The notes beneath the pieces are model-generated. The model was not told the DNA's origin, did no database searches, and saw only the letters and a program-made list of their open reading frames with translations. Positions 1 to 64,000 of a DNA stretch of 64,000 nt are shown here, in pieces. Within the stretch, counting starts at the first letter, position 1. Each line of letters begins with the position of its first letter. The stretch is from Caulobacter sp. (lineage in GTDB: Bacteria; Pseudomonadota; Alphaproteobacteria; Caulobacterales; Caulobacteraceae), in the NCBI GenBank assembly GCA_026225565.1, contig JAMFTA010000063.1:1-64000 (forward strand). The letters run 5' to 3'. The position numbers and the translations under genes were made by a program.

Positions 1-247
1 CGCTCTCGCGCGCCATGCGGTCGCGCAGCTCGTACATGGCCTTGAACTTCCAGGTCGTATCCACATGCAGCAGCGGAAACGGCGGGGACGAAGGAAAGAA
101 GGCCTTGCGCGCCAGATGCAGCATCACCGCCGAATCCTTACCCACGGAATAGAGCATGACCGGCCGTTCAGCCTCCGACACCACCTCGCGCATAATGTGG
201 ATGCTTTCGGCCTCAAGCCGCTCCAGGTGGGTGAGATTTCGGGACAT
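1..247 (-). CDS. cysD: Sulfate adenylyltransferase subunit 2 (CysD), N-terminal part
   Basis: First 82 residues of the small subunit of ATP sulfurylase, which makes adenosine 5'-phosphosulfate from sulfate and ATP together with the GTPase CysN. The protein begins [20 protein letters not shown], and then shows the PP-loop [11 protein letters not shown] and the conserved stretch [12 protein letters not shown], both diagnostic of CysD/NodP. The gene runs off the left edge of the window, so the C-terminus and the expected cysN/cysC partner are not visible. The ATG at 245-247 has a weak GGAA upstream. It lies 78 bases downstream of, and on the same strand as, the SDR/ADH/metallo-hydrolase operon. 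Paralogous NodP is an alternative name. Confidence 0.93.
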
Positions 248-270
248 TAAACAGAGCTTTCCATCATCCG

Positions 271-300
271 AACTGACGAAACCGGCGTCGGTCGTCAGTT
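271..300 (-). terminator. Hairpin between the metallo-hydrolase gene and cysD
   Basis: AACTGACGA at 271-279 pairs perfectly with TCGTCAGTT at 292-300, and CCG/CGG inside extends the stem. There is no T-run on either side, so it may be a transcript-end stabiliser, a factor-dependent terminator or part of the cysD leader, rather than a canonical intrinsic terminator. Confidence 0.4.
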
Positions 301-325
301 GGATCAACAAATCATTTTCTGCAGC

Positions 326-1585
326 TTAGGGCGTGGCTTGCTGCACCGCCAGCCGGCTTTCCGCGTCGGCGATCTCGGCTTTTAGCCACATCGTCTCGGA
401 CAGATTCGAGCCGCCGCTGGCCGTCAGCAGCTGCTTCAGTGCGGCGCCCTTAATCTCAAGGCAAGCGGCATGGGCGGGTTCGACGCCCAGCGCGATGTCG
501 AGCAGATGGAGGGCTTCCAGCGGTCGGCCGTCGTCGGCATGGGCGCGAGCGCGCGCCGCAAGCGCGTCGACGCCGCCAGCGAGCTCCACCAGATCGGGAT
601 GCACCGAGGACCGCGGCACGCCGTAGAGCGCTGTCGTGCCCTCCTCGTATCGGAACCAGCCGGCATATTCCTCCCAGATGGTCCTCACGGCCCAGCTGAC
701 CTTGCCGTGGAACTCACCGATCGTCAGTTCGGGCGGCAGAGCCACCTCGCGCATCAGCGTATGGACATCCTTGCCCGTGTTCATGCCTTGAAGCGTATAG
801 TCGCGCACCCAGGATACGGCCCCATACATTTTGGCGAGGGCGGCGGCGATGACCTCCTTGCCGACGATAGGGTCGCCATGGCCCGTGATCAGCAGCTTGG
901 GCTGAAGGGCGCGGACCTTATCCAACGACTTGAGATACTGCCGCACCGACCGCGGCTTGTCGCCGCGAATGGTGCATAGGAAGGGCATGGAGAGGAAAAC
1001 CGGGCCGAAGAGGTTGCCGGTGAAGGCGATCTCCTCGTCGGGAAGCCAGACGGTCAGGCCATCGGTGGTTTCGCCCTCCGGCGTGTGGATGACCTCGAAG
1101 CGCCGGCCGCCCTGCTCGAACCCGTAGCTGCGATCGACGATGATATCGGGCGTCACATCCGGGGGGGGCTTGGGCGTGCTTCCGCGCTTTAGGGTGTTGG
1201 CCCAAAGCTTGCCGCTGCGCGGACCGAAGAACGGCTGGAGCCGACGCATGTCGTCCCAATTCTCGTTGAAGCCGGGCCCGGCGATGATGACGGTCCCATC
1301 CTCCCGAAACTCGGGCACGCCGCCAAAATGGTCGGCATGGCTCTGGGTCAGGACGATGCGCCGAAGCGGGCCCGTGCGATGGGGCGCGAACAACGCCGCA
1401 TTACGCTCTGCGTTGTCCATGAAACCGGTGTTGACCAACAGGTCGCCGTCGCCGGTCGTCACCAGATAGGCGTTAGATATGTCTTTGGCCATGAAGACGA
1501 AGTCGGCGATGGACACCGCCTCTGTCTGGGCGTCGCCGGCACGAACCAGGCCGGCGAGGGCGGGCTTGTCTTCTACAGCGCTCAT
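326..1585 (-). CDS. MBL-fold metallo-hydrolase with alkylsulfatase dimerisation-like domain
   Basis: 419 residues. The N-terminal half is a metallo-beta-lactamase fold with the metal motif TQSHADHFGG (about residues 80-89), an EGETTDG segment near the second metal region and ITGHGDP. The C-terminal half (GMNTGKDVHTLMREV, VSWAVRTIWEEYAGWF, GTTALYGV) matches the dimerisation domain of SdsA/YjcS alkyl sulfatases, but the sterol-carrier-like third domain of those roughly 650-residue enzymes is absent. The first metal position is Gln81 instead of the usual His (QxHxDH rather than HxHxDH). The start overlaps the upstream dehydrogenase stop in an ATGA junction, so the genes are translationally coupled. 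A reading frame continuing further upstream is only a shadow of the dehydrogenase gene. Hydrolysis of a sulfate ester is plausible but unproven; lactonase or other hydrolase activity is possible. Confidence 0.85.
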   Translation of the reverse strand: MSAVEDKPALAGLVRAGDAQTEAVSIADFVFMAKDISNAYLVTTGDGDLLVNTGFMDNAERNAALFAPHRTGPLRRIVLTQSHADHFGGVPEFREDGTVIIAGPGFNENWDDMRRLQPFFGPRSGKLWANTLKRGSTPKPPPDVTPDIIVDRSYGFEQGGRRFEVIHTPEGETTDGLTVWLPDEEIAFTGNLFGPVFLSMPFLCTIRGDKPRSVRQYLKSLDKVRALQPKLLITGHGDPIVGKEVIAAALAKMYGAVSWVRDYTLQGMNTGKDVHTLMREVALPPELTIGEFHGKVSWAVRTIWEEYAGWFRYEEGTTALYGVPRSSVHPDLVELAGGVDALAARARAHADDGRPLEALHLLDIALGVEPAHAACLEIKGAALKQLLTASGGSNLSETMWLKAEIADAESRLAVQQATP

Positions 1586-2616
1586 GTAGCCGCCCCTTCG
1601 AATTCGATCATCACCTTGGCCGATTGCGGCGTGGCGGCGATCTCCAGTCCCTCCAGGACCCGTTCGAACGGAAGTTTGTGGCTGATCAGGCCGGCGATCT
1701 TGTCCTTCAGGCGCGACATGGCGGCGATAACCTCGGGCATCTCGGTTGGATATCCCACGGCCGTGGTGATTGTCATCTCGGTGGTCAGCATCGGCCCCGC
1801 CGGCAATTCGATGGGTTGCAAATAGGCCGCAGTGATGACGTAACGGGCGCGCCGCTTGGCCAGCGCCACCACGTCGGCGAGGATCTTCGGGCCGCCGGCG
1901 GCGTCGATATAGGCGTCGGTTCCCGCCTTCTCTCGGCCAAAGACCATTTCGGCGCCGTGAATCTGTTTGATGCGAGCAGGGACGTCCTCGCGGGATGGAT
2001 TGACGGTATGGGCGCCGAGGGAGCGGGCGCGCTCCAGCCGTTCGTCCGAGAGATCGAGAGCGATCACGTCCTTGCAACCACGATCCACCGCCCAAAGGAC
2101 CATGCCGAGGCCGATAGGGCCGCAGCCGAAGATGACAATCTTGTCGCCGGCCTTGGCGTCGGCGCGGTTGACGCCGTGAAGGGCGACCGCGAGGGGCTCG
2201 CACATCGCGGCGATCTCATATGAAATGCCTTCGGGAATGGGGAGGAGGTTGTGGTTGAGGCGCCCCTCGCGGACCAGTAGCTCCTGGGTGAAGGCCCCTT
2301 CGGGGCCTCCGCTGCCGATAAAGCTCACCGTGTTCATCGGATTTACGATCACCGCCTGGCCCATCTTGAGCCCCTGGACCTCGCTGCCGACGAACATCAC
2401 CTCGCCCGCGCCTTCGTGACCTAAGGGCGTAAGCTTGCCGGGCCCCGGGATGCCGCCGTTCTTTATATAGGACAGGTCGCTGCCGCAGATGCCGCAGGCC
2501 TTCATTTTCACAACCACGTCCATTGGGCCGGGATCCGGTCGCTGGTAGGGGTCGAGCCGGACATCGCCGACGCCGTGAATGTTGAGAAGGTGCATAGGTT
2601 GCTGCTCGCCGATCAC
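1582..2616 (-). CDS. Zinc-type alcohol dehydrogenase family protein (MDR)
   Basis: 344-residue medium-chain dehydrogenase/reductase. The catalytic zinc region is visible as CGICGSD (41-47) and GHEGAGE (66-72), and the nucleotide fold as FGCGPIGLGMV. The four-cysteine structural zinc lobe normally found between the GHE motif and the Rossmann fold is absent: the segment reads QAVIVNPMNTVSFIGSGGPEG without the cysteines. Such MDR proteins oxidise secondary alcohols or polyols with NAD(P). It overlaps the SDR gene upstream by four bases (ATGA) and the metallo-hydrolase downstream by four, giving a tight three-gene operon read from a promoter near 3.4-3.5 kb. Met8 is an alternative start. The substrate is unknown. 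Confidence 0.88.
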   Translation of the reverse strand: MIGEQQPMHLLNIHGVGDVRLDPYQRPDPGPMDVVVKMKACGICGSDLSYIKNGGIPGPGKLTPLGHEGAGEVMFVGSEVQGLKMGQAVIVNPMNTVSFIGSGGPEGAFTQELLVREGRLNHNLLPIPEGISYEIAAMCEPLAVALHGVNRADAKAGDKIVIFGCGPIGLGMVLWAVDRGCKDVIALDLSDERLERARSLGAHTVNPSREDVPARIKQIHGAEMVFGREKAGTDAYIDAAGGPKILADVVALAKRRARYVITAAYLQPIELPAGPMLTTEMTITTAVGYPTEMPEVIAAMSRLKDKIAGLISHKLPFERVLEGLEIAATPQSAKVMIEFEGAAT

Positions 2617-3395
2617 ATCGGTCGAACCATGTAGCCGCCGTCGACGGTGATCGTCTCGCCGGTCAAAAAGGACGATGCGTCGCTCGCCAGAAAGGCGCCG
2701 AGCCCTTCGAAGTCGGCAGGATAGCCGGCGCGGCCGATGGGCGTGCGCTGAGCGAACATCTCGATCACGTGGTCCGCTCCAGCCATCATGCCGGTGACGA
2801 TGAATCCGGGCGCGATCGTATTGGCGCGGATGCCGTATTTACCGAACTCCACCGCCATACCGCGGATGATCGCGCCGAGCGCGCCCTTGGAGGCGGCGTA
2901 GTTCTGGCGGCCGGGCAGGCCCTGAAACATGGAGAGGCTGCCGCAGCCCACCAGGCTGCCGCCCGGCTTCCCCGCGTCGGCGCGCTTGACCATGGCGCGG
3001 GCGCCCTCGCGCAGAGTGAAAAACGTGCCGTGGAGATTGAGGTTGAGCAGGTCGTGCCATTCCTCGGTGGGCATATCCAACAAGGCGTGTTGCTTGGCCG
3101 AACGCCCCGAATTGGCGAAGACGCAATCGACCCGCCCGAAATCGGCGATCAGCGCGCCATAGCCGTCGATCACATTCTGTTCGCCTGTCACATCGATAGA
3201 ATAGGTTTCGACACGGCCAGCGCCGGCTTTGAGCAGGTCCGCCTTGGCTTCGGCGTTCTTCTCGGCGTTGCGCGCCCAGATGGCGATGTCGCCGCCCATT
3301 TTGGCGACGCCGCGCGCGAAGCCCAAGCCGATGCCGCTGTTGCCGCCAGTGACGAGCGTCACCTTGCCGGTGCAGTCGAAAAGAGCGTTACCCAT
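2613..3395 (-). CDS. SDR family NAD(P)-dependent oxidoreductase
   Basis: 260-residue classical short-chain dehydrogenase. The coenzyme motif TGGNSGIG is at 16-23, catalytic Tyr166 and Lys170 lie in YAASK, and Ser153 sits 13 residues before the Tyr. The usual NNAG is replaced by FANSG. The C-terminal TGETITVDGGY is typical. It is first in a reverse operon with an MDR dehydrogenase and an alkylsulfatase-like hydrolase, and is divergent from an AraC regulator that probably controls it. The likely role is interconversion of a hydroxyl and keto group on a catabolic intermediate. Confidence 0.93.
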   Translation of the reverse strand: MGNALFDCTGKVTLVTGGNSGIGLGFARGVAKMGGDIAIWARNAEKNAEAKADLLKAGAGRVETYSIDVTGEQNVIDGYGALIADFGRVDCVFANSGRSAKQHALLDMPTEEWHDLLNLNLHGTFFTLREGARAMVKRADAGKPGGSLVGCGSLSMFQGLPGRQNYAASKGALGAIIRGMAVEFGKYGIRANTIAPGFIVTGMMAGADHVIEMFAQRTPIGRAGYPADFEGLGAFLASDASSFLTGETITVDGGYMVRPM

Positions 3396-3542
3396 GCGTC
3401 CCCTCCTGAGGGCTGCCGCCTATTGGCGTGTCGGCGGCGAATGTCCGCCACAGCGGGGGGGCGCGGCAATCGACCAGACTATCGCTATTGGGACGTTTTA
3501 CTGACAAATGGCCAAAGAGTATTGGGCGCCCGGAGAAGACCC
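3396..3542. promoter_or_regulatory. Divergent promoter region for the SDR operon and araC-type gene
   Basis: 147 bases between two divergent starts. It is noticeably more AT-rich near 3480-3520 than the flanking genes and must hold both promoters and probably the AraC operator. No convincing -10/-35 pair or direct-repeat operator could be assigned by eye. GGAGAAG at about 3531-3537 is the ribosome-binding site of the regulator. Confidence 0.45.
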
Positions 3543-4412
3543 ATGGATGAGGAGACCTATGCGGCGGCGGCGTTCGAGGCCGAATTGGTTACCCCGCTCG
3601 CCACTGCGCGCGTGGTGGATTTTCTGGTCGACAAGCCCACAAACCGCGTCTTCCTTCGCCAGGATTGCTATTGGCTCGACATGTGTCTGACGCCGCGGCC
3701 GCAAAAGGTGCGCGGCTGCTACAGCGAGCGGTGGGGACCGCATCGGTACGAGCGGCTTGGGGAGATATTCTTCGTGCCGCCGGGAGAGGCGCTTCACATT
3801 CTCAGCGATGTCGGCGGGCGCCAAACGTCCATCGTCTGTGAAATTCGTGGGGATGCCGTCGATCGCTGGCTGGACGGGGGGATCGAATGGACCGATCGGC
3901 GGCTCTCGGCCAGCCTCGACATCGCACATCCCTACATCCGATCCTGCCTGAACCGGCTTGTCGAGGAAGTGCGCCATCCGGGATCTGGCGGCGCAGTCCT
4001 TGCGGAAATGGTGGTGGCGCAACTCGCCATTGAGGTCGCACGCTACTGTCAGGCCATCGCCGAAGGACCGATCAGCGGCGGGCTCTCATCTTGGCGCCTG
4101 CGCCGCATCGACGAGCGACTGCAGGAGGTTGGGCCTTCTCCCTCCCTGAAGCTTCTGGCGGAGCTGTGCAACATCTCGGTCCGGCAGTTGACCCGCGGCT
4201 TTCGTAGCAGCCGGGGCTGCTCAATCGGGGATCATATCGCCCAGACGAGGATTGAGCTCGCCAAGCGGCAACTGGCCTCTGACCAGAGCATCAAGGAAAT
4301 TGCGTTCGGGCTCGGCTTCGCTTCGCCATCCAGTTTTTCATACGCCTTCCGCCGCGCCACCGGCGCCGCTCCGCTTCAATTTCGTCAACGTCAATATCGC
4401 GAGCGGGGCTGA
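3543..4412 (+). CDS. AraC family transcriptional regulator
   Basis: 289 residues from an ATG preceded by GGAGAAG at good spacing. The last 100 residues form a double helix-turn-helix of the AraC/XylS family: LKLLAELCNISVRQLTRGFR then IKEIAFGLGFASPSSFSYAF and the closing RRATGAAPLQFR. The N-terminal 170 residues are a cupin-like sensor region (EIFFVPPGEALH). The frame stays open far upstream into the SDR gene, but that part is antisense shadow. It is divergent from the SDR operon and followed after 104 bases by the sulfotransferase, so it may control both. Confidence 0.93.
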   Translation: MDEETYAAAAFEAELVTPLATARVVDFLVDKPTNRVFLRQDCYWLDMCLTPRPQKVRGCYSERWGPHRYERLGEIFFVPPGEALHILSDVGGRQTSIVCEIRGDAVDRWLDGGIEWTDRRLSASLDIAHPYIRSCLNRLVEEVRHPGSGGAVLAEMVVAQLAIEVARYCQAIAEGPISGGLSSWRLRRIDERLQEVGPSPSLKLLAELCNISVRQLTRGFRSSRGCSIGDHIAQTRIELAKRQLASDQSIKEIAFGLGFASPSSFSYAFRRATGAAPLQFRQRQYRERG

Positions 4413-4516
4413 GACCTTGTGGCCCTACAGATAGTATGCGTCCCGATGGCGCAAGTCATGCGCGTTGGCGCGACGGCGCTTGCTGCCCATGATGAGAAAA
4501 AATAGGGAGAAGCGCC

Positions 4517-5668
4517 ATGAATACGCCTCTGGTCGCCGATGCATTGATCGAGCAAGCCACAAAAGCGACTGGCCTCGATCGGTTCGATTCCGACTCTTGG
4601 CGAGAAGGCTTGGATATCCTGGTCTCGGATCTCAATGGGGCCGGCTTGTCGGAGAGCGGCCAAGCGCGCGCCCAGGCCAACATGGTCGAGTTGCTCGGCA
4701 ATCGGCTGAAGACCACCGACTATCTTTCCCGGCGGCACGAACTTCTAGATCGCCCGGTCGAGCGCCCGGTCTTCGTATTCGGCATCCCCCGCACGGGGAC
4801 GACGCTGCTGAGCAACCTCCTCGCCTGCGATCCGGCGCGGCGGTCGCCTTTGACCTGGGAGATCGACGATCCGGTTCCGCCGGCGACGTCTGCGACGCTG
4901 AAGAGCGATCCACGCGCCATCGCCAGGCTGGAACAGGAGAAGGCTATGCTCGCGGCGCGGCCCGAAATGGCCAAATACTATCGCAACTCGGCCGTCTACC
5001 CCAATGAGTGCATCTTCTTCATGGCGCACGACTTCAAGGCGCTGGCCCTTGAGTCCCGCGGCAAGCTGCCCAACTATCGGGACTGGCTGTTCTCCACGGA
5101 CATGACTTCGGCCTACGCCTATCACAAGCGCTTCCTGCAGCTGTTGCAGGCGGATGCGCCCGGCGTCTGGAACCTGAAGATGCCCAGTCACAGCCTGTGG
5201 CTCGACACCATCAAGAAAATCTACCCCGACGCCCGCCTCGTCTGGACCCATCGCGATCCCTTCACCGCGATGGGGAGCTTCTGCTCGATCATCTCCCTTG
5301 CCCATATGGGTTTCACCGGGCGCGTCGATACTGAATGGCTCCGTGAGAACTGCACCTTCCAGGCCGTCGAACACGCCAACCGCGTCATGGACTATCGGGA
5401 GCGTCGGGGCGAGGACAGCATGATCGACGTGCATTACGCCGACCTCACGGTCGACCCGATCGGCACGATGCGCCGGCTCTACGCCGGATTGGGCGATGAT
5501 TTCATGCCGGAGACCGAGGCGGCCATGCGCGCCTGGCTAGACGAAAATCCGCAGAGCAAGTTCGGCAAGCACGAATACGCCCTGGAAAAGTACGGTCTGT
5601 CGGTGGATCAACTGGCGCCCAAGTTTGAGCGCTACCTGTCACGCTATGATGTTGCGCGGGAGGGCTAA
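4517..5668 (+). CDS. Sulfotransferase family protein
   Basis: 383 residues. PAPS-dependent sulfotransferase fold: 5'-phosphosulfate loop FGIPRTGTTLLSN (PRTGTT at 91-96) and 3'-phosphate region ARLVWTHRDPFTAMGSF. Proteins of this cytosolic type move a sulfuryl group from PAPS to a hydroxyl on a small molecule, lipid or sterol. An RBS (AGGGAGAAG) precedes the ATG. The VOC gene follows three bases after the stop, so the two are co-transcribed. Together with cysD (PAPS supply) and an alkylsulfatase-like hydrolase within 5 kb, it suggests sulfate-ester chemistry in this locus. The acceptor is unknown. Confidence 0.88.
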   Translation: MNTPLVADALIEQATKATGLDRFDSDSWREGLDILVSDLNGAGLSESGQARAQANMVELLGNRLKTTDYLSRRHELLDRPVERPVFVFGIPRTGTTLLSNLLACDPARRSPLTWEIDDPVPPATSATLKSDPRAIARLEQEKAMLAARPEMAKYYRNSAVYPNECIFFMAHDFKALALESRGKLPNYRDWLFSTDMTSAYAYHKRFLQLLQADAPGVWNLKMPSHSLWLDTIKKIYPDARLVWTHRDPFTAMGSFCSIISLAHMGFTGRVDTEWLRENCTFQAVEHANRVMDYRERRGEDSMIDVHYADLTVDPIGTMRRLYAGLGDDFMPETEAAMRAWLDENPQSKFGKHEYALEKYGLSVDQLAPKFERYLSRYDVAREG

Positions 5669-5671
5669 GCC

Positions 5672-6139
5672 ATGATCACGGGACGCCACTATCAAAATGC
5701 CTATGTGACGCGCAACGTCGACAAGGCCGTCGCCGAGTTCAAGGAGCGGGCCGACGTTCGCACGGTGATAGAAGCCGAGGTTTCGGTTCAGCTTTGGACG
5801 CCCAAGGGCGAAGGCGCGGGCGTGCAGAAACTGGCCTTCATCTGGGTCGAGGACCTGAACGTCGAGCTGATCCAGCCTATCGATGGCGAGGCGCTCGCCC
5901 TCTTCCGGGACGCCTTGCCCGATGACGACCGACTGGCCTTCCACCATGTTTGCCATTTCATCGACGATTGGGACGCGTTCATGGCCAAGGTCGAGCAGCA
6001 GCCTTACCCCATCGTGCTCAAGGGGGGCACGCCAGGCGTGTTGGAGTTCGTCTATCTCGATACGCGGCCCTGGCTGGGCCATTATCTTGAATACGCCTGG
6101 ATGCTCCCGCAACGCTGGGCGGCGATGGGCGGACGCTGA
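5672..6139 (+). CDS. VOC (glyoxalase/dioxygenase-fold) family protein
   Basis: 155 residues with the vicinal-oxygen-chelate pattern: an N-terminal beta strand bearing HYQNAYVT, a central FHHVCHFIDDW with candidate metal histidines, and a terminal LEFVYLDT...GHYLEY. Members include glyoxalases, epimerases and extradiol-type enzymes. Methylmalonyl-CoA-epimerase-like or ring-opening roles would fit a catabolic locus, but the function cannot be fixed. Coupled to the sulfotransferase (start three bases after its stop). Its stop directly abuts the stop of the convergent CoA racemase gene with no gap. Confidence 0.8.
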   Translation: MITGRHYQNAYVTRNVDKAVAEFKERADVRTVIEAEVSVQLWTPKGEGAGVQKLAFIWVEDLNVELIQPIDGEALALFRDALPDDDRLAFHHVCHFIDDWDAFMAKVEQQPYPIVLKGGTPGVLEFVYLDTRPWLGHYLEYAWMLPQRWAAMGGR

Positions 6140-7243
6140 TCAGCGCAGACGCCAATCCGCCGCCACCGCCTCGCCATCCCGTTTCGGCTGGATCGCCCCC
6201 GGCGTCCGGGAAAAACGAGGGACCGGCGCAACCTGCTTGACGCCCCCGTGAGACACATAAACGGCGCGTTCGGCCAGGTGGGGATGAAGGGGCGCCTCGG
6301 AGAGGGGAACCACCGGCGCAAAGCAGGCGTCGCTCCCCTCCATGAGCGCGCACCATTCGTCCGAGGTGCGAGCGGCGAATATCTTGGCCAAGAGCTCACA
6401 GTCCTCTGGCCAACGCGATACGTCGTGCTGCCGGTCGAGGAGTTCGCTGGGCGCCCCGATCCGGGCGAGCAGCTGCGCGTAGAAGTGCGGCTCGATCGGA
6501 CCGATCGCGATTTCCTTGCCGTCGGCGCAGAGATAACAGCGATAGAACGGGGCTGCTCCTCCAAGCATGTTCGACTCGCGCTCCATCGAAATCCGACCTG
6601 CCGGCCCTTGACCCGCGAACATGCTCATCAGCGAGGAGACGCCGTCCACCATCGCCGCATCGACCACCTGACCCTTGCCCGATCGCTCGCGCTCCCACAG
6701 CGCCGCCATCGTGCCGAAGGCCAGAAGCATAGACCCACCGCCAAAATCGCCCACCAGGTTCAGCGGCGGCATGGCCGGCTCGCCCGGCCGGCCCATGGCG
6801 GCGAGGGCGCCGGTGAGGGCGATGTAGTTGAGGTCGTGGCCGGCCGCCTTGGCTAACGGCCCGGTCTGTCCCCAACCGGTTATCCGGGCAAAAATCAGGC
6901 GGGGATTGCGTGCCAGGAGCACATCGGGGCCAAGCCCCAGACGCTCCATCGTCCCTGGACGAAAGCCTTCGATCACGACGTCGGCGTGATCGACGATTTC
7001 AAGACATCGGGCGACGCCGGCCTCGCTCCGCAAATTGAGCGCGAGGGTGGCGCGGCCGCGATCGACCACCGGATTGGGCCAGCCGTTGCCACCCTCGCGA
7101 TCGATCCGGATGACATCGGCGCCCAGGTCGGAAAACAGCATCGCGCAATGGGGACCGGGCCCGATCCCGACGAATTCGACCACACGCAGACCGCTGAGCG
7201 GACCGCCGCCGCCCATCGCGCCATTCGGCGGCGTCCCGGTCAC
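6140..7243 (-). CDS. CaiB/BaiF CoA-transferase family protein, alpha-methylacyl-CoA racemase type
   Basis: 367 residues. It shows the AMACR signature GHDLNYIALTGAL (His136) and NLVGDFGGG (Asp166). The 30-residue spacing of this His/Asp pair matches the catalytic pair known for mycobacterial AMACR, favouring racemisation of 2-methyl-branched acyl-CoAs over CoA transfer. PLSGLRVVEFVGIGPGPH is the usual N-terminus. Met10 is an alternative start. It is divergent from an acyl-CoA dehydrogenase, a pairing expected in side-chain or branched fatty-acid (steroid/isoprenoid) beta-oxidation, where only the 2S isomer is oxidised. Confidence 0.9.
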   Translation of the reverse strand: MTGTPPNGAMGGGGPLSGLRVVEFVGIGPGPHCAMLFSDLGADVIRIDREGGNGWPNPVVDRGRATLALNLRSEAGVARCLEIVDHADVVIEGFRPGTMERLGLGPDVLLARNPRLIFARITGWGQTGPLAKAAGHDLNYIALTGALAAMGRPGEPAMPPLNLVGDFGGGSMLLAFGTMAALWERERSGKGQVVDAAMVDGVSSLMSMFAGQGPAGRISMERESNMLGGAAPFYRCYLCADGKEIAIGPIEPHFYAQLLARIGAPSELLDRQHDVSRWPEDCELLAKIFAARTSDEWCALMEGSDACFAPVVPLSEAPLHPHLAERAVYVSHGGVKQVAPVPRFSRTPGAIQPKRDGEAVAADWRLR

Positions 7244-7520
7244 TCGCCCGTCCCTTCAACCGCGCACTTCGAAGCAAAAGCTCCGGAGATCTGGACGATG
7301 GGATGCTCGATGCCGAGCCGGCCGGTGAAACGCGTGCAAAATCCCATAACGATCTTTCGGTTAGTCTCCTCGCCAGCACGGCGAGGCAATGCCTACTCGG
7401 CAAGGGTGATTGGGTAGCATGATGCTTGTCAACACACGGCCGCGAATACGGTGCGCAGGATTGACGGCTCGGCCAAAGATACGCGATGACCGGCCAGCCA
7501 ACCTTAGACCAACGGGTACT
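7244..7520. other. Divergent intergenic region, CoA racemase / acyl-CoA dehydrogenase
   Basis: 277 bases, taking the dehydrogenase start at 7521. It must hold two divergent promoters. No open frame with a ribosome-binding site, no clear inverted repeat and no RNA gene was seen. The dehydrogenase frame stays open upstream to a TTG at 7410, but that extension lacks the family's N-terminal pattern. Confidence 0.5.
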
Positions 7521-8648
7521 ATGCGCCTTTCCGAAACACAGACCGCCATCCGAGATGTCGTTCGCGAATTCGCGCAGGAGCGGCTGCGACCCCACGCCAA
7601 GGCTTTCGAGGCGGCGGGCGCTTACTCGCCCGAGGTATTCCAGCAACTGGCCGCACTCGGCTTGATGGGCATGACCGCGCCGGAGACCTTTGGCGGCGCT
7701 GGCGCCGACTATGTCTCCTATGCGCTTGCCTTGATTGAAATATCAGCGGGAGACGGCGCGATCTCGACGATTGTTTCCATTCAGAACAGCTTGATCGTCT
7801 CGGCGCTGGTGACGCTCGGCACCGATGAGCAGAAGGCCCGTTTTCTGCCGGACCTGATAGGGGGGCGCATGATCGGCGCCTTCGCCCTGACGGAGAGCGA
7901 CGCCGGATCGGACGCGGCGGCGCTGCGCACCCGCGCCACCCGTGTCGAGGGAGGGTGGGTGCTCGACGGCGCCAAGCAATTCATCACGTCGGGCAAGATC
8001 GCGGGGCTGGCCATCGTCTTCGCGGTCACGGATGCAGATGCGGGCAAGAAGGGCATTTCCGCCTTCCTCGTGCCCACCGATCGGCCTGGCTATTTCGTCG
8101 ACAAGGTCGAGCACAAGTTGGGGCAGGGGGCGTCCGACACCTGCGCAATCCGTTTCGATGGGTTGCTCATCGAGGAATCGCTGATGTTGGGCGCGCAAGG
8201 CGAGGGGTATCGCATTGCGCTCTCCAATCTCGAGGCTGGCCGCATTGGCATCTCCGCCCAGTGCGTGGGCATGGCGCAGGCCGCGTTGGAAATCGCCGTC
8301 GCCTACGCCAAGGAGCGCAAGAGTTTCGGCAAGGCCATCATCGAGCACCAAGCGGTGGGGTTCCGGCTGGCCGATCTGGCTACCCGGCTGGAGGCTGCAC
8401 GGCAGATCGTGCTTTCCGCCGCCGCCCTCAAGGATGCGGGCGAGCCCTGCCTCACCCAGGCGTCGATGGCCAAGCTCTTCGCTTCCGAGACCGCCGAAGC
8501 GGTGGTTTCGGGCGCCATCCAGACCCTCGGAGGATACGGCTATCTTGAGGAGTTCGGGTTGGCCAAGATCTATCGCGATGTCCGCGTCTGCCAGATCTAC
8601 GAGGGGACGTCCGACATCCAGCGGATGGTGATCGCCCGCGCGCTTTAA
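7521..8648 (+). CDS. Acyl-CoA dehydrogenase
   Basis: 375 residues from ATG 7521 (MRLSETQTAIRDVVREFAQE), the length and N-terminus usual for short/branched-chain acyl-CoA dehydrogenases. Visible are the FAD/substrate segment FALTESDAGSDAAALRT, KQFITSG, the RIGISAQCVGMAQAAL helix, QTLGGYGYLEEF and the catalytic glutamate in IYEGTSDIQ (about Glu361). It introduces a 2,3-double bond into an acyl-CoA and passes electrons to ETF. It is divergent from the AMACR-type gene, consistent with oxidation of 2-methyl acyl-CoAs. Confidence 0.95.
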   Translation: MRLSETQTAIRDVVREFAQERLRPHAKAFEAAGAYSPEVFQQLAALGLMGMTAPETFGGAGADYVSYALALIEISAGDGAISTIVSIQNSLIVSALVTLGTDEQKARFLPDLIGGRMIGAFALTESDAGSDAAALRTRATRVEGGWVLDGAKQFITSGKIAGLAIVFAVTDADAGKKGISAFLVPTDRPGYFVDKVEHKLGQGASDTCAIRFDGLLIEESLMLGAQGEGYRIALSNLEAGRIGISAQCVGMAQAALEIAVAYAKERKSFGKAIIEHQAVGFRLADLATRLEAARQIVLSAAALKDAGEPCLTQASMAKLFASETAEAVVSGAIQTLGGYGYLEEFGLAKIYRDVRVCQIYEGTSDIQRMVIARAL

Positions 8649-8724
8649 GACGCCCTATCGCGTCCACCGATCTGGGCGTCGTCGGCTAGCTTCGCTCCCT
8701 ATGCCGCTTTTCCCGCACGTGGGG

Positions 8725-9102
8725 TTAGGTCGGACCCATGCGAAACACCATGAACTTATTGCCATCGAGATCCCGTAAATAGGCGGCATAAAAGCCGTCG
8801 GGATCGGGCCCGCGCACTCCCGGAGGGCCTTCGCACTTGCCGCCCAGTTCGAGCGCCTTGGCGTGGACCGCATCGATCGCCGCGCGGCTCGGCGCTTCGA
8901 AGCCGACCTGGGTTCCGTTGCCCGCCGTCGCTTCGCCCGCAAAGGGTGTGCCGACCAGGAACATGCCGCCGTTGGGGCCACGATAGGCGACCACCTCGGG
9001 GCGATTCATCACACGGGCGCCCCCAAGCAGCCCGGTGATGGCGTCGTAGAATCGCGTGGCGCCTTCGAGATCGCGCGTGCCATAGCGGGCGACTGACAGC
9101 AT
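8725..9102 (-). CDS. VOC family protein (glyoxalase/bleomycin-resistance-like)
   Basis: 125-residue single VOC module: GTRDLEGATRFYDAITGLLGG at the start, FLVGTPFAGEATAGNGTQVGF in the middle, GPDPDGFYAAYLRDLDGNKF at the end. Small proteins of this kind are usually annotated as glyoxalase family. The motif pattern does not identify a substrate. It is not obviously part of an operon: the acyl-CoA dehydrogenase is convergent and mmsA is upstream on the same strand with 118 bases between. Confidence 0.85.
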   Translation of the reverse strand: MLSVARYGTRDLEGATRFYDAITGLLGGARVMNRPEVVAYRGPNGGMFLVGTPFAGEATAGNGTQVGFEAPSRAAIDAVHAKALELGGKCEGPPGVRGPDPDGFYAAYLRDLDGNKFMVFRMGPT

Positions 9103-9220
9103 TTCTCTCTCCCCTTCATCTCGAAGGCGACGATAGCCCTAGGGCCATGGCGACGCCAATGTCGCGCCGAGTTGACGGCCCGACATCGCCGGGCCGATCC
9201 AAGGCGCGAAAGAGGCGGCT

Positions 9221-10720
9221 TTAGCGCATCGTTGGGATGACGAAGCTCTGATCCAGCACCGCGCCGCCGCTCGGCCAGCGCTGAGTGACGGTCTTGGTCC
9301 GGGTGTAGAAGCGGATGCCGTCCATCCCGTATTGGTTGAGGTCGCCAAACCCCGAGCGCTTCCAACCGCCGAAGCTGTGGTAGGCCACCGGCACCGGGAT
9401 CGGCACGTTGATGCCGATCATGCCGACCTCGACTTCGCTGGCGAATTTTCGTGCGAAATCGCCGTTCCGCGTGAACAGCGCGACCCCGTTCCCGTATTGA
9501 TGCTGGCTGGGATAGGAGACCGCTTCCTCGAAGGTGCTTGCCCGCAAAATTTGCAGCACCGGCCCGAAGATTTCCTCCTGGTAGCTGCGCATTCCTGGCG
9601 TCACGCGGTCGAGCAGCGTCGGGCCCAGGAAATAGCCCTCCTCATAGCCCTGCAGCGAGAGCCCGCGCCCGTCGACGACCAGTTCGGCGCCTTCGTCGAC
9701 CGCCATCTGGATGTAGTTCTCCACCCGGGCCTTATGCTGGGCGCTCACCACCGGGCCGTAATGGGCGTCGGGATCGGTTGCGACGCCGACACGCAGGTCG
9801 GCGATCGCCGAGATGAGCTTGGCGCGGAGACGCTCGGCGGTCTCCTCCCCGACCGGCGTCACCACTGGCAGCGCCATGCAGCGCTCGCCCGCCGAACCAT
9901 AGGCGGCGCCGATGATGTCCGCCACGGCCTGGTCCATGTCGGCGTCAGCCATGACGATGGCGTGGTTCTTGGCCCCGCCCATGCACTGCATCCGCTTGCC
10001 CGCCGCGGCGCCCCGACCGTAGACGTACTGGGCGATATCGGATGACCCAACGAAGCTCACCGCCTTGACATCCGGATGATCGAGGATCGCATCGACGACG
10101 ACCTTGTCGCCATGCACGACGTTGAGAACGCCCTTGGGCAGACCCGCCTCAAGCGCCAGTTCGGCAAGGCGCACGGGCACCGACGGATCGCGCTCCGAAG
10201 GCTTGATAATGAAGGCGTTTCCGCTGGCCAGCGCGGGCGCGCACATCCAAAGAGGGATCATCGCCGGGAAGTTGAAAGGGGTGATGCCGGCGGCGATGCC
10301 GATCGGCTGGCGCATGGAATAGACGTCGATTCCTGGTCCCGCACCCTCGGTATATTCGCCTTTCAAGAGGTGCGGGATGCCGCATACGAACTCCACCACC
10401 TCCAGCCCGCGTTGGATATCGCCCTTGGAGTCGGCGATCACCTTGCCATGTTCGCGCGACAGCATTTCGGCCAGTTCGTCCATGTGCGCTTCGATCAGTT
10501 CCTTGAAGCGGAACATCACGCGTGCGCGGCGCTGGGGGTTGAGCGCGGCCCAGGCGGGCTGGGCCGCCTTGGCGCTGGCGACCGCGCGGTCGACAAGGGC
10601 GCTGTCGCCTAGCGTCACCCGCGCCTGCACCTTGCCGATGGAGGGATCGAACACGTCGCCGGTACGGCTCGGCGCGCCCTCGAATGGGCTACCGTCGATG
10701 AAATGCTGGATTAAACGCAT
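9221..10720 (-). CDS. mmsA: CoA-acylating methylmalonate-semialdehyde dehydrogenase
   Basis: 499 residues, full length for MmsA/IolA. NAD-dependent conversion of methylmalonate semialdehyde to propanoyl-CoA (and malonate semialdehyde to acetyl-CoA) in valine, thymine or inositol breakdown. ALDH features: GITPFNFPAMIPLWM, FVGSSDIAQYVY, catalytic Cys281 in GSAGERCMALPV and FGPVLQI. The Arg/Met pattern around the catalytic Cys (GERCMA) is typical for CoA-dependent members. A strong AAAGGAG precedes the ATG. It is divergent from a LysR regulator, the usual arrangement. Confidence 0.96.
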   Translation of the reverse strand: MRLIQHFIDGSPFEGAPSRTGDVFDPSIGKVQARVTLGDSALVDRAVASAKAAQPAWAALNPQRRARVMFRFKELIEAHMDELAEMLSREHGKVIADSKGDIQRGLEVVEFVCGIPHLLKGEYTEGAGPGIDVYSMRQPIGIAAGITPFNFPAMIPLWMCAPALASGNAFIIKPSERDPSVPVRLAELALEAGLPKGVLNVVHGDKVVVDAILDHPDVKAVSFVGSSDIAQYVYGRGAAAGKRMQCMGGAKNHAIVMADADMDQAVADIIGAAYGSAGERCMALPVVTPVGEETAERLRAKLISAIADLRVGVATDPDAHYGPVVSAQHKARVENYIQMAVDEGAELVVDGRGLSLQGYEEGYFLGPTLLDRVTPGMRSYQEEIFGPVLQILRASTFEEAVSYPSQHQYGNGVALFTRNGDFARKFASEVEVGMIGINVPIPVPVAYHSFGGWKRSGFGDLNQYGMDGIRFYTRTKTVTQRWPSGGAVLDQSFVIPTMR

Positions 10721-10804
10721 GGCTGGCTCCTTTCGCCACCTATAGTCTCGACATCAGTAGGCATATATACGGCTGGAATGCGAACCAGCTGTGCAAAATT
10801 GTAA
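10721..10804. promoter_or_regulatory. mmsA/lysR divergent control region with inverted repeat
   Basis: 84 bases between the two starts. GCTGG at 10772-10776 and CCAGC at 10785-10789 form an inverted repeat with an 8-base spacer, a plausible LysR contact site. An AT-rich run (catatatac) lies next to it. The assignment as operator is inference from position and symmetry. Confidence 0.45.
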
Positions 10805-11686
10805 ATGTTCGACTGGGACGATCTTCGCCTCTTCCTCGCGGTGTCGCGGTCGGGGAGTTTCATGGAGAGCGCCCGTCGGCTGGGCCTCAACCACACGACG
10901 CTCGCCCGACGCCTGACCGCATTGGAACAGTCGCTTGGCGCGCGCCTGTTCGACCGGTCGCCGCGCGGCGTTCAGCCGACCAAGGCGGGTGTCGAGCTGC
11001 TGCACCATGCCGAGCGGGTGGAGGAGGAGGTTCTCGCCGCCGGCCGCTTGCTGCAGGGACAGGATCTGCAGGTCTCCGGAACCGTGCGCCTCTCCACGCC
11101 CGAGGCCTTTGGCACCTTCTTCGTCGCGCCACGGGTTAATTTGTTCAATGCGCAGCATCCAGGGATCGAGCTCGAACTGGTGCCAGAATCGCGCGGCGTG
11201 AACCTGTCGAAGCGGGAAGCTGACATCGCGATTAGCCTGCACCGCCCCGATCACGGCCGATTGCGGGCGGCGCGCCTGATCGACTATCGCATAGGCCTCT
11301 TCGCCTCCCGCGAGCTTTTGGCTCGGATCGGTCCCTTTACCCATGGGACCGAGCTGCGGGGCCAACCCTTCGTTTCCTATATCGAGGAGATGATCGACCT
11401 GCCCGAGTTGCGCAATCTCGACCCCTCCCTGGCCGAGCATTGCGTGTTCCGGTCGAGCTCGGTCGCGGCGCAGATGGAGGCTGTCGCCTCGGGTGCGGGC
11501 TTTGGCTTGCTGCACTGCTTCGCCGTCACGCCGCGGTTGGACGTCCAGCGGGTGCTCGCGGCCGAAATCGAAGTGGTCCGCAGCTATTGGATGATATTTC
11601 ACAGCGATCTGGCGCGGGTGCCACGGATTCGCGCCGTCGCCGACTTTATCTCCCAGCAAGTTCGCGCCCATGCGGCGGCATTCTGA
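10805..11686 (+). CDS. LysR family transcriptional regulator
   Basis: 293 residues. N-terminal winged helix-turn-helix FDWDDLRLFLAVSRSGSFMESARRLGLNHTTLARRLTALE, then a LysR effector-binding domain (VRLSTPEAFGTFFVAPRVN, GAGFGLLHCFAV). The regulator lies back-to-back with mmsA and probably activates it in response to a pathway intermediate, which is known for this family but inferred here. Confidence 0.93.
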   Translation: MFDWDDLRLFLAVSRSGSFMESARRLGLNHTTLARRLTALEQSLGARLFDRSPRGVQPTKAGVELLHHAERVEEEVLAAGRLLQGQDLQVSGTVRLSTPEAFGTFFVAPRVNLFNAQHPGIELELVPESRGVNLSKREADIAISLHRPDHGRLRAARLIDYRIGLFASRELLARIGPFTHGTELRGQPFVSYIEEMIDLPELRNLDPSLAEHCVFRSSSVAAQMEAVASGAGFGLLHCFAVTPRLDVQRVLAAEIEVVRSYWMIFHSDLARVPRIRAVADFISQQVRAHAAAF

Positions 11687-11839
11687 GCGGGCGCGGTTCT
11701 ACGGTCGGGCGATATGTAGCGCGCGCTTGCAATCTTTCGCGCGCTCATTCCTTGTCTGTCAGGGCGGCTTCGTGCATCCGTCAGTTTGGCCGCTTCCCGG
11801 CCTGATGCTAGACCCCGCTATCCCTGAGGAACCGTACCT

Positions 11840-12157
11840 ATGCCCAAGTTGATCGTCGTCACTCGCGAAGGGGACGAACGGGAAGTCGAAGGCGAGGCCG
11901 GCCTATCGGTGATGGAAGTGATCCGCGACAATGGCTTTGAAGAGTTGCTCGCCCTTTGCGGGGGCTGCTGCAGCTGCGCGACCTGCCACGTCCATGTCGA
12001 TCCGGCGTTCACGGACCGGCTGCCGCCGATGAGTGCGGACGAAAACGATCTGCTCGACAGCTCCGCGCACCGCGACGAAACTTCGCGCCTCTCCTGCCAA
12101 CTTCCCTTCAGCGCCGCGCTCGACGGACTAAAGGTGCGGATTGCCGAAGATGACTAA
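11840..12157 (+). CDS. Putidaredoxin/adrenodoxin-type [2Fe-2S] ferredoxin
   Basis: 105 residues. Cluster ligands Cys40, Cys46, Cys49 (C-x5-C-x2-C) and Cys86 in RLSCQL have adrenodoxin spacing. The loop reads [10 protein letters not shown], with an additional Cys43 where most relatives have Ala. These ferredoxins carry single electrons from an NAD(P)H-dependent flavoprotein to cytochrome P450s or Rieske oxygenases. The reductase follows 46 bases downstream. No P450 or oxygenase lies in the window, so the terminal acceptor is elsewhere. Confidence 0.93.
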
Positions 12158-12203
12158 GGCGCATGAAAATGGCGCGATGGGCGCGCGTCGCGAAGGCTAG
12201 GCC

Positions 12204-13430
12204 ATGACCCTGCAAGCGGATGTCATCATCGTGGGCGCCGGTCACGCGGGCGCGGCGTGTGCGATCGCCCTTCGCCAGGGTAAGTTCGAGGGCGGCATAC
12301 TGGTGATCGGGGCTGAGCCGGAACTCCCCTATGAGCGCCCGCCTCTATCCAAGGAGTACCTCGCTGGCTCGAAGGCGTTCGAGCGGCTCCTGATCCGGCC
12401 TGAGGGTTTCTGGGCGGAACGTGACATCGCGTTCCGCCTGGGCGCCACGGTGGTCGCCGTCGATCCCACCGCGCAAACCGTTCAGACCGATGACGGGGCC
12501 CTGATCGGCTACAGGCGCCTGGTTTGGGCGACCGGCGGCGCGCCGAGGATGCTCAGCTGCGGCGGCCATCATCTTGCCGGCGTACACACCGTGCGCACTC
12601 GCGCCGACGCCGATCGGATGATGACGGAACTCCCCGATGTCGAGCATGTCGTGGTCATTGGCGGCGGCTATATCGGGCTGGAGGCGGCGGCGGTCCTCAC
12701 CAAGCTCGGCAAAAAGGTGGTGCTGCTCGAAGCCCTCGATCGCGTGCTCGCCCGGGTCGCCGGCGAGCCCCTGTCGCGATTTTTCGAAGCCGAGCACCGC
12801 GCCCACGGCGTCGATGTGCGGCTGGGCGTCGCCGTCGACAGCATCCTGGGTGAGAATAAGGTGACCGGCGTGCAGCTCAAGGATGGCGAGGTGCTGAAGG
12901 CCGACATGGTGATCGTCGGTATTGGCATCATCCCCGCCGTCGCGCCCCTGCTTGCCGCCGGCGCCGCAGGTGGAAACGGCGTCCTCGTCGACAGCCATTG
13001 CCGCACGACGCTGCCGAACATATTCGCCATCGGAGACTGCGCGCTTCACGCCAATCGCTTTGCGGAGGGCGCGCAGATTCGCCTGGAATCCGTGCAGAAC
13101 GCCAACGACCAGGCGGTGGTCGCGGCGAAGGCGATCCTCGGTCAGCCCGCCGACTATGATGCGACGCCGTGGTTCTGGTCCAACCAATATGACCTGAAGC
13201 TACAGACCGTCGGACTTTCGACCGGCTACGATCAAACCGTGGTTCGCGGCGACATCGCAACCCGCAGCTTCAGCCTGATCTATCTGAAGAACGGGCGGGT
13301 GATCGCCCTCGACTGCGTCAACGCGATCAAGGACTACGTCCAAGGGCGAAAGCTTGTGATCGAGGGGGCGGTGGTCGAGGCTGACCGTCTCGCTGACCCG
13401 ACGACGCCGCTCAAGGACCTGGCGGACTAA
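12204..13430 (+). CDS. NAD(P)H-dependent ferredoxin reductase (FAD)
   Basis: 408 residues, putidaredoxin-reductase type. Two Rossmann motifs are visible: [14 protein letters not shown] for FAD near the N-terminus and [20 protein letters not shown] for NAD(P)H near residue 150. [11 protein letters not shown], the FAD ribityl motif [11 protein letters not shown], and the C-terminal [16 protein letters not shown] are conserved family blocks. It transfers hydride-derived electrons to the adjacent ferredoxin. A paralogue with the partner order reversed is at 58885-60490. Confidence 0.93.
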
Positions 13431-13531
13431 TATCCGAACCGGTCCGCTCTCCGCGGCTGTCGTGGCGCTCAGTCTTCTGAAAAACACAAGGCGGAAACGC
13501 CGCGCACGGCATTTGCCCTGAATTTCAGAAG

Positions 13532-13606
13532 TGGCTCCGCGGGTAGGATTCGAACCTACGACCAGCCGGTTAACAGCCGGCTGCTCTACCACTGAGCTAC
13601 CGCGGA
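13532..13606 (-). tRNA. tRNA-Asn (anticodon GTT)
   Basis: 75 bases including encoded CCA. The acceptor stem TCCGCGG/CCGCGGA, D arm GCTCAGTGGTAGAGC, anticodon stem CCGGC with loop TGTTAAC (anticodon GTT) and T arm with GGTTCGAATCC are all visible on the reverse strand. A clear promoter lies about 25-50 bases upstream. Confidence 0.97.
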
Positions 13607-13629
13607 TCGGGGCTTCAGCCGAGGACGGG

Positions 13630-13658
13630 GCTATACAGGCCGAGTCGCGCCGGCGCAA
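13630..13658 (-). promoter_or_regulatory. Promoter of tRNA-Asn
   Basis: On the reverse strand TTGCGC (13653-13658) is followed after exactly 17 bases by TATAGC (13630-13635). Transcription would start near 13623, 17 bases before the mature tRNA 5' end, which is typical for a tRNA leader. Confidence 0.65.
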
Positions 13659-13739
13659 GCGAAGCTCGTCCATGGGCGCATTTGCAGGCGATAAAACTCC
13701 GGATGCGCTGAAGCGAGCCGGCGGCCCCGATTTTAGGCC

Positions 13740-14912
13740 TTATTTCACCATCATGTCGGCGAAGCGGTCGAACAGGTAGAGCGAATCGGTCGGGCCCGGC
13801 GAGGCCTCCGGATGGTGCTGCACGCTGAACACTGGGCGGTCCTTCAGGGCGATGCCGGCGTTGGTGCCGTCGAACAGAGAGACGTGGGTTTCGGTGACGG
13901 CGGCGGGCAGGGTGTCGCGATCGACGGTGAAGCCATGGTTCATGGAGACGATCTCCACCTTGCCGGTGGTCAGGTCCTTCACCGGGTGGTTGGCCCCGTG
14001 GTGGCCTTGCTCCATCTTCACGGTGTTGGCGCCAAGAGCGCGGGCCAGCATCTGATGGCCGAGGCAGATGCCGAACACCGGCACGCCGCTCTCCACCAGC
14101 TTTTGGATTTCCGGCACGGCGTATTCGCCCGTCGCCGCCGGATCGCCGGGGCCGTTGGAGAGGAGGACGCCGTCGGGCCTGCGCGCCAGAATTTCTTCCG
14201 CCGTGGTCGAGGCGGGGAGCACGGTGGCCCGGGCGCCGATAGAGGTGAGGGCTCTGAGGATATTGCGCTTGATGCCGTAATCCAGCACCGCGACCTCGAA
14301 CTTGGCTTCCGGGCGCGGTTTGGCGTAGCCGGCGGGCCAGGCCCATAGGCCCTCGTCGAAGGTGAAGCTCTGCAGGGTGGTGGCGTCCTTAGCCAGATCC
14401 AGGCCCGTGAGCCCGCTCCAGGCGCGCGCCTGGGCGAGGAGGGTGTCGAGATCGAAGCGACCGTCGGCGGCGTGGGCGATCACCGCGTGGGGCATACCCT
14501 TTTCGCGAATGAGGCGGGTGAGGGCGCGGGTGTCTACGCCCGAGAGGCCAACCACGCCCCGCGATTTCATCCAGTGGTCCAGATGGCCGGCGGCGCCGGC
14601 GGTGGCGCGCCAGTTGGCGGGGGCGGTGGGTAGGTCGCGAAAGATCGCGCCCCGGGCGGTGGTGCGGGCGCCTTCCCCAAACTGCTCCACGTCTTCGAAG
14701 TTCATGCCCACATTGCCGATGTGGGGAAAGGTGAAGGTGACGATCTGGGCCATGTAGGAGGGATCGGTGAGGATCTCCTGATAGCCGGTCATGGCGGTGT
14801 TGAAACAGACCTCGCCCACTGCTGCGCCTTCGGCGCCGACGCCGAAGCCGGGCATGATGGTCCCATCGGCCAGGACCAGCACGCCGGTCGCGCCTTGGGG
14901 CAATGGGGTCAT
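13740..14912 (-). CDS. carA: Carbamoyl-phosphate synthase small subunit
   Basis: 390 residues. Glutaminase subunit supplying ammonia to CarB for carbamoyl phosphate, precursor of arginine and pyrimidines. The N-terminal CarA-specific domain ([22 protein letters not shown]) is followed by a class I glutamine amidotransferase domain with nucleophile Cys283 in FGICLGHQ and the His/Glu of [16 protein letters not shown] precedes the ATG. carB is not adjacent. A perfect-looking intrinsic terminator lies 33 bases before the start codon, suggesting control by premature termination. Confidence 0.97.
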
Positions 14913-14944
14913 GGCGGGCTCCTCTCGCGCTGGGACAGGGTCGC

Positions 14945-14977
14945 AAAAAAGCGGGCCGGGGCGCGAACCCCGCCCGC
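14945..14977 (-). terminator. Intrinsic terminator in the carA leader (possible attenuator)
   Basis: On the reverse strand a GC-rich stem (bases 14977-14951, GCGGGCGGGG pairing with CCCCGGCCCGC, one bulged C, loop TTCGCG) is followed directly by six T (14950-14945). It ends 32 bases before the carA ATG, leaving no room for a separate promoter between it and carA. It is either a leader attenuator or the end of the rluF-like transcript that carA transcription must pass. Confidence 0.7.
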
Positions 14978-15082
14978 TGGCGATAGGCGATTAGGTAGAG
15001 GCGGCGGACGCGGGGGTCAACCCGACGATAGGCGCTGATCGTGTCGCGGACACGCCGCCTCGACGCTCGTCGCCGATCGAGG

Positions 15083-15160
15083 CTAGAGTCGCAGCGCCAA
15101 GCCGGCCAAGACGACCCCGGCCAGTATCCAGGCCAGCAATATCCATCGTGTCCGCGTCAT
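15083..15160 (-). CDS. Possible 25-residue hydrophobic small protein or leader peptide
   Basis: ATG to TAG encodes MTRTRW followed by a hydrophobic stretch ILLAWILAGVVLAGLALRL, i.e. a single membrane helix with a positively charged N-terminus. It sits between the rluF-like gene and carA on the same strand, about 105 bases before the terminator hairpin. Only a weak AGG precedes it. It could be a real mini-membrane protein, a leader peptide for carA (three Arg codons) or chance. Confidence 0.33.
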   Translation of the reverse strand: MTRTRWILLAWILAGVVLAGLALRL

Positions 15161-15198
15161 GGGTTATGACCTGACCGATTTTAGCCCAATGCGCAACG

Positions 15199-15993
15199 TC
15201 AGATGGGCTGCGCCGCAGCGTCCGGGGGCGAGGATTGACGGATCAGCAGCGCGCGCTCATCGCTGCTCAGCACCCGCCAGCGCGCCTCGGGCAAGCTCCC
15301 GAGGCTGAGGGGACCGATCCGCACGCGCAGCAGATCCACCACCTCTAGGTCCACCAGTTCGCACATGCGGCGGATCTGGCGGTTGCGGCCCTCCTTCAGC
15401 ACAAAGCGCAGGCTCTGACCTTCGATCACCGCCACATTGGCGGGTCGTAGCTGGCGGCCGTCCAGATGCAGGCCGTGGCGCAGGAGGGCCAGTTTGCGGC
15501 CGGTGATCTCCCCCTCCACCTCGACAATATATTCCTTTTCCAGGTCCGAGGCTGGGCCGATCACCGCCTTGGCCACCACCCCGTCGTCGGACAGCAGCAT
15601 CAGGCCGCGCGAATCCAGGTCAAGCCGACCCACCGAGGCCAGCTTGGTGTCGCGGTCGGGAATCAGCGGGCTCTCGCCCACCAGGGCCGCCGCGGTGAGC
15701 AGGCGGATGGCGGGGATCTGCCCATGCTCAGGCTGGGAGGAGACCACCCCGACCGGCTTATGGAAGACGATGGTCAGGGCGTTGTCGAGTTTGGCCGCGG
15801 CGGCGTCGGCCAGCACCAGGGTCTGGCCCGGTTCGATCTTGCGCCCGGCGTCGGTCACCGTCTCGCCGTCGATGGAGACCAGGCCCTGGGCGATCAGGCC
15901 GTCGGCCGCGCGGCGCGAACACACCCCGCTTTGGGCCAGCCAGCGATTGACCCGTTGGGGTTCGGCGTCGTCATAGCGTCGGATCCAGGCCAT
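15199..15993 (-). CDS. RsuA/RluF-type pseudouridine synthase
   Basis: 264 residues. N-terminal S4 RNA-binding domain (RVNRWLAQSGVCSRRAADGLI) and a pseudouridine synthase domain with the catalytic aspartate in GRLDLDSRGLMLLSDDG (Asp125) and the RsuA-type KEGRNRQIRRM. GRLDxDSxG resembles RluF more than RluB. It isomerises a uridine in rRNA, probably 23S, but the target is not determined by sequence. Its downstream neighbour on the same strand is carA, separated by a 286-base region with a terminator. Confidence 0.9.
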   Translation of the reverse strand: MAWIRRYDDAEPQRVNRWLAQSGVCSRRAADGLIAQGLVSIDGETVTDAGRKIEPGQTLVLADAAAAKLDNALTIVFHKPVGVVSSQPEHGQIPAIRLLTAAALVGESPLIPDRDTKLASVGRLDLDSRGLMLLSDDGVVAKAVIGPASDLEKEYIVEVEGEITGRKLALLRHGLHLDGRQLRPANVAVIEGQSLRFVLKEGRNRQIRRMCELVDLEVVDLLRVRIGPLSLGSLPEARWRVLSSDERALLIRQSSPPDAAAQPI

Positions 15994-16076
15994 GGGGTTG
16001 TCTACGGCGGGCTCCCCTTCACCTGCAAGACCTCTGTGGATGTGCCATAGGGGCGGTGATCGGGAGACTTAAAGGC

Positions 16077-17258
16077 GTGACCAAGTACGACGTGGTGGTG
16101 ATCGGCGCGGGCGCCGCGGGCATGATGTGCGCGATCGAAGCGGGCAAGCGCGGCCGTCGGGTGCTGGTGGTCGATCACCTGCACACGGCGGGGGAAAAGA
16201 TACGCATTTCCGGTGGCGGGCGCTGCAATTTCACCAATCTGCGCACCTCAACGGGCGCCTTCCTGTCCCAGAACCCGCGCTTCGCCATCTCGGCGCTGAA
16301 GCGCTACACGCCGCAGAATTTCATCGCCCTGATCGAGCGTCACGGCATAGCCTGGCACGAGAAGATCCTTGGCCAGCTCTTCTGCGACGACTCGGCGCAA
16401 CAGATCATCGACATGCTGCTCGTGGAGATGAGCGACCATGGGGTCGCCCTGCGCCTGGGCGCCGCCGCTGAAAACATCGAGAAGACGGAGGAGGGCTTCG
16501 CCCTAACTGTCGGCGGCGGCGCGGTCGGCTGCGAATCGCTGGTGATCGCCACCGGCGGCAAGTCGATCCCCAAGATGGGCGCCACCGGCTTTGGCTATGA
16601 GATCGCTACTCGGTTTGGTCTAGCGGTGATCCCGACGCGGCCGGCGTTGGTGCCGCTCACCTTCGAGATCGGCCTCTTGGAGCGGCTCAGCGCCATCACC
16701 GGCGTGGCGGTGGACGTGCGCGTGAGCGCGGAGGACAAGACCCGCTTTGAGGAAGCCATGCTGTTCACCCACCGGGGGCTCTCCGGTCCGGCCATCCTGC
16801 AGATCTCCTCCTATTGGCGCGAGGGGCAGGCGATCACGGTGGATATGGCCCCAGGATTGGATTTCTTCGACGTGCTGCGCCGCCACCGCACCGAAACCGG
16901 CCGTCAGGCGCTGCAGAGCGTCTTGGCCCAATACCTCCCGCGCCGCCTCGCTCAGCATATCGCCGACACCGAGGGCGCTGCCGGCAATATCGCCGACGCC
17001 AACGATAAGCTCTTGCGCCGGATCGCGGACGCGGTGAACCGCTGGACCGTCAAGCCGGTGGGGTCGGAGGGATACCGCACGGCGGAAGTCACCCTCGGCG
17101 GCGTCGACACCGCCGGGCTCGATCAACGCACCATGCAGGCTCGGAGCGTGCCGGGGCTCTACTTCATCGGCGAGGTGGTGGACGTCACCGGCTGGCTCGG
17201 CGGCTATAATTTCCAATGGGCCTGGGCCAGCGGCTGGAGCGCCGGGCAGGCGGCCTGA
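16077..17258 (+). CDS. HI0933/YhiN-type FAD-dependent oxidoreductase
   Basis: 393 residues from GTG 16077 (N-terminus TKYDVVVIGAGAAGMMCAIEAGKRG, dinucleotide-binding motif). ISGGGRCNFTN, ATGGKSIPKMGATGFGYEIA, FTHRGLSGPAILQ and the closing GGYNFQWAWASGW are signatures of the BaiN/HI0933 family, flavoproteins of uncertain reaction. Some relatives reduce unsaturated bile-acid rings. GTG 16056 is an in-frame alternative start preceded by AGGGGCG. Divergent from the pseudouridine synthase gene. Confidence 0.92.
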   Translation: MTKYDVVVIGAGAAGMMCAIEAGKRGRRVLVVDHLHTAGEKIRISGGGRCNFTNLRTSTGAFLSQNPRFAISALKRYTPQNFIALIERHGIAWHEKILGQLFCDDSAQQIIDMLLVEMSDHGVALRLGAAAENIEKTEEGFALTVGGGAVGCESLVIATGGKSIPKMGATGFGYEIATRFGLAVIPTRPALVPLTFEIGLLERLSAITGVAVDVRVSAEDKTRFEEAMLFTHRGLSGPAILQISSYWREGQAITVDMAPGLDFFDVLRRHRTETGRQALQSVLAQYLPRRLAQHIADTEGAAGNIADANDKLLRRIADAVNRWTVKPVGSEGYRTAEVTLGGVDTAGLDQRTMQARSVPGLYFIGEVVDVTGWLGGYNFQWAWASGWSAGQAA

Positions 17259-17304
17259 TCCGACCTTGTCCATGCGCCCTCGGGCAGGGCTGCCCGCGGT
17301 CGCC

Positions 17305-18072
17305 TTACGTCCAACCCAAGGCCTCTTCGCCCCGTAAAATAGCGTCCGCTTCGAGGGTGTGCTTTCCACCGCCGCGCTCATGTATCACCAGGGGCGGCAA
17401 GAGCGCCAAGGGCGCCCGCCCCGTCTTGATCGCCCGCACCAAGACCCGCTTGGCCGGCTGATCGGCGAAAGGATGGATGGGCCGGATGCGGAAGGAGCCT
17501 GCGCCGGCGCCGAGCAGGGCGAGCAGGTCCGCCAGCCGGTCCGCGCGGTGGATGACCACGATGCGGCCGCCCTCGCGCACGGCCTTCAACAGGAACTGGG
17601 TCCAGGCCTCCAATCCCCCATCCGCCAGCCAGGCCTCGCGCTTGGCCGGGTGAGGGCCGCGCAGGCCGGTCGGGTCGTCGAAGAAGGGCGGATTGGCGAA
17701 GGCGGCGTCGAAGGGCGCAAGATCGAGGGCGGCGAATCGCCGATCCACGTCGCCCGCCACGGCTGCCGCCGTCGCGTCCATGGCGTTCAAGGTGATGTTG
17801 CGCTGGGCGAGAGCCAGGGCGGCCGCATCCCGCTCGACCCCTATGAATAGGCTCTGCGGCGCGCGGCGGGCGGCCTGCAACAAGGCCGCGCCGGGCCCAC
17901 AGCCCGCTTCGATAATCCGCTCGCCGGGCTGGCTATGGATGGCGGCGGCCAGCAGGGCGGCGTCCATCCCCGCCCGGTAGCCGACGGCAGGTTGCAGCAG
18001 CCGCACGCGACCGCCGAGCAGCAGGCTTTCCCGCACGTCCACCGCCTCCGATGGGATGAGATTGTTCGACAT
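17305..18072 (-). CDS. tRNA1(Val) (adenine-N6)-methyltransferase family protein
   Basis: 255 residues from the ATG at 18070-18072 (MSNNLIPSEAVDVRESLLLGG). SAM motif EAGCGPGAALLQ (55-66) and catalytic NPPFFDD (127-133) are typical of TrmN6/YfiC-type N6-adenine methyltransferases acting on RNA. The start region QPAVGYRAGMDAALLAAAI matches the family. It is divergent from the polyprenyl synthase gene with 94 bases between. Confidence 0.87.
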   Translation of the reverse strand: MSNNLIPSEAVDVRESLLLGGRVRLLQPAVGYRAGMDAALLAAAIHSQPGERIIEAGCGPGAALLQAARRAPQSLFIGVERDAAALALAQRNITLNAMDATAAAVAGDVDRRFAALDLAPFDAAFANPPFFDDPTGLRGPHPAKREAWLADGGLEAWTQFLLKAVREGGRIVVIHRADRLADLLALLGAGAGSFRIRPIHPFADQPAKRVLVRAIKTGRAPLALLPPLVIHERGGGKHTLEADAILRGEEALGWT

Positions 18073-18166
18073 GGCGCGGCGTAATCGAAGTCTATATGGA
18101 TGTTGGGCCGCGCATTGTGCGCAGCCTTGGCCCATCCGCGCCAGTCGGCGTGTGCAGGAGTTCGAC

Positions 18167-19177
18167 TTGGACGCACTGGTCGCGCCCGTCTCACGCCCCA
18201 AGGGGTCGGTGGAGCGTCTTGTCCGTCTGGCTGCGGCCGACATGGCGGCGGTGGACGCCTTGATCCGAGATCGGATGGATAGCCCGGTGCTGGTGATCCC
18301 GGCCTTGGCAGAGCATCTGATCGAAGCCGGCGGCAAGCGCCTGCGCCCGCTGCTCACCGTGGCGGCGGCGCGCCTTGCTGGCGCCAAAACCGAGGGGCAC
18401 CTGAAGCTGGCGGCGGCGGTGGAGTTCATTCACACCGCCACCCTTCTGCACGACGATGTGGTGGATGGCTCCGAGCGCCGGCGCGGCAAGGTGGCGGCGC
18501 ATTTGATCTGGGGCGCGGCCTCCAGCGTCTTGGTAGGCGATTTCCTGTTTGCGCGGGCCTTTGAGCTGATGGTGGAGACAGGGTCCTTGCCGGCGCTCGG
18601 CATCCTCGCCCGCGCCTCCCGGGTGATCGCCGAGGGCGAGGTGATGCAACTCACCGGCGCCCACGATATGAATTTGACCGAGGCGCTCTATCTGCAGATT
18701 ATTTCCGCCAAGACGGCGGAGCTTTTCGCGGCGGCGGCGGAAGCGGGGGCGACGGCGGCGAACGCCTCGCCGGCGGCGGTGGCCGGTCTGCGCGACTATG
18801 GGCTGAAATTGGGCTTGGCGTTCCAGCTGGTCGATGACGCCCTCGACTACGGCGGCGTTTCTGAAATGCTCGGTAAGGACGCCGGAGACGATTTCCGTGA
18901 AGGCAAGGCGACCTTGCCGTTGATCCTGGCCATCGCGCGCTCTGGGCCCAAGGAAGCCGCCTTCTGGATTCGCACCATCGATAGGCGCGAACAGACGGAG
19001 GGTGATTTTAAGCGCGCGCGGGAATTGGTGTTGGGTTCCGGTGCGGTGGAAAGCACCTTGCAATTCGCACAGGACCACGCCGAGGAGGCGAAAATGGCGC
19101 TCGGCCTGTTTCCCGCTGGCCCCTGGCGCGACGCCTTGTATGAACTGGCGGACTTTGCGGTTAGCCGCGCCGCTTAA
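18167..19177 (+). CDS. ispB: Polyprenyl (octaprenyl/decaprenyl-type) diphosphate synthase
   Basis: 336 residues starting at TTG 18167, chosen because AGGAG lies six bases upstream and the length equals the family norm. Upstream ATG/GTG codons are in frame but add non-conserved sequence. Both aspartate-rich motifs are visible: LLHDDVVDG (95-101) and LVDDALDYGG (221-230), plus GGKRLRPLL. It makes the long all-trans chain of ubiquinone by adding isopentenyl units. Chain length cannot be read from sequence. Confidence 0.92.
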   Translation: MDALVAPVSRPKGSVERLVRLAAADMAAVDALIRDRMDSPVLVIPALAEHLIEAGGKRLRPLLTVAAARLAGAKTEGHLKLAAAVEFIHTATLLHDDVVDGSERRRGKVAAHLIWGAASSVLVGDFLFARAFELMVETGSLPALGILARASRVIAEGEVMQLTGAHDMNLTEALYLQIISAKTAELFAAAAEAGATAANASPAAVAGLRDYGLKLGLAFQLVDDALDYGGVSEMLGKDAGDDFREGKATLPLILAIARSGPKEAAFWIRTIDRREQTEGDFKRARELVLGSGAVESTLQFAQDHAEEAKMALGLFPAGPWRDALYELADFAVSRAA

Positions 19178-19268
19178 TCGTGGCGCGCACGGCTCGGTTT
19201 AGCGAAGACCGCCAGACCGAGCCCCAGACAAAGCCTTAGAGGGCGATCGAAATTCGATAGGCAGACCT

Positions 19269-19547
19269 TTAGTAGCCGCGGTGGTAGTAGGTGCGGCGGC
19301 TCGAGTAATGGCGATAATGCTTGTGGTGGTTGCTGACGGCGTTGCCGATCAGGGCGCCGCCGGCCGCGCCGATCAGGGTGCCGCCCACGCTGCCGTGGGT
19401 CAGGAGCGCGCCGGCGCCGGCGCCCGCCGCGCCGCCCAAGAGGGTGTTGCGGCCTTGCTCGCTGGCCATCGAGATCGACGGGGCGGCGACGCCGATGCTG
19501 AGGGCCGCCACGGCGGCTAAGCTGGCGATTTTAGTTACGATGGTCAT
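19269..19547 (-). CDS. Glycine-zipper envelope protein
   Basis: 92 residues. A signal peptide (KIASLAAVAALSIGVAAPSISMA) is followed by a glycine-zipper stretch GGAAGAGAGALLTHGSVGGT...GAAGGALIGNAV, then a His/Tyr/Arg-rich tail (HHKHYRHYSSRRTYYHRGY). Glycine-zipper 2TM proteins sit in or span the outer membrane or periplasm; the basic aromatic tail could bind metal or surface polysaccharide. Function unknown. Confidence 0.82.
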   Translation of the reverse strand: MTIVTKIASLAAVAALSIGVAAPSISMASEQGRNTLLGGAAGAGAGALLTHGSVGGTLIGAAGGALIGNAVSNHHKHYRHYSSRRTYYHRGY

Positions 19548-19608
19548 GGGGGACTCCAGTCTTGTTATCTTGGGTGAAGAACGCTGAGCTTGGCTATTAC
19601 GTTCCCGA

Positions 19609-20649
19609 TCAGCGGTAGCGACGTCGAAATAGGAACCAGGCGGCGCCCGTCGCCGCTGCGGCGATGAGGAAGCCGGCGATCTGCACCGCCGGGCCGGCGG
19701 TCAGGAGGACGAGGGCTATGGCGGCGTAGAGCGTCATGATTCCATAAGCCCACACCGCCAGCCGAACATGGGAGCCGCCGCTGTGGGCGAGCCAGCGCTG
19801 GTAGAGGTGCTCGCTGTGGGCGTCCAGCAGCCGCTTTCCCTCCCGCGCCCGGCTGAGCAGGGTTAGCAGCACGTCCACGAGGAAGGGCAGGAGGGCCAGG
19901 GGGACGAACTGAAGGTAGACCGATCCGTGTCCGCCAGCGCCAGCGCCGATCACCGCCAGGGCGGCCAGAAGGAAGCTGGAGAAGACCGCGCCGGCGTCGC
20001 CCTGGAACAGCAGGGCCTTGGGAAAATTCCACGGCATGAAGCCGATCCCCGCCATCGCCGTCGCCAGGGCGGCGACTGCCAGCGCTGGATCGCCGCCCGC
20101 AAAGGCGGCTGCGGCGAAGGCCAGGAGGGCGATGGCCGCCGCGCCCGAGGCCAGGCCGTTGGCCCCGTCCATGAAGTTGACGGCGTTGGTGACCACCACC
20201 AGCCAGAGCGCAGTACCGATCACCCCGACGACGGGGCCGATCGGCAAGGCGAGGCGAGCGGTGATGGGAATGGCGTCGATGTGGGCGCCGGCTGCGGCGA
20301 AGGCCACGGATAGAACGATTTGGATCGCTAGCTTCAGCTTGGCGCCGAGGTCGAACAGATCGTCCAGCGCCCCGATCAGGCCAAGCAGCGCCGCGAAACC
20401 GAGGGCGGCGGCGATCCTACCGAGTTCCGCGGAGGGCGCGGGGGCCAGAGTGGCGAAGGTCAGGAGACCGAGCGCCGTTCCGGCGATGACGCCCAGGCCG
20501 CCTGCCGTGGGGGTCGGCGTCTTGTGAGCGCCCCGGTCGCGCGGGCGATCCACCGGCCCCGCCCAGGCGACGACGCCAGACAGCGCCGCCGACACCGCCA
20601 GAGACGCGGCGGCGGCGATGACGGCGGCGCCGGCGAGGGTCACCGGCAA
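19609..20649 (-). CDS. WecA/MraY-like polyprenyl-phosphate sugar-1-phosphate transferase
   Basis: 346-residue multi-helix membrane protein. It has the family's cytoplasmic motifs: HKTPTPTAGG near the N-terminus, ALDDLFDLG (Asp96/97), TNAVNFMDGANGLA (154-167), FQGDAGAVF and DAHSEHLYQRW. This matches the WecA/WbpL branch, which starts O-antigen or other surface polysaccharide synthesis by attaching a HexNAc-1-phosphate to undecaprenyl phosphate, rather than MraY, which is separately present at 31219. The start is seven bases upstream of nothing else conserved; aatA ends upstream of it with an eight-base gap to 20657, so they may be co-transcribed. Confidence 0.9.
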   Translation of the reverse strand: MPVTLAGAAVIAAAASLAVSAALSGVVAWAGPVDRPRDRGAHKTPTPTAGGLGVIAGTALGLLTFATLAPAPSAELGRIAAALGFAALLGLIGALDDLFDLGAKLKLAIQIVLSVAFAAAGAHIDAIPITARLALPIGPVVGVIGTALWLVVVTNAVNFMDGANGLASGAAAIALLAFAAAAFAGGDPALAVAALATAMAGIGFMPWNFPKALLFQGDAGAVFSSFLLAALAVIGAGAGGHGSVYLQFVPLALLPFLVDVLLTLLSRAREGKRLLDAHSEHLYQRWLAHSGGSHVRLAVWAYGIMTLYAAIALVLLTAGPAVQIAGFLIAAAATGAAWFLFRRRYR

Positions 20650-20656
20650 GCCGGCC

Positions 20657-22000
<1,344 letters not shown>

Positions 22001-22702
22001 CTACTGTGGCCCGCGCAGAGCGTCGACGACCGGCGCGGCCTTGGGTTGATCGGCTGGCGGTGCGTCAGCAGGCGCCGCTTCGGGCGCTGCAGGGGCGGAC
22101 GCCGCGGCCTCGGACTTCAGCGCTTCGCCGAACAGGCTGGCATGATCGTAGAGGCGCTTGGCGGCCTTTTCGCAGGCGGGCGGCACTTCCCAGTTGCCCC
22201 AGTCGACCATGCGCCAGATGGGCGCCTTATTGCGGGTCGGACCCCAGATCTTGTAGCCCTGCAACTCGGCTTCGACGCCCTTCTGGTGGATGGCCACGGG
22301 GCTGGCCTTCTCTGCGGCCAGCAGGGCCTTTTCATACAAGGCCAGATAACGACGGTGCTCCTTGGCGATGGCGACGTCGGAGGCCTTGCGCTGGGCGGCC
22401 TTCGCCTTGCCCTCGAGGGAATCCATGTCCTTCTCGACGATGGGGTCGAGCTCCACCTGTCCCGATAGGGCGCCATGGCACCAGGCGACCAGGCCATAAT
22501 CGTCCTTGGGCGCGCCGTCGGGCAGGGCGTCTTCCATCTGGACTTCGGTCAGCGGCTTGGGATCGACGGCGGGTGTCGCGGCTGGCTCGTGGGGCGCGCT
22601 GGCGGCGATGGGCTGATCGGCGGTCGATTGATCCACGGGCGATGAAGCCGCCGGCTCGACGCCGGTAAGAGCCAGGGCGAAAAGAAGCGCGAACGCCATC
22701 AT
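22001..22702 (-). CDS. Uncharacterised exported protein, Ala/Pro-rich C-terminus
   Basis: 233 residues from tandem ATGs at 22697-22702 preceded by GGAAG. It has a signal peptide (MAFALLFALALTGVEPAASS), a low-complexity linker, then a conserved-looking central domain (DYGLVAWCHGALSGQVELD, Lys/Ala-rich helix, IWGPTRNKAPIWRMVDWGNWEVPPACEKAAKRLY) containing two cysteines, and an Ala/Pro/Asp tail. I do not recognise the family. It is probably periplasmic. The frame stays open upstream, but that part lacks coding character. Confidence 0.75.
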   Translation of the reverse strand: MMAFALLFALALTGVEPAASSPVDQSTADQPIAASAPHEPAATPAVDPKPLTEVQMEDALPDGAPKDDYGLVAWCHGALSGQVELDPIVEKDMDSLEGKAKAAQRKASDVAIAKEHRRYLALYEKALLAAEKASPVAIHQKGVEAELQGYKIWGPTRNKAPIWRMVDWGNWEVPPACEKAAKRLYDHASLFGEALKSEAAASAPAAPEAAPADAPPADQPKAAPVVDALRGPQ

Positions 22703-22962
22703 AGGTCTTCCAAAACGGGGGCCGAGCGCGGATGGCCCAAAGGTCTGCAGGGATGCTGCAGGGGGCGTTTCTTTAGCCAAGCGCAGACCTGTGAACAATC
22801 GCTCAGGCTTGGGGCAATGGTGTGGCGGCTCGAAAAACATGCACTGATGCAGGAAAGTTGCGCGCGGGCGCCGTGCGTATTGACGCGCGCGCCTGCGGCT
22901 CCGACATTGCAGGGAAGCCGGACGATCCGTCCCGCGAGCGGATCCTAACCAGGGAGCGTGCA
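22703..22962. other. Divergent intergenic region with a distant inverted repeat
   Basis: 260 bases between two divergent genes. AGGTCTGC at 22741-22748 is matched by GCAGACCT at 22783-22790 (perfect, 34-base spacing), which could form a hairpin in the leader of the reverse-strand gene or be an operator. Nothing else was recognised. Confidence 0.4.
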
Positions 22963-23292
22963 ATGGTCAGCCATTTGCGACTGAAAGAGATGGGCGCCGC
23001 TCTGGACGGAGCCAGATCGCCGGGCGTAGCGCGGGTCACCCTCGCTGGCCTGACCGGTTCCTTGGCCACGGTGACGGCCCTGGCTGTCGGTTCGGTGCTC
23101 GCCCTGATGTTCGCCGCCACCCTGGCGGTGGTGTTGGTGCTGGCCGTATGCCTTGCGGCGGTCGCCGCGACGGCTTGGCGGTTTCAACGAAGGGCGTTGC
23201 GGCGCGGCCCCCTCGGCGCGGGCGGCCCGGTGATCGAGGCGCACAAGGTCGGCCACTCCTGGGTCGCCTACGGCTGGGACCGCCAGGCCTAG
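22963..23292 (+). CDS. Small membrane protein, two predicted helices
   Basis: 109 residues from an ATG with a strong AGGGAG site. After about 25 polar residues come two hydrophobic stretches (VTLAGLTGSLATVTALAVGS and LALMFAATLAVVLVLAVCLA) forming a hairpin, then a basic segment (WRFQRRALRRG) and a terminal VIEAHKVGHSWVAYGWDRQA. No family recognised. It is followed after 53 bases by an amidase gene on the same strand, which invites comparison with holin-lysin pairs, but no phage genes are near. Confidence 0.72.
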   Translation: MVSHLRLKEMGAALDGARSPGVARVTLAGLTGSLATVTALAVGSVLALMFAATLAVVLVLAVCLAAVAATAWRFQRRALRRGPLGAGGPVIEAHKVGHSWVAYGWDRQA

Positions 23293-23345
23293 CGCCCAGG
23301 CCTCCCCGCCCTTGCCTTGGCGGCGGTTTCCACCGATAGGCGGCC

Positions 23346-24071
23346 ATGCCTTGCATGATCGACGCGCCGTCCCCCAATTTCGACGCCCGCACGGCGCCGC
23401 CTTCCATGCTGGTGCTGCATTATACCGGCATGGCCACCGGCGAGGCGGCCCTGGTCCGCCTGCGCGATCCTGCGGCCAAGGTTTCGGCCCACTACATGAT
23501 CGAGGAGGACGGGACTTCCTACGCCCTGGTGCCAGAGGAGCGGCGGGCCTGGCACGCCGGGGTCTCCTACTGGCGGGGCGAGCGCGACCTGAACGGCGCC
23601 TCGGTGGGGATCGAGTTGGTCAATCCCGGCCACGAGCACGGCTATCGCTGGTTCCCAGAGGCGCAGATCGAGGCTCTGATCGTCCTGATCGGCGAGATCC
23701 GCGGCCGCTGGATCATCCCCGACCACAATATCCTCGGCCATTCCGACATCGCTCCCGATCGCAAGCAGGACCCAGGGGAACGCTTCCCCTGGGCGCGTCT
23801 GCACCAGGCCGGCCACGGGATCTGGGTTCCGCCGCAGGTGGCGCCCGGCGCCGCCCTGCACGAGGGCGACGAGGGGGTGGGCGTGTTCGCCCTGCAGGCG
23901 GGGCTCAATCGGCTTGGCTATGAAAGCCCTCCGTCCGGCCAGTTCGACGCCCATACCCGCGCGCTGGTCGTCGCCTTCCAGCGCCACTGGCGTCCAGAGG
24001 TCTGCGACGGGGCGGCGGATGGGGAGACCCGCGCCACCCTGATGGCCGTGTTGCGGGCGGCGGCGGAGTAG
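23346..24071 (+). CDS. N-acetylmuramoyl-L-alanine amidase (AmiD-like) with peptidoglycan-binding domain
   Basis: 241 residues. Amidase_2/PGRP domain (about 15-150): LVLHYTGMATGE with the first zinc His, WHAGVSYWRGERDLNGASVGIEL, and LGHSDIAPDRKQDPGERFPW with further zinc and catalytic residues. A C-terminal PG_binding_1 helix bundle (VFALQAGLNRLGYESPPSGQFD...VVAFQRHW) follows. It cleaves the amide between MurNAc and the stem peptide and would feed the AmgK/MurU salvage genes found at 56-58 kb. No signal peptide is obvious; ATG 23355 is an alternative start. Confidence 0.92.
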   Translation: MPCMIDAPSPNFDARTAPPSMLVLHYTGMATGEAALVRLRDPAAKVSAHYMIEEDGTSYALVPEERRAWHAGVSYWRGERDLNGASVGIELVNPGHEHGYRWFPEAQIEALIVLIGEIRGRWIIPDHNILGHSDIAPDRKQDPGERFPWARLHQAGHGIWVPPQVAPGAALHEGDEGVGVFALQAGLNRLGYESPPSGQFDAHTRALVVAFQRHWRPEVCDGAADGETRATLMAVLRAAAE

Positions 24072-24141
24072 TCTTTGCAATTGGATTGAGATGGGATCGG
24101 CGGCTTGACCCCGCTCGCCGCCTCCCTCACCCTGGCGGGGA

Positions 24142-24539
24142 GCCAGACGGCTGGGCGATCGCGGTTCCTCTCCTCGCGGGAGGGGTCGAGGAAAGTCCGG
24201 GCTCCACAGCGACAAGGTGGCGGATAACGACCGCCGGGGGCGACCCCAGGGATAGCGCCACAGAAAGTAAACCGCCCTCGGTTTCGATCGAAGGTAAGGG
24301 TGAAAGGGTGGGGTAAGAGCCCACCGCGGACCGGGCGACCGGGACGGCATGGCAAGCCCCGCCTGGAGCAAGACCGAATAGGGAGAGCGCGCCAGGGCCC
24401 AGGTTCTGGCAGGGTCGTCGCTGATCCGAGCTCTCCGGGTTGGTCGCGAGAACCGTTCAGCAATGGGCGGTCCAGAGGAATGATCGTCGCGCCTTTTTTC
24501 GGAAAGGCGGCACAGAACCCGGCTTACAGGCCGTCTGGC
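24142..24539 (+). ncRNA. rnpB: RNase P RNA (class A)
   Basis: Catalytic RNA of RNase P, which matures tRNA 5' ends. Conserved regions in order: GAGGAAAGTCCGGGCTCC near 24189, ACAGAAA near 24261, GGTAAGGGTGAAA near 24293, AGACCGAATAGG near 24370, and ACAGAACCCGGCTTACAGGC near 24510-24530. Ends are set by P1 pairing of GCCAGACGG (24142-24150) with CCGTCTGGC (24531-24539). Size of about 398 nt is normal for alphaproteobacteria. Confidence 0.95.
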
Positions 24540-24654
24540 TCAACAATTTCAATGTTTTAAGAGATTTCTCAGGGATAGGCGCGCAGGGTGCGCAAATTTG
24601 TTCTATGTATGTTCCGTTAATAACTTGTGAACCAAATACAGCCAGTTATCGCAG

Positions 24655-24688
24655 CCCACTTAGTGTCATTGTATCCCAATTGATCCCA
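24655..24688. promoter_or_regulatory. Putative MraZ boxes upstream of mraZ
   Basis: CCCA occurs at 24655, 24675 and 24685 (TGGG on the reverse strand), i.e. on a strict 10-base grid with one position missing at 24665. MraZ proteins of other bacteria bind TGGGN repeats separated by 5 bases in front of their own operon. The boxes lie 80-113 bases upstream of the mraZ start. The rest of the 227-base rnpB-mraZ gap is AT-rich (24590-24650) and presumably holds the dcw promoter. Confidence 0.55.
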
Positions 24689-24767
24689 TGTTAACCCTGT
24701 CGTGGGGCGCATGAGGAGATCTGTGTCCCGCGACCGGTCCGGGCAGGCCGATGAGGGGTAGGCGGGC

Positions 24768-25247
24768 GTGTTTCTCGCGACGTTTGAGAAGCAGTTGGAC
24801 GCAAAACGGCGCATCGTCGTGCCGGCGGAATTCCGCGCTCTGGTCGCTGGCCCCTTCGACGGCGTGTTCTGCTTTCCTTCGATCGCCGCCGACTGCCTGG
24901 AGGGGGGCGGCCAGCCTCTGTTCCAGCATTATCAAGGGCTGATCGGCGAGCTGCCGTTCGGCGATCCTTTGCGCGACGCGTTGGAGACGGTGGTGCTCGG
25001 GGGCATGAACCGGCTCGGCTTCGACACCGCCGGCAGAATCACTCTGCCGGACGAACTCTGTCAGCAGTTCGGTCTGACCGACTGGGTGACGGTGGTCGGG
25101 CTCGGCGACCGGTTCCAGATCTGGGAGCGGGAAGCCTTCCGCGTCCACCGCGCCGCCCAGCGCCTGGTGGCGCGCGAGGGTTTGGCCAATCTGAGATTGC
25201 AGCAGCGGGCGGCTCTGCCGTCTGTGGCCGCCGGGGGGGCGGCATGA
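24768..25247 (+). CDS. mraZ: Transcriptional regulator MraZ
   Basis: 159 residues from GTG, preceded by AGGGGTAGGCGG. Two SpoVT-AbrB-like halves: [23 protein letters not shown] and [25 protein letters not shown]. MraZ forms rings that bind DNA and repress the division cluster, and it antagonises the neighbouring methyltransferase RsmH in other bacteria. First gene of the cluster; its stop overlaps the rsmH start (ATGA). Confidence 0.96.
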
Positions 25248-26215
25248 CGGCCATATCGCCACATGTCCCGGTGCTGTTGGCCGAGGTGCTGGAGGCCATG
25301 GCCCCCGCGCCCGGCGCCGATCTGATTGACGCCACCTTTGGCGCGGGAGGCTATGCCAGAGCCCTTTTGCAGGCCGGCGCCAGCGTTACAGCCTTCGATC
25401 GGGACCCGACCGCGACCCTTTTCGCCGAGACCGTGAGCCACGACTATCCGGGCAAATTTCGCTTCATTTCTCGTCGATTTTCTGAACTGGAGGCGGGACT
25501 AAAGGACGCGGCGGCCGAAAACGCCCCCAAAATGGGTTACAACGGGATCGTTTTCGATCTCGGCGTCTCGTCCATGCAGCTTGATGAGGCCGAGCGCGGC
25601 TTTTCTTTCATGCGGGATGGACCACTGGACATGCGAATGGGCGCGGACGGGCCTTCAGCGGCCGATCTGGTTAACCATGAGGCCGAGGCCGACCTCGCCC
25701 ACATCATCTGGCTCTATGGCGAGGAGCGCAAATCGCGCCGCATCGCCTCGGCCCTGGTGCGCCGACGGGCGGAGCGGCCGTTCACCACCACTCTGGATCT
25801 GGCGGAGGTGGTCGAGAAGGCGCTCGGCGGACGTCGCGGCGCCCCCACCCATCCGGCCACCCGCACCTTCCAGGCCCTGCGCATCGCCGTCAACGAGGAG
25901 TTGACCGAGCTGGAGGCGGCGCTGGACGCGGCCGAGCGGAGTCTGGTCGAGGGCGGGCGGTTGGTGGTGGTCACCTTCCATTCGTTGGAGGACCGCATCG
26001 TCAAGGCCTTCATGACCGCCCGCTCGGGGCGTCTGCCGGGGGGCTCGCGCCACCGGCCGCCCGAGGCCCAGGGGCCGCGCCCCACCTTCACCCTTTTATT
26101 CAACGGCGCGCAAAGTCCGGGGGAGGCGGAGCTGTCCGCCAACCCCCGCGCACGCTCGGCCAAGCTGCGCGCCGCCGTCCGCACCGACGCCCTCGCCTGG
26201 AGGGTCGCCGCATGA
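25244..26215 (+). CDS. rsmH: 16S rRNA (cytosine(1402)-N4)-methyltransferase
   Basis: 323 residues. SAM-binding [17 protein letters not shown] near residue 28, then [29 protein letters not shown] and [15 protein letters not shown] are the family blocks (MraW). It methylates C1402 of 16S rRNA in the decoding centre. Overlaps mraZ and ftsL by four bases each. Confidence 0.97.
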
Positions 26216-26568
26216 GCCCGCTCGCGTCCGTGGCTCGCTTCTTCAGAAGCCTATTCGAGCGCCGGGTCCGCGGCGTCAGGGTGGTGGAGGCCGCCGGCTT
26301 CGCCTCCCTGGTCGTCCTGGTGCTCGGGGTCTACTTCGCCAAGGCCGGAGCTGGGGCGGAGGGCGCGCAGATCGCTGACACCACCCGTCAGATCGCCACG
26401 GAAGAGCAAAGGGTGCGTCTCCTCCGCGCCGAGTTGTCGCGCCTGGAGGCGCCCGAACGGTTGGAGCGGCTTTCCACCCAGTACCTCGGCATGGCTCCCG
26501 CCACGCCCAAGCAGGAAGCAGTCCCCGACGCCCTGGCCAATCTGGCTCATCCGGGAGTGGCCCGATGA
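26212..26568 (+). CDS. ftsL: Cell division protein FtsL
   Basis: 118 residues. Short cytoplasmic N-terminus, one membrane helix ([18 protein letters not shown], about 31-48), then a periplasmic coiled coil ([35 protein letters not shown]) and the alphaproteobacterial [11 protein letters not shown]. It bridges FtsQ/FtsB to FtsW/FtsI in the divisome. Identified by size, topology and position between rsmH and ftsI. Four-base overlaps on both sides. Confidence 0.93.
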
Positions 26569-28364
26569 GCCCCATCGATCACAACGGCTATCGCCCCCCC
26601 TCCACCCTGACCCAGTTCTGGCGCTGGCTGGTGGAGAGCATGTGGCGCATCGAGCACGCCTTTGAGCGCTCCAAGGCCGAAGGGCGGGCCATCGACGACG
26701 CGCGCCTGCGCATCTTCCTGGTGCTGACCCTGTTCGGCCTGGGCTTCATCGCCCTTGGCGCCGAAGCCAGCAAGCGGGCGCTGTTCTCCCACCTCGGCGG
26801 CTCAGGCGTCGAGGCCACAACCCCGCCTGAGGCTCGCGCGGATCTCATGGACCGCAATGGCCAGCTGCTGGCCACCGATGTCACCCAATATTCCGTCTAC
26901 CTGGATCCCCGCGACATCTCTCCTGGCCACGAGCAGGAGACCCGCGACCAGCTGGCCGACGCCATGCCGCGGCTCTCCGCCGATCGGCTGGACAAGGCGA
27001 TGAAGGGCGGGCGGCGCGCCTTCCTGATCGGCGACCTGAACCGGCAAGAGCGCGATCTGGTCCACGACCTCGGCCGGCCGGGGGTGGAGTTCCAGGAGGT
27101 GCCCAAGCGCATCTATCCCCTGGGCAGCACGGCGTCGCACCTGATCGGTTTCGCCGACACCGGCGGGCACGGCCTCGCCGGCGCCGAGCGGGCGCTGGAC
27201 GCTCCGATCCGCGGCGCAGCGGCGGCCGGCGGTTCGATCACCCTCTCCATCGATCTGCGGGTGCAGGCGGCGCTGGATTCCGAGCTGGCCAAGGCTGCGG
27301 CCAAGTTCCAGACCGTGGGCGCCATGGGCATGGTGGTGGATATCCACACCGGCGAGATCCTGGCCATGTCCAGCCTGCCGACCTTCGACCCCAACGATCC
27401 CGGCCGCTCGCCCATGGCCAACCAGATCAATCAGGTGGCCCAGTCGCGCTTCGAGCTCGGCTCGGTGTTCAAGGCCTTCACCCTGGCGGCGGGCCTCGAC
27501 AGCGGCATCGTCAACACCAATACCCTGTTCGACGTGCACGCCCCGCTGCAGCTGGGCGATGGCCGCCCGGTGCACGACTTCGACAAGGGCGACACGACGC
27601 TGGCCCTCTGGCAGGTCTTCACCCACTCCTCCAACATTGGCGCGGCCAAGCTCAGCCTGATGGCCGGCCCCGACCGGATGGCCAAGTATTTCAAGAGCTT
27701 CGGCCTGTTCGCCGCCGCGCCGAGCGAGCTGTCGGAATCCACCCGCCCGATCGTTCCCAAGAAGCTTGGCGACGTGACCCTGGCCCAGATCGCCTTTGGC
27801 CAGGGCGTCGCCGTCAGCCCCTTGGCGCTCGCCACCGGCTACACGGCGGTGATGAACGGCGGGCTCTACATCCCCCTGACCATCAAGAAGCAGCCCGACG
27901 GCTATCAGCCGCCCGCCACCCGGGTGATCTCGGAAAAGACCTCCGAGACCATGCTGCAGCTGATGCGTATGAACGTGCATGACGATCCCAAGGGCTCGGG
28001 CCACAAGGCGGACGATGTGGGCCTCAGGGTCGGCGGCAAGACCGGCTCGGCGCAAAAGCCGGAGAACGGCCACTACGGCAAGAATAACATTTCGTCTTTT
28101 GTGGGTGTCTTCCCCACAGACGGGGGCATCTCGGCTAAGCGGTACCTGGTGCTCATCACTCTCGATTCGCCCCACGTGACCAAGGACAGCGCCGGCTTCA
28201 TCACCGCCGGCTGGAACGCCGCGCCCACCGCCGGCGCGGTGATCGACCGGATTGCGCCCTTCGTCGGGGTCGCCCGTGCGCCGGCCGCGATCACCGCCCC
28301 GCTGCCAGCGCTGACGGCGCCGGCTGGGACTCCCGCGGCGCCCGCGCAAGAGTCGACGCAATAG
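26565..28364 (+). CDS. ftsI: Peptidoglycan D,D-transpeptidase FtsI (PBP3)
   Basis: 599 residues. Cytoplasmic N-terminus of about 48 residues, a membrane helix (IFLVLTLFGLGFIALGAEA), a pedestal domain, then the penicillin-binding transpeptidase domain with SxxK (Ser300, SVFK), SSN (355-357) and KTG (492-494, GKTGSAQK). It cross-links septal peptidoglycan in complex with FtsW. The C-terminal 30 residues are Ala/Pro-rich. ATGA overlap with ftsL; murE starts one base after the stop. Confidence 0.97.
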   Translation: MSPIDHNGYRPPSTLTQFWRWLVESMWRIEHAFERSKAEGRAIDDARLRIFLVLTLFGLGFIALGAEASKRALFSHLGGSGVEATTPPEARADLMDRNGQLLATDVTQYSVYLDPRDISPGHEQETRDQLADAMPRLSADRLDKAMKGGRRAFLIGDLNRQERDLVHDLGRPGVEFQEVPKRIYPLGSTASHLIGFADTGGHGLAGAERALDAPIRGAAAAGGSITLSIDLRVQAALDSELAKAAAKFQTVGAMGMVVDIHTGEILAMSSLPTFDPNDPGRSPMANQINQVAQSRFELGSVFKAFTLAAGLDSGIVNTNTLFDVHAPLQLGDGRPVHDFDKGDTTLALWQVFTHSSNIGAAKLSLMAGPDRMAKYFKSFGLFAAAPSELSESTRPIVPKKLGDVTLAQIAFGQGVAVSPLALATGYTAVMNGGLYIPLTIKKQPDGYQPPATRVISEKTSETMLQLMRMNVHDDPKGSGHKADDVGLRVGGKTGSAQKPENGHYGKNNISSFVGVFPTDGGISAKRYLVLITLDSPHVTKDSAGFITAGWNAAPTAGAVIDRIAPFVGVARAPAAITAPLPALTAPAGTPAAPAQESTQ

Positions 28365-28365
28365 G

Positions 28366-29814
28366 ATGACCCACCTGTCCGACATCCTGAAGCGCCCCCT
28401 GGAGACCGATCCGGTCATCACGGGCGTGACGGCGGACAGCCGCAAGGTGGCGCCGGGCGCCCTGTTCGCCGCCCTGCCGGGTTCGGCGACCGACGGCCGC
28501 GCCTTCATCGCCCAGGCGGTGGCGGCGGGGGCGGCGGCGATCCTGGTGGGCGACGATACTCCAGGGATCCCCGGCGAGGCCGCGCCGGTGGTGCGGGTGC
28601 ATGACGTGCGCCGGGCCTACGCCCTGGCGGCTCGGGCCTTTTGGGGGGCTGAGCCTGAGACGGTGGTGGCGGTCACCGGCACCAACGGCAAGACTTCGGT
28701 GGCCATCTTCTGCCGCCAGATATTCGCGCACGTCGGCCGCCGGTCGGCGAGCCTGGGCACCCTTGGCCTGCAGCTCCAGGGCGAGGACCTGACCGGACCG
28801 GGCTTGACCACCCCCGACGCGGGCGAGCTGGCCCGCATGGCGGCCGATCTCGCGGGGCGCGGCGTGACCCATCTGGCCGTCGAAGCCTCGTCCCATGGCC
28901 TGGATCAGCGGCGCCTGGATGGGCTGACCTTGAAGGCCGCCGCCTTCCTGAACCTCACCCAGGATCACCTGGACTACCACGGCGACATGTCGGCCTATCG
29001 CGAGGCCAAGCTGCGCCTGTTCCGCGCCCTCTTGCCTACGGGCGGCATAGCGGTGCTAAACGCTGATAGCGCCGCCTTCCCGGCCTTCGCGGCGGCGGCG
29101 GTGATGCACGGCCAGACGGTGCTGTCGGTCGGCGAGAGCGGTGTCGGCCTGCGCCTCAACACCCGAGTGGCCGAGGCGTTCGGGCAGCGCCTCAGTCTCA
29201 CCCGCAACGGACGCAGCTATGACGTGCGCCTGCCGCTGGCCGGGGGCTTTCAGGCCTCCAACGCCTTGGCGGCGGCGGGCCTGTGCATCGCGGCGGGGGA
29301 GGAGACCGAAGCGGTGCTCGCCGCCCTGGAACACCTGCAAGGCGCAGCGGGACGGCTGCAGCATGTGGGCGCCGGGCCGAACGGCGGCGACGCCTATGTG
29401 GACTACGCCCACACCCCCGACGGTTTGCAGACCGTGCTGAAGGCGCTTCGCCCCCACGCCGCCGGTCGGCTGATCGTGGTCTTCGGCGCCGGCGGCGACC
29501 GGGATCGGGCCAAGCGCGCCCTGATGGGGGCCGCGGCGGCGGAACTGGCAGATATCGCCATCGTCACCGACGACAATCCCAGGAGCGAGGAGCCCGCCGA
29601 CATCCGCCGCGCCGTGCTCTCGGGCGCCCCGAACGCGCTTGAGGTCGGCGACCGCCGCGCCGCCATCCGCGCCGCCGCCCAGCAGCTGCAAGACGGAGAC
29701 ATCCTGGTGGTCGCCGGCAAGGGCCACGAGCAGGGCCAGACCATCGCCGGCGTGACACATCCCTTCGACGACGTGGTGGAGACCCGCCTGGCCCTGGGGC
29801 TCGATCATGGTTGA
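28366..29814 (+). CDS. murE: UDP-MurNAc-L-Ala-D-Glu:meso-diaminopimelate ligase
   Basis: 482 residues. Mur ligase with ATP loop VAVTGTNGKTSVA (about 102-114), FLNLTQDHLDYHGDMSAYREAK and the DDNPRSEEP motif, whose DNPR is the meso-diaminopimelate-recognising signature. It adds the third residue of the stem peptide. Eight-base overlap with murF downstream. Confidence 0.97.
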   Translation: MTHLSDILKRPLETDPVITGVTADSRKVAPGALFAALPGSATDGRAFIAQAVAAGAAAILVGDDTPGIPGEAAPVVRVHDVRRAYALAARAFWGAEPETVVAVTGTNGKTSVAIFCRQIFAHVGRRSASLGTLGLQLQGEDLTGPGLTTPDAGELARMAADLAGRGVTHLAVEASSHGLDQRRLDGLTLKAAAFLNLTQDHLDYHGDMSAYREAKLRLFRALLPTGGIAVLNADSAAFPAFAAAAVMHGQTVLSVGESGVGLRLNTRVAEAFGQRLSLTRNGRSYDVRLPLAGGFQASNALAAAGLCIAAGEETEAVLAALEHLQGAAGRLQHVGAGPNGGDAYVDYAHTPDGLQTVLKALRPHAAGRLIVVFGAGGDRDRAKRALMGAAAAELADIAIVTDDNPRSEEPADIRRAVLSGAPNALEVGDRRAAIRAAAQQLQDGDILVVAGKGHEQGQTIAGVTHPFDDVVETRLALGLDHG

Positions 29815-31219
29815 GCCGCTCTGGACCTCGGCCGAGATCGCCGCCGCAACCGGTGGACGGGCGATTGGCGCGCCCTTCGTCGCCGCCGGCGTCTCCATCG
29901 ACACCCGCACGCTTCAGCCTGGCGACCTGTTCGTCGCCCTGGCCGGTGAGCGGGATGGGTATGAATTTGTCGCGAGCGCCATGGCCAAGGGCGCGGCCGG
30001 CGCCCTGGTCACCCAGGCGGTGGACGGCCCGTCCCTGCAGGTTCCGAACGCTCTAAAGGCGTTGGAACAGCTTGGAATCGCGGCGCGCGACCGCGCCGCC
30101 GACGCCCGCCGCTGCGCGGTCACCGGCTCGGTGGGCAAGACCAGCGTCACCCAGGCCATCGCCGCCGCCCTGAAGCTGGCCGGACCCAGCCACAACTCGG
30201 TCTTGAGCTATAACAACCACATCGGCGTGCCCCTGACCCTGGCCCGTATGCCACGAAAGACCAAGCGGGCGGTGTTCGAGATCGGCATGAACCACTCGGG
30301 CGAGATCCGGCCCTTGGTGCAGATGGTCCGCCCGCACGTGGCCGTGGTGACCACCGTCGGCGCCGCCCACACCGAAAATTTCTCGGACGGCGAGGCCGGC
30401 GTCGCCCGCGCCAAGGCGGAGATTTTCGAGGGGCTGGAACTCAGCGGCGTCGCCATTCTCAACGCCGATAATCACTGGTTCGATCTCCTGAAAGCCGCCG
30501 CCGAGGCGCACGGCGCGCGGGCGCTGAGCTTTGGCCGGCACAAGGGCTGCGCCGCGCGGCTGATCGAGATGGAAACCGCCGCCTCCGGGGCCGTCGTCAT
30601 CGCGGAAATCCACGGCCAGACCCTGCGCTTCCCCATCGCCCAGAGCGGCGCCCACTGGGGTCCCAACAGCCTGGCGACTATCTTGGCGGTGGAAGCGCTC
30701 GGCGCCCCAGTCGAGATCGCCCTTGAGGTCCTGGCCGACTTCGCTCCTCTGGCCGGGCGCGGCGAAACCCACCGGTTAGTCGTCGACGGCGCGCCCATCA
30801 CCCTGATCGACGAAAGCTATAACGCCAACCCCATCTCCATGCGCGCCGCCTTGGCGACGCTGGCAGGTTCCAAGGCCGCCGGCCGCAAGATCGCCGTCCT
30901 GACCGACATGCTGGAAATGGGCGAGGATGCGCCGGCTATTCATGCCGCTCTCGCCGAGCCGATCGCCGCCGCCGGGGTGGATTTGGTGTTTCTGGCCGGT
31001 CCCGACATGCGCGCCCTCTGGGACATATTGCCCGCATCCGTGCGCGGCGCCTGGCGCGAAACCGCCGCCCTGCTGGCGATCGACGTGCGGTGCGCCATTG
31101 GCCCTGGCGATGTGGTCATGGCCAAGGGCTCCAAAGGATCGAAAGCCTCGCTGGTGGTCCAAGCCTTGCTGGACGCCGCACTGAACCCACAGACGGCCGC
31201 AACCGGGAAGACGCGCTGA
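29807..31219 (+). CDS. murF: UDP-MurNAc-tripeptide:D-Ala-D-Ala ligase
   Basis: 470 residues. ATP loop [14 protein letters not shown] (about 103-116), [21 protein letters not shown] and [15 protein letters not shown] are MurF signatures. Adds D-Ala-D-Ala to the UDP-muramyl tripeptide. The start overlaps murE by eight bases, and the TGA shares bases with the mraY ATG. Confidence 0.97.
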
Positions 31220-32328
31220 TGCTGTTTTTGCTCTTTCATGCGTTCGAGGTCCACGGGCAACACATCCCGATCTTCAACCTGTTCCGCTACCTGACCTTCC
31301 GCACCGGCGCGGCCCTCTTCACCGGCCAGGCTGTGGTCGGCCTGATGGGCAATCGCTTCATCGACTGGATGAGGAAGAAGCAGGGGCGCGGCCAGCCGAT
31401 CCGCAAGGACGGCATCGAGCGCCACATCCTGGAGAAGGCCGGAACCCCCACCATGGGCGGCTTCATGATCCTGGCGGGCGTGATCGTCGGCACCCTGATC
31501 TGGGGAGACCTCGGCAATCCCTTCGTCTGGATCGTCCTGATGGTGACGACGGCTTTTGGCGGGCTCGGCTTTATGGACGACTACGCCAAGGTGACCAAGC
31601 AGACCACGGCGGGGGTATCTGGTTGGGTGAAGATCGTCATTCAGTTCGGCATCGCCGGGCTCGCCACCTATTTGATCATGGTCTCCTCGTTCCGTCCGGT
31701 GGATGCGGGGGTCAGCACATCGGTCGCCTTTCCGATCTTCAAGCAGGCGCTGCTGAACCTCGGCTGGTTCTACATCGTCTTCGGCATGATCGTGATCGGC
31801 GGCTTTTCCAACGCCGTAAACCTCACCGATGGGCTGGACGGCCTGGCCATAGCGCCGGTGATGATCGCCGCCGCCGCCTTCGGCTTCATCGCCTATCTGG
31901 TCGGCAACATCAAATTCGCCGACTACCTGCAGGTCCACTTCATCCCTGGGGTGGGCGAGATCGCTCCCTTCTGCGGCGCCCTGATCGGCGCCGGCCTGGG
32001 GTTTTTGTGGTTCAACGCTCCCCCGGCCAAGATCTTCATGGGCGACACGGGCTCCCTGGCGCTCGGCGGCGCGCTCGGCACCATAGCCGTGGCCACTAAG
32101 CACGAGATCGTGCTCGGCATCATCGGGGGCCTTTTCGTGCTCGAGACCGTTTCAGTGGTCGTGCAGGTGGCCTCCTTCAAGCTGACCGGCAAGCGCGTGT
32201 TCCGCATGGCGCCGATCCACCACCACTTCGAGCGGCTGGGCTGGCAGGAATCCACTATCGTGATCCGCTTCTGGATCATCTCCATCGTGCTGGCCCTGGC
32301 GGGCCTGGCGACACTCAAACTTAGATAG
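31219..32328 (+). CDS. mraY: Phospho-N-acetylmuramoyl-pentapeptide transferase
   Basis: 369 residues from the ATG fused to the murF stop (TGATG). Polytopic membrane enzyme that forms lipid I. Conserved blocks: [50 protein letters not shown] and the histidine motif MAPIHHHFE. The frame is open further upstream inside murF, but the conserved N-terminus begins at this ATG. Confidence 0.97.
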
Positions 32329-32343
32329 GGAAGGGCACAGGCA

Positions 32344-33759
32344 GTGATCAAGGTTCGCGGCTTTTCCGGCAAGCGCGTCGCCATCTTCGGCCTCGCCCGC
32401 ACAGGACTGACGGCCGCTCGCGCCCTGATCGCCGGGGGCGCCGAGGTGGCGCTATGGGACGAAAAGCCCGAGGCCCGCAACGCCGCCATGAAGCTTGGTC
32501 TGCCCGTGGTCGATCTGGCGGCCGCCGAGTGGATCGATTTCGACGCCCTGATGCTGTCCCCCGGGGTGCCCCTGACCCATCCCACCCCCCACTGGACGGT
32601 GGAGCGGGCGCGCGCCGCCAATGTGGAGATCCTCGGCGATGTCGAGCTCTTCGCCCGCACCGTCAACGCCTGTTCGGAGGGGCGCAAGCCCAAGGTGGCG
32701 GCCATTACCGGCACCAATGGCAAGTCCACCACCACCGCCCTCCTGGGCCACATCGTCAAATCCGCCGGCAAGGACGCCCAGGTCGGCGGTAACATTGGCC
32801 TGGGCGTGCTCGGCCTGGAGGAGATGCACGGGGGCGCCGTCTATATCCTGGAGCTCTCCTCCTATCAGCTGGACCTGACCTCGAGCTTAAAGCCCGACGC
32901 GGCGGTCCTGCTCAATATCTCTCCCGACCACCTGGAGCGCCACGGCGGCATGGAGGGCTATGTGGCCGCCAAGCGCCGGGTGTTTCTCGATCAGGTGAAG
33001 GGCGACACCGCCATCATCGGCGTCGACGACGCCTATGGCCAGCAGATCTGCACCGAGATCACCGCCGCCAACCGCCGCACTATCCGCCCGATCTCGTCCG
33101 GCCGGGCCATCGGGCGGGGAGTCTACGCCCTTTCGGGAATGCTCTACGACGCCACCGGCGAACGTTCGGTGGAGGTGGCCGATCTCGCCAGCGCCCTGGC
33201 CTTGCCCGGCCGCCACAACTGGCAGAACGCCGCCGCCGCCTACGCCGCCGCCCTGGCGCTCGGGGTGTCGTCCAACGACGCGGTCCGTGGATTGATGACC
33301 TTTCCGGGCCTCGCCCACCGCATGGAGAACCTCGGCGCCATCGGCCGGGTGAAATTCGTCAACGACTCTAAGGCCACCAACGCCGACGCCGCGCGCCAGG
33401 CCATGAGCGCCATCCCCCGCTTCTACTGGATCGCCGGTGGGCGAGCCAAGGCTGGCGGCATCGAGGATCTGAAGGACCTCTTCCCCAAGATCGCCAAGGC
33501 CTATCTGATCGGCGAGGCCGCCGACGACTTCAAGACCACCCTCAAGGACCACGCTCCCGCCGTGATCGCCGGCGACCTGCACCGGGCGGTGGAGCTGGCC
33601 TATCGCGACGCCCAGGCGGCGGGCGAGGACGCGGTGATCCTGCTCTCCCCCGCCTGCGCCTCCTTCGACCAGTTCCCCGATTTCGAGGTGCGCGGGGATG
33701 CGTTCCGGGAGATCGTGCAGGAGTTCGGCGGCGAGCAGGGGCGGCAGCGGCTCGGGTGA
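32344..33759 (+). CDS. murD: UDP-MurNAc-L-Ala:D-Glu ligase
   Basis: 471 residues from GTG 32344. Rossmann-like N-terminus KRVAIFGLARTGLTAARAL, ATP loop AITGTNGKSTTTAL (120-133), LNISPDHLERHGGMEGY and FVNDSKATNADAARQA are MurD blocks. It adds D-Glu as the second stem residue. AGGGAAG lies upstream. Confidence 0.97.
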   Translation: MIKVRGFSGKRVAIFGLARTGLTAARALIAGGAEVALWDEKPEARNAAMKLGLPVVDLAAAEWIDFDALMLSPGVPLTHPTPHWTVERARAANVEILGDVELFARTVNACSEGRKPKVAAITGTNGKSTTTALLGHIVKSAGKDAQVGGNIGLGVLGLEEMHGGAVYILELSSYQLDLTSSLKPDAAVLLNISPDHLERHGGMEGYVAAKRRVFLDQVKGDTAIIGVDDAYGQQICTEITAANRRTIRPISSGRAIGRGVYALSGMLYDATGERSVEVADLASALALPGRHNWQNAAAAYAAALALGVSSNDAVRGLMTFPGLAHRMENLGAIGRVKFVNDSKATNADAARQAMSAIPRFYWIAGGRAKAGGIEDLKDLFPKIAKAYLIGEAADDFKTTLKDHAPAVIAGDLHRAVELAYRDAQAAGEDAVILLSPACASFDQFPDFEVRGDAFREIVQEFGGEQGRQRLG

Positions 33760-33840
33760 GGGGTTGAAACCTTAGATTAACCCTGTTTGGGCACTGTAGG
33801 GCGGGCGTCCGACGCCTCCGCGCCCTGACGCCGAGAAGCC

Positions 33841-35028
33841 ATGCCCCGCAAGACCGCCGCCCGCCAGACCCATGCCTTCGCCCGCACCGATCGTTCGCGG
33901 CTGGGCGTCTGGTGGTGGACCACCGACCATATTCTCTTGGGCACGGTGGCGGCGCTGATCGGCCTTGGCGTCATGCTCTCCTTCGCCTCCAGCCCTGCGG
34001 CGGCGGCGCGCATCGGCATTCACGATCCCTTCCATTTCGCGGTGCGCCAGTGCTTCTTCGGCGCGGCCGGGGCGGCGATCCTGATCTCCACCTCCATGCT
34101 CTCGCCGCGAGGCATCCGGCGACTGTCGTTTGGGGTCTACGCCGTCTCCATCCTCATTATGATGGCGCTGCCCTTCATGGGGCACGCGGCCAAAGGCGCC
34201 GACCGCTGGCTCTCCTTCGGCGGGTTTTCCCTGCAGCCGTCGGAGTTCATGAAGCCGGCCCTGATCTGCCTCGCCGCCTGGATGTTCGCCGAGGGGCAGA
34301 AGGGGCAGGGGGTGCCCGGCGTCTCCATCGCCTTTGCGTTATACGGTTTGGCGGTGGTGCTGCTTTTGATGCAGCCCGATGTTGGCCAGACGGTCTTGAT
34401 CACCGTGGCCTTCGGCGCCGCCTTCTTTGTCGCCGGGGTGCCGCTGAAGTGGGTGATCGGCCTCGCCGGCACTGCGCTGGCCGGTTTCATCGGCGTCTAT
34501 TTCGCCTTCAGCCACGTCTCTTCCCGAATGCACAAGTTCCTCTCACCCGACAAGGCTGACACCCACCAGGTGGACAAGGCGGCCGAGGCCATCGCCGCCG
34601 GCGGCTTGTTCGGCCGGGGGCCGGGCGAGGGGGTGATGAAGCGCCACGTGCCGGACCTGCACACCGACTTCATCTATTCGGTGGCGGCTGAGGAGTATGG
34701 GCTCATTTTTTCCCTGATGCTGATCGGCTTGTTCGGCATATTGGTGGTGCGGGGCCTCTATAAGGCGATGAAGCTGAACGACGCCTTCGAGCAGGTGGCC
34801 TCGGCCGGCCTGTTCGTGCTTTTGGGCCAGCAGGTGTTTATCAATGTGGCGGTGAACTTGAACATGATCCCCACCAAGGGCATGACCTTGCCCTTCATCT
34901 CCTACGGAGGATCATCGATGCTGGCCATGGGCCTCACCCTGGGCATGGCGCTGGCGCTCACGCGCAAGCGCCCCGGCGCCTACGCCAGTCCCGAAGACAG
35001 TCCCTACGCCGCCGGCGCCTTTGCCTGA
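33841..35028 (+). CDS. ftsW: Septal peptidoglycan glycosyltransferase FtsW
   Basis: 395 residues, about ten membrane helices, SEDS family. Visible motifs: GADRWLSFGGFSLQPSEFMKPA, the extracellular loop GRGPGEGVMKRHVPDLHTDFIYSVAAEEYG with its catalytic-type Asp, and NLNMIPTKGMTLPFISYGGSSM. It polymerises lipid II with FtsI at the septum. 81 bases after murD with no clear promoter. Confidence 0.96.
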   Translation: MPRKTAARQTHAFARTDRSRLGVWWWTTDHILLGTVAALIGLGVMLSFASSPAAAARIGIHDPFHFAVRQCFFGAAGAAILISTSMLSPRGIRRLSFGVYAVSILIMMALPFMGHAAKGADRWLSFGGFSLQPSEFMKPALICLAAWMFAEGQKGQGVPGVSIAFALYGLAVVLLLMQPDVGQTVLITVAFGAAFFVAGVPLKWVIGLAGTALAGFIGVYFAFSHVSSRMHKFLSPDKADTHQVDKAAEAIAAGGLFGRGPGEGVMKRHVPDLHTDFIYSVAAEEYGLIFSLMLIGLFGILVVRGLYKAMKLNDAFEQVASAGLFVLLGQQVFINVAVNLNMIPTKGMTLPFISYGGSSMLAMGLTLGMALALTRKRPGAYASPEDSPYAAGAFA

Positions 35029-35038
35029 GATCGCGCCC

Positions 35039-36130
35039 GTGGGCGGATCCAAGCTGGCCGTGGTCGCAGCGGGCGGCACGGGCGGACACCTGTTCCCCGC
35101 CGAGGCCCTGGCCCGCGCCCTGATCGCCCGGGGTTGGCGCATCGTGCTCGCCAGCGACGAACGGGTGGCCCAGCACGCGGGCGCCTTTCCGGCCGAGGAT
35201 CACATCGCCCTTTCGGCCCGCACCTTCCGGCCCGGCGACCCGGTGGGCATGGCGCTCGCCGCCCTGGCCCTTGTGCAAGGGACGCTGCAGGCCCGCGCCG
35301 CCTTTGCACGGCTGAAGCCGGACGTGGTGGTGGGCTTTGGCGGCTATCCGTCAGCCCCCTCGATCCTCGCCGCTGCTAGTCTCGGTTTGCGCTCAGTGAT
35401 CCACGAGCAGAACGCGGTGATGGGGCGGGCCAACCGCTTCCTTGCCCCCTTTGTCACCGACGTCGCCTGCGCCTTCCCGACGTTCGGCAAGGCTTCAGCC
35501 AAGGTGCAGGCAAAGGTGCAGGTGGTGGGCAACCCGGTGCGGCCGGCCATCCGCGCCCTCTACGACACCCCTTATCAGCCGCCCGGGGACAGCGGCCTGA
35601 TCCACCTTCTGGTCACCGGCGGCAGCCAGGGCGCGCGCCTCCTGTCCGAGCTCACCCCTGCCGCCATCGCCACCCTGCCCGATGCGCTGCGAATGCGGCT
35701 GAAGGTCTGGCAGCAGGCCCGGCCGGACTCCATGGAGACCGCCCGCCGCATCTATGGCGAGGCGCTGGTCGACGCTGAGGTCGCTCCCTTCTTTCGCGAC
35801 ATCGCCGCCCGCCTGGGCGCCGCCCAGCTGGTGATCGGCCGCTCGGGTTCGGGCACGGTGAACGAGATCGCCATCGCCGGCCGGCCCTCGATCCTGGTGC
35901 CCCTGGCCATCGCCCTGGACGACGACCAGGGCCAGAACGCCAAGGCCTTGGGGGAGGGCGCGGTGGTGATCCGCGAGAGCGCCCTGACCGTGCAGAGCAT
36001 GGCGGAGGCGCTGCAGACCCTGCTGACCGACCCCGCGCGCCTCGCCGCCATGTCCGCCGCCGCCCGCGCCATCGCCAAGCCGGACGCGGCTGAGCGGCTG
36101 GCGGATGTGGTGGAGCGCACGGCGGGGTGA
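35039..36130 (+). CDS. murG: UDP-GlcNAc:lipid I GlcNAc transferase
   Basis: 363 residues from GTG 35039, which puts the conserved KLAVVAAGGTGGHLFPAEAL at the N-terminus, 11 bases after the ftsW stop. TTG 35021 overlapping ftsW is an alternative. GFGGYPSAPSILAA, HEQNAVMGRAN, VTGGSQGAR and IGRSGSGTVNEIAIAGRPSILVPLAIALDDDQGQNA are GT28/MurG motifs. Makes lipid II at the inner membrane. Confidence 0.96.
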   Translation: MGGSKLAVVAAGGTGGHLFPAEALARALIARGWRIVLASDERVAQHAGAFPAEDHIALSARTFRPGDPVGMALAALALVQGTLQARAAFARLKPDVVVGFGGYPSAPSILAAASLGLRSVIHEQNAVMGRANRFLAPFVTDVACAFPTFGKASAKVQAKVQVVGNPVRPAIRALYDTPYQPPGDSGLIHLLVTGGSQGARLLSELTPAAIATLPDALRMRLKVWQQARPDSMETARRIYGEALVDAEVAPFFRDIAARLGAAQLVIGRSGSGTVNEIAIAGRPSILVPLAIALDDDQGQNAKALGEGAVVIRESALTVQSMAEALQTLLTDPARLAAMSAAARAIAKPDAAERLADVVERTAG

Positions 36131-36178
36131 TGGCTATGGGCTATTGAAGGTTCGCGCGCCCTTCGCTAGGCCTTGCCC

Positions 36179-37597
36179 ATGAACCTACGCCCCACGCCCT
36201 TCGACATCGGCCCGGTGCACTTCGTCGGCATCGGCGGCATCGGCATGAGCGGCATAGCCGAGATCATGCTGCGCATCGGCTATAAGGTGCAGGGCTCGGA
36301 CGCCAAGGCCAGCGCCAATACCGAACGGCTGCAGGCCTTGGGCGCCGTCATCCACATCGGTCACGACGCCGCCCACATCGACGGCGCCTCCGCCGTGGTC
36401 TTCTCCACCGCCGTCAAGCCCGACAACCCCGAATACGCCGCCGCCCGCGATCGCCGCATCCCCCTGGTGCGCCGGGCGGAGATGCTGGCCGAACTCTTGC
36501 GTCTGGGTTTCTCCATCGCCGTGGGCGGCACCCACGGCAAGACCACCACCACCTCGATGATTGCCGCGCTTCTGGACGCCGGCGGCATGGATCCGACCGT
36601 GGTCAACGGCGGCATCATCAACGCCTATGGCACCAATGCCAAGGTGGGCGAGGGCGACTGGATGGTGGTGGAGGCCGACGAGAGCGACGGCACCTTCCTG
36701 CGCCTGAAATCCACCGTCGCCGTGGTCACCAACATCGATCCCGAGCACCTGGATCACTACGGCGATTTCGATGCGGTGAAGAAGGCGTTTTGCGATTTCG
36801 TTGAGAACATCCCCTTCTATGGCTTCGCCGCCGTGTGCCTGGATCACCCTGAGGTGCAGGCCTTGGCCGCGCGGGTGCAGAACCGGCGCCTGGTCACCTA
36901 TGGCACCTCGCCCCAGGCCGAGGTGCGGGCCACCAATATCGGCATGAGCGCCGACGGCGCCCGCTTCGATGTGACCATCGCCGTGCGGGACGGCGAGCCG
37001 GTGGTGTTCGAGCAGCTGCATCTGCCCATGACCGGCCGCCACAACGTGCTCAATTCCCTGGCCGCCATCGCCGTGGCTCGGGAGCTCGGCGTCTCTCCCG
37101 AAGCGATCCGGGCCGGGCTGACGGGCTTTGGCGGGGTCAAGCGTCGGTTCACCACCACCGGCGTCGCCGGCGGCGTCAGGGTCGTCGACGACTATGGCCA
37201 CCATCCGGTGGAGATCGCCGCGGTGTTGAAGGCCGCGCGCGAGGTGCAGAACGGCTCGGGCGGCAAGGTGATCGCCGTGGTCCAGCCCCACCGCTATTCC
37301 CGCCTGCAGGACCTGTTCACCGAATTCTGCAGCTGTTTCAACGATGCGGACGCGGTGATCGTCGCCGACGTCTACGCCGCCGGCGAGCAGCCGCTGGAGG
37401 GCGTCGACCGCGACCATCTGGTGGCTGGCCTGCGCCGTTTCGGCCATCGCCGGGTGTTGGCCCTGGACAACCCTGCGGAGTTGGCCGGTCTGGTGAAGGC
37501 TGAAGCGCAGTCGGGGGACCTAGTGGTGCTCTTGGGCGCTGGCGACATCACCGGCTGGGCCTATGCCTTGCCGGCGCAATTGGAGGCGCTGGGGTGA
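36179..37597 (+). CDS. murC: UDP-MurNAc:L-alanine ligase
   Basis: 472 residues from ATG 36179. Nucleotide motif [17 protein letters not shown] (13-29), ATP loop [14 protein letters not shown] (about 114-127), [23 protein letters not shown] and [10 protein letters not shown] identify MurC, which starts the stem peptide. A palindromic intercistronic element follows before murB. Confidence 0.97.
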
Positions 37598-37613
37598 GGC
37601 GCGCGCACCGGAA

Positions 37614-37736
37614 CCCCTCACCCTACCCTCTCCCCGGAGGGGAGAGGGGTTCTAACAGTGATAGCGCGGTGAAATCCCTCTCCCCTCCGGGGAGAGGAGG
37701 GGCCCGCGTCCCGGCAGGGACGTGGGAGGTGAGGGG
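37614..37736. repeat. Palindromic intercistronic element between murC and murB
   Basis: About 123 bases bounded by CCCCTCACC (37614-37622) and GGTGAGGGG (37728-37736). Inside: hairpin 1 (37626-37648, 10-bp stem CCCTCTCCCC with GGA loop), hairpin 2 (37676-37698, the inverted copy of hairpin 1 with TCC loop), and hairpin 3 (37703-37726, CCCGCGTCCC/GGGACGTGGG). It lies wholly in the 160-base gap, 21 bases before the murB ATG, and looks like a dispersed REP/MITE-like unit of alphaproteobacteria. Confidence 0.85.
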
Positions 37737-37757
37737 AACCGCTGCGCCGTGCCGACC

Positions 37758-38654
37758 ATGACCTGGCGCTCGCACCTCCCTCCCGTCGCCGGGCGCATCG
37801 CCCTAGACGCCCCGCTCGCGCCCTTCACCTGGCTGCGCGTGGGCGGACCGGCGGAGATGCTGTTCCTGCCCAAGGATGAAGCCGATCTTGAGGTCTTCCT
37901 AAAGGCGCTCGATCCCGCTGTGCCGGTGACGATGCTGGGCGTCGGCTCCAACACCCTGGTCCGCGACGGCGGGGTGGAGGGGGTGGTGATCCGTCTTGGC
38001 AAGGGCTTTGCCGAGATCAAGACCCTGGACCCCCACACCCTTTACGCGGGGGCGGCGGCGCTGGACGCCCAGGTTTCGAAGACGGCGGCTGAGGCGGGGA
38101 TCGCTGGGCTAGAGTTCTATACTGGCGTGCCTGGGACCATCGGCGGCGCCCTGGTGATGAACGCCGGCTGCTACGGCGCCGAGACAGGCGACGTGCTGGT
38201 CGAGGCCTACGCCCTGACCCGCGCCGGCGAGCGGGTGATCCTGTCGAACGCTCAGATGGAATTTAGCTATCGCAGGGCGGCGGGCGCCGACGGACTGATC
38301 TTCACCGGCGCCCTTTATCGCGGAATTCTAGATGAGCCGGCGGCTATTCTCGACCGCATGAGCGCCATCACCGCCCGACGCGAAGCCGCCCAGCCGATCC
38401 GCGAAAAGACCGGCGGTTCGACCTTCAAGAACCCCGACGGCCACTCGGCCTGGAAGCTGGTGGATGAGGCCGGCTGGCGGGGCAAGCTCTATGGCCAGGC
38501 CATGTTCTCGCCTCAGCACGCCAACTTCCTGATCAACACCGGCGAGGCCGCCGCCGCCGACCTGGAGGGTCTGGGCGAGGCGGTGCGGGCGGACGTCTTG
38601 GCCAAGTTCGGGGTGGAGCTGCATTGGGAGATCAAGCGGGTGGGGCGGGGTTAA
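37758..38654 (+). CDS. murB: UDP-N-acetylenolpyruvoylglucosamine reductase
   Basis: 298 residues from ATG 37758. FAD-binding [13 protein letters not shown] and [46 protein letters not shown] and the proton-donor Ser in [24 protein letters not shown], ending [22 protein letters not shown]. Makes UDP-MurNAc. In-frame codons upstream fall inside the palindromic element and are unlikely starts. Confidence 0.97.
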
Positions 38655-38829
38655 CGACCGCGCCGTCTTCTCAGGGGAATTTCCGGCGTCGCAATTCTCC
38701 TTTTGGGAGAAGCATCTGAAAAAGAACAAAAATTCTTTCATAGTTGCCCATTGGGTTGCATCCTGCGCGCCAATAAGGCGTTGTTGGTCCAGAACGATTT
38801 CCTCTGATGGCGGAGGGGTGGAGCGCGCG
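38655..38829. other. murB-to-secreted-protein gap, possible promoter
   Basis: 175 bases with an unusually AT-rich centre (38735-38745, GAAAAAGAACAAAAATTCTTT area). A small hairpin TTCTCC/GGAGAA lies at about 38694-38710 without a T-run. The region probably ends the murB transcript and starts one for the exported protein downstream. Confidence 0.4.
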
Positions 38830-39321
38830 ATGAAGGCGAAGATGCTTGCCGTGACTGCAGCGGCCTTCCTGGCGATGGGCGCGGCGGTCCAGGCTCAATC
38901 CTATGATGGCACGCCGCCCTATGCGTCGAGCGCCTATGCGGGCGGCGGATACAGCGGTGGCGACGACTGCCAAGGCTTCACCCTAGCCGGCGTCCACGCC
39001 GGCGTTACGGTGCTCGGCATCAATGTTGGCGCCGGCGGCCGCGCCCGCATCGGTGGCGATTGCCGGGGCGGCGGCGGACAAGGCTATGCACCTTCGCCGG
39101 CCTATCAAGGCGCAGCCTACCAGGACGGCGGCTACCGGCAGGCCTATCAAGGCCAAGGCTATCAGGAGCAGGGCGGCTATTACGGCCAACCCCAATATGC
39201 TCAGCCTCAGTACGCCCCCGTTTACGCGGCGCCGGCGGCCTATGGCTACGCCCAGCCCGTCTACGCTCAACCCGCCCCCTGCGGCTGCGGCCAAGCCTAT
39301 GGCTACGCTTCTCCCTACTGA
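38830..39321 (+). CDS. Exported Gly/Tyr/Gln-rich low-complexity protein
   Basis: 163 residues from ATG 38830, with GGAG six bases upstream (GTG 38818 is an alternative). A signal peptide ([20 protein letters not shown]) is followed by a short structured part with two cysteines ([23 protein letters not shown]...GGDC). The last 90 residues are a repetitive tail built from YQG, GYx[12 protein letters not shown] and [10 protein letters not shown] units, ending [14 protein letters not shown]. Such sequences suggest an extended surface or matrix protein. No family recognised. The gene sits inside the dcw cluster between murB and ddl. Confidence 0.82.
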
Positions 39322-39410
39322 GGTCCAAAAAAAACCCCGATGGTTTACGCAAATTAACTGTCCGGCCATCATCGGCTGAGAGAATGGCGGCTCTTCCTCC
39401 GGAGCCGCCC

Positions 39411-40352
39411 ATGCCCGCACCGCTCGCCGGTCGCCATATCGCTGTCCTTCTGGGCGGCCTGTCCCCCGAGCGGCAGATCAGCCTTGTGTCCGGGGAAGCT
39501 TGCGCCAAGGCGCTGGAATCCCTCGGCGCCCGGGTGAGTCGGATCGACGCAGGGCGCGACCTCGCGGCCGCGCTCGCCAAGCTCAAACCCGAGATCGTCT
39601 TCAACGCCCTGCATGGGGAGTGGGGCGAGGACGGCTGCGTGCAGGGGGTGCTGGAGACCCTGGCCATCCCCTACACCCACTCCGGCGTGCTCGCCTCGGC
39701 CCTCGCCATGGACAAGGCCAAGGCCAAGGCCGTCTTGGCGGCGGCTGGCGTCATCGTTCCCGGCGGCGGTCTCTACGACCGGCACGTAGCGGCGGCCGAG
39801 CATGTCATGCCCCCGCCCTATGTGGTGAAACCCAACGCCCAGGGCTCTTCGGTGGGGGTTTTCCTAGTATTCGAGGGCGCCAATCGTCCGCCGCAAGACC
39901 TCGCCCGCGACGACTGGGCCTTTGGCGAGCAGGTGATGATCGAGCCCTATATCGCCGGCAAGGAGCTGGCGGTGGCGGTGATGGATCCGGCGGCCGGCGG
40001 CGTCGGCGCCCTGGGCGTCACCGACATCCAGCCCCACACCGGCTTCTATGACTATGAGGCCAAGTATGGCGAAGGCGGCTCGATCCACGTCATTCCCGCG
40101 GACATACCGCCGCACGCCTACGCCGCCGCCTTGGCCCAGGCCGAGCTGGCGCATAGCGCCTTGGGCTGCCGGGGGGTCACCCGCTCGGACTTCCGTTATG
40201 ACGACATTAAGGATGAACTGGTTCTTCTGGAGGTGAACACTCAGCCCGGCATGACCCCCACCTCGCTCGCCCCCGAGCAGGCGGCGGCCCGGGGCGTTGA
40301 CTTTGAACAATTGGTGCTCTGGATGGTGGAAGACGCTTCATGCCCGCGGTAA
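39411..40352 (+). CDS. ddl: D-alanine--D-alanine ligase
   Basis: 313 residues from ATG 39411, preceded by CGGAG at good spacing; ATG 39384 is in frame but has a weaker site. ATP-grasp enzyme: [69 protein letters not shown]. Supplies D-Ala-D-Ala to MurF. Its last 13 bases overlap ftsQ. Confidence 0.96.
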
Positions 40353-41290
40353 TGCGCGGCGCGCCCAAGAAGGCGGGCCCCAAGGGCGGCCAGAGCCGAT
40401 CCGCCCCCAAAGGCAAGGGCCGCGGCCCGACGCCTGCCTATGCGCCGTCAAAGCTTCGGGGCGCCGGGGCCGTGGGCCTGGATCACCGGGCGGCGCTGTG
40501 GGCGGCCATGGGTCTCTTGTGCCTGATCCTGCTGCTTACCGTCTTCACCGGCGGGCGGCTGCAGATGCTGGGCGGGCATATCGCCGACGCCATCGACCGT
40601 CAGTTCGCCAGCCTGGGCTTCAAGGTGCGCGCCGTGCATGTGGAGGGCGGCTCCAACTTCTCCACCCCCTATGTGATGCAGGCCGCCGGCCTGACCCAGG
40701 GCCAATCGCTGCTCGGTCTGAACCTGGAAGACCTGCGCGAGCGGGTGGAGCAGGTGGGCTGGATCAAGTCCGCCAAGGTGGTGCGCCTCCTCCCCGACAC
40801 CCTGGTGATCGCCGTCACCGAGCGGCCGCGCCTGGCCGTCTGGCAGCACGGCGACCAGACCAGCGTGGTCGACAAGGACGGCCAGATCATTCCCGAGGCC
40901 GACGCGGGCCTGTTCACCGACCTGCCGCTGATCGTGGGGGAGGGCGCCAATGAGGCCGCCGCCGCCATGCTGCCGGAACTCGCCGCCCGCCCCGCCCTCA
41001 CCGCGCGGCTGGAGGCCCTGGTGCGGGTCGACGGTCGGCGTTGGGACCTCAGGCTGAAGGATGGCGGCATCATCCAGCTGCCGGCGGCGCGCGAGGATGC
41101 GGCCCTGCTGCAGCTGGATCAGCTGGAGCAGAAATCGCGAATTTTGGAGACCGGCTTTGCGCGCATCGATCTGCGCGATCCGGAAATGATTGCGGTGCGT
41201 CCTAAGGGCGCCCCGTCCCAGCCTGCGCCCGTGGGCGCCGGCGTGGCCTCGGCCGCGACCGGCGCTTCGGCGGCGAAGGCGGGTTTGTAA
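40340..41290 (+). CDS. ftsQ: Cell division protein FtsQ
   Basis: 316 residues. A basic, Gly/Pro/Lys-rich cytoplasmic N-terminus of about 50 residues, one membrane helix ([19 protein letters not shown]), a POTRA domain ([52 protein letters not shown] is the region) and the FtsQ beta domain ([10 protein letters not shown]...[18 protein letters not shown]). Recruits FtsB/FtsL to the septum. The last 30 residues are Ala/Pro-rich. Confidence 0.95.
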
Positions 41291-41352
41291 GCGTAACCTC
41301 AGGAGGTCGTCGCAAAACGCGACGGTCGTTTGAAACGAAAGTTGGAACGGGC

Positions 41353-42681
41353 ATGTCGCGGCTTGACGACCGGCGGGATACGCAAAATGGACTGAAGACC
41401 CTCGGTCGCACGCCCCTGGTTGCGGCGGTGGATCTGGGCGCCTCTAAGATCGGCTGTTTCATCATGAAGGGGGACGGCGCCAAGCGCGACACCCGCATGA
41501 TTGAGGTTTCCGGCGTCGCCCATGTGCGCTCCAGGGGCGTCCGCGCTGGCGCCATCGTCGATGTGGAGCAGGCGTCGCAAGCGCTCGCCCAGGCGGTGGA
41601 GCGGGCCGAGACCATGGCCGGCGTCCACGTCTCCGGCGTGGTTTTGACCACCGCCGGCGGCCAATTGATGAGCCAGCGGGTCGCCGCCCAGGTCTCGCTG
41701 GGCGCCAAGCCGATCACCGATCACGACCTGTCTCGCGCCATCCAGATGGCCCTGGCCCAGACCCGCTTCCCCAGCCGCCGGCCCATCCACCTCTTGCCCA
41801 TCGCCTGGAGCGTCGACGTGCAGCGTGGCCTGCGCGATCCTCGCGGCGGGTTCGGCCGCGCTCTGGGCTTGGACTTGCTGGTGGTCAGCATGAGCGAGAC
41901 CGCCTTCGCCACCCTCAGCCACTGTGTCGAGCTGGCCCACCTGACCTTGGAGGGCGTGGTCGCCGCGCCCTTCGCCGCGGGCCTGGCCGCCCTTGAGGAA
42001 GACGAGATGGACCTGGGCGCCATCTGCATCGACATGGGCGGCGGCTCGACCTCGGTCTCGGTGTTTTCCGGCGGCTCCCTGCTGCATGTGGACAGCCTGG
42101 CCGTGGGCGGCCATCACGTCACCGCCGACATTGCGCGTGGGCTCTCCACCACCATCGCCGGCGCCGAGCGGATCAAGACCCTGCACGGCTCGGCCATCGC
42201 CTCGGCCAATGAAGATCGCGAGATGATCGAAGCCCCACCGCGCGGCGACGACCCCGGCGCGGGTCCGGTGATCGCCCCCCGCAGCTTGCTGAAAGGCGTC
42301 ATCGCGCCCCGGGTGGAGGAAACCCTGGAGCTCTTGCGCGAGCGGCTGAAGATGTCCGGCTGCCCGATCGACTCGGGCGCTGGGGTGGTGCTGACTGGCG
42401 GCGCCTCCGAGCTTACCGGCGTGCGCGAGCTGGCGGTGCGGGTGTTCGATCGTCCTGTGCGCCTGGGGCGCCCCCGCCGCGCGCCGCATCTGGCTGACGC
42501 CGCTTCGGGTCCCGCCTTCTGCGCCGCCGCCGGCGTCTTGCACCGCGCCGCCTTCGGTCCTCGCGAAGCCGTCGCCGGCCGCGCGCTTTCCTTCACTCAG
42601 CAGCCTCAGACCCGCGAAGCGGTAGATCCCAACGCCGGGGTGATCGCCCGCGCGGCGGGCTGGCTGCGCTCCAACCTCTAA
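41353..42681 (+). CDS. ftsA: Cell division protein FtsA
   Basis: 442 residues. Actin-like ATPase that anchors FtsZ to the membrane. Phosphate-1 motif VAAVDLGASKIGCF, SHUT-domain region VEQASQALAQAVERAETMAG, phosphate-2 ICIDMGGGSTSVSVF, adenosine motif VVLTGGASELTGV, and a C-terminal amphipathic anchor IARAAGWLRSNL. Its stop overlaps by three to four bases the stop of the convergent reverse-strand gene, so ftsZ is not directly next to it. Confidence 0.96.
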   Translation: MSRLDDRRDTQNGLKTLGRTPLVAAVDLGASKIGCFIMKGDGAKRDTRMIEVSGVAHVRSRGVRAGAIVDVEQASQALAQAVERAETMAGVHVSGVVLTTAGGQLMSQRVAAQVSLGAKPITDHDLSRAIQMALAQTRFPSRRPIHLLPIAWSVDVQRGLRDPRGGFGRALGLDLLVVSMSETAFATLSHCVELAHLTLEGVVAAPFAAGLAALEEDEMDLGAICIDMGGGSTSVSVFSGGSLLHVDSLAVGGHHVTADIARGLSTTIAGAERIKTLHGSAIASANEDREMIEAPPRGDDPGAGPVIAPRSLLKGVIAPRVEETLELLRERLKMSGCPIDSGAGVVLTGGASELTGVRELAVRVFDRPVRLGRPRRAPHLADAASGPAFCAAAGVLHRAAFGPREAVAGRALSFTQQPQTREAVDPNAGVIARAAGWLRSNL

Positions 42682-44372
42682 GGGGCTGCAGCCGCCATCT
42701 GCAAGCCGGCCATCGGCACCCAATAGTCCTGCGGCGCGGCGGTCACCGGCGCAGGGCGGGGCGCCAGGGCGGCCACCGTGGTCGCGGGCCGCGAAGTCCC
42801 GGAGGCGGAAATCACGCACTGGGCGGTGTCGATCATGGCGTGTTGGCCCAGGCAGAAGATGTCCTCATAGTGGGGTCCAGCCACCGCCAGGCACTGGAAG
42901 AGGTTGAGCTTGGCCATGCTCAGGCATTCGCCCGCGCTGTGATCGGCCATCAGGCTCATGTCCCTCTGCACATTCTCTTCCCCCGCCTGACCGAGGATGG
43001 CCAGGGCGGCCAAGGCCAGCCCCCGGCGCAGCACCGCCGACGAGGCGCCTTCGCCGAGCGGGAAGCCCGCGTTCTGCTCGGCCAAAGCCAGTTTCAGCAG
43101 GCTGCCAGTCTCGTCCCTCGTGGGTGAGAGCCGGGTGGCGGAGAGGGTCTTGGCCGCAGCCAGCCCCACTTCCGGAGCCGGGATCGCACTCTTGGACCAA
43201 TCGGCGTGCTGTACGTCATAGGCCTCCTGCTTCATCTTCAGCCCGGCGGTCATCAGGCTGTCGCCCTGGCGACGGAGCGCCGCGCTGGCCCGGGCTGAGG
43301 CGGCGTCGGCGCCCGAGAAGGTGCGCGCCGAGTCCGGGTTGGCGATCAGGCTGGCGGCGATGGACTGAACCCGGGCGGGGTCGCCCCCGGCGGCGGCCAG
43401 AACCCCCTGCACAAAGGTCGGCTCCTGCAGGGCGATGATGGCCGCATAGGCGATCGCGCCTTCCTGGAACTGTTTGGGCTCATAGGCGGCGCCGGCTCGC
43501 ACCTCGCGGGCCACCCCGTCGCCGTCGGTGAAGAGAGGGCTGAGGGCGGCGGCCGCCTTCATATAGCTGAGATAGGCGCTGGCCGATTGCACGATCTGCG
43601 GGGCCAGGGCGGCTCTCGCGGTGGGCGCTGCGGGCTGGGCCTGTTCCAGCGGCGGCGGAGCGACCGGCCCGGTCGTCGGAGGCGCTGCGCTCGCCAGGGC
43701 GGCGCCCGGCGAGCCGACGGCGGGCAGGGGCGCAGGCGCGCCGATGTCGGCGGTGGGGCGCGCCATAGGATCGCCCGCCGTGGCGGCGACCGCCACCGCT
43801 GCGAGCGCCGGAGCCGCGAGTGGGGCCGCCGCTAAGGCTTGCATCTGCGGGAGTGATGCTGGGGCCGGCGACGACGTTGGGGCGACGGGAGCCTCTAGCG
43901 CGGCCGGGGGCGCCGCCGGCGGCGGTGTGAGTGCTTCATTGGCCGGGGGCGCGTAGGGCGCCGGCATGGTGCGGGCGGCGTAGGCCGCCTGCTGCTGCCG
44001 CCACTGGCGCTGAGCCCAGGCGCGGCGTTGGGCGTCATAAGGATTATAGTCCTGGCCGTTTTGGTCATTCGGCGCCTGGACGTAACGGCCTTGGTATGCA
44101 GGCGTCTCGCCGTAAGCCTCTTGGGAATAGGGGCCTTGGGCGTAAGATCCTTGGTTATAAGGCCCTGGATTGTAAGGGTTTTGAGCATAAGGAAGCCGTG
44201 GCGTGTAGCCGCCTTGGGAATAGGGCCCGCCGGCGTCGCCGGGTGGATAATAGGGGTTTGGAGCTTGCCAGTAGCCAGGGCTGTCCTGGGCGGCGGCGGC
44301 ATAGGCGATTAGGCTGGTCGACGCCACAAAGACGGCCAGCAGCGAACGGCCCGACACGAGGCTGATAAGCAT
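42678..44372 (-). CDS. Uncharacterised exported protein with Tyr/Pro/Gln repeats and Cys-rich C-terminus
   Basis: 564 residues. Signal peptide (SLLAVFVASTSLIAYAAAA), then residues about 30-115 made of degenerate NPYNPGPYNQGSYAQGPYSQ-like units, a Pro/Ala-rich linker to about 250, and a helical C-terminal domain of about 300 residues with four clustered cysteines (ECLSMAKLNLFQCLAVAG, DIFCLGQHAMIDTAQCV). The C-terminal domain probably holds the function; an all-helical, disulfide-stabilised periplasmic domain is inferred. No family recognised. It lies in reverse orientation between ftsA and ftsZ. Its start region at 44373-44499 carries a TTAA-N7-TTAG near-CtrA site (44440-44454). Confidence 0.8.
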   Translation of the reverse strand: MLISLVSGRSLLAVFVASTSLIAYAAAAQDSPGYWQAPNPYYPPGDAGGPYSQGGYTPRLPYAQNPYNPGPYNQGSYAQGPYSQEAYGETPAYQGRYVQAPNDQNGQDYNPYDAQRRAWAQRQWRQQQAAYAARTMPAPYAPPANEALTPPPAAPPAALEAPVAPTSSPAPASLPQMQALAAAPLAAPALAAVAVAATAGDPMARPTADIGAPAPLPAVGSPGAALASAAPPTTGPVAPPPLEQAQPAAPTARAALAPQIVQSASAYLSYMKAAAALSPLFTDGDGVAREVRAGAAYEPKQFQEGAIAYAAIIALQEPTFVQGVLAAAGGDPARVQSIAASLIANPDSARTFSGADAASARASAALRRQGDSLMTAGLKMKQEAYDVQHADWSKSAIPAPEVGLAAAKTLSATRLSPTRDETGSLLKLALAEQNAGFPLGEGASSAVLRRGLALAALAILGQAGEENVQRDMSLMADHSAGECLSMAKLNLFQCLAVAGPHYEDIFCLGQHAMIDTAQCVISASGTSRPATTVAALAPRPAPVTAAPQDYWVPMAGLQMAAAAP

Positions 44373-44499
44373 GATGTTTCCCCAACTGACGCCCGAGAAT
44401 TACACGCTACAATATCGACTGAGGTCTTAAAGAAGCTAGTTAATCGAAGCTTAGCCGTGCAAATGGCGTTCACAAAATGTTACGATCTGGAACCTTTTT

Positions 44500-45003
44500 T
44501 CATAATACGTTGTGGGTCGCCAATCCCTTGATCTTGGAGAGATTTGTCTTGGGGATGGCGGAGACGAAGGGACCACTGGTTTTAGCCTTGTCGCGCCCAA
44601 GTTCCGCCCAAGCTGCGGTGAATGCCGTTGGGATTTCGGCGTCTATCGGCGCGCGGGACAGACCCAGCCGGCGGCCCTTGGCGGCGGTGACGATCGGGGC
44701 CCACAGGTCGAGGTTGTCGCCCGGTCCTGTCGATGGCGCTTGCCCGTCCAGTCCCGCCAATAGGCTCGCCAGCGCCATCAGCTCCGGGCCGGTGGTGACG
44801 ATATGGACCGCCCCAGCCGACTCAACATCCGGCAGGTCCCGCAGCGCGGCGGCGAGGCCGGCCAGGGCCATCCGCTCCGCCGTAGTGTGGCGATCCCCGC
44901 CGGCGGCGCCGCCTATCTGTCCCTGGCCCAGGCGCACGAAGGCCCAGCCGCCGCAGCGATAGACGGTGGAATAGGCGGATGAAGTCCAGATCTGAAGGGG
45001 CAT
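44500..45003 (-). CDS. RNase H-like fold protein lacking catalytic acids
   Basis: 167 residues. The order of elements matches RNase HI: strand QIWTSSAYS (for xxYTDGACS), GGWAFVRL (for GGWGAVL), DRHTTAERMALAGLAAALRDL (for TTNNRMELMAAxxAL), VHIVTTGPELM (for LxTDSQYV) and DNLDLWAPI (for NVDLWxRL). The metal-binding acids are replaced: Asp to Ser in TSS, Glu to Ala in RMAL, Asp to Thr in TTG; the fourth Asp is not found. It is therefore probably a non-catalytic nucleic-acid-binding relative. About 125 bases upstream of the reverse-strand exported gene. Confidence 0.72.
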   Translation of the reverse strand: MPLQIWTSSAYSTVYRCGGWAFVRLGQGQIGGAAGGDRHTTAERMALAGLAAALRDLPDVESAGAVHIVTTGPELMALASLLAGLDGQAPSTGPGDNLDLWAPIVTAAKGRRLGLSRAPIDAEIPTAFTAAWAELGRDKAKTSGPFVSAIPKTNLSKIKGLATHNVL

Positions 45004-45073
45004 GGCCTTCGCCTAGCGCCGTTGTGCGACGGCGTCACCCTCGTCGGCGGCGGCCTCGCGAGTTAGTGGCGGC

Positions 45074-46030
45074 TCAGCCGACGTAGCGCATGGCCACATC
45101 GCATCGTTCATAACGAGTCCCGAACTCGTCCATGATCTGCGCATCGTGGGCGAACCCCAGCTTCTCATAGAGGTGGATGGCTGCGGCGGACTTCTTGTTG
45201 CTGAGGAGGTAGAGGGTTTCAGCCCCCATGGCCCTGGCCCGCGCGATCACGGCCTTGAGCAGAAACTCCCCCGCCTTGCGTCCGCGCGCCGATTCCAAGA
45301 CCCCCATCTTGGTCAACTCGAACCGACTCTCCCCAGTCTTCTGCAGGGCGCAGGCGCCGACCACGCCAAGGCCCTCCGCCTCCACGAACAGGATGGCCCC
45401 GCCGGGATCGATGATCCGCGCGCGGGGGTTGTCCAGCACGTCGCGGTCGGTAGCTTCGAGCCGGTACATGGCGGAGATCCATTGAGCGTTGATGGCGGAG
45501 AAGGCCGGGACGAGGTCGTCGGAAAATTCGCGAATGGTCAGCCCGGCGGCGGCCGCCGCTTGGGCGCGGATGTGCAGGGGTTGCTCAGCCAGCATAGCCT
45601 CGATGGCGGCGATCTGATCGAGGAAGGAGCCCGATAGGCCCTGGATCATCTCCTCTACCGCCGCTTCGATCTGCGGCCAGACCATCAGCTTGGAGCGGGC
45701 AAGGGCGGCCTCGCCCGCGGCCGTGAGGGAGATGGTCTTGTGCCGCTGATCGCGACGCCGGCGGCTCATCTCCACCAGACCCATCTCGATCAGCCGCGAG
45801 ACCGCGCGGGTCACCGCCGGCTGGCTGAGCTGCATGGCCTGGGTCAGTTCGCCGATAGTGTGCGGGCCATAGCGATCCAGTGTGGCCAAGAGGGGATACT
45901 GGCTCGGCTGGATCTCCAGCCCCGCCCCCTCCGCCACCCGCACCACATCCCCCTGCATCCGCTCCGCCAGCCGCTTCAGCCGGCTGCCAAGGAACAGGTG
46001 GCCGCGTTCGGTGAGGACATCGCCGCTCAT
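45074..46030 (-). CDS. MarR-type regulator fused to GNAT acetyltransferase
   Basis: 318 residues. N-terminal MarR winged helix (about 1-150): QYPLLATLDRYGPHTIGELTQAMQLSQPAVTRAVSRLIEMGLVEMSRRRRDQR region. C-terminal GNAT domain (about 165-315): acetyl-CoA motif GVLESARGRKAGEFLLKAVIARARAMG and LSNKKSAAAIHLYEKLGF. MarR-GNAT fusions are widespread one-component proteins; some act on small amines or toxins. Overlapping palindromes just before the start suggest self-regulation. Its promoter region is back-to-back with that of ftsZ. Confidence 0.92.
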   Translation of the reverse strand: MSGDVLTERGHLFLGSRLKRLAERMQGDVVRVAEGAGLEIQPSQYPLLATLDRYGPHTIGELTQAMQLSQPAVTRAVSRLIEMGLVEMSRRRRDQRHKTISLTAAGEAALARSKLMVWPQIEAAVEEMIQGLSGSFLDQIAAIEAMLAEQPLHIRAQAAAAAGLTIREFSDDLVPAFSAINAQWISAMYRLEATDRDVLDNPRARIIDPGGAILFVEAEGLGVVGACALQKTGESRFELTKMGVLESARGRKAGEFLLKAVIARARAMGAETLYLLSNKKSAAAIHLYEKLGFAHDAQIMDEFGTRYERCDVAMRYVG

Positions 46031-46041
46031 GGGAGCTCCTG

Positions 46042-46068
46042 TATGCTAAGGCATATAGTGCGCTATAT
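46042..46068. promoter_or_regulatory. Overlapping palindromes before the MarR-GNAT gene
   Basis: TATGC/GCATA (46042-46055, 4-base spacer) overlaps ATATAG/CTATAT (46053-46068, 4-base spacer). They begin 12 bases upstream of the reverse-strand ATG. Symmetry and position fit a MarR autorepression operator; the identity is inferred. Confidence 0.55.
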
Positions 46069-46408
46069 TATGTTCTCTCCGCAAGAGGGCGGCGTTCAGC
46101 AATCCCAGGGGTGCTTCGTCAGCCTTGGGAAGAGTCTCATCCCATTTACGCGCCTGGGAAAATCTGTCGCATCACCTTCACCTCTTGGGCTTCTTGACGC
46201 ATGCTGACGAATCGAAACGGTGGATAGAAGCGAAAATACTTTAGTTGAATCAAAGAAAAAGATGCTGCCAAGCTGGACCTTCATCCGACTCAGCCTATTC
46301 AGGTTAACCACGGATTAAGGATAAGGGCCTTCTATCGACTCAGACTGGCGCGCTAGGATTCGGCGCATCGTCGCTTTCGATAAGGCCTTCGGTTAGGACA
46401 TAAAGACC
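46069..46408 (+). promoter_or_regulatory. ftsZ control region with CtrA-type box and five GANTC sites
   Basis: A CtrA consensus TTAA-N7-TTAA occupies 46304-46318. GANTC methylation sites occur at 46209, 46247, 46287, 46337 and 46357. In Caulobacter crescentus ftsZ is repressed by CtrA and depends on CcrM methylation; the same layout is visible here. A short AGGA at 46395-46398 serves ftsZ. No gene is seen in the 378 bases between 46031 and 46408. Confidence 0.75.
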
Positions 46409-47977
46409 ATGGCGATCAATCTTTCAGCTCCTCGCGCCACTGAACTGAAGCCCCGCATCGTTGTCTTCGGCGTTGGCGGCGCCGGCGGTAATGCGGTCAA
46501 CAACATGATCGAAGCCGGCCTGGAGGGCGTCGAGTTCGTCGTCGCGAACACCGACGCCCAGCAGTTGCAGTTCGCCCGCACCGACCGGCGCATCCAGCTC
46601 GGCATGACCACCACCCAGGGGCTGGGCGCCGGCGCCCACCCCGAAGTGGGCATGAGCGCGGCCGAGGAATCCATCCCCGAGATCTTCGAGCATCTTGACG
46701 GCGCGCACATGGTGTTCATCACCGCCGGCATGGGCGGCGGCACCGGCACCGGCGCGGCCCCGATCATCGCCAAGGCCGCCCGCGAGCGCGGTATCCTGAC
46801 GGTGGGCGTGGTGACCAAGCCTTTCCAGTTCGAGGGGCGCCATCGTATGCGCCTGGCCGACGCCGGGGTGGGCGAGCTGCAACGGTTCGTCGACACCCTG
46901 ATCGTCATCCCCAATCAGAACCTGTTCCGCGTCGCCAATGAGCGCACCACCTTCGCCGAGGCCTTCGCCATGGCCGACCAGGTGCTGCACTCGGGCGTCC
47001 GCTCGATCACCGACCTGATGGTGCTGCCGGGCCTGATCAACCTCGACTTCGCCGATGTCCGCACGGTGATGACCGAGATGGGGAAGGCGATGATGGGCAC
47101 CGGCGAAGCCTCCGGCGAAGACCGCGCCCTGATGGCCGCCCAGAACGCCATCCAAAACCCGCTCCTCGACGAAGTGTCGCTGCGCGGCGCCAAGGCTGTC
47201 TTGGTCAATGTCACCGGCGGTCCGGACATGACCTTGCTGGAAGTGGACGAGGCGGCCAACGCCATCTCCTCCGAAGTCGATCCCGAGGGCAATATTATCT
47301 TCGGCGCCGCCTTCGATCCCAGTCTTGAGGGCAAGATCCGGGTTTCGGTGGTGGCCACCGGCATGGACGGTGGCGTGATGGCCGCCGCTGTCGAGACCGC
47401 CAACCGCAGCGCCGTCTCGCGTCCGATCGTCGCCGAAACCACCCGCGCCGCCCAGCCGGGCCCCTCTTCGGCGCCCGTGGCGCCGGCCGCCTCTTACGGT
47501 CACGTCGAGCATCACCAGCCCCTGACCCTGACCGCACCCGAGCCCCCAGTGGTCGCCCCGCGCCAAACGGAAATCGTCCGCCCGGCCGAAGCGGCCCGCG
47601 CGCCGGAGCCTGCACGCACCATCCGCATTGTCGATCCGGCGGTGGATCAGGACGATGATCTCTATCTATCGCCCCCGGCCGCCGGCCCGAACATCGAGCC
47701 GCCGCGCATCTATATGCGCCCCGCCGCCCCGGCCACCGAGACCCGCCGCGCCCCGCCCAGCAATCCGCTGCCCGATCCCCGTCAGGCGCCTGAGCAAAAA
47801 AAGGGTTGGATGAGCCTATTTGGCGGTCGCCCGCGCTACGACGCGCCGGCGCAGCCCCAGGCGTCTCAGCGCGGTCACGGCGGCGGTCAGGCCGCGGTGC
47901 AGCATAGCGAGCCCGAACAGGTCGAATCCCACGAAGACCTGGAAATTCCCTCCTTCCTCCGCCGCTTAGCGAATTAA
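46409..47977 (+). CDS. ftsZ: Cell division GTPase FtsZ
   Basis: 522 residues. GTPase core (about 12-325) with [14 protein letters not shown], the tubulin signature [13 protein letters not shown] and the T7-loop area [12 protein letters not shown]. It is followed by a long (about 170-residue) Pro/Ala-rich linker and the conserved C-terminal peptide [13 protein letters not shown] that binds FtsA. The long linker is typical of Caulobacterales. It has its own complex promoter (46069-46408) rather than being co-transcribed with ftsQA. Confidence 0.98.
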
Positions 47978-48125
47978 ACCCGTTACCTGCCGCCTTTGTT
48001 TTGCCCCCGGTTCGGACGAAACATTGGGAAACAGGAGTTGTCTTGTAGCGTTGCAGTAGCAAGCCCAAGACATCACGGTGCGGTAGAGGCGGCCAGTTAA
48101 GGGCGTCCGTCGCGAGGGATAGATC

Positions 48126-49022
48126 GTGGTGGATTTCGAGGTTTGGCAGCATACAGTCGCTGCCTCTGCGGCTTGCTCGGGCGTCGGCGTACATAGCGGA
48201 CGCCATGCCCAGTTAGTGGTCAAGCCCGCGGCCGTAAACACCGGGATCGTCTTCGTCCGCACCGATATCGCCGACCGCAACAATCGCGTGCCCGCCCTGG
48301 CGGCCGGCGTGGTGAAGACCCAGCTGAACACCGAGATCGCCAACGGCGCCGGCGTCGCCGTCTCCACCATCGAGCACCTGATGGCCGCCCTGGCCGCATT
48401 GCGCATCGACAATGCGGTGATCGAGATCGACGGCCCCGAATGCCCGATCATGGACGGTTCGGCCTTGCCGTTCGTGCAGCTTCTGGATCGCGCCGGCCGC
48501 AAGGTGCAGGACGCGCCGCGCCGCTTCATCGAGATCCTTGAGCGGGTGGAAGCGGCTGGCCCCGGCAAGACCGCCGCCCTTTCCCCCAGCGACGTGTTCG
48601 AAGTGGATTTCGAACTTCGCTACGCCACGCCGGTGATCGGGACTCAGCGCATCGCCCTGGAGGTGACCGAACAGAGCTTCCGCCAGGAGCTGGCCGCCGC
48701 CCGCACCTTCGGCTTCGTGCACGAGGTGGAAAAGCTGCAGGCCATGGGTCTGGCCCTCGGCGCCTCGCTCGACAACGCCGTGGCCATCGAGAACGACGCC
48801 ATCGTCAACGAGGGCGGCCTGCGCATGGAGCGTGAGTTCGTGCGCCACAAGGCCCTGGACGCGGTGGGCGACCTCTACACCCTGGGCGCCCCGATTCTCG
48901 GCCGGTTCGAGACCGTCTGCGGCGGCCACGCCCTGAACAACCAGCTCTGCTGTATGTTGCTGGCGCGACCGGACGCCTGGCGAATCCGCAGCTTCGCGCC
49001 CGAGATGGCCGAAGCGGTCTAG
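48126..49022 (+). CDS. lpxC: UDP-3-O-acyl-N-acetylglucosamine deacetylase
   Basis: 298 residues from GTG. Commits UDP-acyl-GlcNAc to lipid A. Zinc ligands are visible as STIEHLMAAL (His84) and HKALDAVGDL, with the catalytic His in GGHALNNQL. GASLDNAVAI and CSGVGVHSGRHAQL are conserved. Separated from ftsZ by 148 bases without an obvious terminator, in the usual alphaproteobacterial end position of the cluster. Confidence 0.96.
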   Translation: MVDFEVWQHTVAASAACSGVGVHSGRHAQLVVKPAAVNTGIVFVRTDIADRNNRVPALAAGVVKTQLNTEIANGAGVAVSTIEHLMAALAALRIDNAVIEIDGPECPIMDGSALPFVQLLDRAGRKVQDAPRRFIEILERVEAAGPGKTAALSPSDVFEVDFELRYATPVIGTQRIALEVTEQSFRQELAAARTFGFVHEVEKLQAMGLALGASLDNAVAIENDAIVNEGGLRMEREFVRHKALDAVGDLYTLGAPILGRFETVCGGHALNNQLCCMLLARPDAWRIRSFAPEMAEAV

Positions 49023-49083
49023 ATCGACGGTCCGCGTCGCTGTGGCGGCGCCGACCCTAGTCTATCCAACGCCAGCACGGTCT

Positions 49084-49114
49084 GGTCTTGGGCGACGAAC
49101 TGTCGTCCAAGACC
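49084..49114. terminator. Hairpin between convergent lpxC and trxA
   Basis: GGTCTTGGGCGAC (49084-49096) pairs with GTCGTCCAAGACC (49102-49114), 12 of 13 bases, loop GAACT. Position between two convergent stops suggests a bidirectional transcript end; there is no T-run. Confidence 0.6.
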
Positions 49115-49130
49115 CACCATCGATAGGTCG

Positions 49131-49463
49131 TTAGGCCGCCGCCTTCACGCCGGCGTTGCTGAGCCATTCCAGGATCTTGGACTTAGGCATGGCGCCGACC
49201 GTCATCGAGGCCATCTGGCCGTCCTTGAACAGCATCATGGTGGGGATGCCGCGCACGCCGTAGCGCGAGGGGGTGCTTGGGCTGTCGTCGATGTTCAGCT
49301 TGGCCACGGTGACCGAACCGGCGAGCTCCTCGGAGATCTGCTCCAGGGCGGGGCCGATCTGCTTGCAGGGGCCGCACCATTCGGCCCAAAAATCCACCAG
49401 CACCGGTTGGGTCGATTTCAGAACGTCTTGCTCAAAGCTGGCGTCGGTGACCTGGATGGTCAT
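49131..49463 (-). CDS. trxA: Thioredoxin
   Basis: 110 residues from ATG 49461-49463. Active site WAEWCGPCKQIGPALE (Cys30, Cys33), cis-Pro in GIPTMMLFKDGQ and the terminal SNAGVKAAA. General disulfide reductase of the cytoplasm. It lies 68 bases downstream of addA on the same strand, a conserved alphaproteobacterial neighbourhood. Confidence 0.96.
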   Translation of the reverse strand: MTIQVTDASFEQDVLKSTQPVLVDFWAEWCGPCKQIGPALEQISEELAGSVTVAKLNIDDSPSTPSRYGVRGIPTMMLFKDGQMASMTVGAMPKSKILEWLSNAGVKAAA

Positions 49464-49531
49464 GGCATTCCTCCAATGCGGGGCGATCGGCCGCGCTCTA
49501 GCGGCAAGATGTAGGCGTTCGCGCGCGGCAA

Positions 49532-52500
49532 TCAATCGGTTTCACGGAGCCGCGCCAAGGTCGAGACTATCAAATTCTCTGGCACAGGCATCAGCTTGGG
49601 TCCGTCGGTCCACACCAGGGCCGCCTCCACCGCGCGTCCGGGGAAGATCGCGCGCAGCACCGCCACATAGATGGACATCTGCGCCAGATAGGCGTCGTCC
49701 GCCTCCTCGATGCGGTTGGGGGAGGGGCGGTTGGACTTGAAATCCACCACCAGCACGCGATCCGCCGTCACCACCATGCGATCGACCCGGCCGGAAATGG
49801 CCAGCCGCGCCGGTAGGCCGGGGGCGGAGCCGGCCACCGCCGCCTCGGCGCGCGAGCCCTCGCCGAACACCTCGGCGAAGCGGGGATCGTTCAGCACTCC
49901 CAGCGCCGCCTCGGCCATCTCCGCCCGCTGGTCGTCGGTCAGATCCCGTTCCTTGGCCAAAAGGCGCCCGGCGCCGATCGCGCGGGCGTGGGGCGGCAGA
50001 TCCGGCAGGATCTGCAGCAGCCGGTGGACGATGTCGCCCCGCCGAAAGCGGCCAAGGCCGGCGCTCTGGGCCAGTGGCGAGGGAGCCTCGCCCCGCTGAA
50101 CGTCGGCGTAGGTGGAGGGGGAGGCGTAGCGCTGCACCGTTTCGACCGCCGCAAAGGTGCTTAGCCAACTCGGGGGTGACGGAACGCCCTCGACCCCGGC
50201 GGCTTCCTGCAACGGCGCGCGGCTTGGATCGGCGCCGAAGCGACGAAGCGCCAGCCCCTCGGCCTCCAACTCGCGCGTGGCCTCGGCGATCCGCGGTCGG
50301 GCGAAGGCGGTCTCGATGCGGGCGTACCAGGAGGCGGGCGGCGGCGTCTTGTCGCGCGCCGAAAGGCGGCCGGTGACAATCACCCGGTCCCGCGCGCGGG
50401 TCAGCGCCACGTAGAGGAGGCGCAGCTGCTCCTCCGCCGTGCGTTCCTCGATGCTAAGGCGCGCCTCGGCCGAGGCCTCGCAGTCGTCGGCCTTGCGCGG
50501 GGCGAACAGGAAGCCGCCTGCCTCGGTCTTCAAAAAGGCGCCGCGGTTGGGCGGCGGCTTGGCGGTGGTGTCGGGCAGGATGACGATGGGCGCCTCCAGC
50601 CCCTTGGCCCCGTGCACGGTCATCACCCGGACGTCGCCGCCCCCTACACATTCAGAGTCGGTGTCCAGCTCCCCTTTCACCTGGATGTCCGCGTGCTCCA
50701 GGGCGGCGGTGAGGCGCTCCAGATCGTGGATCCCGCGTCCCTCGGCGGCCAGGGTTTGGGCCATCACCTCGTCCAGGGCGTCCTCGGCTTCGCGGCCGAG
50801 GCGGGTGAGGATGCGCTGGCGCATGGAACGGCCGGCGGGATCGAGCTGCGACATTACCCGGCCGAGGAAGTCGAACGGCGTCCTGCGCACGGCCTCGCGC
50901 CGCGCCCAATCGAGGAAGGCGTGAGCCTCGCGCCAACCCGCCCGCTCCTGCGCCCGCCGGCCCAGCGCGGCCCACAGCGACCCCTGCCGCCCGTAGGCGA
51001 GGTCGTAGAGCCCTTGTTCATCCACGTCGCAAAAGGGGCTGCGGAGCAGTTCGGCCACCGTCAGGTCGTCGGCGGGAAACAGGCAGAAGCGACAGAGCGA
51101 CAGGATATCCTGGAACACCACATGGTCCGACAGCTTCAGCCGGTCGGCGCCCGCCACCGGCAGGCCGGCCTTCTTCAGGGCGCGGATGATTTCCTCGAAC
51201 AAGGCGTCGCGCCGGCGCACCAGGATCAAGACGTCGCCGGCGGTGGCGGGGCGGAGGGTCGGGGCGCCGGGATCGCCTTTGGCCACCACGGTCTGGCCCG
51301 AGGTGATGGCGCGCACCTCCTCGGCGATGCGACGGGCCAGGCGTTTCCTGGCGGTTTCCGGCGGCGTGGCGTCCAGCGGCGCGTCCCAGGCTTCCGGCGG
51401 CTCATGGGGCTCGTCCTGAAAGATCGGCCAGAGGTCCACCGATCCGTAGCCTGGGCCGCGCACGGCGAGGTGCTCGATGACGTCTTCCCCAACAGGTGGA
51501 CGCACAGCGTTGTGAGTTGCGGAGTCGGCGAAAACCTCGTCCACAAACTTCAAAACTTCAGGGGTCGAGCGCCAACTTTCCGTGAGCAGCGGGACCTCGA
51601 AATCCCGCCCAGCCTCGCAGGCGCGAGCGCTATAAGCCTGTGTCTGCAGAAGTAGCTGCCCAGGGTCGGCGCCTTGAAAGGAATAGATCGACTGCTTGGC
51701 GTCCCCAACGGCGAACAATGTTCGCACAAAGTGCGTTTGGGCAGTCATTTGCCGTCCGCCCTCGCCGACGAAGAACTCGCCTGTAAGGGCCTCCAGGATT
51801 TCCCACTGCTGCGGGCTGGTGTCCTGGGCTTCGTCGAGCAGCACGTGGTCGATGCCGCCGTCGAGCTTGTAGAGCACCCAGGCGGCGTCAGCCCGCTCGG
51901 TCAAGAGCTGCTTGGTGCGAGCAATCAGGTCGGGGAAGTCCAACACCCCGCGCCTCGCCTTCTCCGCCTCGTATAGGGTGGCGTAGGCGTGGGCGAGAGT
52001 GAGGGCGCGCACGGTGTCGCGGGCCACGTGGGCGGCCTTGGCCCGCTTGCAGACGTCATGCAGGCGGGTCTGCTCGTCCTTCAGGAAGCCCAGCACGGCG
52101 CCCGGGAGCCCCGCCGTGCCCATCTTGGCGCGAGGCTCGCCCTTTTCGGTGGAGAAGAGCCGCCAGATGTCGGCGAAGGCCCCGCCCTCCGCCTCCGCCA
52201 GGGCGGCCATGGCTTGGCCGAGGGTCAGGTCGGTGGACTTGCTGCTGGCCAGCAAATGCCCGACCGCGCCCCGCCACTGCGCCCAGTCGCAGGCGGCGAC
52301 GGCGGCCTCCTCCAACGCCTCGGGATCGACGGGTTCGTCGTCGAAGTCGCACACCCGCCAGACGTTGGCGGCCGCGCCTTCCAGGCCGCCGTGGGCGTCT
52401 AGATAGGCCCCGATCGCCGCCCGCTCGGTCTCGAAGGTCTTCAAGAGGCCCTCGAAGGCGCCGATGTCCAGCTCGATGGCGAAGTGGGCGTAGGCGGCGG

Positions 52501-53002
52501 CGATGGCGCCATCGGGGTGAGCGGAGGCGAACAAAGCGAGGGCGTCGCGGGCGCCGGCGGAGACCTCGGCCGCCGCCGCGTCCTCCATCACCCGGAAGCT
52601 GGGCGAGACCCCGGCCTCCAGCGGGAAACGGCGCAGCAGCTTTTCGCAAAAGGCGTGCAGGGTCTGAATCTTCAGCCCGCCGGGGGTCTCCAGGGCGCGG
52701 GCGAACAAGCGGCGAGCGGCGGCGAGGTCGTCCGCCGCCTCGCCCAGATCGACCAGCTTCTGGGCCAGGGTCTCGTTCCCCATCACCGACCAGCCGCCGA
52801 GCGTCTCGTACAGTCGGCGCTGCATCTCTGCCGCCGCCGCCTTGGTGTAGGTGACGCAGAGGATGGCTTCGGGCCGCGCCCGGTGCAGCAGCAGCCGCGC
52901 CACCCGCTCCACCAGGGTCTTGGTCTTGCCCGACCCGGCATTGGCGGCGACGAAGGCCGAGATGCGTGGGTTGGCGGCGCGCAGTTGCGGGTGGATGGTC
53001 AT
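49532..53002 (-). CDS. addA: Double-strand break repair helicase-nuclease AddA
   Basis: 1156 residues from ATG 53000-53002. UvrD-like helicase with Walker A ANAGSGKTKTLVERVARLL (about 20-38), ILCVTYTKAAAAEM, Walker B HVLLDEAQDTSPQQWEIL, VRVMTVHGAKGLEAPIVILP and RLLYVALTRARDRVIVTG, then a C-terminal RecB-type nuclease domain with VLVVDFKSNRPSPN. Works with AddB to resect double-strand breaks for RecA loading. The cloverleaf palindromic element lies between it and addB. Confidence 0.96.
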   Translation of the reverse strand: MTIHPQLRAANPRISAFVAANAGSGKTKTLVERVARLLLHRARPEAILCVTYTKAAAAEMQRRLYETLGGWSVMGNETLAQKLVDLGEAADDLAAARRLFARALETPGGLKIQTLHAFCEKLLRRFPLEAGVSPSFRVMEDAAAAEVSAGARDALALFASAHPDGAIAAAYAHFAIELDIGAFEGLLKTFETERAAIGAYLDAHGGLEGAAANVWRVCDFDDEPVDPEALEEAAVAACDWAQWRGAVGHLLASSKSTDLTLGQAMAALAEAEGGAFADIWRLFSTEKGEPRAKMGTAGLPGAVLGFLKDEQTRLHDVCKRAKAAHVARDTVRALTLAHAYATLYEAEKARRGVLDFPDLIARTKQLLTERADAAWVLYKLDGGIDHVLLDEAQDTSPQQWEILEALTGEFFVGEGGRQMTAQTHFVRTLFAVGDAKQSIYSFQGADPGQLLLQTQAYSARACEAGRDFEVPLLTESWRSTPEVLKFVDEVFADSATHNAVRPPVGEDVIEHLAVRGPGYGSVDLWPIFQDEPHEPPEAWDAPLDATPPETARKRLARRIAEEVRAITSGQTVVAKGDPGAPTLRPATAGDVLILVRRRDALFEEIIRALKKAGLPVAGADRLKLSDHVVFQDILSLCRFCLFPADDLTVAELLRSPFCDVDEQGLYDLAYGRQGSLWAALGRRAQERAGWREAHAFLDWARREAVRRTPFDFLGRVMSQLDPAGRSMRQRILTRLGREAEDALDEVMAQTLAAEGRGIHDLERLTAALEHADIQVKGELDTDSECVGGGDVRVMTVHGAKGLEAPIVILPDTTAKPPPNRGAFLKTEAGGFLFAPRKADDCEASAEARLSIEERTAEEQLRLLYVALTRARDRVIVTGRLSARDKTPPPASWYARIETAFARPRIAEATRELEAEGLALRRFGADPSRAPLQEAAGVEGVPSPPSWLSTFAAVETVQRYASPSTYADVQRGEAPSPLAQSAGLGRFRRGDIVHRLLQILPDLPPHARAIGAGRLLAKERDLTDDQRAEMAEAALGVLNDPRFAEVFGEGSRAEAAVAGSAPGLPARLAISGRVDRMVVTADRVLVVDFKSNRPSPNRIEEADDAYLAQMSIYVAVLRAIFPGRAVEAALVWTDGPKLMPVPENLIVSTLARLRETD

Positions 53003-53092
53003 AAGACTTCTCCGCCGCGCAGTGGGGGAGGGGCAGGGTTGGAAGTCGCAGTTCCAAGAGCCCTTAAGACCCATGGTGGAAGGTTACGGCGA

Positions 53093-53177
53093 GGTCGTCT
53101 GAAACTGTCACGGACGGCCCCGAAGGGGCCGCCGCGGAGCGGCGCGCTTCGCGCGTCCTTGACAGCCTCAGACGATC
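53093..53177. repeat. Cloverleaf-shaped palindromic element between addB and addA
   Basis: Outer arms 53093-53115 and 53155-53177 pair at 19 of 23 positions (TCGTCTGA, CTGTCA and GGAC blocks). Between them, without unpaired bases, are three hairpins: 53116-53130 (GGCCCC-GAA-GGGGCC), 53131-53143 (GCCGC-GGA-GCGGC) and 53144-53154 (GCGC-TTC-GCGC). The whole 85-base unit folds as a four-way junction. It occupies the middle of the 343-base addB-addA gap, which contains no gene. Confidence 0.85.
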
Positions 53178-53249
53178 GCCGACAATTTGCCTCCATGGAC
53201 TTAAGGGCGGGTCTGGCCGGTTGGGTTGCACCGGCGGCGGAAGCTGGCG

Positions 53250-53335
53250 AGTCAGCGCCATATCCGGAAACGGTGTCATCCCCATCCCTTCCCCCATCGA
53301 GGGAGAAGGGAGCCAGCGCCACATCTTGCAACGGT
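53250..53335. repeat. Imperfect direct repeat flanking a hairpin
   Basis: A 25-base unit (AG-CAGCGCCA-ATC...AACGGT) at 53250-53274 recurs at 53311-53335 with 20 of 25 matches. Between them lies a near-palindrome TCCCTTC...GAAGGGA (about 53286-53311). It is downstream of addB and upstream of the cloverleaf element, and may be the remnant of another dispersed repeat. Confidence 0.55.
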
Positions 53336-53345
53336 AGCGAAGCCG

Positions 53346-56300
53346 TCATTCCCCCGCCTCCCCGTCGCCGGCTTCGCCCATCACGTGCCACTCGTAGAGG
53401 CGCGACAGGTGGTCGAAATCGCCGCCGCGCTGGGCCAGGAACTGGGGCGCGGTCCAGGCGAGGTACGGCGTTTCAGGATCATCGAAGCGGGCGATGCGGC
53501 GCACCAAGCCTTCCATCGCCGCTTCGGCCAGCTCCAGCGCGGTATGGCCCTTCTTGACGCCGGACTTCACCTCGCCGGCGACGCGGCGGCCGATGGCGCG
53601 CACGTAAAGCAACTCGCCCGGTGCAGGCAGGCCCAGGTCCGCGAACCCACCACGCATGAGGATCGCGGCGGTCAGGGTCAGCTGGGGGTAGAAGCCGGCC
53701 TTCACCTGCTCGGGCGTGGGCGCCGCACCGGTCTTGAAGTCGAGCACGTGGACCAAGGGCCCGAACTCCCCGGCCGCCAGCTCGATGCGGTCGGCCTTAG
53801 CGGTTAGGGTGAAGGGGCGGCCCTCGACGGTGAAGCTCAGGGCGCCTTCGCGCTCCACCGCCAGGGTTTGCAGATTGGCGCGCCGATCCAGTTCGAACGC
53901 CGCCGCCCAGCCGCCTAACCGCTGCGCCAAGGTGCGTTCGCGGGTCAAGGCGGCTTGCGGGAAGCCCTCGTCCTCCAGCGCCTCGATCACCAGCCGGGCG
54001 AACAGGGAGCCGGCGTCCCCGGGCGTCCCGTCCGTATGGGCCTCGGCGAATAGCTGGAAGGCTTTGTGGATAGCGGTGCCCCGGCGCGAGGCGGCCATCT
54101 CTGCATCCGGCCGGTCGAGCAGGCGCAGCCCCAGGATGTCGCGGGCGTAGACGGCGTAGGGGTCGCGCACCCAGGTCTCGACGCGGGTGACCGGCATCTT
54201 GCGGGGGCGGGCTTCCACCGGCGGACTCGGCGCGGGGCGTTCAGCAGGGCGCAGGGTTTCGGGGCGCGGATCGATGGGGGCGTCCAGGGCGTCGGCCCAG
54301 GCCTCCACGTCGCGGCGGCGGGGCAGGACCAGGCCGGCGCCCTTGGCCAGGGTCTCCAGCCGCCACAGCCAGCGCGACTTCACCGCCGGCTGGCCGCCCC
54401 GGCGCTCGGTGGAGATCAGGATCACTTCGGGGGCGCAGGCGGCCTGGGCGAAGTCGTGGGCGGAGAGGCCGATGCGGCGCTCGGGCGGGGGAAGGCCGAG
54501 CTTGGCCCGCATGGGCCGCGACAGGAAGGGATCGACGGGGGGGCTTTGCGGCCAGACCCCCTCTTCCAGTCCGGCCAGGATCAGCCGGTCGGCGCGCACC
54601 AGGCGGGCTTCCAGGGCGCCGAGGATGCGCAGGCGTGGATGGTTGGCGCCGCCAGTGCGCACGTGCGCCTGGGCCAGCAGCGCCTCGATCACCGTCGCCG
54701 CGCCGATGGGATCGAGCCCCCCCATCGGCGCGCCATCCTCAATGAGAGCGGCGATGAAGCTGGCCGCCGCCTCGCCGCCTGCGCCGGACCAGAGAGCGCC
54801 CAACGTATCGGTCTCGTCGCGGGCCAGCGCCTCCAGGGCGCCGCCGAGCGCGCGGGCGGCGTCGGAAAGGGTGGCGTCGCCGGGGAGCAGCGGGACGGCG
54901 GCGAGGGTCAGCGCCTGCTCCAGCGCGCGGGCCAGGGCCAGGCCGGCGTCGAAACCGGCGGCGCGCTCAGGGCTCTGGGCGTCGCCATCGCGGGGTGGGC
55001 GGTCGCGGGCGTCGATCAAGCGCTTTCGCACGCCCGACCAATCGCGGGGGCGGGGGCCGCGCAGGCCGTAGCGCTCCAGGCTTTTGCGCCCGGCGACGAG
55101 GGTGGCGGCGTCTACGCCCAGCCGCACCAGCGGGTGCTTGAGGATGGTGAGCACGGTGGCCGGATCGAGCGCGCCTGTGGCGGCGCGGGAAACCAGGGCG
55201 ATCAGCACCCCGGCGGGATAGTCGGTCAGGGGGCGTCCGGCGGAGCTGTCCACCTCCACGCCCCAGCGGGCCAGCCGCGCCGATACGCGCCGGGCCATGG
55301 CCTGGTCGGGGGTGATCAGGGCGGCGGTTTCGCCCGGCCGCTCCAGGGTTTCGCGCAGCAGCAGGGCGGCCAGGGCGGCGGCCTCCTCCTCATTGCGGGC
55401 GGCGGCGAGGGAGAGGCCGGCGAGGCCTTCCGCGATCGGGTCGGCTTCGCCGCCGCCTTGGGTGCGGAGGGTCTCGATGATGCGTAGCCAGTCGGCGGTG
55501 GCGTCGGGCGGGCGCAGGGCCTCGTTCACCACCCGGCGGCGGGCGCGGCCGGCGCTGGCGGCTTCATCGGTGGGCCAGCGCTGGATAGCGGCGCGGGGAA
55601 CGCCGGTGCGGTCGAGCAGGCGCTTCATCGCGCCCTGGGGATGGGCTTCCTCCACCTGGTCCCAGGCGTCGTCGGCCAAATCGAGATCTAGCCCCGGCAG
55701 CACTACGCAGCCCTTGGGCGCTGAGGCGATCACGGCCAGGAGGTCGGCGGTGGCGGGGTCGGTTCCCGTGGAGCCGGCGGCGATCAGGGGGCGGCTGGGT
55801 GGGCCGGCCGACCACTGGGTCGCGAGGCCGCGCAGCAAGGCGGTGCGGCGTTCATTGACGTCCAGCAGGCCGAGTTCGCGCAGGCGGGCGGGCCAGAGGT
55901 CGGTCGCCAGCCGCAGCACGTCGGCCGAGGTCTTCCAGTGGGCGGCCATGTCGTCATCGACCAGTGTACCCAGCTTGCCTGAGGGCTCCAGCTCCTCGAT
56001 CTGCACCGAATCCAGGAGGGCGCCGAGCGCATCGCCAAGCTCCAGGGCTGAGGCGGCGTCCAGGCTGCGCTGGAACAGGGGGGCGTGGTCGGCGACTAGC
56101 CGGGCCAACTCAAAGCGGCGCTGGCTGGGGGTGATGGCGGGGGGTAAATCAAGTGTCAGATCGCCCGGCTCGAACGGCGGTTCGCCTTCGTCGAGGTCGC
56201 CCAGGGCCAGGATCTGCGGCAGCAACAGCGCCTTGCCGCCGGTGGCCTTCAGGAAAGCCTCTCCAAGCGAGCGCGCGCCCCGCCGGGTGGGGGTCAGCAC

Positions 56301-56444
56301 CACCGCGTCGGCAAGGGATTCCGGTCCTTCGGCGGAGAGGACGGCGTAGAGGGCCCCAGCCAAATCCTCCAGGAACGGCCGGTGGGCCGGGATGGTGAAC
56401 CAGCGAGGGCTTGGATTTGAGAAGATTGGGCCGGCGAAGATCAC
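53346..56444 (-). CDS. addB: Double-strand break repair protein AddB
   Basis: 1032 residues from a GTG that overlaps the murU stop (GTGA). Alphaproteobacterial AddB: N-terminal FTIPAHRPFLEDLAGALYAVL, inactive helicase-like core with VLTPTRRGARSLGEAFL, and a C-terminal PD-(D/E)xK nuclease with RRGTAIHKAFQLFAE and HVLDFKTGAAP. No Walker A is apparent, as expected for this branch. Partner of AddA. Confidence 0.94.
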   Translation of the reverse strand: MIFAGPIFSNPSPRWFTIPAHRPFLEDLAGALYAVLSAEGPESLADAVVLTPTRRGARSLGEAFLKATGGKALLLPQILALGDLDEGEPPFEPGDLTLDLPPAITPSQRRFELARLVADHAPLFQRSLDAASALELGDALGALLDSVQIEELEPSGKLGTLVDDDMAAHWKTSADVLRLATDLWPARLRELGLLDVNERRTALLRGLATQWSAGPPSRPLIAAGSTGTDPATADLLAVIASAPKGCVVLPGLDLDLADDAWDQVEEAHPQGAMKRLLDRTGVPRAAIQRWPTDEAASAGRARRRVVNEALRPPDATADWLRIIETLRTQGGGEADPIAEGLAGLSLAAARNEEEAAALAALLLRETLERPGETAALITPDQAMARRVSARLARWGVEVDSSAGRPLTDYPAGVLIALVSRAATGALDPATVLTILKHPLVRLGVDAATLVAGRKSLERYGLRGPRPRDWSGVRKRLIDARDRPPRDGDAQSPERAAGFDAGLALARALEQALTLAAVPLLPGDATLSDAARALGGALEALARDETDTLGALWSGAGGEAAASFIAALIEDGAPMGGLDPIGAATVIEALLAQAHVRTGGANHPRLRILGALEARLVRADRLILAGLEEGVWPQSPPVDPFLSRPMRAKLGLPPPERRIGLSAHDFAQAACAPEVILISTERRGGQPAVKSRWLWRLETLAKGAGLVLPRRRDVEAWADALDAPIDPRPETLRPAERPAPSPPVEARPRKMPVTRVETWVRDPYAVYARDILGLRLLDRPDAEMAASRRGTAIHKAFQLFAEAHTDGTPGDAGSLFARLVIEALEDEGFPQAALTRERTLAQRLGGWAAAFELDRRANLQTLAVEREGALSFTVEGRPFTLTAKADRIELAAGEFGPLVHVLDFKTGAAPTPEQVKAGFYPQLTLTAAILMRGGFADLGLPAPGELLYVRAIGRRVAGEVKSGVKKGHTALELAEAAMEGLVRRIARFDDPETPYLAWTAPQFLAQRGGDFDHLSRLYEWHVMGEAGDGEAGE

Positions 56445-57199
56445 GGGGATGTGGACGCGGCCAGCCGCGCCTCGGCTGCGTCACGGGCGGCGGGATCGCC
56501 GACGTGCATCCAATCGCCCTCCATAACCGCGCCATAGAGCCGCCCCGCCGCCGCCCAATCGGCCCAGAAGGGAAACAGGCCGAACTCGGTCTTGGGCGCG
56601 GCGTAGATGGGGCGGGGATCGACGATGTGTACGCCCATGTAGTTGAGCGGCGCGGTCGCGGCGCCGGTGATGCGGCGGGGGGCCAGGCGCCCCTCGGCGT
56701 CCATGGCGAAGTCGCCCGCGCCGTCAAAACCGCTGGTGTGCTCCATGCGCGCCAACAACAGGCGGGCGGCCATGCGCTCAGGGTCGAAGCCCTGGCAGAG
56801 GGCCTGGATTGCACCGGATGCGGGCCGAGCGAAAGAAGCGCCGTCTTCGATCCAAACGCTGTCGATGTTGACGACCAGGATCGGCGCCTCGGCCAAGAGC
56901 GGCCGGGCGAATTTGATGCCGCCGCCGGTCTCCAGCGGCGAGAAGTGAGCGCGCTCGTCGGAGATGACGATGTAGGGGCCGCCGGAGCGGCGAGCCAGGT
57001 GGGCGATCAGGGCGTCGCCAAAGGCGTGGATGTTGACGACGGCGCGCTCCACCCCCGCGTCCGCCAGACGATCCAGCATGTGGTCGATCAAGGCCTTGCC
57101 GCCCACGTCCACCAGAGCTTTAGGCCGGTCGTCGGTGAGCGGGCGCATCCGCGTGCCCATCCCCGCCGCCAGCACCATCGCGGTCTGGGGGACGCTCAT
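56441..57199 (-). CDS. murU: MurNAc-1-phosphate uridylyltransferase-like nucleotidyltransferase
   Basis: 252 residues from the ATG at 57197-57199. Nucleotidyltransferase signature TAMVLAAGMGTRMRPLTDDRPKALVDVGGKALI, ETGGGIKFARPLL and the metal Asp in VVNIDSVWIE. Next to amgK it fits MurU of the anabolic recycling route AmgK-MurU, which regenerates UDP-MurNAc from salvaged sugar, bypassing MurA/MurB and fosfomycin. A mannose-1-phosphate guanylyltransferase label is the generic alternative. Four-base overlaps with both amgK and addB. Confidence 0.88.
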   Translation of the reverse strand: MSVPQTAMVLAAGMGTRMRPLTDDRPKALVDVGGKALIDHMLDRLADAGVERAVVNIHAFGDALIAHLARRSGGPYIVISDERAHFSPLETGGGIKFARPLLAEAPILVVNIDSVWIEDGASFARPASGAIQALCQGFDPERMAARLLLARMEHTSGFDGAGDFAMDAEGRLAPRRITGAATAPLNYMGVHIVDPRPIYAAPKTEFGLFPFWADWAAAGRLYGAVMEGDWMHVGDPAARDAAEARLAASTSP

Positions 57200-58329
57200 G
57201 CGAGGGGCTCCCTCGGGCGGCTTTCCACCGGTATCCAGCGGTCGAACCAGGCGCGCAGGCCCGCCAAATCGGGGTGGGCGAGATTGCGCTCCAGATAGCG
57301 CCAGGTGCGTGGCATGAAGGCGATGTATTTGGGGCGGCCGAAAAAGACCACCTGGCGTGCGAAGATCGGGCCGAGGATGCGGGCGGCGTTCAGCGCCGCG
57401 AGGGCGCGGTAGTCGCTGAGGAAGCCCTCGCGGTCGAGTTGCGGCCTCGCCGCGAGATAGCGGTCCAGCATGGCGGCCTCCAGCTCTGGCGGCACATCCC
57501 GGCGGGCGTCCTGCAGCAGGTGGAGCAGGTCCCAGGCCGGGTGGGCCTTCACCGCATCCTGGAAGTCCAGCAGGCCGACCCGCGCCAGACCCTGCCGCTC
57601 GGGCAGCCAGATCAGATTCTCCGCATGGAAGTCCCGATGGGCGAAGACAGTGGCCCCCCGTTCGCCCGCCGCGCGGATCGGGGCGCACAAGGTCTCCCAA
57701 TCCACCCGCGCCGCGTCCGGAAAGGGCGGCAGATCGGCGTACTTGGGCCACCATTCCAGGAACAGCTCGGTATAGGTCTTCAAGGCCAGATCGTCGTAGG
57801 TGGAGAGGGCCCAATGGGCGCCCGGGGCGTCCAGCACCGTCGGCGGCGGCTCTGAATGCAGGGCGACCTGCAGATCGACGGCGGCCTCGTAGAGGGGCAG
57901 GGGATCGGTCCCGCCCGCGATCAGGTTGGCGTAGAGATCGTCGCCCAGGTCTTCCAGCACAGCCAGGCCGTTCTCGACGTCGAACGTCAGGATTTGCGGG
58001 GCTGAGAACCCTCGGCCCTTCAGATAGGCGGCCACCGCCACGAAGGCGTCCACCCGGCCGCCAGCCAATCGCGCCAGGGCGTTATAGCCCTTAGCCGCCC
58101 GCTCTTCAGGCGAGGCGTCCGGCGCTGCGGGTTCGCTCTCAGTGGCCGGCGGCTGATCCATGAGCACCACCGTTGAGCCGTCCGCGAGATGCAGCCGCTC
58201 ATAGAGGCGGGTAGAGGCGTCGCCGGCCATGGTTTCGCGGCGCGCATCGGCCAGGCCGGCGCCCTTCAGGAACTGGCGTTTCAGGGTCTCGCGCGCGGGG
58301 TCACTCAAACGGGTCGGGTCCTTTGCCAA
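57196..58329 (-). CDS. amgK: N-acetylmuramate/N-acetylglucosamine kinase (APH-fold)
   Basis: 377 residues. Aminoglycoside-phosphotransferase fold: GDASTRLYERLHL in the N-lobe, catalytic FAHRDFHAENLIWL and metal-binding VGLLDFQDAVKAHPAWDLLHLL. Anomeric kinase producing MurNAc-1-phosphate for MurU. It overlaps tsaE upstream by 29 bases and murU downstream by four. The assignment rests on fold plus context. Confidence 0.88.
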   Translation of the reverse strand: MAKDPTRLSDPARETLKRQFLKGAGLADARRETMAGDASTRLYERLHLADGSTVVLMDQPPATESEPAAPDASPEERAAKGYNALARLAGGRVDAFVAVAAYLKGRGFSAPQILTFDVENGLAVLEDLGDDLYANLIAGGTDPLPLYEAAVDLQVALHSEPPPTVLDAPGAHWALSTYDDLALKTYTELFLEWWPKYADLPPFPDAARVDWETLCAPIRAAGERGATVFAHRDFHAENLIWLPERQGLARVGLLDFQDAVKAHPAWDLLHLLQDARRDVPPELEAAMLDRYLAARPQLDREGFLSDYRALAALNAARILGPIFARQVVFFGRPKYIAFMPRTWRYLERNLAHPDLAGLRAWFDRWIPVESRPREPLA

Positions 58330-58792
58330 AATCTCGCAGTCTGCCGTGGCCGGTCAGACGCATCCGCCGGCCGTCCGGCTCGCCATCCGCAGGCAGGGCG
58401 ATCTCTATAGCGAGTCGGTCGGCGGGCAGCGCATCCCCCAGGCGCTCCGGCCACTCGATCACCGCCACGCCCTCGTTGAGCACCTCGTCCAGGCCGAGCT
58501 CATAGACCTCCTCCGCCGCCTTCAGCCGGTAGAGGTCGAAGTGGGCGAGGGGGAAGTCGTGGCCAGCGTAGAGTTGAACCAGGGTGAAGGTAGGGCTGGG
58601 AACCTCTTCGTCCAGCGACGTCAGGGCGCGAATCAGCCCCCGCGCCAGGGTGGACTTGCCAGCGCCCAGCGGGCCGTAGAGACAGATCGCCTCCCCCCGG
58701 GCAAGGCGGGCGCCGATCGCCCCGCCGAACGCGGCCAGGGCCTCGGCCGTATCGAACCACCGTTCAAAGGTCATGGTCAGAGCGTGTCCCAT
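58301..58792 (-). CDS. tsaE: tRNA threonylcarbamoyladenosine biosynthesis ATPase TsaE
   Basis: 163 residues. P-loop ICLYGPLGAGKSTLARGLIRAL (about 36-57), SPTFTLVQLY, HFDLYRLKAAEEVYELGLDE and IEWPERLGDALP are TsaE blocks. It powers the TsaBD complex that makes t6A37 on ANN-reading tRNAs. First gene of the reverse operon reaching to trxA. ATG 58774 is an alternative start; neither has a clear ribosome-binding site. Confidence 0.94.
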   Translation of the reverse strand: MGHALTMTFERWFDTAEALAAFGGAIGARLARGEAICLYGPLGAGKSTLARGLIRALTSLDEEVPSPTFTLVQLYAGHDFPLAHFDLYRLKAAEEVYELGLDEVLNEGVAVIEWPERLGDALPADRLAIEIALPADGEPDGRRMRLTGHGRLRDFGKGPDPFE

Positions 58793-58884
58793 GGGCTAAG
58801 CGCGACAGCAAGCGGGGGCGGTGGGAGCACGGCTTGCACGTCAATGACGCCGACGTCTTGAAGGCCGCAAAGAGGGAGATGCGG

Positions 58885-60490
<1,606 letters not shown>

Positions 60491-60550
60491 CGCCGAAGCC
60501 GCGCACCCAGCATAAAGCAGATAGACGCTGTGGCGGCTCGGGGGATACGC

Positions 60551-63157
60551 GTGTTGAAGACGGCTGATCCAGTGAAGCGCTCGCCCATCGCCAAGTTGGT
60601 GGTGCTCAGCTGCCGCCACCCGGTGACGGTGGCCCTAGCGAGTCTGGCCCTGTGCGCCCTGGCGATGCTCTACGCCGGCAAGAACTTCGCCATGAGCACC
60701 GATACGGCGGCGCTGATCTCGCCGACGGTGGAGTGGCGGCGCAATTCCGCGGCGCTGGACGCCGCCTTCCCCCAGAACATCAACACTATAGACGTCGTTA
60801 TCGACGGGGCGACGCCCGAGCTGGCCGAGGCGGGCGCGGCGCGGCTGACCGACGCCCTCTCCAGCCGCAGCAACCTCTTCAACCGCGTCACTCGCCCTGA
60901 CGGCGGCCCATTCCTTGCTAAGGAGGGGCTCTTGTTCAAATCCCCCGCCGAGGTGAAGGCGACCACCGACCAGCTGATCGCCGCCCAGGCCTTTCTCGGG
61001 CCGCTGGCCGCCGATCCGAGCCTGCGCGGCGTGATGGCCAGTCTGACTACCCTCTCCACCGGGGTGCAGCAAAAGCAGACCACTCTTCTCGCCATCGATA
61101 AGCCGCTGAAGACCTTCGCCGACGCGGTGGAGGGCGTGAACGCCCATCGCCCCACCTACTTCTCCTGGCAGGCGATGATCAGCGGCGGATCGGGGCTGAG
61201 CGCGCCGCGCCGCCGCTTTGTGGTGGTGCAGCCCAAGCTCGACTACGGCGCCCTGACCCCCGGCGCCGACGGCGCTAAGGCCATCCGCGCCGCGGCCTTA
61301 AAGCTCGGCCTCACCCCCGCCACGGGAACCACCGTCCGGCTGACCGGCCCCACGCCCCTGTCGGATGAGGAATTCGCCTCCCTATCGGACAAGGTCTGGC
61401 TGGTGGTGGGAACCATGCTCACAACCATGCTGCTGATGCTGTGGCTGGCGGTGCGTTCGGTGCGGATCATGGTCGCCATCCTGGTCACCACCATCGCCGG
61501 ATTGGTGCTGACGGCGGCTGTGGGGCTGATGGCCGTGCATCGATTCAATCTAATCTCGGTGGCCTTCATCCCGCTGTTCGTCGGGCTGGGGGTGGATTTC
61601 GGCATCCAGCTCAGTGTGCGTTTTCGCGCCGAGCGATTGGTTCAGCCCAACATCCGCGAGGCCCTGGCGGCGGCGGGCAGCGGGATCGGCGGAGCCCTGG
61701 CCCTGGCGGCGACGGCTATCGCCCTGGGCTTCTTCGGCTTCCTGCCGACCAAATATATCGGCGTGTCCGAGCTGGGCGTCATAGCGGGCCTCGGCATGGT
61801 GATCGCCCTCTTTCTGGCGGTGACCCTGCTTCCGGCGCTGCTCATCTTGCTGCGGACGCCCCTGCAGACCCAGGAGGTGGGCAATCGCAAGCTAGAGCCC
61901 CTGGATCGCTTCCTGGTGGAGCGGAGGAAGTTGGTGCTCTGGCTGTTCGCCATTTCCCTGATCGGCAGCATCGCGCTCCTCCCCTTGGTGCGCTTCGACT
62001 TCAACCCGCTGCACCTGAAGAACCCGAAGGGTGAGGCCATGGCCACGCTCAACGACCTGATGCGCGACCCCGATCAGTCGCCCAACACCATCGACGTGCT
62101 GAGCCCTTCGCTGGCCGCCGCCAACGCCATGGCCAAGCGGCTGTCGGCCCTGCCCCAGGTGGCCCAGGCCGTCACCCTCGACAGCTATGTGCCCAGCGAC
62201 CAGCCGGCCAAGCTGGCCTTGATCGGCGACGCCAACACGCTTTTGGACACCACCCTCAACCCCTTCGACGTGCAGCCCTCGCCCACGGACGCCGAGCTGG
62301 CGGCCAGCATTAAGCAGGCGTCGGCGGCGCTATCCAAGGCGGCGGCGAGAGCGAATAACGCAGGCGCGGCGGACGCCAGGCGGTTGGCGGCGGCGCTGAG
62401 CGCCCTGGGCGCCGGACCGCCCGCCCTGCGCGCTCAGGCGACAGGGGTGCTGATCCCGCCGCTCGTCGTCACCCTGAACCAGATCCGCGCCATCCTGCAG
62501 GCCGAGCCCGTGACCCTGCAAACCTTGCCGCCTGACCTGACCGCCGATTGGGTGGCCAAGGACGGCCACGCCCGGATCCTGGTCTTCCCCAAGGGCGGCA
62601 ACGACAACCCCACCTTGGTGAAGTTCTCCAAGGCCGTGCGCGCCATAGCCACCAACGCGTCGGGCGGGCCGATCTCCATCCAGGAAGCGGGCAAGACCAT
62701 CGCCTGGGCCTTCATCGAGGCGGGCATCCTCTCCTTGATCGTCATCAGCCTGTTGTTGCTGGCGGTGCTGCGGAGCGTGCGCGAGGTGGCCTTCACCCTG
62801 GCCCCTGTGGTGCTGTCGGTGTTCCTGACCCTGGGAACCTGTGTCCTGATCGGCCAGCCGATCAACTTCGCCAACATCATCGCCTTCCCCCTGCTGTTCG
62901 GGGTGGGGGTGGCTTTCCACATCTATTTCGTCATGGCCTGGCGGGATGGGGCGCACGATTTGCTGCAGTCGAGCCTGGCGCGGGCGGTGTTCTTCAGCGC
63001 CCTGACCACCGGGGCGGCCTTTGGCAGCCTGATGCTCTCCAGCCATCCCGGCACCGCCAGCATGGGCAAGATATTGATGATCTCGCTGTTCTGGACGCTG
63101 ATTTGCGCATTGCTGTTCGAGCCGGCCCTGCTTGGCCCGCCGGAAGAAAAAGCCTAG
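60551..63157 (+). CDS. hpnN: Hopanoid transporter HpnN (RND/MMPL family)
   Basis: 868 residues from GTG 60551, with a G-rich site upstream (GTG 60530 is an alternative). Two repeated halves, each a membrane helix, a large periplasmic loop and a five-helix bundle: first half FVGLGVDFGIQLSVRFRAERL and GFFGFLPTKYIGVSELGVIAGLGM, second half LLFGVGVAFHIYFVMAWRDG and GSLMLSSHPGTASMGKIL. HpnN moves hopanoids from the inner to the outer membrane. hpnM (63390) is the usual companion. Confidence 0.93.
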   Translation: MLKTADPVKRSPIAKLVVLSCRHPVTVALASLALCALAMLYAGKNFAMSTDTAALISPTVEWRRNSAALDAAFPQNINTIDVVIDGATPELAEAGAARLTDALSSRSNLFNRVTRPDGGPFLAKEGLLFKSPAEVKATTDQLIAAQAFLGPLAADPSLRGVMASLTTLSTGVQQKQTTLLAIDKPLKTFADAVEGVNAHRPTYFSWQAMISGGSGLSAPRRRFVVVQPKLDYGALTPGADGAKAIRAAALKLGLTPATGTTVRLTGPTPLSDEEFASLSDKVWLVVGTMLTTMLLMLWLAVRSVRIMVAILVTTIAGLVLTAAVGLMAVHRFNLISVAFIPLFVGLGVDFGIQLSVRFRAERLVQPNIREALAAAGSGIGGALALAATAIALGFFGFLPTKYIGVSELGVIAGLGMVIALFLAVTLLPALLILLRTPLQTQEVGNRKLEPLDRFLVERRKLVLWLFAISLIGSIALLPLVRFDFNPLHLKNPKGEAMATLNDLMRDPDQSPNTIDVLSPSLAAANAMAKRLSALPQVAQAVTLDSYVPSDQPAKLALIGDANTLLDTTLNPFDVQPSPTDAELAASIKQASAALSKAAARANNAGAADARRLAAALSALGAGPPALRAQATGVLIPPLVVTLNQIRAILQAEPVTLQTLPPDLTADWVAKDGHARILVFPKGGNDNPTLVKFSKAVRAIATNASGGPISIQEAGKTIAWAFIEAGILSLIVISLLLLAVLRSVREVAFTLAPVVLSVFLTLGTCVLIGQPINFANIIAFPLLFGVGVAFHIYFVMAWRDGAHDLLQSSLARAVFFSALTTGAAFGSLMLSSHPGTASMGKILMISLFWTLICALLFEPALLGPPEEKA

Positions 63158-63232
63158 CGGCCCAGCCCGAAGGTTGGAACATAATAAGAACATCTGCTAT
63201 CTGAGTCGCCCAATGAGTCGGGAGATGACGCG

Positions 63233-63376
63233 ATGAGCAATCTGTCCTGGTTACGCGTTCTGAACGGCCGCCATGTGACGGTGGTGCGCATCGATGGGGA
63301 TCAGGTGCTGGTCAGCATCGGCGGCGCGCGCGAGGTGATGTCCTTGGCCGCCTACCGGGCGCTGCCGCAGGTTTGA
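63233..63376 (+). CDS. Small protein, 47 residues, unknown function
   Basis: ATG preceded by GGGAG at eight bases; TGA at 63374-63376. The sequence starts MSNLSWLRVLNGRHVTVVRI and continues DGDQVLVSIGG with regular alternation suggesting a small beta-barrel, then a short helix (EVMSLAAYRAL). It lies between hpnN and the convergent hpnM, about 75 bases after the former. No family recognised. Confidence 0.6.
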   Translation: MSNLSWLRVLNGRHVTVVRIDGDQVLVSIGGAREVMSLAAYRALPQV

Positions 63377-63389
63377 TCGTCTTGGGCGT

Positions 63390-63998
63390 TTAGCTCTTCA
63401 AAAGGCTGTCGGCCTTGGCGTTCATCTTCGCTACCAAGGCCGGGGCGCCGCCGGAACTGGCGGTGGCGGCGAAGTCCGACCGCTGGGCGGTCAGCTGGCT
63501 GATGGCGCCGAAGTAGACGTCGATCACCTTCCATCGGCCGCCCGACTGGCGCATCCGGTAGTTCAGGTCGGTGGGCGCGCCGCTCTTAGCGACGATCTGG
63601 GTGCGGACCAGCTTGTCGAGGCCCCGGGTCTGCACAATGGGGTTGCTCTTGAACTGTTCGCCGCCGTAGCCGTCGAAGTTATGGGCGAAGTTGGCCGCCG
63701 TCAGACGGGTGAAGGCCTTGATCAGGGCCGCCTGGTCGGACGCTGAGGCCGCGGCCCAGCTGGAGCCCGCCGCAAAACGGGTCATGGTCGACAGGTCGAA
63801 GGTCTCCTCCACCGCCGGCATCAGTTTCTTGTAGCGGCCTTCGGCGCCGAGGGCCTTGCCCTGCTTCATCACCTCGATCAGGGCGCTGTCGAAGGCGTCG
63901 ATGGGCGCTAGGGCCGGATCGGCGGCGTCCGCCATCGAGACGGCCGGCGCTCCGGCGATCAGGGCGACGAGGGCGAGGCTGGAGAGCTTGACGGTCAT
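63390..63998 (-). CDS. hpnM: Hopanoid-associated periplasmic protein HpnM (MlaC/Ttg2D family)
   Basis: 202 residues; the ATG is two bases from the right edge. Signal peptide (KLSSLALVALIAGAPAVSMADA), then an MlaC-type domain: YKKLMPAVEETFDLSTMTRFAAGSSW, FTRLTAANFAHNFDGY, LNYRMRQSGGRWKVIDVYF. These periplasmic proteins ferry lipids; members next to hpnN are linked to hopanoid transport. It is convergent with hpnN. Upstream sequence is outside the window. Confidence 0.92.
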   Translation of the reverse strand: MTVKLSSLALVALIAGAPAVSMADAADPALAPIDAFDSALIEVMKQGKALGAEGRYKKLMPAVEETFDLSTMTRFAAGSSWAAASASDQAALIKAFTRLTAANFAHNFDGYGGEQFKSNPIVQTRGLDKLVRTQIVAKSGAPTDLNYRMRQSGGRWKVIDVYFGAISQLTAQRSDFAATASSGGAPALVAKMNAKADSLLKS

Positions 63999-64000
63999 GA

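Follow-up and report, generated by a model that had tools for sequence, protein, structure and literature searches.

Small palindromes that are mobile help to shape operons and the DNA between genes, and the enzyme that moves them is seldom known. The CIR elements of Caulobacter and Brucella were reportedly described by Chen and Shapiro in 2003. They consist of two arms joined by a linker and contain a conserved CcrM site, GANTC (PMC2229807), and both the bacterial MITEs and the small intergenic mobile repeats ERIC, RUP, and Correia/NEMIS have been reviewed (PMC2229807, PMC10969869). Here, we will describe a palindrome between addB and addA in a window of 64,000 nucleotides (the whole stretch of DNA that was analysed), which is probably one copy of a short, non-autonomous, MITE-like or foldback-like family of mobile DNA that carries no gene and acts at the DNA level.

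The two flanking genes were identified with NCBIfam equivalog models. On the minus strand, addB (53346..56444) scores 959 bits with TIGR02786 (cut-off 487) and lies upstream of addA (49532..53002, minus strand; TIGR02784, 1173 bits against a cut-off of 861), which confirms the position given to the palindrome in the first-pass annotation. Between the addB stop and the addA start there are 343 bp of DNA (53003..53345), whereas the same distance is -10 to +38 bp in 29/29 relatives of the same genus, family, and order, which are about 42-66% identical to the host in AddA. Because of this difference, the comparison, which is one between species and not strains, gives direct evidence from sequence that palindrome-bearing DNA was inserted into a compact addB-addA operon. 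A covariance-model scan of these addB-addA loci found the palindrome in the window locus only, together with one marginal 19-bit match. Since 343 bp exceeds the length of the 183-bp repeat unit described below, the insertion may be composite or have occurred in two steps. The inserted DNA brings a GGAG-like sequence (window 53003-53020) just upstream of the addA start codon; in the relatives, addB and addA overlap or nearly so at this point. The link to double-strand-break repair is incidental, because elsewhere the copies are flanked by unrelated genes.

The four-way head (53093..53177) comprises a 23-position stem and three hairpins. Sequence and fold agree with the imperfect outer stem that had been proposed (53093-53115 with 53155-53177), and the fold of the window copy likewise contains the three triloop hairpins with no unpaired bases at the four-way junction. 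These are a variable and covarying lateral hairpin 1 (53116..53130, GGCCCC-GAA-GGGGCC), a central hairpin with a nearly invariant core, CCGCNNNGCGG (53131..53143, GCCGC-GGA-GCGGC), and a lateral hairpin 2 of variable length (53144..53154, GCGC-TTC-GCGC). The stem is conserved on the side of the junction, as can be seen in an alignment (A1) of 26 heads, taken from the host, from further genera of its family, and from a second family of the order. On the plus strand, its first half (53107..53115; family consensus GTCAAGGAC, window copy GTCACGGAC) is invariant in A1 at T14, C15, A16, G18, and G19, and its second half (53155..53163, plus strand; GTCCTTGAC) at C63, C64, T66, G67, A68, and C69. When 53093-53177 is folded as RNA, the minimum free energy is -57.2 kcal/mol against a shuffle mean of -34.5 (sd 3.6; z -6.4), a value that 0/200 dinucleotide shuffles reached. 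The centroid contains an alternative inner pairing of almost equal energy; the three-hairpin form would be one of two near-equal folds for the window copy, and the many-copy alignment supports three hairpins.

A larger unit surrounds the segment first annotated, which is its head, and pairing extends outward past an AT-rich internal loop. The outermost pairing, of GCCCTTAAG (53060-53068) with CTTAAGGGC (53200-53208), closes an imperfect palindrome of 149 nt (53060..53208), with GCCCTTAAG..CCATGG..GGCGA and TCGCC..CCATGG..CTTAAGGGC as its outer arms and a DNA fold (z -7.2) matched by 0/200 shuffles. The dispersed repeat unit (arm A, four-way head, arm B) measures about 183 bp (53038..53220), the span over which 19 complete host copies align between unrelated flanks, and its order in the aligned copies is TTCTGAAGCCGCAGTTCCAATAGCCC(T/C)TAAG..CCATGGTGGAACGATACGGCGA - TGGCGTTTGAGGCTGTCAAGGAC - head - GTCCTTGACAGCCTCAAACGC - TCGCCGACAATTTCCTCCATGGACTTAAGGGCGGGTCCGGCCGG. 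To the right of the window unit, about 53228-53312 is common to a subset of the other copies. The window also holds a second type of palindromic repeat (37603-37747, CCTCTCCCC..GGGGAGAGG, with 25-bp arms); in the host genome, CCCTTCCC/GGGAAGGG stretches that resemble it frequently adjoin the mobile palindrome on its left.

A search of the host genome for further copies, which the first-pass annotation had proposed as a check, returned at least 52 matches to the palindrome. The genome (G000) is a draft of 3.69 Mb in 242 contigs and is 98% complete. Once matches on both strands are merged, there are at least about 28 distinct loci that bear the head; such copy numbers are lower bounds, because the searches scored a bounded number of candidates in each genome and because the draft contigs often break at copies. 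A query that included the flanks also retrieved arm-only and head-deleted remnants. Arms A and B are asymmetric, and in the 19 complete host copies the head is found either way round between them: most have the GGCCCC hairpin towards arm B, and a minority (L001, L002, L004, and similarly L008) have it towards arm A. One copy (L007) is an A-A palindrome, that is, with two A arms, and others (L059-L062) are deletion derivatives that have lost the head and show short joins at the breakpoints. Inspection of the flanks of host and Caulobacter copies revealed no clear target-site duplication, and the arms are inverted repeats for which no parent IS with shared terminal repeats was found.

Only the junction-side stem (TCA.GG / CC.TGA) and the central hairpin are near-invariant in A1, and the remainder is variable. 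Covarying arms had been named as the mark of a dispersed structured element, and they are present: two-sided changes occur in 20/36 stem pairs, which 0/500 shuffles reach, and the stems contain 106 double-changed cells, with 92.4% of cells paired. The covariation collapses when the partner is shifted by one to three columns. A solitary palindrome without compensatory changes, the contrary case named at the outset, is at odds with the covarying stems and the number of loci. The two-sided changes can come either from selection for the structure or from repair of one arm templated by the other during replication.

A covariance model (R1) was built from the 26 heads of A1, and it matches the window at 53095-53175 with 88.8 bits, the window copy being a member of the training set. 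Matches to R1 were found in 62/299 Caulobacterales genomes (17/55 genera, five families), in 11/385 genomes drawn from the class, and in 9/150 Nocardioidaceae genomes, two of which have many copies. The distribution is patchy, and carriers often hold many copies per genome. A pattern scan named Caulobacter, Brevundimonas, Phenylobacterium, and Hyphomonadaceae as carriers in the order and Nocardioides/Pimelobacter as the distant group; the scan imposes the conserved letters, and independent of these are the folds, the presence of several copies in one genome, and the outer stems. Pattern matches in Aeromicrobium, Streptomyces solincola, Cereibacter, a beta-proteobacterium, and Oscillospiraceae were not counted, being different folds or weak matches. 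The Nocardioidaceae copies have poorer lateral hairpins and may reflect either shared descent or convergence. In Nocardioides, palindromes can also be seen in pairs about 320-400 bp apart within one intergenic region (L133, L142, L171, L184, L129).

With a Caulobacter copy as query, the same 183-bp block (query 747-929) was returned repeatedly from many genomes, with up to 97% identity, constant ends (CATCCGCC.. / ..GGCGG), and different flanks. A Caulobacter copy (L095) was examined for an empty site, but its flank was not comparable and another species holds a different member of the family there. The Caulobacter unit had no match among known phages and plasmids. A 40-kb viral contig of IMG/VR (3300043244_000125) contains three copies of the family (L238:89-169 and 6582-6662; L239:6760-6848) among apparent Mu-like phage head genes, and such a phage is a possible vehicle of transfer.

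The position of the copies relative to genes bears on whether the palindrome works as DNA or as RNA. With genes from a home-made gene caller, 0/19 host copies overlap a predicted gene, and there is an excess of copies between convergent genes (8/17 host copies against 8/56 neighbouring gene pairs in the window); in other Caulobacterales, 2/66 copies overlap a gene. One could suppose a mainly RNA role, in which the palindrome stabilises transcripts between cistrons or at their 3' end, is cut by RNase III, or uncouples the translation of addB and addA, and both the very stable RNA fold of the head and the many copies near stop codons and between convergent genes would suit this. We nevertheless judge it unlikely: the seven host copies between tandem genes prefer neither strand (3 along and 4 against transcription), the head is freely inverted relative to the arms, and no terminator-like T run is seen at the window copy. 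In addition, G-T wobbles are not favoured over A-C mismatches in the host copies (4 vs 9), although this is a weak test in which the strand read is arbitrary. An mRNA processing site, one of the options first put forward, is less likely as the primary role given the random orientation, the symmetry of both strands, and the preference for convergent sites. An intrinsic terminator was rejected, as the GC hairpin is not followed by a T run. The even split of orientations, the lack of gene overlap in 19 copies, the convergent excess, the two head orientations, and the deletions point to a DNA palindrome that is tolerated between genes rather than a strand-specific RNA. A mobile bidirectional promoter, with the conserved CCTTGAC of each arm as an outward -35 box and -10 boxes in the AT-rich internal loop, would also act as DNA. 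The window copy does contain an outward promoter-like pair, TTGACA-16-GACAAT (53159..53186, plus strand), which is a consensus match only and is not kept in all subfamilies. Hexamers resembling a -10 box occur at 15-19 nt in 17/18 host arms, 2/2 arms of G057, 7/18 of RI_41, and 11/56 of Caulobacter, counts that exceed those of shuffles in copies that are related and not independent. In G005/G026 and the Nocardioidaceae, however, there are 0 such hexamers even though TTGA is conserved, and a promoter does not need a covarying palindrome. The consensus of Caulobacter promoters is, moreover, other than the TTGACA type. As an account of the family, a promoter is thus quite unlikely, and judging by the motifs, outward promoter activity could be a secondary effect on neighbouring genes.

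If the palindrome is mobile DNA, one should also ask what moves it. Being intergenic, palindromic, multicopy, and independent of orientation, it might be of the REP/REPIN type, with a RAYT (Y1 tyrosine transposase) as its mobiliser, but this is highly improbable: PF01797 is absent from the 98% complete host genome and present in only 4/21 carrier genomes (17/21 lack it), 4/5 Y1 loci have no adjoining element and the fifth has a 21-bit match only, and the unit is several times the length of a REP. It is very unlikely, too, that the palindrome is part of IS110-family transposons (one of their ends, or the region of the guide RNA) and owes its spread to them. Contact with such elements does exist, at three kinds of locus: a 1.5-kb IS110 repeat in genome G672 carries such a palindrome in 8/8 copies, an IS110 copy splits one host palindrome at the conserved GTCA/AGGAC, and a palindrome of Caulobacter B11 lies about 300 bp from an IS110 gene. 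Against this, nearly all copies have no such IS110 nearby, a DEDD_Tnp_IS110/Transposase_20 gene is not linked to each copy, and the host genome has one such IS and about 28 palindromes. Because most copies have no IS110 nearby and palindromic repeats are a known insertion target of members of that family (PMC1525189), IS110 is more likely a parasite of the palindrome, or the carrier of a passenger, than its mobiliser. The element in G672, another alphaproteobacterium (L250:1348-2857 and seven further copies), has its TCAAGGA/TCCTTGA palindrome, with a branched head, within the repeat and close to the 3' end of its transposase gene. The one in the host (L026; G000:C216, about 4757-6068; PF01548/PF02371) lies within the GTCA/AGGAC of the palindrome and is the only full-length copy of that IS that the genome was found to contain. 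Neighbouring palindromes, two or three to a locus, have ordinary genes between them and no linked autonomous gene, and no transposase or other gene was consistently linked to the copies.

The mobile palindromic unit that the first-pass annotation had listed among its options is therefore the one supported, by many copies, covarying arms, a clean addBA insertion relative to 29 relatives, and sharp ends in Caulobacter. Formation of a cruciform, listed beside it, is plausible, and nothing observed contradicts it. One strand, whether single-stranded or extruded from a cruciform, would form a long hairpin that carries a four-way junction with three small hairpins at its top, and we infer that this folding takes place in the cell. 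The invariant GTCAAGGNC/GNCCTTGAC beside the junction and the central hairpin would be the putative recognition site of a mobiliser in trans, for which a transposase or recombinase is the probable candidate. Insertion is into intergenic DNA, often close behind the ends of genes, and here was into the tight addB-addA junction. While DNA replicates, one arm may be corrected against the other, which would explain why changes are two-sided, why some heads are inverted, and how L007 came to be an A-A palindrome.

More tentatively, and with doubt outweighing confidence, one may think of a widespread class of mobile DNA whose four-way-junction head (GTCAAGGNC and the central CCGC hairpin) would be read by a putative recombinase in two phyla while the remainder drifts under enforced self-complementarity. 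The family offers a structured conserved head, covariation over the order and beyond, and a clean insertion in an operon, and its high-copy cultivable hosts (Caulobacter, Nocardioides litoris) make structure-specific recognition and the mobiliser testable. It looks uncatalogued: a limited search of the open-access literature found no description of the motif or architecture, and Rfam gave for the window only a chance match to a microRNA family (30.1 bits against a cut-off of 90) and for the Nocardioidaceae copies none above the gathering score. With R1, a family that Rfam lacks now has a covariance model.

The terminal hairpins of parvoviruses are T-shaped and occur in flip and flop orientations. 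By analogy only, the palindrome resembles them in its long stem, small side hairpins, and head in both orientations; unlike them, it is chromosomal, is not at a genome end, and has no replication protein. Like REP/REPIN sequences and the GTAG- and CGTC-REPs, it is palindromic, intergenic, and present in many copies, and the CGTC-REPs likewise have no known transposase (PMC3733652, PMC2817692). REPs, however, are single hairpins of 20-40 bp with an unpaired tag, whereas the present unit has about 183 bp, a four-way junction, and no RAYT; membership was rejected for such a unit, which is not a 20-40 bp palindrome with a GTAG or CGTC tag. With CIR, as described in PMC2229807, it shares the host group, a length of about 110 bp or more, intergenic location, and inverted repeats, but it is one cruciform-type unit and not two arms with a linker. 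Identity with CIR, judged by that description, was rejected, as GANTC is not conserved (2 in 19 host copies; none in 47/65 others). MITEs, ERIC, RUP, and Correia/NEMIS are like it in being 100-200 bp long, mostly geneless, intergenic, dispersed, endowed with long hairpins, and presumably moved in trans; the four-way head, fixed junction sequence, and freely covarying arms set it apart from them, and in its case no clear target-site duplication and no parent IS were found. What it has in common with MITEs is multicopy dispersal, sharp ends in unrelated flanks, and insertion relative to an interspecies empty site.
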